The position numbers were made by a program, and so were the translations under genes. Source: Brassica napus (lineage: Eukaryota > Streptophyta > Magnoliopsida > Brassicales > Brassicaceae). From it: 64,000 nt of DNA. The stretch is from positions 8,907,065-8,971,064 of the forward strand of contig NC_063452.1 in assembly GCF_020379485.1 (NCBI RefSeq), written 5' to 3'. This document shows positions 1 through 64,000 of the stretch, piece by piece; position 1 is the stretch's first letter; each line of letters opens with the position of its first letter. The notes under the pieces were generated by a model. That model searched no databases. It was given only the letters and a program-made list of their open reading frames with translations, and was not told the origin of the DNA.

Positions 1-1429
1 GTCCACTAACAAACAAGAGATGTGGACATGTAGCAGACAATGCCACGTTGTTTCTCTATCATACAGTGTCCGCACATTGGTCGCAATAGTGATAAAACCT
101 TATTCTTTTAATTAATTAGAATATCTGCAAGTTTAACGATTACTATAGTTGATGCAATTAGTGACTTATGGTAAAATAACCGCCAGAGGTAAAGTTTTTT
201 TTTTTTTTTTTTTTTTTTTTGAACTGAAAAAGAATGGTATCTTTGTCACAACATGGTCAAGTAGCATTTTCCACGTATGTCTGAGTTCCAACGTGACGAC
301 TTTGCTTACGTAATATTAGTATGGTTATAGAAGATAAGCTTGTTAGGATTTTGTCTCACATAGGTAAAGTTCGTATGATTAAGTTCTTATGATCAGTGTT
401 GGCCAAATATTGCATCCATAATGTTCTTTTATGAACTAAAATAAAAGCACGTCGTTTCTGAGATCTAGAATGTTATAAAGATAACAATAAAGTAAATAAG
501 TCTTTGTGAACTGGTTCTTTAAAGAGAAATTTTCACCGCAGCAAGAACTTAATAAATGCTTTTTTGAAGCAATGATGAAAAAAAAACAAATTTGCAACGT
601 TTTTTTTTTTGTCAAGAAAAATTTGCTACGTTTTTAGAAGTTTTTTTTTTTTTTTTTTTTGAGGAATTAAGAAGAAGAAAACACGAAAAGAGGAAAAATG
701 CGTTTTTACGTAAATATTGGTACTATCTTTCCCTCCTCATTTTGGTAAAGATATATATATATATTCTATTTTTCAAAAAAATAAACCAGCACATGCAAAA
801 TTCCTTTTTCATTTGTTTGGTGAAAAAGTAAAAACACAATTTGGAGTGAATAATATATAGAGTGGGATTGGTAGTTAATATATAAGAACTGGGAATAATA
901 ATAATAGAATAAATATGTGAAATTAAGTGAAAAGAAAATATATGATTGATATATTGAGAGTGCTTTAAAAAAAAAGATTTTGAGAGTAAAATTCAATAAG
1001 AATATAGGTGAAAGGGGATGAAAAGAAAAAAAAGTGGAATAAATGTTGTTATTTTGATGAATTCTATAGTACAAAAAATGTATCTGTTTTGTTTCGATAG
1101 TAACTAGAAAAATACGAAAGAGTAAAATTTTTATTTACTTTGTAAAATTTTAGTGGAACTTAGATTAACACAAGATTTGGAGTATCAATTCCAGTATATA
1201 TATATTTTTAAAAAGAGTTAGATCCGTTGAAAAATATTTTTTCTCTTCACATATCAAGAAGAAAACACAACTAATTTTACTCCATTAAAATAGTGACTAC
1301 CGGAAAAAATGATTAAAAATATTTCAACTTAATTAATTTAGGTCTTAAACGGTAACTGCAGTATTGACGAAAGTCGGACAGTATTTGTATATTTTGTCAC
1401 CAATCAACCAAAACTAGTAATGTGCTGTG
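1..1429. other. AT-rich intergenic sequence
   Basis: No gene is recognisable here. The stretch is very AT-rich, with long T runs near 197-220 and 641-660 and a short TA repeat near 752-764. The open frames that occur are low-complexity (phenylalanine- or tyrosine-rich) and have no codon structure. It ends where the left arm of the foldback element begins. Confidence 0.6.
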
Positions 1430-3628
1430 CGTTATTGATTTTATTATATAATGTTGAAAAGTAAAAACACACGTCAATTTTACAAAGGTAAAATGTAAAA
1501 GCGAACCAATTCGTATGTAACAGTAAAATCAATCACACATATTTCATATGTTTTGAACTTTTGTGTGCGGTTTTGTAGATTTTGTAACTATATTTATATT
1601 AAAATTTAAATATATTTTCATATTATGAAAGTAAGAAGTAATTTAAGTTTTTGTTTAGCAACATAGATAGCAGTTAAAAAAGTAGTGTTGTTTTGCCTTA
1701 AATTTTTTTTTTTTTTTCTAACTTACTACTATCCGTGTTTCCAAACAACATTATTTTTTTAACTGCTATCTATGTTGCCAAACAAAAACTTAAATTACTT
1801 CTTACTTTCATAAGATAGATTTAACTTTTAATATAAACTAGATGATAATCCGCGTCCTGCGCGGAGTGATTTTTTTTTAAATACGTTGTATTTATATATT
1901 ATAAATAGTATATTTTGCTATCAATAACTTTTTTTTACATTTGAATCTTGGGAGTGGGCACTCGGGTACCATTTGGTTCGGTTCGATTTGGCTCGGTTCA
2001 GTTTGTTCCGATCTTTGCGAGTTCGATTTAATTCGAATATTTGCGGGTTTGGTTTGAGTTTGGATTCAGATAACTCATTTAATTTTAAAAACAAAATAAA
2101 ATTTATATATACTTTAAATTTCTCAAAATCTAAAAATAAAAATAATATATAACATATAAATTTGAATAATGTATGCCAAAATACTTAAACTTAAAATAAA
2201 ATTTGGTTTACCTTTAATATTTGGATAAGAAATAAATAGATAGTTTAAGTAATTTTGGTATTTTGAGTATTGATGATGATTCGTATTGATTTTGGGTATG
2301 CAATCACTTTTAGGCCAAAATACATTCTTCTATGTACGTGGTCCCTTTAGTTAAGGAAAACAATGGACTGAACTAAAGAAAACCTTACCATTTCAGATTT
2401 TTAATCGACACTTCCAAATTATTTATTGTCGGTATTGTGACGAAGAGAAAGGGGGTAAGGGTTACGAAAGAAATTTTGTTGTGCAATCCATATTCTTGCT
2501 AGGTGATTTCAATAGCTTCAAAATAAATCTCTGTTGTATCGACCGAGATTTAGTAATTTATAGACGTTTTAAAAAATTCAAAATATAACATATAAGAAAA
2601 AATCTAATTTTTTTATTATATGATTAATGTGATTGTTTAATTTATTTTAAAAATATAAACTTTCAAATATGGGAGAATCTCGTAATAAATAAATTATATG
2701 AAGTTGTTATCGATTATTTGGTGTGCAAGTCAAGTTAGTATGAATAATATCTTGTTAAGATTCTTGTAGATAAGGATTATATTTTCGAAATTAGTAGTTA
2801 CAAATATTATTTAAATAAATAATACATATAATTCCTAACTTCTACTCTATTCTTTTTTTTTTAAAAAAAATTTATAAATAGATATCATATTTTGGCACTT
2901 TTGAAATTATATTATTGAAGTTTATATAATAACATATTGTGTTCATAATGGCATGTATCTCTAAGTCTAATACATAATCAATCAACTTAGAGCCAAGTAA
3001 CATATATACAAAATGAGGTGTAAAAAGAGTTATCATATATTCATATCTAATCTATTATAGAAGCAAAGAGGAACCAAACATATACATGTTCGGTGTCTGA
3101 TTATATGATGTTGATAAGAGAAAGTTATAAATCAACTTAGAGCAAAGTTTAATCTATAGTAAAAGAGGTCCAAGTGAGAGTTATTAAATTGCTAATATAA
3201 TTGTATATACAGTATACAATCGGTATAGTTTAATAGAATAGATAGAACATAATTCAATAGAACATAATTCATTTGGTTTGTTATAATATAGTAGATTGTT
3301 GGTTTAATTTAAGTTATCTGGTTTTAATTTTATTGTATAATTAATTGTAACTAACAGGATATGGTCCATAAATTATGTAACACACTAACAAACTTGAAAC
3401 AGTCCAAAACTTAAATGACAACTTCAATGGTAGATAAATTTAGGACTCTATTTTAATAGAGTAGATATAGTTACAAAATCTACAAAACCGCACACAAAAG
3501 TTCAAAACATATGAAATATGTGTGATTGATTTTACTATTACATACGAATTGGTTCGCTTTTACATTTTACCTTTGTAAAATTGACGTGTGTTTTTACTTT
3601 TCAACATTATATAATAAAATCAATAACG
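1430..3628. repeat. Foldback (long inverted repeat) element split by a Helitron
   Basis: The left arm (1430 to about 1690) is repeated in inverted orientation on the right as about 1744-1837 plus 3466-3628. The match is near perfect; for example the outer 160 bp differ by about one base. The right arm is interrupted exactly by the Helitron at 1838-3465. The inner part of the hairpin resembles the 5' end of the Helitron family seen at 63386-64000 (for example GGCAACATAGATAG). The loop, about 1695-1743, is T-rich. No coding capacity is seen. Outer boundaries are set where the arms stop matching (CGTTATTG / CAATAACG). Confidence 0.8.
1838..3465 (-). mobile_element. Non-autonomous Helitron, 1628 bp
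   Basis: On the minus strand the element starts TCTACTCTATTAAAATAG and ends in a GC-rich hairpin (CCGCGCAGGACGCGG) about ten bases before CTAG, followed by T. These are Helitron termini. It sits between A (1837) and T (3466) with no target duplication. Joining the flanks restores a 25 bp match to the opposite arm of the foldback, so the insertion boundary is proven internally. The interior holds GGTTCGG-rich sequence near 1960-2070. No Rep/helicase gene is present, so it would need enzymes from elsewhere. Confidence 0.88.
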
Positions 3629-4704
3629 ATTAAAAAATTAGAAATCCATTACATTATATTAAAAAGTAATAAGTTTATGTTACTTGATATAATATATGTG
3701 ATTATTTATATGCTTATGATATTAAAAAAATTAGAAGTCCATTACATTATATTAAAAAAATAATGAGTTTATGTTACTTGATATACATATTCAAATCAAA
3801 ATAATAATTTAAAATTGATGTATATCAAAAATTCATTCAAAAATATACATATATTCAAAATTTGATTTTTACTAACATTTTTTCCAATAACCATTATAAA
3901 AATATTTTCAATATATATAAGAAAAATGAAATACAAAGCCCAATTTCAAACACCAACTTAAATTATGGTTTGTATATTTCACATTGAAATTTAAAAATAT
4001 AATATATGTGATTATTTATATGATTGTACGTGTAAAATATTATTAATTATAAGAAAATTTATTTGATGGTACGTATAAAATACGATTAGTTATATGATAA
4101 CACATATTTTTTAACCTATGATGATAAATATATGATATATAATAGTGCTTAGGGGTGGGCGTTAGGGTTCTTTTTCGGGTCTGTTTGGGATTTCGTGTTC
4201 GGTTCAGATCTTTGAGGATTCGGTTCGGATTTGGATAACCAATTTAAATTGGTTTGGTTTAAATATTTGGATAGAGAATTAATAATTATTTAAGCATTTT
4301 TGGAGTTTTGAGTATACTTTAACTATTTTAGATATTTACGTTTGATTATTTGTATATATTTTCAAGTATTTAAACGAACTTAAAAGTATAATATATATTA
4401 TGGATGTTTTTATATATATTAAATCTAAAAATAATTAATATATATAAGTACATAAATCTATTTTGGATACCCAAAATACTTCGGTTCGGATCGGATTAGG
4501 TTTCAGATCTTCAAATACCAAAATTTTGAATAATTCGGATATTTAATTAATTTTGGTTCGGATTTGGTATTACTTATTCGGATTGGGATCGGTTCGATTC
4601 TTCGAATTCGAGTTTTTTTTCCAACTCTAAATAGTGACATAAAAACAAATAGCATCATATTTTTTGAAAAATATATTCGCGCGGACGCGCGAATCAAAAT
4701 ATAG
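3629..4704 (+). mobile_element. Helitron copy, 5'-truncated
   Basis: This stretch matches 63515-64000 almost base for base in the same orientation (for example ACAAAGCC, TTCAAACACCAACTTAAAT and TGATGGTACGTATAAAATAC), so both are copies of one family. The first ~125 bp present in the other copy are missing here. The 3' end shows a GC hairpin (CGCGCGGACGCGCG, 4678-4691) followed by ATAGT, a mutated form of the usual CTAGT. It carries a nested hAT-like insertion at 4149-4629. No protein is encoded. Confidence 0.75.
4149..4629. mobile_element. hAT-like element nested in the Helitron
   Basis: The element begins TTAGGGGTGGGCGTT and ends CAACTCTA. It is flanked by AATAGTGC (4141-4148) and AATAGTGA (4630-4637), a 7/8 match consistent with the 8 bp target duplication of hAT elements. 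The interior is rich in GGTTCGG/GGATTCGG, the hallmark of a family also found at 18843, 38749, 43982 and 54675. It has no transposase gene. The related Helitron copy at 63386 carries the start of the same insertion. Confidence 0.65.
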
Positions 4705-5041
4705 TACTTTATTATTTGATATGCTTTAGTTACTTAAAATGTTAAATAATATTTATTTGATGTTTTTATCCAAAAAATATATATACTTAATATTTGTCTA
4801 ACAAAACCGAAATTTTTTTTTATCAATTAAACTTTATTTTACATCGTTTATTCTAATAAACTGTATTTGTTTTATATAACACATGAACCGCAAATACACC
4901 CTATGACAACATTTTTTACATCGTTTTTATTATTAAAATCGTGATTACCATTCAGATCCTTAATGTAAATTGAAAGGAGAGTAATTATGTTTTTCTTTAA
5001 AACATATATCGCCATTTGTGACATACACTCCGAACCAATAT
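4705..5041. other. Intergenic, nothing recognised
   Basis: AT-rich sequence between the Helitron 3' end and the hAT MITE. I see no coding, RNA or repeat structure in it. Confidence 0.5.
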
Positions 5042-5048
5042 ATACATT

Positions 5049-5236
5049 CAGTGGCGGAGCCAGCTCCACCTCTCACTAGGGTCAATTGCATAATTTTCTT
5101 ATGTGACATGGGTCAAATACTTAAATCTGCAACATTTTCAGTTTTTTTTTCTCAAAATGCAAAGAAATTTTTTCTTTTGATAAAATTCCATGTGGGTCAT
5201 ATGACCACCCTCACATTAAAGCAGCTCCGCCACTAG
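5049..5236. mobile_element. hAT MITE, 188 bp
   Basis: Terminal inverted repeats CAGTGGCGGAGC and GCTCCGCCACTAG bound the element. ATACATT occurs directly outside both ends (5042-5048 and 5237-5243), a 7 bp duplication close to the 8 bp of hAT elements. The AGTGGCGGAGCC terminus is a familiar plant hAT end. There is no coding capacity. Confidence 0.8.
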
Positions 5237-5388
5237 ATACATTGTTTTATGGTTTCGTATTTGAGAATGAAGCTCCTAGGGGTCATAAAACTTTGCTACA
5301 CTGAGTCACAGAAAAAACTTGGAAGTGACGAATCTCTATAAGTGAGAAGCCAAATATTTTAAAATCAACCAAGTACGAGTGGTTTAGT

Positions 5389-5612
5389 CAGGGCCGTGCC
5401 TGACATTTGGCAGGCTAGAAGCGAGAAATTTTTTTTTGACCCAAAACTGTACTACCCATCACTTGAACCTAGGGCGCCCATCGAGGGAAACCCATAAATA
5501 GCTTCTTTAACCATCTCTGCTACCTAATCTTAATGAAAATTGGCCCCAAAAATTAGTTTATACTGTTGGGTCCTCAAGCAAATGTTTGATGTCGTATCCA
5601 AGCCCGGCTCTG
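5389..5612. mobile_element. hAT-like MITE, 224 bp
   Basis: Imperfect terminal inverted repeats CAGGGCCGTGC and GCCCGGCTCTG. The flanks GGTTTAGT and GGCTAGTA are only partly alike, so the target duplication has decayed or the ends are off by a few bases. No genes. Confidence 0.55.
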
Positions 5613-6793
5613 GGCTAGTAGAATTTTTTTAGGGTTTGATGTGTATCTACATTAGTCCTAGGTTTGATTTCATCTGAGAACTAAATTATCATTATTTGGC
5701 CAGTTTGGAATTTTGGGATTTGGTCCAAATGGTAACATGGTGGATCGTAATGATGATCGGTTCACTTTCAGATATTAGTCAGAAGGTATTTTAACTCGGA
5801 TCCGACATTGTGGTAGCCAGTCCGCTCTGTAGCACTAAATGCATTCTTCTCGAGACCGACCGGATTAGCCGATAAAGTTTATGATTTATCAAAAATAATA
5901 ATTTAAAATCGTGACGAAAAAGATATCGAATATTGAGTTAACAACAAAATATTTTTAGTCAATGCTGATTTCTCCAAAATGGAACCAAAAGGATTAGTGG
6001 ATCTTGACGGAGAAACAAAAGAAGATTGTATTGCTGGATAATAATAATATATGATTAATATAGTATTAAATGATTATAATCAGTTGAATTGTCATTCTAG
6101 ATACATGTAACTATATAAATGCTCATGTGGGACATGTCCCATCCCATATGCTCTTCTTAGCGGCCACACGTTGGGGAAATCTAAACAATTTTGTTTTGAA
6201 AATATACAAAAGAAATAATATTCAATTTGACAAAAAATACTAATATTCAAAAGCTTGAGAGGGAAGAAGAAAATAGTATTATTGCGTAGTATCATTTTGC
6301 AATGAAATTTAAACTGGATTAAGGTGGTTCATAAAGTAATAACTAAAATCATAAATTGATTAAACAGTTGAGGGTTTACGAGAAGATGAAAAGACATTTC
6401 CGGATAATCTATGTTTGAATACAAAACTGGAGAATCTAGATTTTTAATATAATATCACAACATTCGCATTTAAAGCAGAATGTCATATGCTTTTTTTTGT
6501 AACACGATTTATATTATAAAGAGATCCAAAGGTTTGATGTCAAAAAAAAAAAAAAAGAGATCCAAAGGTTAAGAGGTTACAACCGATGTTCAACGGTAAA
6601 ACGACTATAACCAAAATATTCGACGGTACGGTGAACAAAAGAAAATAATAAATCCTAAAATATAGATGTTAACATGAGAAGTTTGCTCAAAGCAAAGAAA
6701 CCCAAAGATTGTCCTCATTTGTATTGTTGCAGCGGAAGCTCTAAAGAGCTTGTCATAGTCGAAAATGACGCTGATATATCCAAACGATGAGGT
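5613..6793. other. Intergenic, nothing recognised
   Basis: Unique-looking AT-rich sequence with an A run near 6542-6556. Open frames are short and featureless. The right end runs into the decayed gene region on the minus strand. Confidence 0.5.
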
Positions 6794-7812
6794 TTAGAAG
6801 AGGGCATAATTGTCCGAAGAGGATCTTGATTTGGCTAAACAGTTCAATAGACGAGTAAGATCAGCTCTAACATCGATGAGGATTTCCGGAGAGACTAGGT
6901 GAATCTCTAAAGCAACAAGAAGCAAACTGTTTGGTGAGGATGGTGAGGCGGTTGAGGCTAATACAACAACATATGATGAAAGTTCCATTAAATTTTCTTG
7001 GTCACAGAGAGTTGAGTCAAGAACTCTGGTTCTAGAGAACTCGTCGGCCATGACATAAAATTACACTTCCCCAAAGACAAAGATACTTGTCGTGACAGTT
7101 CAAAACTCAATAAACATGAAATGCATCAATGGAGAAGGTGATATCACAAGGAACACCCCATTAGCGGGACGGTAAGGTGAACCAGAGATACGCAAATGGA
7201 AAAGTACTAGATGAATTTTGAGGTATAGTACCTTCTTGTCCTTGAGAAGCATAAGCTGGCAAGACACACCAATAACAGAAATCGATGCCATCCTACAGTC
7301 TCTGAAGTAATGCAGTTAATGGGTAATGTTGGTGTTGTATAGAGATGGCGGCGTTGGATTATTGACCACAGAAGGAGGATGTTGACGGTGAAAAATCTGT
7401 AGTGGTCGTTTAGAAGGGATGCGCCACTAACGAGGAGATGTATGTTGCCAAAGTAGAGGAGCCAGTGAGCAGAGGAGAAGGAAACAACTTCCTGGGAGTC
7501 CTCGATAACCAGATCTTGAGGAGCATAACAAAGAATGTACATGGGTAAGAGTTGAACATCGACAAAACAAGTCAGTCATGATACTTTGACAATTAGAAGT
7601 CAGTCCTCAAGACTTTGATTTGTTGTGTACTGGAAAGAGACTAGCTTGGCATCAATACTTTCTTCAACCCAATAACTCACTTCTACATCCATATCTTGTA
7701 CATCTATAGACAAAGCCCTTGAGACTAGGTTTAGAGATGAAGTTTGGTGTTCAAACTGAGTGTTCTTTGTCGATAGTGTTTGGAGATGAAGATCAAAGAC
7801 ATCATAACTCAC
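6794..7812 (-). pseudogene. Unrecognised decayed gene, minus strand
   Basis: Base composition here is clearly less AT-rich than the flanks, and several minus-strand frames succeed each other with protein-like composition: about 7812-7600, 7542-7207, 7291-7100 and 7051-6794. Consecutive pieces lie in different frames and overlap, as expected of an old coding region with indels or of exons read across introns. I do not recognise the family from any of the pieces. The copia element lies only ~290 bp to its right, so the insertion may have cut it off from upstream sequence. It could also be exons of a live gene that I cannot assemble. Confidence 0.35.
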
Positions 7813-8105
7813 AATGCATTTACATATTTCGCAGAAAGGTTCATATTTTTTCTTGTCAAGCGGAAATAAAATATGATTCGAATAATTAAACTAGCAAAAA
7901 TGAATTAACATAGACGCTAATCACCATGTGTAAGCTTATCCATCATTTTGTTATGCACCATTGGTATATGTTGGATCGTAAAACTGAAAAAAAAACTACT
8001 TAGATTGTTCAAATTCATCTACATGTGCAGTGAAAACTGGTCAGTTGCAAATACTACTTATAAAATATGAAAAGACTCTAACAAACTATACAAAGTCGAC
8101 CAAGC

Positions 8106-8366
8106 TATTGAATCAAACTCTTATCTCAAACTCAAAATCTTATTGATAATCACACAATGCTTTAGAAAATATCTCAAAAACTAAAGCCTCACATACTCTT
8201 AGGTTTTGCTACATATTAGCACCCTTTATATATATCTCTCAATTTCCTAAACTCATTAGGAAAATATATATTTAATGGAAAGCTCCCAAATAAACTAACT
8301 TCCTTTTCCTAAGCTCATTATGAAAGGATTGCTTGACTCTCAAGCTAATTCAATTTTGAATCAACA
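8106..8366 (-). repeat. 3' LTR of the copia element, 261 bp
   Basis: Matches the other LTR (12518-12809) along its whole length with scattered substitutions. It lacks a ~31 bp internal duplication found in the other LTR. A purine-rich tract on the minus strand (GAAGGGGAGAA, complement of 8367-8377) lies directly inside it and would prime plus-strand DNA synthesis. Confidence 0.93.
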
Positions 8367-9193
8367 TTCTCCCCTTCAAACTTGAAAACCTCTTTTGACA
8401 CATCTTGAATCCCAATCGACTCTCTCATCTCTTTAAACTTTATTCTTCCCAGTGCTTTAGTAAGTATATCCGCCTTTTGCTTAACTCCAGCAACATGTTC
8501 CACGCTTACAAAACCCTTTTCGACACATTCACGTATAAAGTGAAGCCGTGTGTGAATGTGTTTACTACGGCCATGAAACACTGGATTCTTGGACAACGCT
8601 ATTGCTGATTTGTTATCGATGCGCAGCACCACCTTATCACTCAACTGTCCATACACTTCACCGAGCAAATCCTTCAACCATATCGCTTGCTTGGAGGCTT
8701 ACGTTGCAGTCATAAACTCGGCTTCACACGAGGATAAGGCAACGATTTCTTGCTTTTGAGAGCACCATGTGATAGGATTCCCGCCAAGGTAGAATATATG
8801 TCCCATGGTGCTCTTGCCGTCATCCGGATCAACGTTGTAACTGCTATCACTATATCCGATCAAACCTTCTCGCCCTTCAGCTATGAACTTGAGACCGCAT
8901 GATAAAGTTCCTTTTAGATAACGTAGCACTTGTTTTAACGCCGCTTTATGAGATTCCTTTGGGTTGTGCATGTACCTACTTAGTATGCCAACACTACATG
9001 CAAGATCAGGCCTTGTGTGAATCAGATAACGTAAGCAGCCAATGTTTCTCCGATAATCCACTTCATCAACGCTAACTTCTTCTTCTGCCTTGCATAGCTT
9101 TACACCAGTGTCCATAGGTATGTGTACCGCATTACAATCCTTAAGACCGGCTTCCTCGACGATCCTAGCGGCATACTTCTCTTGAATTAGCAC
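8345..9193 (-). pseudogene. copia RNase H domain, broken
   Basis: Reading leftward, 9193-8699 encodes the end of the reverse-transcriptase connection and the RNase H core (RYLKGT, then SDSSY, then SSCEAEF). An in-frame TAA ends that piece, and 8677-8345 carries the C-terminal part (RIDNKSAIALSKNP, then KHIHTRLHFIRE, then ADILTKAL). These are the standard Ty1/copia RNase H motifs. The protein would degrade the RNA strand of the replication hybrid, but the stop inside the domain makes this copy inactive. Confidence 0.9.
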
Positions 9194-9199
9194 TATGCA

Positions 9200-10159
9200 T
9201 CCTTCTCTTTGTGTGACTTTTATCCCAAGTTAATAACATAGCTTTCCAAGATCGGACATATCAAACCTTGCCGCCATATCTTGTTTAAAACTCACTATCA
9301 TCTCCACATTCGAACCGGTCACGAGTAAGTCATCCACGTAAACAGCCACGATCAAGAGGCATCCTTGTTCTTCCTTTCGATACTACAATGGTTCTTTAAG
9401 GCATCGTTTGAACCTTAACTCGTGAAGTATGGCGTTGAGCTTCTCGTTCCATGCCCTTGGGGCTTGTCGTAGGCCGTAGAGCGCCTTATGTAGCTTGTAG
9501 ACTTTGGTTTCTCTTCCTTTCATCACAAATCCCTCAGGCTGTGATAAGTAGACCTCTTCTTTAAGATCGCCATGCAAGAAAGCTGTTTTGACGTCTAGAT
9601 GATGCAACTCCCATCCTCGAGAAGCCGCTATCCCAATGATCAGATGCACGGTCTCTATCCGAGCAACTGGAGCGAAAACTTCATCAAAATCAATCCCATG
9701 ACTCTGTATGTAACCTTTGGCAACAAGTCTTGCTTTGTACTTGTTAATGCTTCCATCGAAGTTTCGCTTCACTTTGAAGATCCACTTCAATCCAATCGCT
9801 TTGCAGTTGTGTGGAAGATCAACTAAGGTCGACGTCTCGTTCTTTACTATGGATCTTATCTCGTCTTCGCAAGCATCTCTCCATACCTTAAGCTCCTTTG
9901 CCTCCTCGTAGTTCCAAGGTTCTTCATTCACCAACATCAGAAGGTGCTCATACTCAAGTTCACACAACGTCTCGTACATCTCATCTTCTTCTACTAATAG
10001 CTCATAGTCTTCGAGGTAGCTTGGCATCTTGGTCACGCGTGAAGAACGTCTCAGTTCTATCACCTCTTCTTCGTGCTTCTCATGATCGAGAGTCGTATCA
10101 CTTTCTTCAATCTTGACATCAATTCCCGTCTTATCTCCCGAGGTCTCTTGATCGCTCAT
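9200..10159 (-). pseudogene. copia reverse transcriptase, broken
   Basis: 10159-9383 encodes the N-terminal reverse-transcriptase region ([38 protein letters not shown]). A TAG follows just before the catalytic block, which is still readable downstream as YVDDLLVTG near 9320-9345. A further TAA falls at the position of the usual YYLGI motif. The first frame overlaps the end of the integrase frame by a few bases, which reflects a frameshift in an originally continuous pol rather than a real start codon. Confidence 0.9.
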
Positions 10160-10846
10160 ACTTTTGAAACCAAAGACATGTCAGACTCATCTTTGCCATT
10201 CTCAGACGTTTCTAGCCACCTTCCCTTTTGTGTCTCATCGAACACTACGTCTTTACTAACCACAATACTTTTAGTCATCAGATTAACCAAACGATAAGCC
10301 TTTGTTCCGGGCTCAGTTCCAAGGTGGACCAGAGCTCTAGATCGATCATCTAGCTTCCTCAAGTGTGCCGAGTCAATCTTTACATAGCCAACACATCCGA
10401 ACACCCTTATGTGTTCAACGTTTGGTTTCTTTCCCTTGAAGCTCTCGTATGGTGTTTGCAGTACCAGGGTCCTTGTTGCTAACCTGTTGATGAGATAGGT
10501 TGCATGTCTCACTGCTTCTCCCCACATGAAGTTCAGAACATCCATATGTTTTAGAATACTCCGTGTCATCTCCATCAACGTTCTGTTTCTTCTTTCCACA
10601 ACACCGTTTTGTTGTGGTGAATATGGTGCCGTTAAGTGTCGTTTTATTCCTGAGGTCTCGCAATAGAGGTTGAATTCTGTCGAGGTGAACTCTCCCTCCT
10701 CTATCTGTACGCAGTGTTTTGATCTTTGTTCCCTTCTCTTGCTCAACCAGAGCTTTAAATTTTTTAAATTTTGCAAAAGCTTCACTCTTTTGTTTCATTA
10801 GAATAGTCCACATATATCTTGAATAATCGTTGATCAAGACAAACAT
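10156..10846 (-). pseudogene. copia integrase core, frameshifted
   Basis: The frame opening at 10846 gives the first part of the rve integrase core (DDYSRY-type motif, here NDYSRYMW, and TLRTDRGG). A one-base shift then moves the rest to the frame running to 10156 (GEFTSTEF, TAPYSPQQNGVVERRN, GYVKIDSAHLRKLD). An in-frame TAG separates it from the gag-protease frame to the right. The family needs the D,D,E triad in one chain, and here the residues are split between frames. Confidence 0.88.
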
Positions 10847-12480
10847 CTATCTGTTACCACCTGCTGTAGGTGGTGATATAGGACCACATAAGTCTCCATG
10901 TACTAGCTCCAAGACCTCAGTTGCACGGTATAAACTCTCCTTTGGAAAAGATTTTCGTATTTGCTTCCCACACAAGCAAGCTTCACATGTCTCCTTCTCG
11001 ATACCGAAACGCGGTATTCCTATCACTAAGCGCTTATCAACCATGAGTTTCAAGTTGCTTAGACCTACATGTCCTAAGCGAGAGTGCCACTTCGATGATT
11101 CTCGGTGTAGTAGTTGAAGACACTTAGTGCTTTCTACCTCTATAACCACTTTGTATAGACGGTTTGGTGATCGTTTTGCTTTCACCAGAAAATTCTTATC
11201 ACGATCATAAAGGTAAAGATGATCTCCTTTCATATTTATCTCACATCCCGACTCAGTAGCCTGTCCAAGACTTAAGATGTTGCTTCGGAGGTCAGGAATA
11301 TAGTAGACATCAGAAAGTAGTTTCTTCTCACTTCTTGATGTCAAAAAGAGGATTGATCCTTTTCCTTTTATATCTATTCGAGAATCGTCTCCAAATCTCA
11401 CCTTTCCGGTTATGATATCATCAATCTTAGAGAAATATTCGAGGTTCCCGGTCATGTGGTTGCTAGCTCCATTGTCTAAGTACCACAGGTTGTCTCCGAC
11501 TGTAGTAAAGAGTTGCTTTGGCAGAACATTCTTCGCGTTGAGGTACACGACCTCATTAACCATCAACTCATCCGCTTCATGTGTGGTTTCTCCTTCACTT
11601 TCTTGTACTTCTTGGAGCTTAAGTAACCGATCAGGACAATTCTGCGTAAAGTGTCCCATCTTGTCACACCTGAAACATACCACCCTCGATGCATCTCTTT
11701 CTTGTGGTCGTTGATAGCCTCCACTCTGTTGATATCCATATCTCCTGCGGCCTCTACCTCGGTATCCAAAACGACCTCCTCTGCCTCTTCCTCTTGTTGG
11801 ATCATACCTCTCTTGTGTATGCGAGTCTGCGTTAGCATACATAAGTTTACTTTGACCTTGATCCTCTTGTTTCTCATCTTCTTCATCAGCAATTCTCTCT
11901 TCATACGCTTTTAATCTTCCCACAATATCCTCAAACCCTGTTTTGTTAAGATCAAGGACCTGCTCCAACGCAGCGATAATATGTATATATTTCTTTCTTG
12001 GTAGACTATGAAGGAATTTCTTTACTATCTTCGGCTCATCGATGATTTCTCCTAAAGCTGCTGACTTTGATGATAGTTCAGAGATTCTTCCAACAAAGCT
12101 ATCAATTGTCTCGCTTTCCTTCATCTTCAATCGATTGAAATCTGCTGTTAAAGTTTGTAGACGTGCTTCTCTCACACGATCAGCTCCCATATGTCTCATC
12201 TTTATAGCCTCCCATATTGCCTTTGCGGTATCAAGGTTTCCTACTTGCAGTATAGTGTTTCTGGTATAGATTTACACAACAACGCTTTTGCTAAATCATT
12301 CTTCTCACCATCCTCTTCTCCCGGATCAATGGCCTCCCCGGCTTTATGAACCTTCAATGCTGCCTTCATGCGCATTGTCCACACTGTGTAGTTGGTGCCG
12401 TTAAGTAACAAACACTGTATGGACGTAGAGCCCCCGCTCTTGTGGTTCGTATTGATCGTTGATGTAACAATATCTCCCAT
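10847..12480 (-). pseudogene. copia gag and protease region, frameshifted
   Basis: The gag start is the ATG at 12480 ([10 protein letters not shown]), shortly after the primer-binding site. The first piece ends at 12241 because of a one-base shift; the rest continues from about 12250 to 10847. In order it contains the UBN2-type gag region (ESETIDSFVGRISEL), a CCHC zinc knuckle (CFRCDKMGHFTQNC), the aspartic protease site in the form DNGAS (WYLDNGASNHMTG) and the GAG-pre-integrase motif (HSRLGHVGLSNLKLM). It ends at an in-frame TAG. Confidence 0.9.
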
Positions 12481-12503
12481 GGCTTAAGTAAGATTCAATA
12501 GGA

Positions 12504-12515
12504 GCTCTGATACCA
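12504..12515 (-). promoter_or_regulatory. copia primer-binding site
   Basis: On the minus strand this reads TGGTATCAGAGC, complementary to the 3' end of plant initiator tRNA-Met, two bases inside the 5' LTR. Confidence 0.92.
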
Positions 12516-12517
12516 AT

Positions 12518-12809
12518 TATTGAATCAAACTCTTATCTCAAACTCAAACTCTTATATATAATCACACAATGCTTTAGAAAATATCTCAAAAACTAAAGCT
12601 TCACACACTCTTAGGTTATGCTACATATTAGCACCCTTTATATATATCTCTCAATTTCCTAAACTCATTAGAAAAATATATATTTAATGGAAAACTCATT
12701 AAGAAAATATATATTTAATGGAAAGCTCCCAAATAAACTAACTTCCTTTTCCTAAGCTCATTAGGAAAGGATTGCTCGATTCTCGAGCTAATTCAAATTT
12801 GAATCAACA
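12518..12809 (-). repeat. 5' LTR of the copia element, 292 bp
   Basis: Homologous to 8106-8366. It is 31 bp longer because a segment ending in AAAATATATATTTAATGG is tandemly duplicated here. LTRs are identical at insertion, so the duplication and the substitutions arose afterwards and show the insertion is not recent. Confidence 0.93.
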
Positions 12810-12814
12810 CAAGC

Positions 12815-13385
12815 AACGCTACAAAAATAAATCAAGGGACCTACAGACGGCACTGGGACGGTACATATGAGACACCCACGATCAGAAGAACCATAACGCC
12901 ACATCATCTTCATTTGCATAGCATGCCTTTTTTATTTATATATGTTTTTTTGTGCAACCTTTACTTTACATGTCTGCTCTTATTCAGTCAAATCACTCTC
13001 TGCTATCCTCTTCTTTAAAAAATAAAGATAAGCTCTTCTTTTTTTTTTTTGTAACTTAATAAGCTCTTCTTTTCTGTTGGGGTAATCAGTAAACTCCTCT
13101 GATTTTCATACTGGAGTGAACAAAACTCCGTTTGAATAATAGTTAATAACATATAATATAGAAAACATAGTTTAATATAGTTAAGAACATAAATTAATCG
13201 ATGTTGAAAACATAAAGATAATAAACAGATTTGAACAAAAAAAAAAAAAAGATAATAAACAGATGACCAAGGGTAATGCATCAGGATTAACAGTTGGAAG
13301 AAATCTGGCAGCAGAATATTTTCTCTATTAAGTTGAATTGTTAATGTTAATGGGTTAGAATCTCTGTCTAACCTTTTTCTTATTA
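12815..13385. other. Intergenic, nothing recognised
   Basis: AT-rich sequence with poly-T and poly-A runs (13038-13050, 13236-13250). No gene or repeat ends are recognised. Confidence 0.5.
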
Positions 13386-13809
13386 AGAGCATTTCCAAAA
13401 AAACTCTATAACTTCAAATATAGAGTTTTTTGCTCTCCAAAAAGAAACTTCAAAACTTTAAATTTAGAGTTTTAAAAAGTGAAACTTCATATTTGAAGTT
13501 TCACTTTTTAAAACTCTAAGAGCATCTCCAAAAAAGAACTCTATTTTGAAGTTTCCAAAACTCTATATTTGAAGTTTCAATGTGTTCTTCTCCAAAAGTA
13601 AAACTTCAAACCGAACTTCAAAATTATTTATATTTTACACTATGTTCCTTATAATTGTCATAGTTGATGTAAATTCATAAAACTTCTATAAATAACTAGT
13701 ACATATATATAAATATTACAGAAATATTAATTAAAAAAATCTTACACTAAAATATAAAATTATAAATAAAAGTACATAATTAAATATTAAACTGCAAGCA
13801 AATAGTACA

Positions 13810-13996
13810 TTATTCCATAAAATTATTTCCGTAATGCTCCCATATATGATCAACTAGTGCATTTCGAAGTAAGAAATGATTCTCTTTATTTTTTATTTGT
13901 AGATTACGAGCCAAAAATTGTTGAAATCGGATATCCTCATAATATACCGCTGATAGTTTGATATCATCAAACGAAAATATCCTTGATCTTTTGAAC
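13810..13996 (-). pseudogene. Harbinger transposase, C-terminal fragment
   Basis: About 61 codons are open on the minus strand, ending at a TAA (13812-13810). They include YYEDIRFQQFLARN and then LRNALVDHIWEHYG. This is the typical tail of plant HARBI1-like (DDE_Tnp_4) transposases: a short helix followed by a LxxxLVDHIWExxG-like motif. The DDE catalytic core is absent, removed by the internal deletion whose junction lies near 13985-14010. The fragment cannot be functional. Confidence 0.7.
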
Positions 13997-14002
13997 GAAA
14001 GT

Positions 14003-14286
14003 ACAACAAGCAGGGAAAAAGATCATGGGGTGATTGAATTACGACTGCAAAATGAAGCAAAAAGTTAGTTTTTAAAGAAGTAAAAGAGGAAAATAAAATT
14101 TTGCTAAAAAACTTAGCTTCTATCGATGATGTTAATATTCGTGAATACATTCGATCTGAACAAGAAAGAATCGTACGAAAAAGGCGTCAAGAGCAACAAC
14201 AACAATCATCTTCGGTTACACAAAATTTGTTTGGGCAATATTTTGGAGATTTGAGAGGTTCTGGAGCAAATTTACCAGACTATTAG
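14003..14286 (+). pseudogene. Harbinger accessory (Myb-like) protein, C-terminal fragment
   Basis: The plus strand encodes a coiled-coil-like segment (EKDHGVIELRLQNEAK), then after a one-base frameshift near 14062 a segment with SIDDVNIREYIRSEQ, a Q run, and the ending FGQYFGDLRGSGANLPDY. This tail is typical of the Myb/trihelix-like second protein of plant Harbinger elements, often mislabelled in databases as glutathione S-transferase T3-like. The N-terminal DNA-binding half is missing. The gene points away from the transposase fragment, so the deletion took the 5' halves of two divergent genes. Confidence 0.7.
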
Positions 14287-15503
14287 TGTTGTTATAATAT
14301 TTAAACTTGAGTAATAATTATGTCTTCATGTGTCTTTTTAATAAGTTTTTATTATGGTTTTTTGTAATATTCTTGTTGTTTAATTCTAGTTTTAAAATAT
14401 TATAAATATTGTTTAAAAATTTTTATTTAATTTCATGTGTAAAACTTAAATTTATAAAACAAATTTGAATATTTATGAGATATAAAAGTTTGAAGGATAA
14501 AAACAATAAACAAAAAAATATTTAAGAATTTTAAATATGATGTATAATTGTAAGGACCAAAATGCAAATAAAAAGATGAAACTTCAAATTTGAAGTTTTG
14601 AAAAGTGAAACTCTATATTTGGAGTTTCACTCTTCAAAATTTCAAATTTGAAGTTTTGAAGTTTCTTTTTGGAGAGCAAAAACTCTATATTTGAAGTTAT
14701 AGAGTTTCTTTTGGAGATGCTCTAAATTTGAAGTTTCATATTTTTATTTGCATCTTGGTCCTTATAATTAATTATACATCATATTTATGATTCTTAAGTA
14801 TTTTCTCATCCATAATTTTAATCTTTAAAACTTTTGTATACTTTAAATATTTCAAATTTATTTCTATAAATTAATATTTTACATATAGAAGTTTTTTTAA
14901 AAATCAAAATAAGATTTATAATATTTTAAAAGTAGAATTAGACAGCAAGAATACTACAAAAGAAACTTAATAATTTTTTTTAAGAAGATATATACATGAA
15001 GACGTAATTATTACACAAATTTAAATATTACATCAACACTAATAGTCTAGTAAATTTTCTTCAGAACTTTTAAAATATTTTCCAAACAAATTTTTTATAA
15101 CCGAAAATGAAGCATTTAATTATGTAATAATGTGGTATTTTTCTTGTAGTTTAATATTTAATTATGTATTTATATTTATAATTTTATATTTTAGTGTAAT
15201 ATTTTATTTATTAATATTACTATAATATTTTATATATGTGCTAGTTATCTACAAAAGTTTTATGGATTTATATTAATTATGACAAATATAAGGAGCATAG
15301 TGTAAATTATAAATAATTTTGAAGTTAAATTTGAAGTTTTGCTTTTGGAGAAGAACACCTTGAAACTTCAAATATAGAGTTTGCAAAACTCTATAATATA
15401 GAGTCTTTTCGGAGATGCTCTAAACTTGTCGGCGATGACAACTTGTTATGGATCAATTTCCGAGTAATTAGATAAGGGGAAATATTCACACACTAATTTG
15501 TTA

Positions 15504-15743
15504 CTCTCTCGGTTTCATTTTAATTATCGATTTAGACTTATGCACACATAGTAAAAAATATTTAATTTTGTATATTACTAAATAAAAATATCATTACCAA
15601 TACAACTAATCATTTTTCAACCAATAGAAAAATGGATTGAAATAAAAAGTCAATAAATTTTTTATTAAAATTATAAAACAACAAAAATTATTTTGAAACG
15701 AAAATTTTACTCTACAACGACAACTAAACTAAAACGGAGAGAG
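15504..15743. mobile_element. Stowaway-like MITE, 240 bp
   Basis: Inverted ends CTCTCTCGGTTT and AAACGGAGAGAG, flanked on both sides by TA, fit a Tc1/mariner-type Stowaway element. Confidence 0.8.
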
Positions 15744-15745
15744 TA

Positions 15746-16319
15746 CTATATAACCTTTTTAAAATTATTTTATTTAATAAAATCAGTGTTTTATCAGGTC
15801 TATTCCGTTATATATCAATGTCTAAAGCAAAATATAATTTTGTGCCCACATGTAGTCGAACCTTGCAGTCTAAACACGGGAAATAGGCGCAAAATTACTA
15901 GATTACACACAAATTTTGGTAATTTAGATGCCCTTAAATTATTATTGTAATTTGACATCTAAAGCCTTTAGCTTTACCAGTTTTAAGTCATGTTCGACGC
16001 TGTGTTTTAAGTATAGGTAAACTACCTTTCATTGTTAGCTCTGCATATTCATTTATGTATATATGTGATATGAATCCATTATAGTGACACAAGAACTAAA
16101 GGAGAGAGAGGAGGACACTAACCGCAATATACGTCCAACTTCGGAAGACCCTCCTAAGTCGCAAATTCGTTTTTACTTGCAGGTTAATCAATAATGGATT
16201 TTATTTCCTAATGTTTTAACTAAAGTATAAGTGACTAATGTTCTAGAAGAGGAGAATGATTCGAAAGACAAGTCAAATGGAAGATGCATAAGATAACAAG
16301 TTCAATGAATGAATCTCAT
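15746..16319. other. Intergenic, nothing recognised
   Basis: AT-rich sequence with no gene, RNA or repeat structure that I can support. Confidence 0.45.
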
Positions 16320-16778
16320 GTTCTAGAACACTTCACACTTGTGTTCTTTTAATGAAATGAGCCACTTTTAAATAAATATTTGTCACTTACCCAATTTTGA
16401 TGGATGGTTGAGATTAAAGGATAAACTTACTAAAGAAGTAAGAAAGACTTGGTCATAACGTAATTAATCAAAACTTGATGATGAAGCTAGGTCCCTCTCT
16501 CCACTACCTATAAATTGATGTATTTGCTCTATCCAAAAGCATCACAAGAAAATCAAAGAAAAACACATTAAGAAAGGTGCGTAGGCAAGGGGAGAGAAGT
16601 GTTAACTCCAACTTAAAGATCAACAAATCATATTCCATATGATCGAAACCGTTCAAGAAGGTTTCCGCAAAGATGAAGTGAGGTATTCCGCTATTCCTTC
16701 TTATAATTCTATTACGTGATTAGTCTAGATGTTAAAGATCTTAGAGTTCATGTATCATGTTTACATGTGGTATCAGAG
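16320..16778 (+). mobile_element. Fragment of a copia LTR with primer-binding site
   Basis: The sequence ends ...TGTTTACA, then TG, then TGGTATCAGAG (16768-16778), the tRNA-Met primer site. Upstream is a promoter-like stretch with CCTATAAATTG near 16507. The design is that of a copia LTR followed by the start of its internal region. The interior is lost within about 140 bp, where a hAT element begins. The left end of the LTR is uncertain. Confidence 0.55.
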
Positions 16779-16916
16779 ATAAAGATTATAAACATCTAAC
16801 TAATTCAGAAAGTATAATAGATTTATGTTTTAGAGAATTAAAGTAGATAATTTGTCTTTCTTGTATCATTGTTTTTCAAATTTTTGGTCACTACTCAAAC
16901 TAGCTACTAGTATAGC

Positions 16917-17743
16917 CAGGCCCGGCTTAAACAGGACGAGGACCTTGTCTTGTGTTAATTATTTTTCAAAACTTTAGTTATTATCCCCTAAACTATATTT
17001 GCGAAGTGATTTTGTCACATGTCCTTTATACAATCAATTTCATAAAACAAATATGACATGACTACTGCAATTGATGACATGACTTCCGGAAAAATATAAC
17101 ATGGATAATTTCATTTAATGTTGATTTATATTTTTGGCAAACTTATTAGAATATGATAATAATTCATATATTACATTTAATATTGATATTTCTTTTTGGT
17201 AAACTTTTTTAAAATATGGTAATAGCTCATACATCATCTATAAAATAAATATATTCATATATAACATTTTAAATTTCGAAAATTTTAAATTTCGAAATAT
17301 TATTATTTTGTATACTTATACAATTTGTATTTGCTAAAGCTTTCAAAAATTTCTACAATTTTTTAAAAATTTAAATATCTAATCGTAAGATCATTAGTCA
17401 TATATATCTACAAATTTTATAAATATTGTTTAGGTTAAATACTTGATAATTATACAATTTTATATTATTTTTATTAGTTTTATACAAATTGATTTAATAT
17501 ATATCAAATCTATATTAAATATTAGTAAGAAAATAGTAAAATTTATAATATTTAATAAAATTTATTTTCAAATATAAGTTAGATTTAAAAAAAAATTTAC
17601 TGTGCAGGAAAACACCTAGTATGGTAGTAAGAAACCATGACCCTAATATTTATATTCTTTTAGCAAAATAGAACCTAATGTTTTAAAGAAAAAAATGGAC
17701 TCCGTGCAAATGTGATGTGAGCACATGCTCTACGCCGGGCCTG
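16917..17743. mobile_element. hAT-like non-autonomous element, 827 bp
   Basis: Inverted ends CAGGCCCGGC and GCCGGGCCTG are perfect over 10 bp. The flanks are AGTATAGC (16909-16916) and AGTATAGG (17744-17751). The interior is AT-rich and noncoding. Confidence 0.8.
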
Positions 17744-17751
17744 AGTATAGG

Positions 17752-18125
17752 TCTGGTTCTGACCCCACTCCCATGAAACAAATGTAGGGGGGCCTAAAAT
17801 TTATTCGAGAGTTTCAGGCCCATCTATTTTGTTATTGTTGTTAACACAATGTTCGAAGAAGATGGAAAGCATCGTATGGATTTCTTATATAAAATAGAAA
17901 CAAATAATTTTTTTTATTTAGTTTTTTTATATTTTTGCGTGAGAAAAGTAAGTAAAACATAACGATAGATATTATTATTTAAAATGTCAAATTATCTAGT
18001 TTCTGTTAAGAAATAATCGTCACTCACAATAGTTACATTTTAGAAAGAAAAAAATTGTTTCTTATTTAGGGCCTAAATAAACTTTCGTATAGACCTCATA
18101 TATCTCAGGACCGGCATTGAGACTG
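17752..18125. mobile_element. Second hAT-like element abutting the first, 374 bp
   Basis: Bounded by AGTATAGG on the left and AGTATAGC (18126-18133) on the right, so it shares its left target copy with the preceding element. The ends (TCTGGTTCTGACC and GGACCGGCATTGAGACTG) form only a weak inverted repeat. Noncoding. Confidence 0.5.
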
Positions 18126-18489
18126 AGTATAGCTAGTCTGAGCTGTTTACATATAGGTATCTATTTTTTAGGTAAAAATCTTACTCGTAGGTCGTCGCAT
18201 AGACCGAAGTCTAGTTCGCTGAATTCCATTTAATATTTGATTATGATAGATAAATATATAAAATTCAAAAATCATAATTTCTTTGTCGCAAACTAATGAT
18301 CTTGCAACTTTTTGTATGTACCTTAAGGTAATCCTTAAAGAGCCGGTTTGGGAACCACATGGATTTATGTGCAGCAAGGGCAAAGGGAGTCTTGAGTCCC
18401 TTAACCGAAGTCGGTAACAGGAGATCCTCTGACGACTCAAACCCTATCTGGTTCAAATTCGACTCACTGATCGTATCGGTCATTGCGAG

Positions 18490-18682
18490 CAGGGCCGGCC
18501 CAAGAGGGAGGGCCAGCAGTGCAAAGGCCCATGCCCCATCCCAAAATCATACAAATTTAACTATAGAAAGGGTCTAAATTTTTCTTTTTTTCTAGCAAAG
18601 GCCAATAATATTATTTTTAATTATTTATAATGAATTAAAAAAACATTTGCCCAGGACTCAGTAAAAGTTTAAGCTGGCCCTC
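18490..18682. mobile_element. hAT-like MITE in the hydrolase pseudogene
   Basis: Inverted ends CAGGGCCGGCCC and AGCTGGCCCTC flank ~190 bp of AT-rich noncoding sequence. It lies directly against the 5' edge of the hydrolase exon that starts at 18489. I could not read a clear 8 bp duplication. Confidence 0.55.
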
Positions 18683-18842
18683 GCGTGTATCGAACCTGAT
18701 ATAGAAATACGTTGTAACTGTGCATATATATATAGCTTTGAGAATGAGATTACTATGTGTATATGTAATATAATACAACAGATTTTGCAGACCAGATACG
18801 ATAGCTTGTAATTAGTATGATCGACGAATGATATACAAAAAG

Positions 18843-19523
18843 TAGGGCCGGGCAAAAAACCCGAATCCGAAGAACCTAACCGAACCCGATCCGAAAAAGT
18901 AGTACCGAACCCGAACCGAAATTGATTAAATATCCGAACGGGTTCAAAATTTTGGTGTCCAAAGAACCGAAACCGAACCCGACCCGAACCGAAGTATTTC
19001 GGGTACCCGAATGTATCCGAAATAGATTTATATATCTAAATATATTAATTATTTTAGATTTAATGTTTTATTTTAGATTTAATGTATATTAAAAAATCTA
19101 AAATATATAAGATACTTTTAAGTTGTCTAAAATACTTCAAAATATATACAAATAGTCAAAAGTAAATGTCTAAAATAGCTAAAATATACTCAAAACACCA
19201 AAAATACTTGAAATATGTACTGATTCTCTATCAAAATATTCAAATCAAACCAATTTATATGTTAAGTTTAGGTATTCTAATATATGTTATTCAAATTTAT
19301 TTGTAATATAGTATTTTATTTACAGATTTTGAGTAATTTAAACTATATATTGAATTTTAAAATTTTAAAAATCATTTAAATGGGTTATCCGAACCCGAAC
19401 CGAATCCGCAAAGATCCGTACCGAAATTTGAAAATACCCGAATTAGGCTGAAATTTTTAACCTCAAAAACCTGAAACCCAAATAAACCCGAACCGAATCC
19501 GAACGGGTACCTGAACACCCCTA
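18843..19523. mobile_element. hAT-like element of the CCGAACC-rich family, 681 bp
   Basis: Starts TAGGGCCGGGCA and ends TGAACACCCCTA. The 8 bp ACAAAAAG occurs perfectly on both sides (18835-18842 and 19524-19531), as for hAT insertions. The first and last ~150 bp are rich in ACCGAACCCGA repeats; the middle is AT-rich. No transposase. It lies in the intron between the last two recognisable hydrolase exons. Confidence 0.82.
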
Positions 19524-19961
19524 ACAAAAAGGTGACAAAAAAATAAGGGACGCAAATTAGCAGGTTGGATAGAGCTATATAATGAATGTTAGAGGTCCAG
19601 AAAATTCGGTCTTCGATGTTACACTACAGTGAGCATGTAATATCAAATAGACTAAACCAGCGCGGACATTGGACAGGCAATATATCCCGTAGTTAGGATA
19701 GTGGTTCTCGATCTTTGCGGACAATGCCACTAAAACTCACCAACCATTTAAGTCCACCGAGATGGCGGATCCAATGGGGTGGGTTGACGACCCTCTTTAA
19801 CGAACCTATACATAAGATATCCAAAAATATGGTAAATACCTGACACCACCATGGCCCTAACCATCTCAGGGTACTCTTCCACGATCTTGAAAGCCACCAT
19901 TCCACCGTAACTAAACCCTACAAGGAAAAAAATATCTACACCAAGGATACGAAGAAACTTT

Positions 19962-20560
19962 GGGTCTGACTGGCTCAAACGCAGCGGTTGCGGTTGCGGG
20001 AGTTTGCGGAAGCGGGTGGTTGCGGTTTCTAGCGGTTTTAAGAGATTTGTACGACTGGTTCAGCGGTTAGAAATTGGTGTGTTTGCGGGATACTTATGAC
20101 TGGTTAACTACCAAATATAGTAGCAGTTAAATAATAAATTAACAATATCTACATTTTATTTAATTATAAAATATCAAAAATCATAATATTATAATAAATA
20201 TGAAAATTATATTTAGAAAGGTATAGTTTTAAATTTTTTAAAATTATAGAAAATATTTTTATTTTAAAATTTTATAATAGTAATTAAAATATAATAGATA
20301 TATTTTAGTATTTTTATAATTCCAATTTTTAATTTTTATTGAATATTTTTAATTTTGTATTTATATGTTTAAAAAATATATATATATATATATCCTCCCG
20401 CAACCGCAAACGCTAGCTGGAACCAACTTTTGATTTTAAGAGGTTAGAAGCGGTTTGAAGCGATTTGTAGCGGTTTGTATGATTGTTTCGAAACGCTGTC
20501 AACCGCTACTAACCGCAAAAGCTACGTTTGCGGGTGGTAGCGGAAAAACCAGTTAGACCC
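19962..20560. mobile_element. PIF/Harbinger-like MITE copy A, 599 bp
   Basis: Termini GGGTCTGACTGG and CCAGTTAGACCC with flanking TTT and TTA; the 3 bp TWA-type target suggests PIF/Harbinger. Next to the ends lies GC-rich CGCAGCGGTTGCGGTTGCGG-like sequence, with an AT-rich centre. It splits the hydrolase exon between the codons for LVK and FLR. Confidence 0.78.
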
Positions 20561-20740
20561 TTAACCAAACAATGGGCTTAAAACGCTGGTGACCGGTCCG
20601 ATTTATCTGAGTAGGATCCACCGAAGAAGAAGAGGTCTGGTATATAGTCTGAGTGCTTCTTGGCTAGTGATCCGACCTGGAATTGCCATGTCATGATCCC
20701 TTCGGCTGGAAAGCCGTGGATGAACAAGATGGCTGGTTTA

Positions 20741-21517
20741 GGGTCTGACTAGTTTTCCCACTACGACCCGCAAACATAGCTTTTGCGGTTGGTAGCGGTT
20801 GATAGCGTTTCGAAATAATCATACAAACCGCTACAAATCGCTCTAAACCGCTACAAATCGCTCTAAACCGCTCTGAACCTCTTAAAATCAAAAGCTGATT
20901 TCAGCTAGCGTTTGCGGTTGCGGGTGGCTGCGGGTGAAAAAATAAATATAAAATTATTTTCAAAAATATTTTTAAATAGAAATATTATAAATAAAAATAT
21001 ATACATATTTTATATATTAATTAAAATTCACAAACAGTATCATTATTGTTTTAATAAAAACTTTAAACTAACTATTTATTAGAATTTTTAAACATTTATA
21101 TACACACATATAAAGATACACACATATATAAAACGAAATAAAATATATTTTAAAAAAGTTTTAGTATAAATCTTCAAAAAATTTTTTATTAAAATTATAA
21201 CTTTCAACTAATTTAATTTTTTTATAAATAAACATAATATTTTTATTAATCATATTATATTGATAATTATTATATTTTATTACAATAGTATGTTTTTATA
21301 TTTTTATAATGTTATAATATGTTAATATAGGTAATTTATTATTAAACCGCTGCAATATCTTATAATCAACCAGTCACAAATATCCCGCAAACGCAACAAT
21401 TTTCAAACGTTGTACCAGTCATATAAAACGCTTAATAACGCTTAAAACCGCAACCATCCGCATCCGTAAACTCATGTATCCGCAACCGCAACCGCTGCGT
21501 TTAAACCAGTCAGACCC
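20741..21517. mobile_element. PIF/Harbinger-like MITE copy B, 777 bp
   Basis: Termini GGGTCTGACTAG and CAGTCAGACCC with perfect TTA on both sides (20738-20740 and 21518-21520). It is related to copy A but with a different interior length. Its insertion point is within the hydrolase codons for KPTKPAI, and removal of the element plus one TTA restores the frame. Confidence 0.83.
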
Positions 21518-21678
21518 TTAGTAGGTTTCTTGAGTTCAACGTTAAGAGTTTTTTTCTGATTTTTTTTATCCTGAGCGTTTCTTTGGGGATCCAGAAGTTC
21601 ATCTTCGTCCTGTAAAGAGAAAGCCTATCATAAGCCCAAGAAATGAAGTAAATGCAAGGCCCATGTGGTGTAGGGTTC

Positions 21679-22396
21679 TTTTTTTTTTCTCGTCTAAGGT
21701 TTCTTTTATTCAATATTGTCTATCAAAAACAATAACATAATAATTGATATGGTATATCAACTCAAGAAAGCCAAAACAAGCTCTTGAGAAAAACAATCTA
21801 ACCCGACCGAAAATATGATCTGACAATTACGATTACAAGATAAATCAATGATGAAATCCAGACCGAATGTTGGTTCGATGATGACAATACATTGACATAA
21901 AGCTGATCTTGTTTCGCGTTTGTTAACAATCGAAGTGCTTTCCCGCATCACAACGGGCTGCAGTCACTTGCGTTGCCTACACGAGAAAAGTTCTCTAGAT
22001 AAACATAGATCTTTTTCTTTGGTTAAAGTTGTTCTTGAGGAGATCCCTTCCGAAAAGTTTACTCTTGAACCCGTCGAACAATCTGCGATAACCATTACAA
22101 CAATAAAACGGAGAAAAGCAAACATATCTCCGATTACAAAAGGCGGCGGAAAACGAAAATATCCCCGGAAACTTAGAGAAAAAAATCCAAAACAAAGCCA
22201 TAAGACTGGAGAAACAAAGAAGAAAAGACTATTAGAAGAGAAATCTCAGCGCCGGTGCTCAAGAAGCCACCGGCACCCGGTGCTCAAGAAGCCACCGGCA
22301 CCCGGTGCTCAAGAAGCCACCGGCACAAGGTCACAAAAAATCTCTTTTTTTTTTCTCTCTGACGGCTGACCTAATTCTCTGTGGTAAGTTAGCTAC
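21679..22396 (-). mobile_element. Retroposed insert (LINE 3' end or processed transcript)
   Basis: The 14-mer GTGGTGTAGGGTTC flanks the insert perfectly (21665-21678 and 22397-22410). On the minus strand the insert ends with AATAAA and a short A tail directly against the left duplication. Together these are the marks of LINE-mediated target-primed insertion. I do not recognise an enzyme domain; the open frame on the plus strand is lysine/arginine-rich and unlikely to be real. A 25 bp unit containing GGTGCTCAAGAAGCCACC is repeated three times near 22254-22325. Confidence 0.75.
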
Positions 22397-22410
22397 GTGG
22401 TGTAGGGTTC

Positions 22411-22879
22411 CTCTGATGTGTTTTCATAAAAATTGAGTTTGTGTTTTGATAAATGTAACTTTGGCTGCCATAATTGCCGCCTCATTAAAACCCTTTTATG
22501 AGATCAATCAACCGGTTTTAGATTCTTGGTGACAACTTACAAGTCTTCTCTTTTTTAGTTTTACTGCTCAATAAAGCTCATTAATGAGCTATTTCCTTTT
22601 CATCTTTATCTTCTAATAAAGCTCATGAGAGCATATCCACTCTTGCTTTGAAATGCTATCACGTCCCTGGTTCTATATCTAACTTCATGAGCCATACAAC
22701 ATTGGTTTTTGTGACTCGATCAAGTTAACCATTGTGTTTTTTGTTGTTGTTGTGTGTTCTGCTGTTGATAAATTTGGAGGGAGAGAGATGTCTGAAGATG
22801 GAAAAAGTAAATTTACAGGTGAATATTTTTTAAAATAAAAATCAGATGTATAATCTATTAATTTAGGCTCCTATTTTTA
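22411..22879. other. Intergenic, nothing recognised
   Basis: AT-rich unique-looking sequence between the retroposed insert and the Helitron. No gene seen. Confidence 0.5.
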
Positions 22880-24012
22880 TCTATTCTATTAAAAATCAGA
22901 TAATTAATATAACATATTTGATTACTTATTTTAATAATAAACCAACTATAAATTTAAATTTTATTTTTTTATTATAATAAAATCTGTTGAGAAAGAATCT
23001 AAAAAATCTTATTTGAAAACTTAATTTTTTTTATTATAAAATAACACATTAATAAATTTCGTAATTAGTAATATAATACTATTATAAATCAATATTAACT
23101 AAAATTTTATTATAAAACAAGAAAATAAAAATTTTATACTATTTTTTATAAATTCTATAATTATATTATGTATTATATAAAATAGTGTGCTATATGAATT
23201 AAATATGAAAAATTATATTAAATAGGTAATTAAAAATTTTATTTTATTTATTTAAATATAACATTTTTAACATAGGTTAAACTTGTATATCTATAACTAT
23301 ATATTCTATTTTTATTTATTTGAAACTATCAACAATATATTGTTTAAAAATGTTTATATACAAAAATATAATAGCATATAATAGCATTAGAAAACTATGA
23401 AATTTTAGTAATTTATTTAAAATATTAATGACAAATCAATTTTTAATTTTTAATTTATTTTTATTTTAATTATAACAACATCTGTTGATAATTTGTTTTA
23501 AAAATGTTACCAAAAATTAAAATATTTTTTATAAAATAATTTACTAATGTAGTAACAAAAACAAATTCAAAATTCATGTAATGTTCCAAACTAAAAAATA
23601 ATTGTGTAATTTTCTAAAGTTTTCAAAATGTAAATATAAATTATCCTAAGCATATTTCTTTTCTATAATATAAATAAATAAATTTTAAAAATGTATTACA
23701 TGAAAAATGTATAAATTAAATAAAAAACATATTTTGAAAGAGGTTCTCTACTTGATTATTTCATATTTTTATTTTATTGTATCTAACTCGAAAATATATT
23801 AGTAATTAATAAAAATTAAAAAAAAAGTAAAATGTATTAAGCTAATCACTATATATTAATAATGCCGAATAAAATATATAAACAATAATATTATATAGTT
23901 ACACAATATATAATACTAAAATGGAATTTATATATTAAAAATCTTTGTAATAATATCAAATACATTTATAAAATGGAAAAATATCTGCACGTACGTGCGG
24001 GTTAAAATCTAG
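22880..24012 (+). mobile_element. Non-autonomous Helitron, 1133 bp
   Basis: Starts TCTATTCTATTAAAA directly after A, and ends with the palindrome GCACGTACGTGC (23987-23998), GGGTTAAAAT and CTAG, followed by T. These are clean Helitron termini with A|T insertion and no duplication. The interior is extremely AT-rich and noncoding. Confidence 0.88.
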
Positions 24013-24332
24013 TGAATAGTTATAATGTATTTGGTGTTGTACGGTCTAATTTTATCTAGGCAGACTTGTTTTGATTGATAACTTGCAAAATAAAAAATGC
24101 AGATTTAGTAATTGTTAAATTTATTGAAACCAAGCCCATTTTTCTTTGGTAACTTTTTGGGTTTAAGTTTTTTTTTCTTTTCTTGTTTAGAAGTATTGTC
24201 ATTTTGCTACGCTTTTCGTAATGTTTGTCGATCAAAACTATTATCATCGATAATCATATCTGCCTCATATATTAAAGAACATGGGTAATGATCTTCTGCA
24301 AACAATTAATGGGTTCTTGTGGAAATAGTTCT
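24013..24332. other. Intergenic, nothing recognised
   Basis: Short AT-rich spacer between the Helitron and the MULE target site. No features seen. Confidence 0.5.
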
Positions 24333-24341
24333 TTCTTGTAT

Positions 24342-24381
24342 GGGAGAATTGCCAAGTGTGACTCAAAACTTGGAGTCAAAC
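24342..24381 (+). repeat. MULE left terminal inverted repeat
   Basis: Begins GGGAGAATTGCC; inverted counterpart at 33690-33729. The best-matched block starts about 18 bp in (GACTCAAAACTTGGAGTC). Confidence 0.85.
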
Positions 24382-25090
24382 CAAAACAATACCCCAACTT
24401 GGGTCAAAGGCAAAAGTAACCTAAAAGGCTATTAAAATTACAACTATCCCCTTGTGACCAAACAAAAAAACGGAATTTTTTTTACGTTTCTACCCCTCGC
24501 AAGTCGTCTGTTTAGACGACTTGAAAATAAGTCGTCCAGACGACTTAACTGAAAGTCGTCTGGACAGTTAGTCTTAAACATAATTTAAAAATTTTGTAAA
24601 AAATATTTTGATAAGTGAAAAATGGGAATTATGTAATTAACATATGTCTTAGGAGGTATAAATTAAGATATAAACAATTTCAATTGTTTTCAGCATAGAT
24701 GAGTGAAAGTAGTGAGTCATGATATTCTTTAGTTTATGTTTCATCAACATATGTTGTAGTATTGTATGTGTTCTTAGGGTTAGATTTTGGAAAGCATTAA
24801 AACCGTTTTTGAAATTTTTTAAAATTACTTATGCGTGTTCATTTCTATGTATAGTAAACACTATTTAAGTATAATTTGATTTTATAACGTGGTTAGTTAG
24901 TTAATCTAGTCATTTTAGTTTAGGGGTTCATTTTAGGGTCTAGGACGACTTAATATTTTGTCGTCTGAAAACAGACGACTAAATATTAAGTCGTCTGTTG
25001 TACATTATCAGCCAGAATAAGTCGTCTAAACCGGACCAAACCTTAAAGTTTACCAATGTACTTTTAAAGCTAACCGGATTATTTACCCAA

Positions 25091-25098
25091 TATATAAG
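25091..25098 (+). promoter_or_regulatory. Probable TATA box of the ULP-like gene
   Basis: TATATAAG lies ~390 bp before the inferred start codon and just before a pyrimidine-rich, exon-like leader that begins near 25130. Confidence 0.5.
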
Positions 25099-25257
25099 GT
25101 GATTTTTATTTTTTTTGTTTCATTTTTCACGAAATTCAGAAACCCTAACAGTTCTCTCTCAAAGGCGATTTCGAATTCCCACGATTTCCGAACAAACCAT
25201 CGTTCTCAACGTCAGCTATCTATCTCACTTCATTCTCACCGTTGTCGCCGCAGCTTC

Positions 25258-25378
25258 TTCTAACCCTAGCGCCGCCGATTCCTCTAAACCCTAGCGCCGC
25301 CGATTCCTCTAAACCCTAGCGCCGCCGCTTCTTCTCTGTAAACCTTAGCGCCGTTTCTCTGTAAACCCTAACGCCGCT
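25258..25378 (+). repeat. Tandem repeat in the ULP-like gene leader
   Basis: About five units of a ~25 bp sequence of the form CTAAACCCTAGCGCCGCCG, progressively degenerate to the right, lie in the presumed 5' untranslated region. Confidence 0.8.
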
Positions 25379-25478
25379 AAGTCATCAATCTCGAGGAAAA
25401 GATGAACATAAAACGTTGTCTCTATCAATTTACTCATTCTCACCGTTTCACGTTTATTTTTTCAGATCAATAACCGCA

Positions 25479-28400
25479 ATGACGAGTACTCCAACTCCTT
25501 CTGCGACTGGAAGACTTGTAAGTAATTTAAGTCGTCTGGAAAGTCTTCCACCTGGACGACTTAGTAGATGACTTAAATATAAGTCGTCCATTTGGAAGAC
25601 TTTCCAGACGACTTAAATTTAAGTCGTCTACTAAGTCGTCTGGACTTATATTGTTGTCTTTGATTATTTTGCAGACAAAAAGGATGGATATTCCAGAACT
25701 CCCCCGTAGGTTATACACATCAGGGGAAGAGCCAGAAGCCCACAATAGCATTTCGTATCATACGGATAACAGCAAGTTGCATACTGCTCTTAGGAAAGCT
25801 CTTACTGATGACGAATTTGAAGAGCTCAAGGAGTCGAGTTTGGGAGTTTTCATCAAGTTCAAGGAGCAGGGATTTGGTTGGGCTTCAAGGCTGGTTCACT
25901 ACATGCTCAGTTTCAAGCTGGACATTAAGAAGAAGTATGAGATGTGGTCTCTCGTTGGTCCAGAACCTTTGAGGTTTTCACTGTTAGAGTTTGAAAACCT
26001 CACTGGTCTAAACTGCGAGTACATCGAGGACCTTGAGACACCAAAATGTGACGTTACCCCAGAGATGGTTTCTTTCTGGGGGATGCTGGGAGTTCATCTG
26101 GAAGCTGGGCCAACTACTGATCAGATAATAGCAGCACTGAAGAGATGCGGGGATTGGTCCAGGGAAGATCGCAAGCGGCTCGCGTACCTCTCCATCTTCA
26201 CTGGATTCATTGAAGGGAGAAAGTTTTCAACCGCTACACGATCTACTCTGGCAAGGCTAGTGATGGATTTAGAACGGTTTGAGAATTATCCATGGGGGAG
26301 AGTCGCGTTTAAGGTGCTGATGGACTCTTTGTGGAACAAAGAAATTGCTGGCTGTTACACCGTGGATGGGTTTATACAAGTTCTTCAAGTCTGGACGTAC
26401 ACAGCTATGCCGGAATTGGGTGCTAGTATTGGTGGTCCCAGAGCAGACAGTCCGTCTCCACCGATACTGGCTTACGAGGGCAGCAGAGGCCGCAGATCAA
26501 TGAAAGCTGCTATCTTGAGTCAGGTATTTACTTCAATCCAAAAGACTGCGCAGACGACTTATTATAAGTCGTCTGGAAAGTCTTCCCAGCTGGACGACTT
26601 ATTAGACGACTTATTATAAGTCGTCTGGAAAGTCTTCCATCTGGACGACTTATTAGACGACTTATTATAAGTCGTCTGGAAGGTCTTCCATCTGGACGAC
26701 TTATTAGACGACTTATAATAAGGCGTCTGGAAAGTCTTCCCAGCTGGACGACTTATCGGACGACTTAATTAAGTCGTCTGGAAAGTCTTCCATCTGGACG
26801 ACTTATTATAAGTCGTCTGGAAGGTCTTCCAGCTGGACGACTTAGTAGACGACTTATAATTAAGTCGTCTATTTAGTATTTTTTTTCAAATATCTAACTC
26901 GATTCTTCTATTTACTGCAGACCCGCGTGATCAACTTTGTTGAGAAGGACATTAGTGAAATGTGGCCAAAATGGGACTCTGAGGTTGAGGACCTGCCCGC
27001 GGAGAACATCATTAAAGTCATGTATGAGCGGAGACCGTGGAAGTGGACCATGGATTGCTGGGAAGTCACTGGTACTAAGGTCAATACAAAACCTAAGGTT
27101 GTGACTCCATCGAAGAAGGCCAAAGAGATGGTTGTGTTGGAGGAGGAGGAGGAGGAGGAAGACAATCCAAGACCTCGGAAGAAAGCTCGTAAAGAGGCTC
27201 CTGAAGAGGCTAGAGAAGAGGCTAGAGAAGAGGCTAGAGGGGTGACCAGAGAGGAGTTGGAAATTATGTTCAAGGGCGTAGCTGAGGCTATGAAAAAAGG
27301 GTTTAATAAGTGCATGAGGGAGTTTAGGAAGTTGTCTGATAGATTGGAAGCTGTGGAGAAGAAGGTTGGTGTCACCAATCAGGCTACCCCTCCACCTCTA
27401 ACCAATCAGGCTACCCCTCAAGATAAACAGCCTACCCCTCTTGCCAAAGAAACCGGGGGTAGAAACAAACAGGCTACCCCTCATGCCAATGAAACCGTGG
27501 TTAGTAACCAGCCTCCTCCTCATCAAACCAAACAGCAGCCTCCTCCTCCTCAAAAGAAACAGCAGCAGCCTCCTCCTCTTCAAAAGAAACAGCCTCCTCC
27601 TCAAAAGAAACAGCCTCCTCAAATCAAATATGTTAGTATCAAATCCAGGGTTAACTAGTTGTCCAGACGACTGTAAAAGTTGTCTGGACGACTAGTTGAC
27701 CCTGGACGACTTAAACGTAAGTTGTCTGGACGACTAGTTGACCACGGAAGACTTAATTTTAAGTCGTCCAGGGTCAACTAGTCGTCCAGACAACTTTTAT
27801 TTAAGTCGTCCAGGGTCAACTAGTCGTCCAGACAACTTTTATTTAAGTCGTCCAGGGTTAACTTGTGTGCAACTTTTATTGCAGAGATGGTTGCCGGAGG
27901 ATACAGCAACCGAGGCGAACTCGGTAAATAAAGCAGATGGTGTCACCTCCAAAGAGATTGTTGCTGTCACTTCCACCGATCACCAACCGAGCCTCGCTTC
28001 CACAGATCAACAACCGAGCCTCGCTTCCACCGAGCCAAGCGATCCAGTTTCACAACCGAGCCTGGTTGTATTGGACAAGCGTGCAAAGAGTAAACGAGCG
28101 AAGAAACCTGCTCCTACTGTGAGATCTCCTTATATGGCAGAGAAAAAAAAAGATAAAGTGGCAGCCTATAATCCATTTCCGCCAGTAAACAAAGAAAAGT
28201 TGAAGGAACTCGCTGATTGGTTGAAAACTGATCCGTAAGTGATTGCTTTACCCATAATAGCTTGATTTAGTCGTCCAAAACTGATTGCTTTTTTGTTTGC
28301 AGTCATTATTTAACTAAGATCGAGGACAAACCACGTACATCACCAACAAGGTGGTACCACTTCCTCCGGACAGCCAGAGGATGGCTGGAAGACTGCGTAA

Positions 28401-29278
28401 GTCTTCTGCACACGATTTAAGTCGTCTACAAAGTCGTCCAAGTAGACTACTTTCCAGACGACTTAAAGATAAATCGTCTGGAAAGTCGTCTACTTGGACG
28501 ACCACGTAGACGACTTATAATTAAGTCGTCTTCGTCTGGTAACTTCTAACTTGTTATATTTAATATGCAGCATATAGATGCTTGGATTAATGTGCTAAGG
28601 CAGAGGTATCAGGAGAACCCACAAGCTTTCAGGAGCGAGCGAATGTGCTTCCTGGATCACAACTTTTCTCAGTCTTGGAGAGAGCAGTATCAGCTCTTCA
28701 AAACATCGGAACCTGATCACAAAGGTTTAGGAAGAGTTCTACCTGGTGGGGCGTCGTATTTTTATGACGGATCAATACCTTCATTTTGCCAATCAAACAA
28801 GAAGTGGGGGGAGGACATTGATGATATCTATGCGCCAGTGAACTTGGACGACAAGCATTGGGTTGCTATTTGGATATCGATCCCTAAGAGGCACATAGTC
28901 GTCTGGGACAGCATACCTTCATCTAGTGTACCAGACGCATGGGATGCGATAATGGAGCCTTTTCTCCAGATGGTCCCTTATCTGCTTGTTGAGTGCGCAG
29001 CCACCGACGAAATGCGGGTCAAATACGGGTTGGAGCCATACACATATGAGAGACCGCTGAAAGGTGTACCCACGGCCAACAATGGTGATTGTGGCGTGTA
29101 CACTGTAAAGTACATTGAATGTCATGCGCTCGGGGGCTCCTTTGACCCTAAAGACTTTGCTAGGTGCAACGCGAAGAAAATGAGGGATAATATGGCGGTG
29201 GATATATGGAAGGAGCTTGTTGATCAGCATCTGAAAGAAAATGTGGATGGTGATAAGTTCGTGGGCATGTATGATTAG
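25479..29278 (+). CDS. ULP1-like (C48) cysteine protease gene of the MULE, 6 exons
   Basis: The exons I read are 25479-25517, 25675-26523, 26921-27631, 27885-28234, 28303-28396 and 28571-29278. All have GT/AG borders and join in frame to 916 codons with no stop. Exon 2 encodes a DUF1985-like domain (LVHYMLSFKLDIKKKYEMW, then PLRFSLLEFENLTGL). Exon 3 encodes an acidic run, a basic nuclear-signal-like RPRKKARK, a coiled-coil-like stretch and a P/Q/K repeat tail. Exon 6 is the ULP1 protease core, with H777 (DKHWVAIW), D794 (VVWDS) and C855 (GDCGVY). Such enzymes cleave SUMO or related modifiers; the substrate here is unknown. The Gln expected six residues before the Cys is Thr. The family rides on MULEs. 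Donor 3 (GTTAGT) is the least certain junction. Confidence 0.88.
25518..28570. repeat. GTCGTC-type repeat arrays filling the introns of the ULP-like gene
   Basis: All five introns (25518-25674, 26524-26920, 27632-27884, 28235-28302, 28397-28570) contain copies of AAGTCGTC or GACGACTT, mostly joined as short imperfect palindromes such as AAGTCGTCTGGACGACTT or with GGAAAGTCTTCC between. Intron 2 is almost entirely such units. The smallest intron has one partial copy. The exons between them are essentially free of the motif. Confidence 0.9.
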
Positions 29279-29282
29279 ATTT

Positions 29283-29420
29283 GTATTTGAACATGATTTT
29301 TTAACATGATTTTTGTATTTGAACATGATTTTTTAACATGATTTTTGTATTTGAACATGATTTTTGAACATGATTTTTGTATTTGAACATGATTTTTTAA
29401 CATGATTTTTGTATTTGAAC
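29283..29420. repeat. Tandem repeat behind the ULP-like gene
   Basis: Repeated units of TTGAACATGATTTTT / TTAACATGATTTTTGTAT, six to seven in a row, begin five bases after the stop codon. They would lie in the 3' untranslated region. Confidence 0.85.
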
Positions 29421-29895
29421 ATGATATAAGTTGTCTGGAAGAAATAAGTCGTCTGGAAGGTTTTCCAACTGGACGACTTACAAATAAGTCGTCTGGAAGG
29501 TTTTCCAACTGGACGACTTACAAATAAGTCGTCTAGAAGGTTTGGACGACTTATTATAAGTCGTCTGGAAGGTTTTCCAACTGGACGACTTACAAATAAG
29601 TCGTCTAGAAGGTTTGGACGACTTGAAGGGATAGTAGAAGGTAGTCTAAAAATAAAATACACTTGAAGGGATAGTAGAAGGTCGTCTAAAAATAAAATAC
29701 ACTGGACGACTTAGTAGAAGGTCGTCTAAAAATAAAATACACTTGAAGGGATAGTAGAAGGTCGTCTAAAAATAAAATACACTGGACGACTTAGTAGAAG
29801 GTCGTCTAAAAATAAAATACACTGGACGACTAAATATTTAGTCGTCTAGACGGGTAATCAAGACGGGACGACTTAAATTTAGGTCGTCTGGACAA
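29421..29895. repeat. GTCGTC arrays in the spacer between the convergent MULE genes
   Basis: First come units of TAAGTCGTCTGGAAGGTTTT, then about five units of ~40 bp containing AGAAGGTCGTCTAAAAATAA. They separate the 3' ends of the protease and transposase genes and may act in termination for both; that role is inference. Confidence 0.85.
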
Positions 29896-32292
29896 CTAGT
29901 CAACTGGTTGTGTACATTGTGGTTTCGTATGGCCAGTTTCCTTGCAGTTTGAGCATCTCCGTGCCCTGTGTTTCTTCCTGGGTTTGTGTCCTCTCATCCT
30001 AGATAGCTCCAACCAAGATTGCCATCTTGATTTCTTCGGTCTCCCCCGACCACGCTTTAGTTCTGGAGGAAAGCATTCTCGTTCCTCAATATGTTGTGAC
30101 ACGATAGGATATATATTCTCTGAGTATCCTGCATACAGATAATTCTTTGAGTACAGTGGACATACAAGTGTGGAGATATGCAAACCAGCATGTATTCCAG
30201 CAGCTATAGCATGAGAGCAAGGTATTTTCTCCACTCCATAGACACCACAATCACACTTTGCATGTTCCAAATCAACCACACAGTCCATTTTGCCACCTTT
30301 GACAAAGAAATGCCATCCATCAATTGGTTCGACCGTCATCATACCCGCTATCTCTTCTCGAACAGCAAGCAAGTATTCAACAGCCCGGCTATGTTCAGTT
30401 GTGAGACTCAAAGCATCTTGTCTCCTTTTCCAATACCATTTTCCTAACTTCTGCCTTATGAACTCCAGCAGGAACGTAATCGGAAATCCTCTTGCTCGCT
30501 TCAGTGCGGAATTAATAGATTCAGCAATGTTGCTTGTTTTTATGTTGAACCTGTTCCCCTTACAATAAACCCTTGACCATAGCCTGACGTCGGCTTTCTC
30601 CAAATACGTTGCAAGTTCCGGGTTTGCACTCCGTATCTCAGCCATGTACCGGTCAAAATCGTAAACCGTGTGAGCATAAGCAGCCCCTTTCACCAAGTAC
30701 ATGAGATGTTTCCCTTTAAACTTTTTGACAATGTTATCTTGAAGGTGATAATAACATATTCCTCGGGTTGCCCAAGGAAACACCTTATCACACGCACTTT
30801 TAATGGCCTTGTGCCGGTCGGAGACTATCACCAGAGGCTTGTCATGAGATATACAACTAGCCAATTTTGTGAAAAACCATTCCCAAGAAGGTATATCTTC
30901 CTCATCCACGATCCCAAAAGCCAATGGGAATATCTGAAAATTGCCATCTTGTGCGGCTGCAACTAACATAGTTCCTCCATACTTTCCACTTAGGTGAGTT
31001 CCATCCACCACAATGACCCTTCTCTGATACTTAAAACCTTTGATAGAAGCTCCAAAAGAGAGAAATAGATACTTAAATCTTTTCATAGAATCAAGTTCTA
31101 TCGCCGTGATAGAATCAGGATTTGCAATGGAGATTTGCTCGAGATATGATGCCAGACGCGAATACCCTTCTTCTGCTGATCCTCTCACCAATCTTTGTGC
31201 ATATAACAGTGCTCTGTATGAAGTGGTGTAATCAAGCGCCATGCCAAACATGTTCCTCATTGCATCAGTGATATGCTGCGGAGTTATCCCATCAATGATT
31301 CCAACACGATCAATGAAAAGACTACCTACATACTTCGGAGTACAGTGTCTCCGCTGAGCGATTCGGTCTCCCGCTGAGCATAAATGTTTTTCCACATACT
31401 TTGTTACCCAAAACGTGTTTGTCCCATGTTTGACACTCGCTCTGACCTTCCATCCACAATAGCTAACCGGACATGTTGCCACAACGAGAGTTTTCGTTGA
31501 TTTGTATAATCTGAAAGAAAACTTACCCCTCACTGCTGCCAACCGCAGCTCTGAAAGCAGTGCACCCTTGCTAACAAAACTCTGGTTGACATAGATGGTA
31601 CCATTCGATTTTCCTCCTTCAATAGCATTTGTCTTAGCATATGCCTTTTGGATTTCTTCAAAACAAATATTATCATCATCTTCCTCGTCCTCATCTGGAA
31701 CCTTTCCATAAAGACTGTAATCCCCACCATTCTGATCCGTTTCACCAACAATAGAATTATCAGCATCCTCCTCCCCATTTTCCTCCTCCCCATCTTGATT
31801 TTCATCTTCAACAAACTCATTATCACCAACATCTTCATCATCACCACCAACATCTTCATCATCACCACCAACATCTTCTTCCCATTCACCAGCTTCATCA
31901 TTATCACCAACATCTTTTTCCCATTCACCAGCTTCATCAATATCCCTTTTCTCTGAAACCGTTTCGACCTTGCTGCGGCTTGATACACAAAGACATACTC
32001 TATGGGTTTTGAGTATCTCCAGCAAGTTTCGAACTTGTCTATCACTTGTAACATGAATGGGAAGACTGCCTGGAGCCATCATCATTTCTGCTGGTAATGA
32101 GTAGCTAATCTCCACACTCACTGTTCTCATGTCCAGGTTATAATCTTCTTGAGCCATTGCAACAAGTTCAGCATGTGTTGAATCTTCATTCAATAAAAAC
32201 AATCTTGCTCCTTTGAGATCATCAACCACAAAATCCCAACGGAAATCTCTCAACAACCATTCTCCATACACTGCATGTAACTGAAAAATCAT
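29896..32292 (-). CDS. MURA-type MULE transposase, 798 aa
   Basis: An uninterrupted frame. I place the start at the ATG 32292-32290 because a 3' splice site (ATTTGCAG) lies directly before it; the upstream in-frame extension is repeat-derived. In order: an N-terminal PB1-like region, an acidic tract (residues ~112-207, many DED/EEN), a MuDR-type zinc DNA-binding segment (CPVSYCGWKVRA...EKHLC, ~274-305), the MULE transposase domain with D430 (VVDGTHLSG), D492 (VSDRHK) and E591 (NIAESIN) as likely DDE residues, a SWIM zinc finger (CDCGVYGVEKIPCSH, ~680-694), an AT-hook-like KRGRGRPKK (~746-754) and a CCHC knuckle (CSNCKETGHTKPQC, ~780-793). It should bind the element ends and catalyse excision and insertion. 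No defects seen. Convergent with the ULP-like gene. Confidence 0.93.
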   Translation of the reverse strand: MIFQLHAVYGEWLLRDFRWDFVVDDLKGARLFLLNEDSTHAELVAMAQEDYNLDMRTVSVEISYSLPAEMMMAPGSLPIHVTSDRQVRNLLEILKTHRVCLCVSSRSKVETVSEKRDIDEAGEWEKDVGDNDEAGEWEEDVGGDDEDVGGDDEDVGDNEFVEDENQDGEEENGEEDADNSIVGETDQNGGDYSLYGKVPDEDEEDDDNICFEEIQKAYAKTNAIEGGKSNGTIYVNQSFVSKGALLSELRLAAVRGKFSFRLYKSTKTLVVATCPVSYCGWKVRASVKHGTNTFWVTKYVEKHLCSAGDRIAQRRHCTPKYVGSLFIDRVGIIDGITPQHITDAMRNMFGMALDYTTSYRALLYAQRLVRGSAEEGYSRLASYLEQISIANPDSITAIELDSMKRFKYLFLSFGASIKGFKYQRRVIVVDGTHLSGKYGGTMLVAAAQDGNFQIFPLAFGIVDEEDIPSWEWFFTKLASCISHDKPLVIVSDRHKAIKSACDKVFPWATRGICYYHLQDNIVKKFKGKHLMYLVKGAAYAHTVYDFDRYMAEIRSANPELATYLEKADVRLWSRVYCKGNRFNIKTSNIAESINSALKRARGFPITFLLEFIRQKLGKWYWKRRQDALSLTTEHSRAVEYLLAVREEIAGMMTVEPIDGWHFFVKGGKMDCVVDLEHAKCDCGVYGVEKIPCSHAIAAGIHAGLHISTLVCPLYSKNYLYAGYSENIYPIVSQHIEERECFPPELKRGRGRPKKSRWQSWLELSRMRGHKPRKKHRARRCSNCKETGHTKPQCTQPVD

Positions 32293-33238
32293 CTGCAAAT
32301 ATTCAAAATAAAACACATTAGTAAACATAGAGAAAATGAAGAAGTTCAATAAACATTGCCGCAGACGACTTAGCATTAAGTCGTCCAGAAGACTTAAAGG
32401 TAAGTCGTCTAAAGAGGTCACTTTTGCAATTGAAAATTAAAAGGGACGACTTAATTCTAAGTCGTCCGGCTTTGTTTGTTAAAAAAAAAACTTCAGACGA
32501 CTTATATATAAGTCGTCTACGAGAAACGGGCTAGTTTTGCATTTGACCGAATCGTGTCAGATCTTTGACTATTTCTGGACGACTTATAATTCAGTCGTCT
32601 CTGGGAAAGTTAAAATTTCAATATTTTATGAAAACTTGACGACTTACGTGTAAGTCGTCCTAAGGTTAGTTTTGTAATTGAAAAATAAAACTTGAAATTT
32701 AACTTTCTCCAGACGACTTAGATGAAAGTCGTCCAGCTAAACGACTTAATTTAAGGTCGTCCGGGATAAGCAAGGTTTGACCAGAAAATTGGGAAAAATT
32801 CTGGACGACTTTGCTTTCCCCGGACGACTTTAAATTAAGTCTTCTGGAGGGACGACTTTATATTAAGTCGTCTGGTTAAAGTTAAATTATGAAGTTTTAT
32901 TTTTCAATTACAAAACTAACCTAGGACGACTTACACGTAAGTCGTCAAGTTTTCATAAAATATTAAAATTTTAACTTTCCCAGAGACGACTGAATTATAA
33001 GTCGTCCAGAAATAGTCAAAGATCTGACACGATTCGGTCAAATGCAAAACTAGCCCGTTTCTCGTAGACGACGTATATATAAGTCGTCTGGAGTGTTTTT
33101 TTTAACAAACAAAGCTGGACGACTTAATTTAAGTCGTCCGTTTGACCAGAAGACTCATCAGTAAGTCTTCTACATACAGATGACTTACTAGTAAGTCTTC
33201 TACGCGAACAGATCTTGAAAAAAAATTCAAATTCGTAC
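32293..33238 (-). other. Inferred leader intron of the transposase gene
   Basis: On the minus strand a donor (AAG|GTACGA) at 33238 and an acceptor (TTTGCAG) at 32293 would remove this 946 bp stretch, leaving a noncoding first exon between 33239 and roughly 33450. It is filled with GTCGTC motifs and the long inverted repeat described separately. The splice sites are read by eye only. Confidence 0.6.
32443..33139. repeat. Long inverted repeat in the transposase leader intron
   Basis: The arms, about 32443-32730 and 32850-33139, match in reverse complement over ~290 bases with few differences. They include unique stretches such as GGGCTAGTTTTGCATTTGAC that are unrelated to the GTCGTC motif. The spacer is ~120 bp. 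An RNA from either strand could fold into a long near-perfect hairpin. Confidence 0.9.
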
Positions 33239-33689
33239 CTTAAACTAGGTGAGATGACTTCGTTTGCACACAGGGTCTTCTCCAACCACCCAGAACCTCA
33301 AACGAAAGCAACCGTAAGTAAAAACGAAAGAAATATGGCTCTGTCAACCATAGCCCATATTTTGAATCAAAAGCTTGAGTTTTTTGGATGAATATAGAGA
33401 GAAAGTGAAAGAAATGTTGTTTTTAGTTCATAACAATTGAAACAGAGAGAGTGTAAAGAGATTTACGTGCATTAAAGGGCATTAAAAGCTCCAAACAGTT
33501 CGTACAAGGTTGTTGCCACTATTCATTGCAGTGGCAATATTGTAAATACTTGAAGAAGATGAGGTTGAGACAGTAAAGAAGCCATTTTCGAAAAAAAAAA
33601 AAAATGTTAATGGCATTTTCGTAGATAAAATGCAGGTGTGGGGTTAAAATCTCAAAAAAAAAAGGAGTCAAAAGAAAAGGTTAGTTTTC

Positions 33690-33729
33690 TGTTTGACTTC
33701 AAGTTTTGAGTTACTTTTGCAAAAAGCCC
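33690..33729 (-). repeat. MULE right terminal inverted repeat
   Basis: On the minus strand it begins GGGCTTTTTGC and shares ACTCAAAACTTGAAGTCAAAC with the left end. The transposase promoter must lie within about 300 bp of it. Confidence 0.85.
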
Positions 33730-33738
33730 TTCTTGTAT

Positions 33739-34516
33739 TGCATGAATTCTCTAAACGTATAATCAGAGTTGGAGATCTGCACTTCGTACTTCTGTCAGAA
33801 TTATTTTCCATAAACTTTGTTTCTTTGATAAAGATCATTTCTACTAGTGCCGTCTCAAATTATCTAAAGAATATTAACAATATATTTAACAATGTAATAG
33901 AGTAGTCTTAAAAGTTCATTTTTCTAAATTTAATAGTATATCTAAAAATTTAAAGTTTTAAATCATAATTTATATATTTATTTTCAAGGTTTTTATAATT
34001 TTTAGATTCGGACTCTATTTGACCATCCCACTGGTTCATGCTATCAGATGGCATGTTCTCTACACCGCTACAAAGAAATCTCACGTGGGCCACGGCCATA
34101 CCTCCCACGGTTTATATATTGTCGATTGACTTATTGAGCTCCGCAATTAGACGATTACGCAAATTGAATATTACTAGTATAATTTAATTACTCAGTGATT
34201 AATTAACCCTTCGATGGACTACATGACCCATAACCTCCAAATCTCCAATAGTTTAGCAAACACGTAATCTTTGAGTATTGTAATTACAAATGGTACCAAA
34301 ATGATTATAAAATTAATATGTGCAAACCCAAAATGACAAGACTTATACAAACCTAACTACCTGGACCTAAATAATATCTATTTAAAAGAATAGTCATACC
34401 CAAATATTGAAGTTTTTATGTACATTAGTAGTAGCTTTCACTCAATCACAATTACACCAACATCTAATAAGTCTCTAATTTTAAATTTTTTGGTAATTAA
34501 TTTCGCAATTCACCTT
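33739..34516. other. Intergenic, upstream of the LTP gene
   Basis: AT-rich sequence without genes. The right part is presumably the promoter region of the lipid-transfer protein gene. Confidence 0.5.
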
Positions 34517-34525
34517 ATATATAAC
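34517..34525 (+). promoter_or_regulatory. TATA box of the LTP gene
   Basis: TATATATAA lies ~90 bp upstream of the start codon, a normal plant spacing. Confidence 0.7.
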
Positions 34526-34610
34526 CCCTTCGTCTTCACTTTACATATATAACAAAAAACAAGGAAGAAAACTCCTATAAAACCATAAGATCTTATTATT
34601 TCTTTCTACA

Positions 34611-35349
34611 ATGAGCATATTGAAAAGTTTAGTGACCATCTCCGTTCTCGGAATATTTTTAACACCTCGTTATTCGGAATCTGCGATATCTTGCAGTGTT
34701 GTTCTAAACGATTTGCAGCCATGTGTTAGCTACTTGACTAGCGGAAGTGGAAAACCTCCGCAGACTTGCTGCGACGGAGTTAGGAGGTTAGATGCAGCGA
34801 CCACTACATCCGCTGATAAAAAGGCGGCTTGTCAATGCATCAAGTCAGTGGCTAACAGTGTCACCGTGAAGCCTGAATTGGCTAAAGCCCTCGCTAGCAA
34901 TTGTAACGCGAGCATGCCTGTTGATGCATCTTCTACGGTCGACTGCAATACGTACGTTTGATATGCTCTTGACTGAATTTATTGTCTAATTCTATTATTT
35001 ACAACTTTATATTGAACGTACTAAAGCTTGTGACAATATAATACCGTAACATGCTTTAAAGTTTAAGATAGTAATATCCTTAGAAATACATTATCAAAAT
35101 TCACAAATTTATTAACTTATTTTATTAATTTAAAACGAAACGCCTCTAAGAAAGATGAAAATTAGTTGTAATTATGTGAAATATTGAGTAACTATTACTA
35201 TTTTAATAAATGAAATGTACTAGTAATTTAACAAATAGTTTTACTACTTATTTACTACTGTTTCTTATTTTGTTTAGATTAATTCTAAAATTTGAGGGCT
35301 AAAATAAAACATAACTTGATTGGAATTGTTTATTTGCAGGGTTGGTTGA
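34611..35349 (+). CDS. LTP8: Non-specific lipid-transfer protein, type 1 (LTP8-like), 2 exons
   Basis: Exons 34611-34951 and 35340-35349; the second adds only the last codons (VG and stop) after a GT/AG intron, the usual LTP1 gene layout. The product is 116 aa. Residues 1-25 are a signal peptide (MSILKSLVTISVLG...ESA), so the mature protein is secreted to the cell wall. Eight cysteines (28, 38, 53, 54, 74, 76, 98, 112) show the LTP1 pattern C-C-CC-CXC-C-C and form four disulfides around a lipid-binding cavity. Next to a GATA20-like gene it matches the Arabidopsis order At2g18370-At2g18380, hence the symbol. Intact. The nearest transposon is the MULE, whose end lies ~880 bp upstream. Confidence 0.92.
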
Positions 35350-36196
35350 GATATTTTCAGTATCGAGGAGTGGGTATCATTCTTAAGTATGACGTTTACA
35401 TCAATAAAGGCCTTGTATTATATTGTTTGTGTCTCTAGGCCATCTCATTATAAGGTTCATATAATTTCGTTATGTATGCGTATGTTCATGTATAAGCAAT
35501 ATCTCTTAAATTCTTAACTAGTGCACTTATTTTCGCCGGTGGTTTGGGTATTTGTGTAAACTGATGCGTCATGAAAATTATATTTTTCTTGCGGTTGAAT
35601 ATCAATTTTATGAAAGCTGATCTCGCCATGTAGGTATATATGCCACTACAAGAAAACGAGGTGTTTTCGACAAAAGATTGACAAAACTGAATCTAAATAA
35701 AGACGTTTGGATTCAGTTGAATTTCGACAAATTTCTAACAAATTCGACGAATTCTCGACGACAAAATTATAAACTAGCTAGTCATTGTGATTTTCTAGGA
35801 TGTCCAACAAAAAAAAAATCTTCAAACTATTCTGACAAATACTCGACGAAATTATAACCGTTATTTATCCGTTTAAAAAATTCCAAATTCTTGACGAATT
35901 AGGAATTTTTTGTTGTTGAAAACTCGTGGGAAATTTGACCAGATTTATCTGTAAATACCACCTCTTCTCATTCACAACAAAGCAAAAAATGTTTTATGCA
36001 AGTAAATTGATGGCCATAAAGACATTATAATTTGGATGAAGAATATGTGGATGCGATTGTTGATTTTGTGAGAAATATTCACATGTGAGAATAATCTTGC
36101 ACATTGTTCATACTACAAAATTAAAAATCTGGTAGCTGGTTTTAAATTATTGTATCTGGTGATCTATGTATGCATTGATTTACTGAGAAAATGAAA

Positions 36197-36645
36197 TGTA
36201 AAGAATATTTTCTTTCCCTATTATATGGTCTTATAGTTATCCGTTTTCTATTGGAATATTGCTATTCCTTAATATATTTGGTGACCAATGAAATTGGAAA
36301 TAAATGAGTAATTCCTCATTTATCTCTAGCTTGATGGACGTTTGAGATTAATCTAAAGGAAACCCTAAATAAGAATTATGTCCTCTCTCCACCTATAAAT
36401 ACATATCTTTAGACCATCATAAAGATATCGTAAAAGCAACAACTAACGTTATAGGCGAGGCGAGAGAAACCTAAGAGTTCCTAAGAAGAGATTGAGCTGT
36501 TCATCTTCCATTCAGGATTCAATCCATTCAGGAAGATCTGTCAGGCAAAATGAATCCAGGTAACTCTATAAATATTCATATGATTTTATTATGTGATTAA
36601 CCTAGATGTTTAAAGATCTTAGGGTTCATGTAAATTTAACTTACA
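36197..36645 (+). mobile_element. Solo copia-type LTR, 449 bp
   Basis: Starts TGTAAAG and ends CTTACA, with TGAAA perfectly duplicated on both sides (36192-36196 and 36646-36650). It contains a CTATAAATAC promoter-like box near 36401. No primer site or coding sequence follows, so this is an LTR left by recombination between the two LTRs of an inserted element. Confidence 0.82.
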
Positions 36646-36729
36646 TGAAAACCATAAAAGATGTCGCTTTTGTCGAAATCAGTCGAAACGCAAAACATGA
36701 CCAGTGAGATAGCATGTAGAGCACTCAGA

Positions 36730-37010
36730 AGATGATGTGATATTACACATCTTTCAAATGGTGAAGTGTAAAAGTATTTCCAATCAAAATATCTGAAACT
36801 TACGTACATGGGAAGAAATGTCTTACATTGGACTGTCATCTATTGGTTTTAACCCATTCAAAGGCATAAAAGACAATATTCATTATGGTCAGTTGTTGTG
36901 ACACCTTATAATTTACCGCCAAATCTGTGCATGCGATAAAAGTTCTCGTCCCTGAGCCTGAGCATCCTAGGAGATCATTTGATTTGTTTATTATATGAGT
37001 TGGAACTTCA
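36730..37010 (+). pseudogene. CACTA TNP2 transposase fragment
   Basis: Across two frames the plus strand encodes DITHLSNGEV, an in-frame stop, KYFQSKYLKLTY, then IGFNPFKGIKDNIHYGQLL and, after a shift, VVVTPYNLPPNLCMR. This corresponds to the conserved TNP2 block of CACTA transposases (HPxxGxxWKxF, GFNPFG, YSxWPVxxxxYNLPPxxCM). Stops and frameshifts make it nonfunctional. Confidence 0.72.
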
Positions 37011-37080
37011 TTAATTAAAGTAGCAGTGATTTGTTGGACTAATTAAGATAGCTCGGTGTTGAGAGGACGCTAGACTGTAG

Positions 37081-38740
37081 TGGAAGTACATTATCCATAG
37101 ACAGTGCTTGGACAACACCAAAAATAGAATAAAAAGAGTATTTTTTTTAGATTTGTCATATTGGAATGATTATTTGTTGCGACATAGCCTAAATTTATGC
37201 ATGTTAAGAAGAATTTTTTGATAATAAGATGAACATTGTTTTAAAATGTCCAAATAAAAATGAAAATATAATTTGAAGTCAAGATTGGATTTTGTTAATT
37301 TTTGTTCTCGTACCAAACTAAATATTGATGCGCATGGTGAAAGTCATGTTTCCATCGATTAGAGTTTTGTTGTCAGTAAAAATCCGGATAGACATTTGGT
37401 CTTAAGGAATTTTCCCAATGGACATTAAGTCATTGGTAATAATCTTGACCGACTTAAGATTGTCTAGAATTTTTCCTTCGAACAACGGTGTCAAAAACAT
37501 TTTCAAATTTTTTTACGATGAAATATCTCGTTGCAAGTTCATCGGGATGTGTATCGATGTGTGTCCGAAGTTCATCAAAATATCCCGACAAAATCCCACC
37601 TGTTTTTCTCGACAAAATAGACCCAACAAAGCGGCTCGTCGAAATGACATGATTACTATTTACTATAAGTTAAATATAATCATATGATACAATTATTACA
37701 CATAACATAAATAAACAAAGAACATTATGTTTTATAAAAAAATACCAAATATATATTTCTCTTAGGTAATTAACTAAAGTATTCTAAAACTAAAAATGAA
37801 CTTATTTTATTCTGGATTCTTCTGAATCGAATATAAAATTCTCTAGAATGAATATTTTCACGTTCTTGGCTATTAACATTTAATTAGATGAAAATAATAA
37901 TAGAAAATTTAAAACTAACTGAATAACATTAACACTTATAATTTATTTAAGTAAAAATAACAACAAGTTAAAGTTAAGGATTGGTTTTGTACGTAAATGA
38001 AATGTTAATTTTCAAAACATAAAACTTGGAGATGGTCATTTAGACTCAATTACGTTAGACTTACATTCATTTACCTTACAAAAATTATTATGAATAAATA
38101 TGAAATTCTTACAATTTTTCTTCTATTTTTTGCCCTCTGTTTTACATTATAATAAAAATGTTGATAAAAAAGTAAATAAAAACCAAAATTTTGGATGAAC
38201 ATATATTAAAAAATATTCATTTTTATTAATTACTCTTATTAACAAATTTATACGGGTTCGTCTGCACTCCGCCTCCAATTATCGGGTCACACATGTCGGA
38301 AAGATTTTTTACTTTTTCTTTTTGTAAATCGAAAAGAAGATATTCCGTAATCCAACAATCTATCATTTAGAGACTAATCACGATCATTTGTGAGCTGTGG
38401 GATCTTAATTTGGCAACTCCAATCCTTAATCATGACATCTAAATGATATACACAACCTGAATTTATATATATTCCGGTATGCAAATTCTGGCTCAGCTGT
38501 TGTCCATTATTTCTGAGTCTTTTGATTCTTGACTAGATGTTAATCATTCCCTAAAATTTATCAACAAACTTAACATTCAATAAAAAATAACATTTTGCTA
38601 CCAAACAAGCCATCGCCAAGCCTTAGGTTGCAACAAAAAAGTGCTAAAGGATAAAACGATGTAAAATAAAGTTGAGAATATTGAGAGATACATCATATAC
38701 GGTCAAAACTCAAAACAAGTGGAATATCATGAAAAGGGTC
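37081..38740. other. Intergenic; CACTA-like subterminal sequence, otherwise nothing recognised
   Basis: 37330-37650 may belong to the CACTA relic because of its TCGACAAAA-like motifs. The rest, to the hAT element at 38749, is AT-rich with no gene structure. Confidence 0.45.
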
Positions 38741-38748
38741 ATAAACAC

Positions 38749-39420
38749 TCGGCCTGGACACGGATCGGATATCCGGATTTTTGAAGGTATTTGTGATTTG
38801 ATTTGTATGTCATGGATATCTAATTTTTCGATTTGCTTTGCTTCGGAAAAATACGGATATTCAGAAAAACGGATATCGGGAAAATAAATAGATATTTGCG
38901 GATATCTCATATGTTTTGATTAATACAAATAATCTTAAAATTTTGATACAAATTTGTTTTGTAAAATATTTTTTTGCATGATATATATGATAAAAATTAA
39001 AAGAAATAGTGAATCTACATATTTTGTAAATTTTTTGAACTTAATTAACAATTCTAATAACACAAAACTTAAGAAACAAATTATAATTGTCAGAATGTGT
39101 TCTCTTCCTTTTATGTAATACTTTTATATAAGTAAAATGTGAATAGAATTTATCAAATCATATGTTAGAATAATAATTATATAATTTTATACATTAAAAT
39201 TTTTAAATAAATCAAGATATACATGTATTTATATATTGCCGGATCGGATCAGATACCCGCTTCTCAAAATTATAATATTTGTGATTTGCTTCGATTTTAA
39301 CGAATATTGATTTTTAATATTTGCTTTGCGTCGAAAGTTTACGGATATCCGGAATTTTCGGATCGAATCGAAACGAATAACAAATCAAATCAAATTTAAC
39401 GGATAAAATGTTCGGCCCTA
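38749..39420. mobile_element. hAT-like element, 672 bp
   Basis: Starts TCGGCCTGGACACGGAT and ends TGTTCGGCCCTA. The 8 bp ATAAACAC is perfectly duplicated outside (38741-38748 and 39421-39428). The ends are rich in GGATATCCGGA-like motifs, and it is related in layout to the TAGGG...CCCTA elements elsewhere in the window. No gene. Confidence 0.82.
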
Positions 39421-39643
39421 ATAAACACTACAGTACGTATATATATCTTTCAAAAAGACATAAAAAGAAAACACAAGGAGATAGTGTCGATGTAAGAAAT
39501 AAATAAATAAAAAGAAACTTTATAATGAATTTGACCAGGACTGATTTACTTTGGGTGAGAATCTATGACAAGACCTTCCATAGGTAACGTTTCTTCATTC
39601 ATCTCGTCAAAAATGGTGGAGAAGGCCAGTGGTTTCCGTGACG

Positions 39644-40660
39644 TTAATTCCAAGACATAAACGAGGCAGCCGTGACGTCATCAACGAACGGATATTCCAT
39701 CTCCGGTGCCGGCGAGAAATACTGAACTCTTTGTGTGTTCTGATGAGCCCACGACGGTGACGAGGAAGCATGGTGATGATGAGTGTAATAGTTTCCACCT
39801 CCGTTGTACGGGTTCTCTGCCGGAACTTCTGCCACTGATGAACCACCACCGGACGTTATTGAGTTTCTGGCAGCTGCACGCTTCTCTTCCTTCTTGAATC
39901 TGATTCCACACGCATTGCATAACGACTGCGCCATGTTGGATCATTTGTCACATCCAAAATATTATTAAAATGTATATACATTGTTGATTTAGTCTGACTA
40001 GATATAAATATGTTATTTAGTCGAGATTAAAATAATAAATGATGGCTTAACATTCTTTATATAATTTTAAGAATTATTAATTTTAGCTATAAACTTAACA
40101 TAACCTAGCTGTTTTAAATATTTAAAAGTAAATTAAATTAGAGTTAATGATTTGTAAAAAAAAAAGAGTTATAAAACATTCAGTTTATGTATGATGTTAC
40201 AAATATTGAGCAAAGTCCTTCTACTTTTCTTTTGGTAGAATGCCAAATGTCTTTATGAGTTTTATATAATATATCTAATAGGTTTTTAAGTTTCGAATAG
40301 CCAAAATGACACTTTTTGCTTTTATTATTAAATTACCTTAGGCCCTTTTGGTCCGTTTCTCCATAGAGGAGTAGAAGAAGTGTCGCAGCTAGCACAACGG
40401 CGAGGCAGGTTGTGCTCACTACCGCTCTTTTTGTAAGACGTCGTTTTTGCGCTTCCTCCGTGAAAGAAGAAGTCGCCGGAGATGTTGTTAGAATTGGCAG
40501 AAGAAAATCTACGGTGTTTGTCGAGACGAGTAGATGGTGTTCCAAGGGAGAGAGTGCAATCAACAGAAGTTGATGAAGAGAGGTCATCATAATCATAATT
40601 ATGAGGGTGGTCTTGGTCGTACAACATGGAGAAATTAGCGTTTGTTTGGTATCCCATCAT
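39644..40660 (-). CDS. GATA20: GATA transcription factor, HAN clade (GATA20-like), 2 exons
   Basis: Exons 40660-40337 and 39925-39644 join in phase 0 to a 201 aa protein. Residues 28-46 hold the HAN motif (STSVDCTLSLGTPSTRL). The single class IV zinc finger spans the intron: C89, C92 (CASCDTSSTPLWRNGPKGPK) and C111, C114 (LCNACG), spacing C-X2-C-X18-C-X2-C, followed by the basic RFKKEEKRAAA. It binds GATA sites in nuclear DNA; HAN-clade factors set organ boundaries and meristem-to-organ patterning. The N-terminus MMGYQTN and the ending FMSWN fit Arabidopsis GATA20 as I remember it, and the LTP8 neighbour supports this. GATA19 would be the alternative. A hAT element ends ~220 bp beyond its stop codon. 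Confidence 0.92.
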
Positions 40661-41286
40661 TATTTGAAGTTTACAGTGAGAGAGAATAGAGAGATGAGAG
40701 ATGTATGTGTTGTCTGGTTGCTTTGTGAGTAGGTTATAAGGTACAAATTAAGACATGGCTACATATATATAGAGCCTTTGTTTAACTTAACGACAAAAGG
40801 AATTGGTATGATCAAATATATTGTAGTGAAGATTACATTACTTTTGCTACTTTATCTAAAGAAAGCAGCAATGCTACAATGAATATTCTCAAGGGCTTTA
40901 GTTAACTCCTTTCTTAATCGAGTTTTTCATTTTTGGGTACGGAAACAATTGGCATCAACCAGTAATATAATATATTTTTTTTAGAATTAAGTGGAGCACC
41001 ACTTTTTATTTCAGTTGCTATATTCAAATACTGGATACATGTTTAGCATTCTCATTTCCTCGTGTTGATATTTTGTTTTTATGTTGCAATTTTGAATCAG
41101 TATCAAAGCTATTCAAATGGTTCTCTCTTTTTTTCTTTAATTCAAATGGTTGTTTCATGTCGTTGAATTCAGTTTTAGCAGCATTTCAGGAACAAGTTTT
41201 ACAAGTACATATACATAAACCGAGTTGTTTCCTTACATGTTTGTTTTAAATAAATGTGACAAAAGCAAAGTATAAATGTTTAACAT
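40661..41286. other. Promoter region of the GATA gene and spacer
   Basis: Contains the 5' leader of the minus-strand GATA gene. A TATATATATAG-like stretch near 40762-40773 is a possible TATA box. No other feature is seen. Confidence 0.45.
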
Positions 41287-41295
41287 TTAACCAAA

Positions 41296-41471
41296 CCAAA
41301 GTGTTGGTAGCCTAATGATAATACAAAATGTTTGGTTTCCTTGTGCTCCGGGTTCAAACCTTCTTTGGTATAGATGCTTATCCTTTAAATCAGAATATTT
41401 AAAGGCTGATTGCGGTTCTGTGAGATATTATGGACCAAAAGGCTCGAAACTTCCACTATTAAAAAAAAATC
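41296..41471 (+). mobile_element. tRNA-derived SINE, ~176 bp
   Basis: An A box (TAGCCTAATGA, 41308-41318) and a B box (GTTCAAACC, 41352-41360) are spaced as in a tRNA promoter. The element ends in an A run (41462-41469). TTAACCAAA occurs on both sides (41287-41295 and 41472-41480). This is the layout of a crucifer SINE transcribed by RNA polymerase III. Confidence 0.68.
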
Positions 41472-41480
41472 TTAACCAAA

Positions 41481-42624
41481 ACTACAATATACTCCCTCCG
41501 TTGCAGAGTCACCTTTTTTTTTTTTTTTTTTTCAGAGTCACCCTTGACTGAATTAAATGAAGAGAAGCACATTGTGGCTCGAACCTGTGAGGCGGTGAAT
41601 TTCATTGTAGATTGCGGTAGCTAGGATTTCAGGAGTCATGCTTTCCTATGGATTACAACATTTGATGCCCGTGGGACGACCTCTAAGTTGGCTTACTTTG
41701 ACGGCACACTGTTGATGGAATAAAAGGCTGGTTTTGGACACTCCAACTTTGGGAAATCTGGGACAACCAGAGCTGCTCGGTACTAATGTTCAAGCAGAGG
41801 TGGAGGCTTTGGTCTCCCTAGTCTTCTTCCCACACTTTTTGTCCTTTATTGCTTCAAATATGTTTGTTTCTTTGTCATTTCCATATAACCTAGTTTTGAT
41901 TGTTTTTCCAGTTTGTTTTTTTGTGATTTCCCTATAACCTAGTTATTGTTGTTTTTCCGGTTCATCGAAATGTACATTGTTTTGATTTACCAGTTATTTG
42001 TATATGTGGTATAACAAAATAAATAAATAAATAAATATCTAAGGATCTCAATTTATATTTTCAAAAGATAATATATTCTTAAGAAAAAAGAAAAATGGAA
42101 AGATGCTCAAGTGCTCTAAATGCACATGTTAAAAACGACAAAATCAATTGTTTGTCGTTTTATGCCATGTCATTTTTTTGGAACTTAAAATCATAACCAA
42201 AATTTGGTAAATACTGTACTAAATACTGAAGCTTCTTTAATATAAAGGCGATATATGAATTATTACATGTCGTGATTAAGGAGAACAAGTACTGTTTAAG
42301 CTAGGAATGAAAATAAAAAGGGTAAAGGTAAGAGAATTCCGAAGTGAGATTCTTGGCAATGATCAAAAGCAACATCTTGTGTTCTTTTTCTTTGGCTTGG
42401 GGAACGAGAGATTCAATTGATCAGTCAAAGAAGCAAACTCCAACTTAAAGTAATTGCTTAAAGCAATAATCAGAAATAAGACACACAAACGAATAAACTC
42501 AACTGGATACACTCAACTACTGCTTCTTTTTCTTTTTTTCTTTTGTTCTCTATTTTGGGTTTATATACTTAATTCGTTCCTCTCCTGAAATAGATGAAAA
42601 TTTTGCCAAGACAAGAATAATATA
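41481..42624. other. Intergenic, nothing certain
   Basis: A CTCCCTCCGTTGC at 41492 followed by a long T run looks like a piece of a Stowaway MITE. The remainder has only short open frames. Confidence 0.4.
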
Positions 42625-42859
42625 TTCCCTCTGTTCCATAATATATTTTGCACAAAAATTAAGAAAATTATATTTTTAAAGAAATTCATTTTTAAAGATA
42701 TAACTTTTAAATCATTTAATCAATTATAAAAAAAACTGTAAAATTTAATTGGTTAAACAGTTTATAATAAAATTAAAATTAAATTTAAAGCCTCAAAATT
42801 TTATGTAAATTAAAACAAAATATCTTTCTAAAACATCATCTATATTAAAATGGAAGGAG
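42625..42859. mobile_element. Stowaway-like MITE, ~235 bp
   Basis: Ends TTCCCTCTGTTCC and TGGAAGGAG, flanked by TA on both sides, with an AT-rich noncoding interior. The inverted repeat is imperfect, so it is an old copy. Confidence 0.6.
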
Positions 42860-43670
42860 TATTAAATATCAACAGGAAACCTAAAAAAATCTTAAACCGA
42901 AAGCAAAATGAATTGTTCTAATGAAATATGTATATGTGCATATAAAAGACAACTCTGTTATATATCCCATAGAATTAACACAACAAAATTGTCGTTTTCA
43001 TCATACATTATTGTCTACGATCGTATTTTCTTTATGAGAAATTATATTGGTCTACAGATATAACCTATTTCCCTTATCTTAAGTTCTGTTGTCTCGATTT
43101 ATTTCATCTAAAACTCCTTGCACGGATCCGATTGTTATTACTCTTGAAGAACTTTGTAGACATTATATTTTTGGTAGAATTTCAAATGTAATAAAAAATT
43201 ATTTTGTTATGCTTGTCTTGGTGTTTAAAACGATAATTTTTTTTCTAATTTGAACCCCATTTTGTCGAATAATCGAGACTAACTATTAATGTCTAAAGAA
43301 TTAAGATTGCATTTTCAAAGAAATAAGAACACAAATTTGAGCGATTGGTAAACTTTGATCCAGAATATGTTCGTCCGTTTCTTCTTTTCTTGTGGCTTAC
43401 CCAAGAATATGGACCGACATATTATATGCTTGAGTCTGAAAATAATACCGATCAAATAAAGATTCAAAGAATATGAAAAGATTCAACAGAGCCACAGAAG
43501 CAGGCTTTAAGCAAACAGAGAGAATAAAATCAAAGTTGCGAGTGGTGAGCTAGATTTTTTAATTAAAAGACTGCCGCTATTAGCAGAGATGTCTCTCTCT
43601 CTTATCTCTTTCTAACTAACACATGCACTTTTAATTTGTTTCACGGAATAAGAAACCTAAAAATATGATT
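42860..43670. other. Intergenic, nothing recognised
   Basis: AT-rich sequence between the MITE and the inverted repeat units. No gene seen. Confidence 0.45.
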
Positions 43671-44454
43671 ATTTGAAAAATTGGTCAATTCTTACATCAA
43701 CAGAAACTATCGGTCCCGATCAATATATGAACACGTAACCTGTGCAAAACGTACATCAACTAGTACAAAGTTATATTTTCATACATGAACTTTCAAAATT
43801 TAGTTTAACATATATTGACATAATTTTCATTAGACAAACGTTATGGAAAATGATTTGTCATTAATTGGTAATAGGAAATTGGTCAATTCCTACATTAACA
43901 GGGTCCAACAGTTCCGATCTATTACCACATAATACGGTTTAATCACCACATAATAAAATAAAAACCTCACCTAATCAACGCTAGGGGTGGGCATTCGGAT
44001 ACCCGTTCGAGTTTGGATCAGGTATTTCGAATTTTCGGATATTTTGTTATAGGAGTATAGAACCCGTTCGAGTATTTCTATACTTCGGGTCGGGTTCGGG
44101 TATTTTTAGTTTGGCTTTGGTAATTTCGGATCGGATTCGGATAATTAGATTTTGAAAGAAAAATAAATAAATTCTTCATATCGTTCAATTTTCTTGTATT
44201 TAAAAATATACCTTTCATTTAACTGGTTTTTTATTTTTAATAGAATAAATGATTAATAGAATTGGAGATAAAATTTTAAAATAAAAGACAGTAATTTGGT
44301 TATTGTTTTGAATTTTGGATACAATTTTTTGTTAATGCACAAAACAAGAAGCTTGACATGTGTTTCAAGTGAGTAGCAATCCATAATTATATGTATATAA
44401 TATGATGTAAACTATGTGTAGCATCAATATAAATATTAATTTTGATTAAAATAA

Positions 44455-45163
44455 CCCGCACCCCCGTGCGGGTGTTTGATTTAAGTTGTGTCCAACGTAA
44501 ACGCATAAACCGCTGGTTTTATAAAAAAAATCCATAATTTGTTTATTTGTATGTAATATTATATTAAAAAAATTATAACTTGATGCAATTTAATGTAATT
44601 ATAGTATTCATATATTAACCTATTGTTTTTTGTTAATTTATTTTAAAATGAAACAACATACTAAAGTTTATTTTATTTTATTGCATTACCCATTATTAAT
44701 ATTGTACGAATATTGACTAAATTGACCATACTAAAAAAATATCCCTTTAATATTCGTACAATAGTAATAATAATCAATATATGAATATCGATTTGGTTAG
44801 TTAATATTCGTACAATAGTAATAATAATCAATATATGAATATCGATTTGGTTAGTTAAGCTTTGAAATTTTAATTAATTAATTTTAATTGATTTTAAATG
44901 CAATGGCATAATCTGCAAATAAAAAGAAATACAAAAAGGAAGTGCTTAATTTATCGTAAATGCAATGGCTAAATGTGTAAATAAAAAGAAGTACTAAAAA
45001 TACTAATATTCATGTTTCCAAACAATTCTCATTTATACTGTTATCTATGTTTCCAAACAGTATCAAAAAACTTCAGTTTTAATGATATAGATTTATACAT
45101 TTATCTATGTTTCCAAACAGTATCAAAAAATACTTCAGTTTTAATGATATATATATACATATG
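44455..45163 (-). mobile_element. Helitron-like insert inside the hAT element
   Basis: A hairpin CCCGCACCCCCGTGCGGG sits at 44457-44474. On the right, a ~60 bp unit with TGTTTCCAAACAGTATC is tandemly duplicated (45042-45101 and 45102-45163), sharing words with the Helitron family at 63386. No clear CTAG terminus is present, so the class is tentative. Confidence 0.4.
44747..44854. repeat. 54 bp tandem duplication
   Basis: The 54 bp from 44747 to 44800 (starting TTAATATTCGTACAATAG) are repeated exactly at 44801-44854. Confidence 0.9.
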
Positions 45164-45750
45164 TTTAACTATCTTCGAATATTTATTCGGGTTCGGATAT
45201 TACATGTTCGGGTTTGGTTATCCAATCTCTCCTAACTCAATATCCATTCAGATATTTTTCAACTTTGGTTCGGATTTCGGTTCGAATTTTTTGGGTCGGA
45301 TTCGGGTGCGGCTTCGGGTATCGGGTAAAGTGCCCAGGCCTAATCAACACGTAACAGACAATTTATTTTCTATAATGTTTGACTAGCAGAAATTAGGTTA
45401 ATGTATGTTAAATAAATTTTCAAAAGTTCATGTACTGAATTTAATTTTTTTATTAGTTGATGTATGTTTTCGCATATGTAAAGTGTATGTATTGGTCAGA
45501 ATCGTTGGCCCATGTTGATGTCGGAATCGGCCAATTTTGTGTTAGCAATTAACAACAACTCATTAATGTTTAACTAACGGAAATTAGGTCAATGTATGTT
45601 AAACCAAATTTTGAAAGTTCACGTATGAAAATTGAATTTTAGCTGATGTATGTTTTTGCACACGTGATGTGTTCATGTATTGATCGGGACCGATGGCTTT
45701 TGTTGATGTAGGAATTGGCCGATTTCCCATGATTATCCGCAAGACACTAA

Positions 45751-46310
45751 GAGCACCATTAGAAATGAAATATCGCTCCGAAGTTGCTCATCTATTTAAT
45801 AACAATATAAATTAAATAAATAACTAAATAGTAAATAAATAAAATAAATTTGAATCACTAAGAGCATGATTATTGGAGGGTTATTAGGGTGGGGTTCTTA
45901 GCAGAATATAAAAATCCGTCTCTTAACTTTTAACTGAAAAGCTAAGAACCGGTTCTTAAATAGAGTTTTAAAAACCGGTTATTAACTTTTTTAGTTAAAA
46001 GTTAAGAGACGGATTCTTATATTCCGTTAAGAACCTCATTCTAAGAACCCCCAATAATCATGCTCTATTGCGGTTTCCAAAACCAGTTTCTGCAGGAAAT
46101 TTACGGGTGGGCCCCACTTTTTCTTTAAAAAACGGTCACCAAAGTTGCGAATTAAGTATCGATATTGGGCCAGTTTTTGCATTGTTTGCGGGTCCCACCG
46201 ACACGTGGCGGTCCGCGATTGGTTCAATTTTTTTTTTTAGGAGAAAAAAAAAATCAAAAAAAAAAAAAAATTTAAGGACCCCAAAAATAGTTTCAAGGAT
46301 AATGATGGTC
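45751..46310. mobile_element. PIF/Harbinger-like MITE with a nested hairpin MITE
   Basis: The outer ends GAGCACCATTA and TAATGATGGTC are flanked by TAA on both sides (45748-45750 and 46311-46313). Inside, 45861-46065 is a second element whose halves are nearly perfect inverted copies (GAGCATGATTATTGG ... CCAATAATCATGCTC), so it folds into a ~95 bp stem. Confidence 0.65.
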
Positions 46311-47430
46311 TAATATCCTGCTCCCTCCGTTCTTATTAGGCTAGATACACCTAGAGCAACAAAACCACATTTATTAGGCTTCTCTTCGAAAATAAATGTA
46401 AGTTGAAGCAGAAGAACGCGATGCAGGGAGTGCCACATCTCGACAATGCTCTTCCGATCCTGCAAATGAACAAACAATTAATCTACCACCAGGACCAACT
46501 GGCCTAACAATGATGACCAACCAAGGACTGTTGTCAGCTCCAAAATGCCTCCTCGGAGAAACATCGATTGAGGAGTACCGCAGAGCACACCCGAGAAGTC
46601 AGAGAGGATGAGGAAACACCCACAACAGACGAAGCACATTATCACCAAGAGCGGCGAGGACCGGGAAGGCAAGGAAGAACAACCAGCGGAAAGACAAAGG
46701 ACATGTCATAGGCCATTCGCCTCAACCAGAACCCGAGAGTCACACACGAAATCACAGCAGCGCCAACAACCACACAGCCACCAGAACTACCACGCTTGTG
46801 CCTCCGGAGACAACCTTCGAAGTCGTCCTCTGCCGGAGAAAGAGAGAGCCACTATCACTCGACACTGAGTGACATCAAAGAGGCTCGGAAACAGACCAAC
46901 CATGCAGAGAAAGAAACCCTAGGCACCAAGGACACCAGATCTGGACGGAGGAGCCACGAATCACCTCCCCCCCACCCCCGGCTTCCTCTCACCGCCGGCG
47001 ACAGAGTAGATCGGGAATGGAGAAAACTTTGGTCCATCACGCTCCGAAACCCTAAGAACCGACAGCACGACAGCACACCACCACACCCCTCGTCTGGACT
47101 CCATAACTTCACCAGATAAACGACGGAGCTTAAACGACAAAGCATTTCTAGCCCAGAGCACTCAATTTCAGAGCCGAAGACATAGAAGGAAAGAAAAAAG
47201 GCCTCCAACAACGGGGCGTCGCCGGAGCAAACGGAGAAGAAAGAGGCGAGGTCGAGAGAAGGTTCCCGATCCTTTTGGTTAAAAAATTTCTCTGAAATTT
47301 ATTCTCTAAAGTTGCTGTAGAACAGAGTTCGCTCGATATTAATAGTTTCAAAAGACAAAAACATAACTAAACTATATAATATATTTACCAGGCTAATAGT
47401 TTTAGAACAATATTATAAAATTTTATACAA
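46311..47430. other. GC-richer intergenic segment, origin unknown
   Basis: 46400-47260 is clearly less AT-rich than its surroundings and open for short distances in several frames on both strands, but none resembles a protein I know. The style (CCGCCGGCG, GAGAGAAGG blocks) resembles 5' regions of plant LINEs or an old gene leader. It starts next to a Stowaway-like CTCCCTCCGTTC (46321-46332). Confidence 0.35.
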
Positions 47431-47440
47431 TATATAACTA

Positions 47441-47964
47441 GGTTGCATGGAAACTCGGATGAAAGTCCGTTTCACGTTTCAGAAACATTTCGAAATAGGA
47501 ATCTCTCGGAAACTCGTGGAAACTCATTAAAAACTTGTTTCTTGAAAATCTCAATTTGGAAACTCAATAGAAACTTACGTTTCTACTTTGAAAACTTGTG
47601 ATTCTGTTTTGAAAACGTGAAGAAAACTTTTTAAATAAATTTTGTAAATTGTATCTTTATTTTAAGTTAAGCTACTTAATAAGTATTGGATATCTGCTAT
47701 TTTAAAAATTTAATACGATTTTTATGTTTAACTATTACTTGTTTCATTTTCATACACATAACATAAAATTGTTACTTGTTTATTTTTATTCTTAGATAGA
47801 CCAAACATAATAAAATATTGTACTCACATGTTAATAATATATATATATATATATATATACATGCATATAATTATAAACGTTTCCAAAACGTTTTCATTCC
47901 AAAAAAATTAAAACCATGTTTCCACATTTCGTTTTTGCGTATCCGTTTCCGATTTCATGCAACC
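47441..47964. mobile_element. TIR DNA transposon, class unresolved, ~524 bp
   Basis: Inverted ends GGTTGCATGGAAAC and GTTTCCGATTTCATGCAACC. The flanks ATATAACT and AGATAACT agree at 6 of 8 positions (if each end includes one more base), which would fit hAT. The sequence just inside the ends repeats GAAACTC/GTTTCC motifs. No gene. Confidence 0.6.
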
Positions 47965-48570
47965 TAGATAACTCATATATATATACATATACTAAATGTA
48001 CTATTTAAATATATCCTTGTTTTGTATATTGTTCGAGAACTCACTAGGCGTAACGCGTGCGGTTGAGTAAGGCCTAGCGCCGAATTAATTAATCAGAGAT
48101 TACACGAAGATTAATTAGAGAGTAGTTTTATAGATTTTTATCAGTTTTTTTGGTCTATATATTAATAATGTGCACTTTAAAAATTAGGATAAATGAACTG
48201 AAAATACAAATTTAGCCTTGTCTTCTGAGTTTTTCCCTAGCGAATTCTCTACAACTTGAAGCCGATTTTTTCCGTGATTTTGCTAATATTTCTTTTAATT
48301 CTTGCAAGTTCTGATCAAAATATATCTAATCTAACACACGCATATCATTTGAAACTTAAAATCTTCAAAAACAGTGAGTTTTTTTATTTTCCGATTTACT
48401 GGCCGAGTAACACCAATCCGCCACAGTGCTAGCCCGAATCACGCTTTTCCAGCGAAAAACCGGTCGCCTATCCCGCGTATTCAAACAGGGAAATATAACA
48501 AAATAAAGTTATAGTATGCACAACAAACTTAAATTTTCAAGTATTCAACAAACATAAAAATGAAGAACAA
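47965..48570. other. Intergenic, nothing recognised
   Basis: Mostly AT-rich with a small GC-richer patch near 48400-48480. No gene or repeat is recognised. Confidence 0.4.
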
Positions 48571-49350
48571 AACTTAGGTTCATTCATAGGGTTGGTAAAA
48601 TTTACCCCACCTTTTATAACCAACTAAAATGTCATGTAGGACTAGCTGAAAAAGGTAATAAAATTTAAAAATAAAAGGCTGAAAAGAACAACACGAAGTT
48701 AACGCCGTCTGCGAAACCTGAAACTCTAAAAATCTGAAATCTAAACTCTAAACCAAAAACCTAAACTTTAAACCCCAAATCCTAAATCCTAAACTCTAAA
48801 TCTTAAATTCTAAACCCAAATCGTAAACCCAAAACCCAAAACTCTCTAAACCATAAACCCTAAATCTTAAAGTATAATCCTAAATCCTAAACCCTAAACC
48901 CTAAATCCTAAATACTACCCTAAATCCTAAACACTAAACCCATCACTTGATTAGGGTTCGGGTTTAGTTTTTAAGGTTTAGAGTTTAAGATCGATGGTTT
49001 ATGGTTTATGGTTTTGGGTTTAGGATTTAGTATTTAGGGTTTATGGTTTAGAGTTTTGGGTTTAGGGTTTATGATTTATGATTTATGGTTTAGGATTTAG
49101 TATTTAGAGTTTTGAGTTTAGGGTTTAGAGTTTAGATTTAGGGTTAAGGTTTAGAGTTTAGGGTTTAAGGTTTAGAGTTTAGGGTTTTGAGTTTAAATTT
49201 TAGATTTTTTGAGTTTCGGGTTTTGCAGACGTCATTAACGTCGGTATTGTTTTTTCTCAGATTTTTTTTTTTTGATTTTGTTACTTTTTTTTAACTAATC
49301 CTATATGGCATTTTGGTTGGCTATAAAAGTTGACTCAGGGTGAACTCAAG
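48571..49350. repeat. Foldback element with head-to-head telomere-like repeats
   Basis: The outer ~150 bp on each side are inverted copies (for example AACGCCGTCTGCGAAACC at 48701 against GGGTTTTGCAGACGTCATT near 49219). Between them degenerate CCCTAAA units run to about 48955 and degenerate TTTAGGG units from there to about 49200. The whole is therefore palindromic at the level of repeat orientation. It is internal to the chromosome, not a chromosome end. Confidence 0.8.
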
Positions 49351-51610
49351 TATTGTTCAAAAATTAACTAATCAACCACGCTAAACGCTTTTTCGCTAGA
49401 ATAGCCGTTTGTTATAAATAAAAAAAATCCCTCTATCGCTCTTTTTTTTATTTTTCAAATATAAATGTAGCCGTTTTTGCCTTTGGCATTTGCGTTTGCA
49501 ATTTAACCTCTAAAGAAACGAAATTGGTTTAAATATAAGGACGCCTGCATGCAAATAAACAAACGTTTAATAAGGTGCTTTAATGGTTTAATAAGTAATC
49601 ACCGATTTACGACGCTACCTTTAGCATTTTGGATCCGTACTGTATTATACGGTCCGTATCCAACACAGCAAAAGGGCCAACCACAAAGAAAGAACAAAAA
49701 AGAATCAAGATCCGATTGGGTTGAGCTATCTTTATCCTTTTCTCTTTTTGTTTCTTATTAGTTACGTTTTTAACATGTAGTTTGACCGGTTTGCTTTCTA
49801 GATAACTTATCGTCGACTTATTCTACATATTTCTATCAATGCTTTTGAGATTCGACCCCGTAATCTGTCACGACATAAGTGTAATGGACGTATACACTAA
49901 TCCAATGGACGTATGCACTAGTGGACCTACTTTTTACAGTTGTTGGCCCATACTATTTTTAAAATTTTCTAGTATGTTAAAAAAAAGGGGGTCTTCAAAC
50001 ATAGATGTAATGTTTTATAGAAACATTTTTATAATAGGACTGAAAAAGCTAATATTAAGATATACTAAGTCACTAATATTTTCAGTTCACACAAAATTAG
50101 ATTGAAAACTACTTAGACTAAACCATTTTTAAATCCTAATGGATATTTAAGTTAATTCTTGCAAGATTATTCTTTATTGATTATAAAAAAACTCTTTAGT
50201 AGTTCATGATATAAGATATCGTAAACATAAAAATAAACACCTTAAACTTAATTAAAAAAGAAGAGAAACACCAAAAACTTATTTAGATGCAAAAAGGAAA
50301 ATCATAATCCTAATTTTAAATCCGTATCTCATATCTGTACTTCACTATTCGATTTGGAGTTTGTCCTCAAGCTTCGATTTTGGTATTCCATCAACTTCCA
50401 CATTTTGTGTTTAAAGTTTCAAACTCGTTGGTGTTTTAATTCTTGCAAGGTATTCCTCTATCAACTTCCACATTTTGGTATTCCTCTATCAACTTCAATC
50501 TTTTCCTTTTTTTTCTCCTCCGCGTAAATCTTTAGTAAAACACCTTGTATGCATTCTTATATTTTAGTTTCTAGAACTTTTGAGATCATTGACGTTCTAT
50601 CTTTAACATCATCGATTCTATTCCTTGAAAGATTGAAAAAGAATTTTCATGACCATGTGAACTATCTATCAAACCCTTTTGTGCTAAAAAAATTGCAAGT
50701 CGTGTCTCTCGGTGTGGTTGACATAGTCAATGATAGAAAATTCTACGAAAGAAACAATAGTTGAAACATTTGCTGATTTTGCGTTTTGTGACCCTTATTG
50801 CTTCATTACTGCAATTTCTAACATCAATATTATATGTGTTGAATCTGAGTTTGGTTGGCTTAGATAAAGAGAAACAGATTAGATGGATTTTTTTGTTGAT
50901 CCGAAGAGAGTGAGATTATAGAGTGTGTGAACAAAGTAGAAACTAGTCGACACTCGTTGGAGTTAGCCGGAAAGTACAAGTCGACGAAAAAGAGTAATTA
51001 AACCCTAATTTCTAGTCGTTGTCTATGTGTTCAAGTCTGGATCTTCTCCCTTTGCTCTCATTTCCCTTTTATACACAAACCCCCTCCTCTCCTTGCCATA
51101 AGTTGGTTTTCCCTAACGAGTTGGGTCGGGATTAACGGGCCGAGTGATTGGGCCGAGCCTTCGTCGTTGCTTTAATTGTTGAGCTATGAAGCCGAGCTGG
51201 CGTTGCAGAGCTCGCGGCTCCTGGGTTGTAGTGCCAGGCAATTGAGCCGGTCTCATGACGCCTAATTAAGCCTGGTTGAGCCTACTATTTTTTTTTCTAC
51301 ATCGTACATATCATTACTAGAATGAAGGTTTAGTACATGATTAGATGCACTACAATTTGCTTGAAAACCAATCTGAAAGTCGGGTTGAGCCGACTTAGTG
51401 GGCCGAGTTATTTATTTAATGGTCTTTGTGGAGAGATGCAATCTATTTCCAACGGTGAAAACCAATCTGAAAGTCCCCTCAATTCACTTGTGAAGACGCA
51501 GTCGATCTCGGTGAATTTGTGTGAGTGGTTGTGGAAAATGAAGAACTCGGTTGAAAGTGGTTCGAACGGAATCATCCACTTAGTGGGACTCACGTGGATT
51601 AGTTGTGACA
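49351..51610. other. Intergenic; possible LTR fragment at 50.9-51.6 kb
   Basis: 49351-50880 is AT-rich without recognisable genes. 50880-51610 is less AT-rich, with blocks such as GGGCCGAG and GAGCCG, and leads into a ~50 bp tandem repeat; it could be part of a gypsy LTR. No pol motifs are present and no ends could be fixed. Confidence 0.35.
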
Positions 51611-51808
51611 CGTGTGTTTGTCAATCACTCGGCGGGACTCATGCTAGTAAACTGTGACAATCGTGGTTGTCAGTTGCTCGTCGAAACTCGTACGAGTAAA
51701 CAGTGACAAGCATGGTTGTCAGTTGCTCGACGGGGCTTATGCGAACAAATTGTGACAAACGTTGCATGTTATTTACTCGGCAATGCGTATGTGAGTAAAC
51801 TGTGACAA
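51611..51808. repeat. Minisatellite, four ~50 bp units
   Basis: Units 51611-51660, 51661-51709, 51710-51758 and 51759-51808 each end in TGTGACAA or GTGACAA and contain a TTGCTCG/TTACTCGGC-like core. A further degenerate unit may precede them. Confidence 0.85.
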
Positions 51809-52262
51809 ATGTTGCTTGTCTCTTTTCTCATCTTTCAGTTCTGACCCTTAGTAATCAACAACAGTATTAAAACCAACACAATGAAGTATATATAAATAGC
51901 TCGACTTGTGTAAGAAATCAAAAGTAAAATACAAGAACGAAAACTATAAACCCTAACCTTGAGTGATTGGAATGAAATCGAAACTGTCTATAGAACATTT
52001 TCATATATGATCTCGAATTAAATTCTACAAATCGTTTTTCAAGAGGAAAACAATCGCTTTTGGAAGAGATGAAATGGTTCGATCTTCGTATATAATCTTG
52101 ATTCGTCTTTTCAACACCCAAATTTGTTAGATATGTATAGTTTTCTTAAAATAATATATGAAAAAAGGATTACCATCGTGGTATTTGGGGTTTTTTTACA
52201 TAATTTAGGCATCAATATTTTTTGCATAATTGCTTTTGACCTAAGAGCTCCGAGTTAGTTAC
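51809..52262. other. Spacer before the LCV3 relic
   Basis: No coding sequence is recognised. It would have contained the promoter of the LCV3-like gene. Confidence 0.4.
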
Positions 52263-52905
52263 TTGTGTGCTAAGTTATTTACTGTCTTTAATTTCATGAC
52301 CGGATGGTACGTTATCTCTCTTACTTTCTTGTTTCGGAATCACTTTCATCTTCAAGGATCACTTCAAATGGGATTGATTTCCACTTTCTTGAACGATTGT
52401 GTGATTCTTCTTCCAATCGCTGTCACATTCTACTTCACATGGTGGTTCATTCATTTCTTCTCTCCCAATCTATTAACCCATCTCGGAATCAATATGTTCG
52501 GACTTGGGTTTTTTGACATCCATCACATTCATCTTCCTGGTTGGTGTATTCATGTCCTCATGGCTTAGAGCTTCACTTCTCAGCATTGGAGAATGGTCTA
52601 TCAAGAAAATGCCCCTCATCAGCTACATCTACTCCGCTTCTAAACAAATCAGCAGAGCTATCTCACCAGGTCAAACCCAGAGAAAACAAAAAGTAAACAA
52701 AAACTCCTAATCTTTTTTTTTTCAGCAACAACTAATCTTTAGTTACCCTTTTTCTCCTTTTTTTATAATCAGAACAAAGCTCAGGTGCATTCAAGGAGGT
52801 AGCGATTATCAGGCATCACATTTGGGAGAATACGCTTTTGGGTTCATTACATCCACTGTGATTCTTCGAAGCCGTGCTAATACAATAATGTTGGGAAAGT
52901 TTTGA
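52263..52905 (+). pseudogene. LCV3: LIKE-COV (LCV3-like) membrane protein pseudogene
   Basis: The plus strand encodes NFMTG, then, after unrelated sequence, CVILLPIAVTFYFTWWFIHF and GINMFGLGF. After a one-base insertion in a T run (52508-52513) it continues SITFIFLVGVFMSSW, SIGEWSIKKMPLISYIYSAS and KQISRAISP. Beyond an intron come AFKEVAIIRH and, in a third frame, GEYAFGFITSTVIL. This is the DUF502 core of the COV/LCV family, integral membrane proteins that in Arabidopsis act in vascular patterning and vacuolar trafficking. Two frameshifts, a shortened loop after IHF and the missing C-terminal CCVYVPTNH-type region make it a pseudogene. Its place before the DnaJ and PERK4 genes matches At2g18460. 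Confidence 0.85.
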
Positions 52906-53216
52906 AATCCTAATGATATTGAAAGATTCATAGAGTTTGGATGTGTTTAAGCCTTTTATTAGTCTAGACACTAATTAACAAAGAGAACATATAAAAGGTT
53001 GGATTTGAAAGAGATATTTTAATATTTTAAAAGTAAAACAATTTCATATATTATTGTTTTTTGTTATCAAATGATGGGATAGGTTGAGAGACGCATGGAT
53101 TCTCATGAATATAGAAAAAGAACAATTGAATCTCTCGGAAGCAGCCTTAGCAACTTTAAAACTCTCTAACTCCTACTAAAGAATGTATGTATCAATAATG
53201 CCTCTCTGTGTAAACG
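52906..53216. other. Spacer, 3' regions of the LCV3 relic and the DnaJ gene
   Basis: AT-rich and noncoding; it presumably includes the 3' untranslated region of the minus-strand DnaJ gene. Confidence 0.5.
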
Positions 53217-54577
53217 TCAAGAGAGTGCAGAACAGAGAGAGTTGTACGCCTCAACACAGAGCTTAAACTTCTCTTGAGCCTCTGCCTGCAATTTCCACCA
53301 CATTAACCCAAAACAATCTGTCACACACAACTTGAGAAAACCTATAACAATCCCAATCTTTGTTCAAAAAGCATACCTTAGAAGGCCCCTGGTTCGTATC
53401 CGGATGCCATTTCTTAGCTGATGAACGGTAGCTGCAAGAAAAAAACAAGAAAAAACTTTACTGAATACACTCTTGTCAGATTTTTATTGGATTCACTTGG
53501 AAGACTTACGCTTTCTTAACATCTTCTAGTTTGAGGGGACCAGTAAGAGGTAGACCAAGAGCATTCCTATCAGACTGAGACCCAACCATCAAAGGCTCAT
53601 CGCAAGACTCATTGTTGTTCCAGGTTTTGCTCCTTTGAGACTGAGTTGTCCAGCTCCATCCTTCTCTCCATTGAAACCCCGATGACGCCGAGTCCCTCGA
53701 ATACGAGGACTTCTGAGATTGGCCCGTCCATGCTTCTCTCCATTTCTTCTCAAATTTATTAGTAGCATCAGCTTCAAAATCGTCGTCGGTGTTTCCTTCT
53801 CTGTGCCACCCTAATATATACAAACAAACTTGTGTGATGTGTGATGCTAAGAAGAAGAGAAGAAAGAAACTCTCACGTTTAGTTTTCTTGTCACGAGGCT
53901 TCTTTCCCCGGCCAGGTGGAGACTTTTTCTTCATATGCCTATCTCGGATAAGCGGATTTGGACCAATGTTCCACTCATTCTACACGTTATAAGACAAGAC
54001 AAGCTTGAGAAAACCAGACCTTTTAAGTATTGAAGCTATCAAGAAAGTAAGAAAGATATTTAACCTGAAGGGGATCGTTAAGTCCACTGTGGAAGAGAAG
54101 CTTGTCTACAGTCTTTTTAGCACAAGTGCGACGCCCCTTCTCCTTAACGGTACATGTGAACCTTACAGACGAGTTCTGGGATCAACACGTTTTGAACATA
54201 CACAGATCAACTCATCTCTTCTAACGAAAGTTCACAAATTTGCAATACCCATTTGGTTGTAATGAACAAATCATCCGATCAAATAGTTTGACAACATTTC
54301 ACACGCACCTTTGAAGATTCAGAAGTTGTGCCACCACCACCCTTGGAACCTCTATCCTGCGGGAAAAAAAAATAAAGAATCGAACATCTAATTACAGTTT
54401 TCTGAGGAACGAACCAGATTCAGAATTCTCGAGATAAGATCTTACGGAACCGAAGTGTTTCCTCGATTTCTCAGACAGGACACTGGTCGAATGAAATGGA
54501 GCGAGAATGGTTTTCGTAGCCGCCGAAGGTGATGAAAATGAGCTTTTCAGCGAGAGGAGGGTTCTCCATCTTAGCAT
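53217..54577 (-). CDS. DnaJ (J-domain) protein, probably mitochondrial, 7 exons
   Basis: Exons on the minus strand: 54577-54446, 54356-54309, 54175-54065, 53979-53877, 53810-53510, 53431-53377 and 53285-53217. All have GT/AG borders and join to 272 codons plus stop without breaks. I start at MLRWRTLL because the N-terminus then reads as a mitochondrial presequence (R, S, K, no acids: LKSSFSSPSAATK). The J domain is C-terminal: LGLPLTGPLKLEDVKKAYRS, the HPD signature in KKWHPDTNQG, then KFKLCVEAYNSL. No Gly/Phe or zinc region is present, so it is a class III J-protein that would stimulate an Hsp70 ATPase. Position and content fit At2g18465. A hAT element begins ~100 bp upstream of the start. 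Confidence 0.9.
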
Positions 54578-54674
54578 AGTGAGATTTGGGAACAAGAGCG
54601 AAATTGAGAAATCACGAATTTGAGGATTCTTATGCAATTTGACGAAGAAGACGAGCGGAGAGAGGGTGAGACTC

Positions 54675-55841
54675 TAGGCCTGGGCATTTTAACTTGGACC
54701 CGAAGACCCGAACCGGAACCGATCCAAAAATACCCGACCCGGAACCGGACCGAAAATTTACAAATACCTTTTAAGTCTAAATTTTTTTTATCCGAAAGAA
54801 CCGGAACCGAAAAGGAACCGATCCGAATAGACCTAGATCCGAAAAAAACCGACCCGAATAGACCCAATCCGATAAAAACCGATTTGTACCCGACTTAAAA
54901 ACATGTATATCTAAAACTACGATGTTTTCTGTTCTATTTTATATATATTATTGGGCAAATCTCCAAAATGTATCACAAAAATAGCACTCTAAAACTAAAA
55001 TGACCAAAATAGCACCTTTCTAAGTTTATCCTTTGAAAATTTTAATTTTTTTATTTTTCAAAATTTGAAATCTTATCCCCAAAACCTCATTTCTCAACTC
55101 TAAACCCTAAACCCTAAACTCTAAACTCTAAACCCTAAACCCTAAACCCTAAATTCTAAACCCTAAACCCTAAACCCTAAACCCTAAACCCTAATCTATA
55201 AACCCTAAACCCTAAACTCTAAACCATAAACCCTAAACCCTAAATCCTAAACCCCACCCTTTAACTCTAAACCCTAAGTTTGTGATTTTTGATAAAACAT
55301 TAAGTGCTATTTTTGTGATTTTTGACCTTGAGTGCTAGTTTGGGAACAAAAACTTGATTTAGTACTATTTTTGTCTTTTTCTCTATATTATTTTATGATT
55401 TAGTTAAAATATCTTTTGTTAACAACATTTGTTATTATTTGTTAATATTTTTAAAGTAATATAAAGCTTTAAAATGTAAAATTTAGAGTTTTAAAATATT
55501 TTATTTTAATTATTAATAGTTTCATTTAAGTTGTTTAGTAAAATTTTAGATATATATGACAAATATTCAACTAAAGTTGATGGAATTGGGTATATCATGT
55601 CATTTTCAGATCCTAAATACCTGAACCCGACCCGGATCTGATATGGACCCGAAAAATTACGGATATTTTATGGTTATTTTAATTATAGACCCGAACCGAC
55701 CCGGACCCGAGAAGAACCGACCCAAACCCGAACCGAAAATTTCTAAGTACCTATTAGGTCTAAATATTTAGGACCCGAAAAGACCCGGACTCGAAAAGAA
55801 CCGGCTCGAACCCGATCCGAAGACCCGAACGGCTAGGCCTA
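54675..55841. mobile_element. hAT-like element with internal telomere-like array, 1167 bp
   Basis: Starts TAGGCCTGGGCATTTTA and ends CGGCTAGGCCTA. GGTGAGA occurs near both ends (54665-54671, three bases outside the left end, and 55842-55848). The terminal parts are ACCCGAACCGG-rich. The interior contains a second inserted repeat (about 54950-55385) with CCCTAAA units at 55095-55275. Confidence 0.68.
55095..55275. repeat. Interstitial telomere-like repeat
   Basis: About twenty CCCTAAA units, mostly perfect near 55120-55200, all in one orientation, inside AT-rich sequence that contains AAAATAGCAC-like words on both sides. Confidence 0.88.
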
Positions 55842-57135
55842 GGTGAGAGAAGGGTCGAGGAATGAAATGAGATGGAAAAGGGTTTTTGACCGGTCCGGTA
55901 TAACCGGGACCCGATGTATACTCTGGTTCGGTCACTGCTTCCCAACTCCATTCAATTTTCATTATCATGACTACTAGGCCTCGGTTACTTATTATTAGGG
56001 TTGGGATCAAATTTTCCGGGTTTTGGGGTTCAGCTTCTTAAGCTCATTTCGAGTTTTATATATAATCGAGTAAAATTAATAACATTTCAGGTTCGAAATG
56101 TCATTTCAAATCACATGTAAAAAACTGTTTTGGAACCGAACTTAGTTCAGATTCAAATAATGTCCATCAGGTTTTGCCTTGCCATCTCCGGCGATGTCCA
56201 ATATCCATGAGACCGAATCACCGTAATTTACGTAATTCACGGAAGACATTTAACATGGCATTTTCACGATTAAATAATATTTCATTCTTGCCACCAGATT
56301 TTTTACTCCTATTTCTGCCCTTATGATATTACTAGCCATTATGGAAGAGTCGAATCCGCCAATCATACTTTTCCAGCTATGTAGTAGCTCTTGTCACAAT
56401 AGGGGTTCCTAAGGCTGGACTTGTCCTAAAATAGCCATAGTGTTGATTGCTCTAACTTCTTTTTGAGGAAGTGCATCAAGTGCTTAAGGAATTTTGGGAT
56501 ATCATGCCCCACAAATTAGTTGCCAAGTGTGCTCTAACAGGGTACTCTACCACAAGATCGAGTTACAACTCAGAGCTCGGGTAGTTTTACAAATCATATC
56601 AAAATAAATATGAATTAAATTTTAAATACTTATTTTGAGTACTAATTCAAATCTTCGAATATTTGTTCGGATTCGGGTTTTCAGATTTTCAAAAATTTTG
56701 GGTATACAGATTCGGATGATAGCCAATGCCCAAGTACCGTCCTACAAGATTCTTTTCATGTATTTTTACAAATCGGACAGGGTAAGGATTGATCCTCATG
56801 TCAGATTTGGGTTACAGGTCTTTGACCAAACATAATTATCACATGAAAAAACTTGTAAGAATAAAGTGGTAAGTTCCAAAAGCTTGTAGCTTTTTTATTA
56901 ACAATACTGGAGATTAAAAAATCCAAAAATCAAGCAGTTGTTATATGTTCATGTCTGAGAATTGAATAAAATCTCTATAGAAATGAAACATATAATATAT
57001 CTGTCTGAGAAACATTCTAAACATTACAATAACATTGCTTTTTAGCTTACATGCTTCTACTCTCAGAACCTCAAAATCCTTTATTCATATTATCCCAAGA
57101 AAATCAATCTACCACTGGTCGTTTCAAAAGAGATT
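55842..57135. other. Intergenic with a hAT remnant
   Basis: 56640-56730 contains GGATTCGGG-like words from the CCGAACC-rich family, without ends. The right part is the 3' untranslated region of PERK4. No other gene is seen. Confidence 0.45.
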
Positions 57136-59651
57136 TCATTTAGGAGCATTAGGACTTTTAATCTCTTTAGAATCATTGTTAGATGATCCTTCACCTTCAC
57201 TGCTTTGGAAGTCTTGGGTCGACAAAGCTATCTGTCTGAATTTCTTCATATCTGCATTGTAAGATGTCTGGCTATAATCTGAGCTTGTTCCTGATGTCCC
57301 GTAAATGTTACTATGTCCCGGCTTCACACCTTCATATAAAACATCTAGTGACACTTCTCCTTCTAACGCTCTTACAATCTGAAAGAAAACAAAACATAAC
57401 ATTTTTTTTGTTATTATCTGAAAACAAAAGGAATCCATTTTGATGTTATACTATTGGTTCACCTGGCTCATCTTTGGGCGTTTACGTCCAGAATGGCGAA
57501 TGCTAGCAGCAGCACAAGTCACCATTCGAGCCATTTCTTGCGGGTTGTAGTTGCCTTCAAGCCTTACATCTGCGAGCTCATTAAAGTTTCCATCTTCTAG
57601 CGCGCGAACCATGATAGGACGAGCCTATATTTGTAGTAAAGTGCAATCAGTAGTACCCGTAAAAAAGGCAAAAGCATATACCAACGTTTGTAAGTAGGAA
57701 AAATGAAAAAAACATATATACCCAGTCTACTAAGGTGTCGTCCATGGTACTGTTACTATCGACCGGTCTTTTCCCAGTGATTAGTTCTAACAACATGACA
57801 CCGTACGAGAAAACATCGGACTTCTCAGTTAATTTACCGCTCGATGCATATTCTGGAGCTAGATATCTACACATGTTTGTGCAGAGAAGTAAATTGGTCA
57901 CTCTACAAAGGTTATGCTTCTTGAGTAGTATGAAAAATCTTATCTAGTGAAAAAAACGCTTACCCGAAAGTTCCCATCACACGAGTAGATACATGAGTGT
58001 AGTTATCAGAAGTTAACTTGGCCAATCCAAAATCAGCCACCTGAAAAAAGACAAATGCTTAAAGTCACCAGCTATAGTGATTTTGTATCAACATAAACTG
58101 AAGCTGAATGCAGCCACTAGTTTATCACACCATTGCATCAAAGTTGAAGTCCAAGAGAATGTTTGCAGACTTGATGTCACGGTGAATGATCCGAGGATGG
58201 CCTATGACGATTTCTCAGCCCAAAATGAATTACTAGTCAGAAATTTTTTTCACTTTTTTTGCAACATTGGTTGAGATATGAGATTGGTGTAATGTTGAAA
58301 CTCACAGTCTTCATGAAGATAAGCGAGTCCTTTCGCAGAACCTAATGCGATACGCATCCTGGTGGAGAAATCCATTACTGGAAGATTCTTCCCTGTAATA
58401 ATAATAACAACCAACAAAGGTTAAAAAGTCTTGAATCTATAGACTACATAAAACATTGTGTTGTAAGTTTGAAGTGTCTAACCATGAAGATGATATTCCA
58501 AAGTATTGTTAGGAACAAATTCATAAACCAACATTCTCTGCCCATCAGCAATACAATATCCAACCAAAGAAACAAGATATCGATGATGCACACGGCTAAT
58601 GATATCAACCTCAGCTTGAAACTCTCTTTCTCCTTGTCCGCTACCCGATTTCAAACTCTTAACCGCGACTTCTTTCCCACTAGGCAACACACCTTTATGC
58701 ACATACCCAAATCCTCCCTGTCCCAAAAGGTTAGAATCCACAAAGCCTCCTGTTGCAGCCGCGAGCTCTTGGTAAGTAAAAGTGCTTTTGTTGAATCCGA
58801 GGGCTAGAGTAGGTGGAGGAGGAGGTAAAACCGGGCGTGCTGGTCCTGAGTACAAGGAAGAATTATCTCCGCTTGCAGGCATCCGTGGAGGAGGAGGAGG
58901 CGGTGATGGTCCACTGCCTCCCCAACCACCAGAAGGTTGTTGGTTTTGGCCTTGTGAATTTAGGTGCCAATTTGGATAATTCTGTGAAGCATTGTTGCTG
59001 TTGTTGTTGTTTCCATAGTATTGATATTGATTTCCTGAGAAATATGTAAAATGGTGAAACTTTTGATGCAGCAACAGACGTACGTATATGTGTGTAGTAA
59101 ATGGTTTTACCTTTCATGGATTCAGCGTCGAAGGAATCATCTTTTCTCTTCCTTCTGCGTCTAAGACACACAATAATAAGCACGATCATCAATAGTCCAG
59201 CTCCAGCTAATACACCTATAATGATCGCCGTATTCGTATTAATACCTCCTCCCCCTCCTCCACCGCTAGTGCCGCTACCTCCACCACTAGTACTGCTGCC
59301 ACCTCCACTAGAGGGAGAATTATTCGAGCGAGAGCTACCATTATCTCCAGATGGTGACGTTCTACTACCACCATTATCTCCACCCCTAGATGGAGGAGAA
59401 GGAGGGGAGCCACGTGACGGTGGAGACTCATTGCCGCCGCCATTTCCTCCACCACCCTGTGATGCCGGTGGAGGAGGAGAGTTATTGCTGGAAACCGGGG
59501 GAGAAGGAGCTTGTGGAGCTGGTGGTGAGGTGGAATCAGGAGGAGGAGGTGATGAGCCTTCTTGAGTAGGAGGAGGAGGAGATGGAGACGGTGGAGACGG
59601 AGAAGAGCTTGAATTTGACGGTGGGGGAGCAGATTCTGGGGAAGAAGCCAT
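57136..59651 (-). CDS. PERK4: Proline-rich extensin-like receptor kinase PERK4, 8 exons
   Basis: Exons on the minus strand: 59651-59111, 59034-58483, 58392-58306, 58201-58131, 58040-57964, 57866-57722, 57624-57463 and 57378-57136. They join in frame to 625 codons plus stop. The N-terminal ~140 residues are P/S-rich with [13 protein letters not shown] extensin motifs that tie to the cell wall; there is no classical signal peptide, as in other PERKs. One transmembrane helix follows ([20 protein letters not shown]) and a basic stop-transfer RRRRKRK. The kinase has [34 protein letters not shown] and [10 protein letters not shown], so it is active-type. Arabidopsis PERK4 links the wall to ABA and calcium signalling in roots. 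Downstream of the LCV3 and DnaJ genes it matches At2g18470. No defects. Confidence 0.95.
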
Positions 59652-61376
59652 TGGAGAAGAAGAAGAAACCTCTAAAATACAAACTCTCTATCTTCTCTCC
59701 CTTAATCACTCAAATTGTCTAAGAACAACAAACAACAAACAACAAAACGTAGATACACAAATCATTTATCAGATGGTGTTATTTGACCATGATTTCTTGT
59801 GTTATTATATTTGTCAGATAACTAACAATTAACAGCAAACAGAGTAATGCTAAGATTGTTAGATTTAATACAAAACTAGCAAGAGATTAGTACCTTAGAG
59901 AAAAAGATTAAGGGGAGAGTGCAAGAATAGAGAGAGAAAGAAACATTTTGGTAAGAAAATGATTATAGAAAGTAAGTAAAGAGATGAGATTTGCTCAGTC
60001 TTCATCCCGACAAACATGCCTCTTCTCTCTCTGTGTCTTAATAACTGTTTTTCTGTTAGTTAGTTGCATCGGTCTTATTTTTTTCATTTTGAGTCCATGA
60101 TATTAGGAGCTAAAGATGTTGATTCAATTCCACGTAAATCCATGCATTATTTGTTTGTTAGTTGCATCCATTGAATTAACTCATCTTTTGTTTTATTTAA
60201 AGCTTTAAATTTAAATGGTTAATCCATTTTTTTAAATTATTTTACATTGATCAAAGTTTGTTTGAGTGTTGTTATAATAGAAATGAGATAATATATTATT
60301 TTACATATATTTTATGTTTTAAATAATAACCCACAAAAAATGTAATCCTAATATTAACAATAATCTGATTTACCATATAAACAAATATTATATGTAGTAC
60401 CAATTTTAAAATTTTATTTATATCAAATAAATAAATATTAATTTATTTTAATATTTTACTTATATAAAATAAATAAATATTAACTTATTTTTATATTCCA
60501 ATATAAATAATATCAGCTGATATTATATGATGAACATAGCATAATACAAAAAAATGTTTAAATAATGAAACCATTTAGATAAATAAATTATATAAAGTAA
60601 CGTGTGATTCATAAATATAAGAGGAGTAAATATTATGTAGAATTGATGAATCACATGTTGGAATCAATAATTATGATGCGCCGTTAGAATTTTAATGAGA
60701 ACATAAAGCAACAAAAGTCCTTGTAACAACACGAATGTTCAAAAGTCCTTCATGTGTACTGTGTAGATCATCTTCAGTTATTGGATATTTGACCTTTAAT
60801 AAAGAGTATAGTTTCATTTCAAACACACAATGACACAAAAAGTAATAAACCAAAATAGGGTAAAAATTAGTAATGTTCTTGTTTTAATAATATAGACAGG
60901 AATCTGTGATTGGTTTGCAAAATTTGGGTAGTTAAGTTGTTATTTATGTATGCAAACTATGCTACACATCTAACCCCAGGTTAAAAATTATAAAAATGCT
61001 AGGTTGAAAACTAGACATACATCTTAATTCTTTACATGGTGCATGTGCAATCAGAATTAACGACTAATCAAACCAGACCGGTTTTATGACAAAGTGATTG
61101 GATTTTTAATAATCGAACAAAAGAAGCCATGCCTCGTAGGTAACTAATAGTTCAATATACCAGTGCCATGACATACAATCAATCGATCTAACAGAAGTCT
61201 ATCAGAATACGTAACTATTGGAGTGTTGGACCACAAGCCTATTAGACTTAATTTTGTCACACTTATAATTCCGAAGAAGATTTTATCCTCAAATGTAACA
61301 ACTTTGTAACACAATTTTCAACAACTTAATTCAGGAGAGGTAACGTATCGGGAAAGTCATCTATCGAGCCCTTCAC
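59652..61376. other. PERK4 promoter side and spacer
   Basis: 59652-60060 holds the leader and probable promoter of PERK4 (GA-rich near 59905-59945). The remainder is AT-rich, with the repeated TATAAATAAATAAATATTAA-like sequence near 60420-60485. No gene is found. Confidence 0.5.
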
Positions 61377-61384
61377 TATATATA
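61377..61384 (+). promoter_or_regulatory. TATA box of the P450 gene
   Basis: TATATATA lies ~70 bp before the start codon. Confidence 0.65.
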
Positions 61385-61449
61385 CAAGTCTCTTTGGAAT
61401 TGTACACTCACCTCTCAAGAAACATAGCTTAAAAAGAGAAAATTTGAAA

Positions 61450-63053
61450 ATGGCGATCTTGCTCTCTTTGTTTTTGGTTTTGCTTCTTACTCTTGTATCA
61501 TCAATCTTTCTTAAGAAGTTACAAAACTCAAAACTCAATCTTCCTCCTAGCCCCTCAAGTCTTCCTCTCATTGGAAACTTGCATCATGTTGCAGGGTTGC
61601 CTCACAGATGTTTTCATAAGCTATCAATCAAATATGGACCGGTGATGCTTCTTCGACTTGGCTTTGTTCCGGTGGTTGTGATCTCATCCAGTGAAGCAGC
61701 TGAAGCGGTTCTAAGAACTCATGACTTGGAATGTTGCAGCCGACCAAAGACGTTCGGGACAAGAAAACTCTCTTACGGCTTTAAAGACATCTCCTTTTCT
61801 CCATACGGTGCTTATTGGCGGGAAATGCGAAAAATCGCGGTTATTGAGCTTTTTAGCCTTAAGAAGGTTCAATCTTTTAGGTACATTAGAGAGGAAGAGG
61901 TCGACTTCGTGGTAAAGAATCTGACGGAATCTTGCTTGAAACAATCTTCCGTGGATTTAAGCAAAACCTTCTTCTCCCTCACCGCAAGCATCATCGGTAG
62001 AGTAGCTTTAGGACAGAACTTCCACGAGAGCGGCTTCATTATTGATCAAGAAAGGATCAAAACGCTTGTTACGGACGCAGTGGAAGCTCTAGGGACTTTC
62101 ACTTTCTCTGACATCTTCCAGGGCGGAGTCGGAAGATTCGTAGACTTGCTGTTTCAACGACACAAGAAGATCAACAAAATCTTTAAAGAGCTTGATGCTT
62201 TTTATCAGCATGTGATTGATGATCACTTGAAGCCAGAAGGAAGGAAAAATCTGGATATCGTTTCCTTGATGTTGGATATGATCGATAAACCCGAAAATGC
62301 AGATTCTTTCAAACTCAATATGGATAATCTCAAGGCAATCCTCATGGTAAGAAGCCCATCAAATCATGGTTTTGTTTCACATCTTATATTAAACCACAAC
62401 TATATAGAATTAGATTTTAATGTTTGTTATGTGATCTTCAGAATGTGTTTCTTGGCGGGATAGATACAAGCTCTATAATAATGATTTGGGCGATGACAGA
62501 ACTTGTTAGAAACCCTAGAGTGATGAAGAAAGCTCAGGAAAATATTCGAACCATCCTTGGGGCCAAAAGGGAAAGAATAACTGAAGATGATCTATACAAA
62601 GTTGATTACTTAAAGCTCATAATCAAGGAAACATTCAGATTGCATCCACCAGTTCCATTTATCGTCCCAAGGGAAACAATGTCTCACATCAAGATCAAAG
62701 GCTACGATATTCCCCCGAGAACGCAAATCCAAATTAATGTATGGACAATCGGACGTGACCCCAAGCGTTGGACCGACCCTGAAGATTTCATCCCTGAACG
62801 GTTTACTAATAGTTCTGTAGATTTCAGAGGACAACATTTTGACCTATTACCTTTTGGTTCTGGTCGAAGGATGTGTCCCGCGATGTCAATGGCGGTTGCT
62901 ACTGTGGAACTAGGTTTGATGAATTTGCTTTACTTCTTCGACTGGGGATTGCCAAATGGGATGGAAATTGGAGAAATTGACATGGAAGAATTTGGCAATC
63001 TCACCATTATCAAGAAACTACCTCTTCAACTTGTACCCCTCCGACGTTACTGA
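61450..63053 (+). CDS. Cytochrome P450, CYP71B-type, 2 exons
   Basis: Exons 61450-62346 and 62442-63053 give 502 aa. The intron lies just before the I-helix, as in A-type plant P450s. N-terminal membrane anchor ([20 protein letters not shown]), proline hinge ([13 protein letters not shown]), WREMRKI C-helix, I-helix GGIDTSS (~304-310), ExxR as KETFRLHPP (E362, R365), PERF, and the heme loop [11 protein letters not shown] with the ligand C444. It would sit on the ER and hydroxylate a small specialised metabolite with electrons from P450 reductase; the substrate cannot be told. The last position of the FxxGxRxCxG signature is Ala, which I believe occurs in some CYP71B members. No neighbour suggests a biosynthetic cluster, and I cannot name the ortholog. 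Confidence 0.93.
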
Positions 63054-63385
63054 TGTGGAGTCTAAAAGGCTTGACAGCATGGCAAGATCATTAGTAAGGA
63101 ACGTAAGGTTCTTATAGATATTGTTGCGTTATGTAATAATTGATGTTTGAACGATACTATATCAAGAAATAATAAAGTTCAGTGTTTTATTTAGAAATAA
63201 TAATTGATTTTTCATTTAGGCTGTAACTAGTAACTGTTAAAAGGAATATAAGGAATACGAAGGAAATGAATGAAAAGAAATAAAACAATAGGAAAATCTA
63301 TTCCTCGCCTAATTTGATAAGAAATAATTGTAGTCTAATATTCATTAAATTTTAAGGAATGTGAAAGAACCATAAGAAACAAATA
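63054..63385. other. 3' region of the P450 gene and spacer
   Basis: AATAAA at about 63170 may be the polyadenylation signal. Otherwise AT-rich sequence up to the Helitron. Confidence 0.5.
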
Positions 63386-64000
63386 TCTATCTATTTTATT
63401 AAAGTAGAAGTATTTTAACCTTTTGTTTGGCAACATAGATAGTAGTTAAAAAAAATAGTGATGTTTGGAAACATGAATAGCAGTAAGTTAGAAAAAAAAA
63501 TAATGGGCTTATGCTATTAAAAAATTGGAAAACCATTACATTATGTTAAAAAGTAATGAGCTTATCTTAATTGATATACATATTCAAATTAAAATAATAA
63601 TTTAAATTGATTTATATCAAAAATTCATTCAAAAATTGATTTTTGCTAACATATTTTCCAATAACCATTATAAAAATGTTTTCAATATATATAAAAAAAA
63701 TACAATACAAAGCCAAATTTCAAACACCAACTTAAATAATGGGTTTTATATTTCACATAGAAATTTGAAAAATAATATGTGTGATTATTTATATGATTGG
63801 ACGTACAAAATATTATTAATTATAAGATTACTTATTTGATGGTACGTATAAAATACGATTAATTATATGATAACACATATTTTTGTAACCTATGACACAT
63901 ATAGGATATATAATAGTGATTAGGAGTGGGCGTTCGGGTTTGTTTTCGGGTCTATTTGGGATTTCGTGTTCGGTTCAGATCTTTGAGAATTCGGTTCGGA
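63386..64000 (+). mobile_element. Helitron 5' part, cut by the window end
   Basis: Starts TCTATCTATTTTATTAAAG after A. From 63515 on it is nearly identical to 3629-4232, including the beginning of the nested hAT-like insertion (TTAGGAGTGGGCGTTCGGG at about 63920). The 3' end lies beyond the window. Confidence 0.78.

Follow-up and report, generated by a model that had tools for sequence, protein, structure and literature searches.

VANC21 is the anti-silencing protein of the Arabidopsis element VANDAL21 (Hiun). As described in PMC5735166, it binds YAGTATTAY in the non-coding parts of its own family and causes methylation loss, and the targets of VANC6, encoded by VANDAL6, carry AGTTGTCC or AGTTGTAC; how VANC acts after binding is called an open question there, and a DUF287 domain is drawn on VANC proteins (Hosaka 2017, PMC5735166). 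A second group of interest is formed by the Kaonashi (KIU) MULEs, in which a C48 peptidase gene runs in reverse to a mudrA-type transposase. They are described as non-TIR elements, and ULP has also been reported from TIR-MULEs of melon and grapevine (PMC2528002). According to a 2026 review, Ulp1 is present in a part of the VANC genes, the KIU genes, and these act on the motifs of their own group; what the Ulp1 domain does in elements of this sort is called unknown in the same review (PMC13317346). For the Arabidopsis Kaonashi proteases, a SUMO substrate is called unlikely in another review (PMC6117577).

The element described here occupies positions 24342–33729 (9,388 bp) of the window, i.e., the whole 64,000-nucleotide stretch of Brassica napus DNA that was analysed. 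Judged from sequence comparisons, it is probably an autonomous MULE of the VANC type, encoding a DUF1985-Ulp1 protein that would bind the element's motif arrays and lift silencing. Its boundaries are set by a perfect 9-bp target site duplication, TTCTTGTAT, at 24333–24341 and 33730–33738. The imperfect terminal inverted repeats (24342–24388, plus strand; 33683–33729, minus strand) align over 40 columns with 33 identities when the left end is compared with the reverse complement of the right end. The two genes are convergent, with the protease gene on the plus strand and the transposase on the minus strand. The transposase (29893–32292) is a single frame of 798 codons beginning with the ATG at 32292; it contains DBD_Tnp_Mut, MULE, and SWIM domains (PF10551, E=3.7e-23; PF03108 and PF04434 above their cut-offs), and a CCHC knuckle was seen below threshold. 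Both a duplication of ~9 bp and a transposase of this type are typical of MULEs. Non-coding DNA makes up the 5′ region of the protease gene (24342–25478, plus), the region between the two convergent genes (29279–29892), and the 5′ region of the transposase (32293–33729, minus). Palindromes are present in the introns and in the transposase 5′ region; the largest, an imperfect palindrome of 704 bp (32440–33143), is 91% self-complementary and, if transcribed, could be a hairpin source of small RNAs.

An earlier note on this DNA had proposed the perfect duplication, the imperfect inverted termini, the uninterrupted transposase, and a six-exon protease gene of 916 codons, all of which are confirmed. 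It had also pointed to the ULP1-carrying Kaonashi-type MULEs of Arabidopsis. The opposite orientation of the two genes is indeed that of Kaonashi, but the termini are inverted, whereas Kaonashi elements are described as non-TIR (PMC2528002); since its ends are inverted, the element is not filed as Kaonashi in the strict sense. The DUF1985 domain, the motif arrays, and the palindromes were absent from that note, and its interpretation as a whole is supported in part.

The protease gene consists of six exons that are joined in frame through GT-AG introns. Exon 1 (25479–25517), with the ATG, is separated by intron 1 (25518–25674) from exon 2 (25675–26523), which encodes a DUF1985 domain (PF09331, E=6.4e-26) of the VANC type with predicted DNA binding. 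Intron 2 (26524–26920) is followed by exon 3 (26921–27631), a charged and Pro-Gln rich linker, and by intron 3 (27632–27884), which holds a 168-bp palindrome at element positions 3333–3500. Next come exons 4 (27885–28234) and 5 (28303–28396). After intron 5 (28397–28570), exon 6 (28571–29278) encodes the Ulp1/C48 peptidase domain. Introns 3 and 4 offer a choice at three of their splice sites; eight splice combinations are therefore open, giving 906–922 codons. The annotated B. napus relative P0001 matches codons 17–916 with 92% identity and 40 gap letters and reads across the junctions of exons 2/3, 3/4, 4/5, and 5/6 of the 916-codon model, thus supporting the junctions from exon 2 on; it lacks a stretch of exon 3. 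Exon 1 is placed by splice signals alone, because P0001 begins at a Met in exon 2.

When exon 2 was compared with all PDB sequences, VANC21 (9lnj_A) was the single match, a modest one (E=1.3e-4, 24.7 bits, residues 70–220). The element thus has a DUF1985 domain homologous to VANC21, as expected of the VANC family. Some results count against this reading. A profile built from 75 relatives matched VANC21 more weakly (E=0.068), and the structure model of the DUF1985 exon, based on 105 relatives, was poor (mean pLDDT 51), with no useful match to known folds in Foldseek; the relation to VANC21 was found by sequence, not by fold. Likewise, no third, VANB-like gene is apparent among the open reading frames of the element. 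DUF287 was not found in three relatives (E up to 0.1), nor in exons 2, 3, and 6. The plant mobile domain (PMD), which is present also in host silencing-related proteins, scored on exon 2 as well, but below threshold (E=0.0007).

The C-terminal half bears the C48 fold of Ulp1/SENP proteases, as indicated by PF02902 (E=5.8e-37) and by a structure model of P0001; the full-length model has a mean pLDDT of 56 and was used for the Ulp1 domain only, whose matches fill the fold-search list. The His-Asp-Cys triad is formed by H777, D794, and C855 and is nearly invariant among 121 sequences. In Ulp1, the Gln of the oxyanion hole lies six residues before the catalytic Cys. The corresponding codon 849 encodes Thr here; across the family, 42 of the 97 letters aligned at this position are Pro and 38 are Gln. 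Over the aligned part, the element protein is 15–18% identical to Ulp1, SENP1, and SENP2, and it differs from these SUMO proteases by the fusion to DUF1985 and by Thr in place of the oxyanion Gln. The earlier description of a SUMO-protease-like enzyme therefore agrees with the fold and the triad but not with the oxyanion residue; because this Gln is Thr, the protein is named Ulp1-like rather than SUMO protease. The substitution also counts against the role proposed below for the Ulp1 half, as does the view in PMC6117577 that SUMO is an improbable substrate of the Arabidopsis Kaonashi enzymes.

The commonest 8-mer of the non-coding part of the element is AAGTCGTC, with 77 copies in non-coding DNA and none in the coding exons, as judged on the curated exons of the window gene. 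Only two copies lie in the other 54.6 kb of the window, and the 79 copies observed in the whole window compare with 1.16 expected. The motif (AAGTCGTC/GACGACTT) occurs eight times in the 5′ region of the protease gene, 6, 18, 4, and 6 times in introns 1, 2, 3, and 5, respectively, 13 times between the genes, and 22 times in the transposase 5′ region. Its density is highest in introns 1, 2, and 5, at 34–45 copies per kb; the two end regions have 7 and 15. Most copies (67 of 77) read TAAGTCGTC, and the next base is C or T in 75 of 77. The 8-mer is one base from a VANC6 motif published in PMC5735166. The shorter 7-mer AGTCGTC has 88 non-coding copies, nine of them in intron 3, and one copy in exon 6, the last of which counts against the VANC reading. 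A motif coding status taken from tblastn ranges (9 of 42 inside for the window gene, 7–11 of 11–14 for family E, described below) was discarded, as these ranges ran through introns and stops.

The motif blocks are tandem and palindromic, with tandem and inverted copies in intron 2 and a palindromic arrangement in intron 5. More than half of the copies (44 of 77) sit in 22 head-to-head dyads, whose spacers measure 4 to 6 bases and comprise 15 sequences; 5000 rounds of strand shuffling gave a mean of 7.6 dyads and a maximum of 15, although duplicated units are non-independent. As to helical phasing, same-strand spacing shows a resultant of 0.54 at 10.0 bp; with few independent repeat units this is weak and is given no weight here. 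Arrays may also multiply through duplication in the absence of selection, and neither dyads nor spacings are independent where units have been duplicated, which counts against the VANC reading.

Further families were obtained from genome searches with diverged relatives. In family B, whose exon 2 is ~64% identical, there are 15–19 copies of AAGTCGTC per 3.9-kb locus in the five tallied of eight fetched loci. A family D locus (L024) has 19 copies, and L025, an older copy of the window element's own family, has 17. Of family C, two decayed loci hold no more than 5 and 10, which counts against the VANC reading. AAGTCGTC is kept in two related families. Family E, a more diverged one found with the protein P0090 (38% identical overall), differs: AGTCGTC is absent from all six loci, which instead carry 11–14 copies of AAGTCTAC, although three of the six have near-equal counts and may be recent duplicates. 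In two family E loci (L035 and L039), 10 of 14 and 11 of 13 copies of AAGTCTAC, respectively, are direct repeats just before the DUF1985 exon. The array stretch has in-frame stops in both, one AAGTCTAC in each lies inside the exon, and the annotated start of P0090 overlaps the AAGTCTAC repeat region. The array of family E would thus stand at the place of intron 1 of the window gene. An array therefore appears to hold a comparable place in both groups although its motif has changed along with the protein, from AAGTCGTC to AAGTCTAC. All 77 copies in the element are non-coding and the motif of family E differs; a short, family-specific cluster of non-coding motifs, as in the VANC family, is therefore present. 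This behaviour, in which the motif follows the protein, is that published for VANC and its targets.

Selection on the two genes was compared by dN/dS. Six loci, some of them stop-carrying, allowed nine comparisons of the DUF1985 and ULP exons, with values of 0.43–0.71; exons 3 and 4 gave 0.37 to 0.83 and were left out of the selection reading. The comparison of dN/dS suggested in the earlier note therefore yields values below 1 and moderate constraint only, and the protease gene appears to be constrained, not strongly. For the transposase, the value was 0.69 over 729 codons, and the protease gene is no lower, which counts against the VANC reading; other transposase comparisons were uninformative, with 1.18 over 31 codons and, for L029, 1.36 at a dS of only 0.004. 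The changes among the 16 young copies described below (9 in the protease gene, 28 in the transposase) are too few for dN/dS, and those in the protease gene of L013 and most of those in the transposases of L014 and L015 look like alignment errors beside deletions.

In the preferred reading, the DUF1985 half would bind TAAGTCGTCY sites, which crowd the larger non-coding blocks and often form head-to-head pairs, and this binding would confine the protein to its own family of copies. Host silencing would be lifted at the bound copies, so that both genes could be transcribed; the expressed transposase would then act at the ends, and the element could transpose. The Ulp1 half, with its triad intact, would probably strip silencing proteins at the motif sites of SUMO or of a related modifier. 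A countering of host silencing, as the earlier note had suggested for the protease, is plausible, and the DUF1985 half together with the motif arrays would be the better-supported agent, because this half is homologous to VANC21 and is accompanied by the arrays. In a more specific version, which we regard as doubtful, a dimeric DUF1985 on inverted TAAGTCGTCY pairs in the gene's own introns would deliver a SUMO-type protease; local removal of the modifier, not binding alone, would be the anti-silencing step, with a Brassica protein-to-motif code of AAGTCGTC versus AAGTCTAC.

Three other explanations deserve consideration. The Ulp1 half could be the true working part, a SUMO or NEDD8 protease that diffuses freely and weakens silencing at large, without sequence guidance, the arrays serving the transposase or being passive. 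The change of motif with the VANC clade (no AGTCGTC in six of six family E loci, AAGTCTAC instead), the arrays being densest in the introns of the VANC gene, and the retention of a DUF1985 domain homologous to a DNA-binding anti-silencing protein make an unguided protease unlikely. The 22 motifs in the 1.4 kb before the transposase and the eight at the opposite end might suggest binding sites of the transposase itself, unrelated to the protease gene, like the subterminal repeats of many class II elements. Yet motif density peaks in protease introns 1, 2, and 5 rather than at the ends, and family E carries its particular motif as an array directly before the DUF1985 exon, so that this explanation is improbable. 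Still less credit is given to a protease gene that is a passive passenger with neutral repeats, both carried by a successful transposase; the between-family dN/dS of only 0.43–0.71 and the obvious tandem and palindromic duplication would suit it, whereas 15 of the 16 young copies have an open 916-codon frame, the catalytic triad is nearly invariant, the 8-mer is kept in family B at ~64% exon-2 identity and is absent from the curated coding exons, and the dyads have 15 distinct spacers.

Compared with VANC21 and VANC6, the element shares a MULE-encoded DUF1985 protein and a clustered short non-coding motif; its AGTCGTCY is similar in form to the published AGTTGTCC and YAGTATTAY but differs in its letters (PMC5735166). 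It differs further by the C-terminal Ulp1 half, the DUF287 domain and VANB-like gene that were not detected, and the many head-to-head dyads: in the part of PMC5735166 that deals with them, the VANC motifs are described as tandem repeats and dyads are unmentioned. With Kaonashi, it shares the gene arrangement noted above and a high copy number (PMC2528002, PMC6117577, PMC13317346). The kind of element is therefore already published, both as VANC and as Ulp1-carrying VANC genes; the present one adds its own motif, and no claim of a first report is made. Ulp1-VANC systems across eudicots, with co-evolution of protein and motif, were reportedly described by Sasaki in 2022 in EMBO J, and their architecture of DUF1985 plus Ulp1, as far as this account and the review mentioned above go, is the one found here. 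The Brassica motifs, their head-to-head pairing, the switch from AAGTCGTC to AAGTCTAC, and the young burst were not found in the open-licence literature searched. The family is a favourable one for study: in a crop genome, it has copies that are young and look intact, together with a clear candidate target motif; the homeologous site is empty, and a sister family carries another motif.

A whole-element search of the 997-Mb genome returned 4016 candidates, of which 16 (the window copy and 15 others, each 8.9 to 9.6 kb) were scored; these are the best-scoring ones and hence biased towards intact copies. The 9-bp duplication is perfect in 15 of the 16 and has a single mismatch in the remaining one. 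The first 40 bases of the left end are identical in 15 copies (L008 has two mismatches), and the last 40 of the right end in 12, the other four having one mismatch each. The 916-codon frame is open in all copies except L013, where an in-frame deletion leaves 783 codons. In 14 copies, the transposase frame extends unbroken to its stop, with 798 codons in the window copy, L001, L002, and L003 and 791 in ten others; it is broken in the remaining two. Full-length copies with both genes, for which the earlier note had advised a search, thus number 13 of these 16, and its proposal of a complete, possibly autonomous element is supported on sequence for the window copy and 12 of the 15 others.

Substitution divergence from the window copy is 0.10–0.13% in ten of the 15 others and 0.19, 0.21, 0.34, 0.57, and 0.61% in the other five. 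The two most diverged, L002 and L010, match better over the 704-bp palindrome region in the opposite orientation (98%). As neither gene carries a substitution in them, this orientation probably explains most of their difference, and it suggests a flip of the palindrome by recombination or repair in two of 16 copies. With a substitution rate of 1.5e-8 per site per year, a divergence of 0.1% would correspond, in order of magnitude, to a few tens of thousands of years. The joined flanks of the element are found uninterrupted at one other place in the genome (C211:6742406–6742677, 97%), with one TTCTTGTAT. The homeologous site is empty, and the insertion would for this reason postdate the parting of the A and C lineages. 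A recent insertion, as claimed in the earlier note, is supported by the low divergence of these ten copies, the intact duplications, and the empty site.

Across the genome, the left end is present at 410 places (≤3 mismatches) and a 40-mer of exon 2 at 391 (≤2 mismatches), with 0 for the reversed control in both cases. The initial part of a B. rapa protein (from residue 1) is matched at 95–98% on contigs below C243 or on the small C2528 and C654; contigs below C243 would therefore belong to subgenome A, and the large contigs numbered from C243 upwards to subgenome C, in which the element appears to lie. As to the suggestion in the earlier note that the element may still move, the ~100 left-end matches listed of 410, all perfect, lie on C243, C262, C294, and C348, so that none of those listed points to movement into the A subgenome. 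The ~100 exon-2 matches listed of 391, also all perfect, lie on the same four contigs except for one on C211. This copy (C211:1976765) was considered as a case of movement after polyploidy and rejected, its left end having 7 mismatches in 40 and its flanks no duplication; it is old. Given the contigs of the listed matches and the age of the lone C211 copy, the burst looks specific to the C lineage. Elsewhere in the window, the translations, inspected by eye, include Copia-type retrotransposon-like reading frames (9383–12271, minus strand) and look-alikes of a proline-rich receptor-like kinase gene (58478–59687, minus) and a cytochrome P450 gene (61330–63053, plus).
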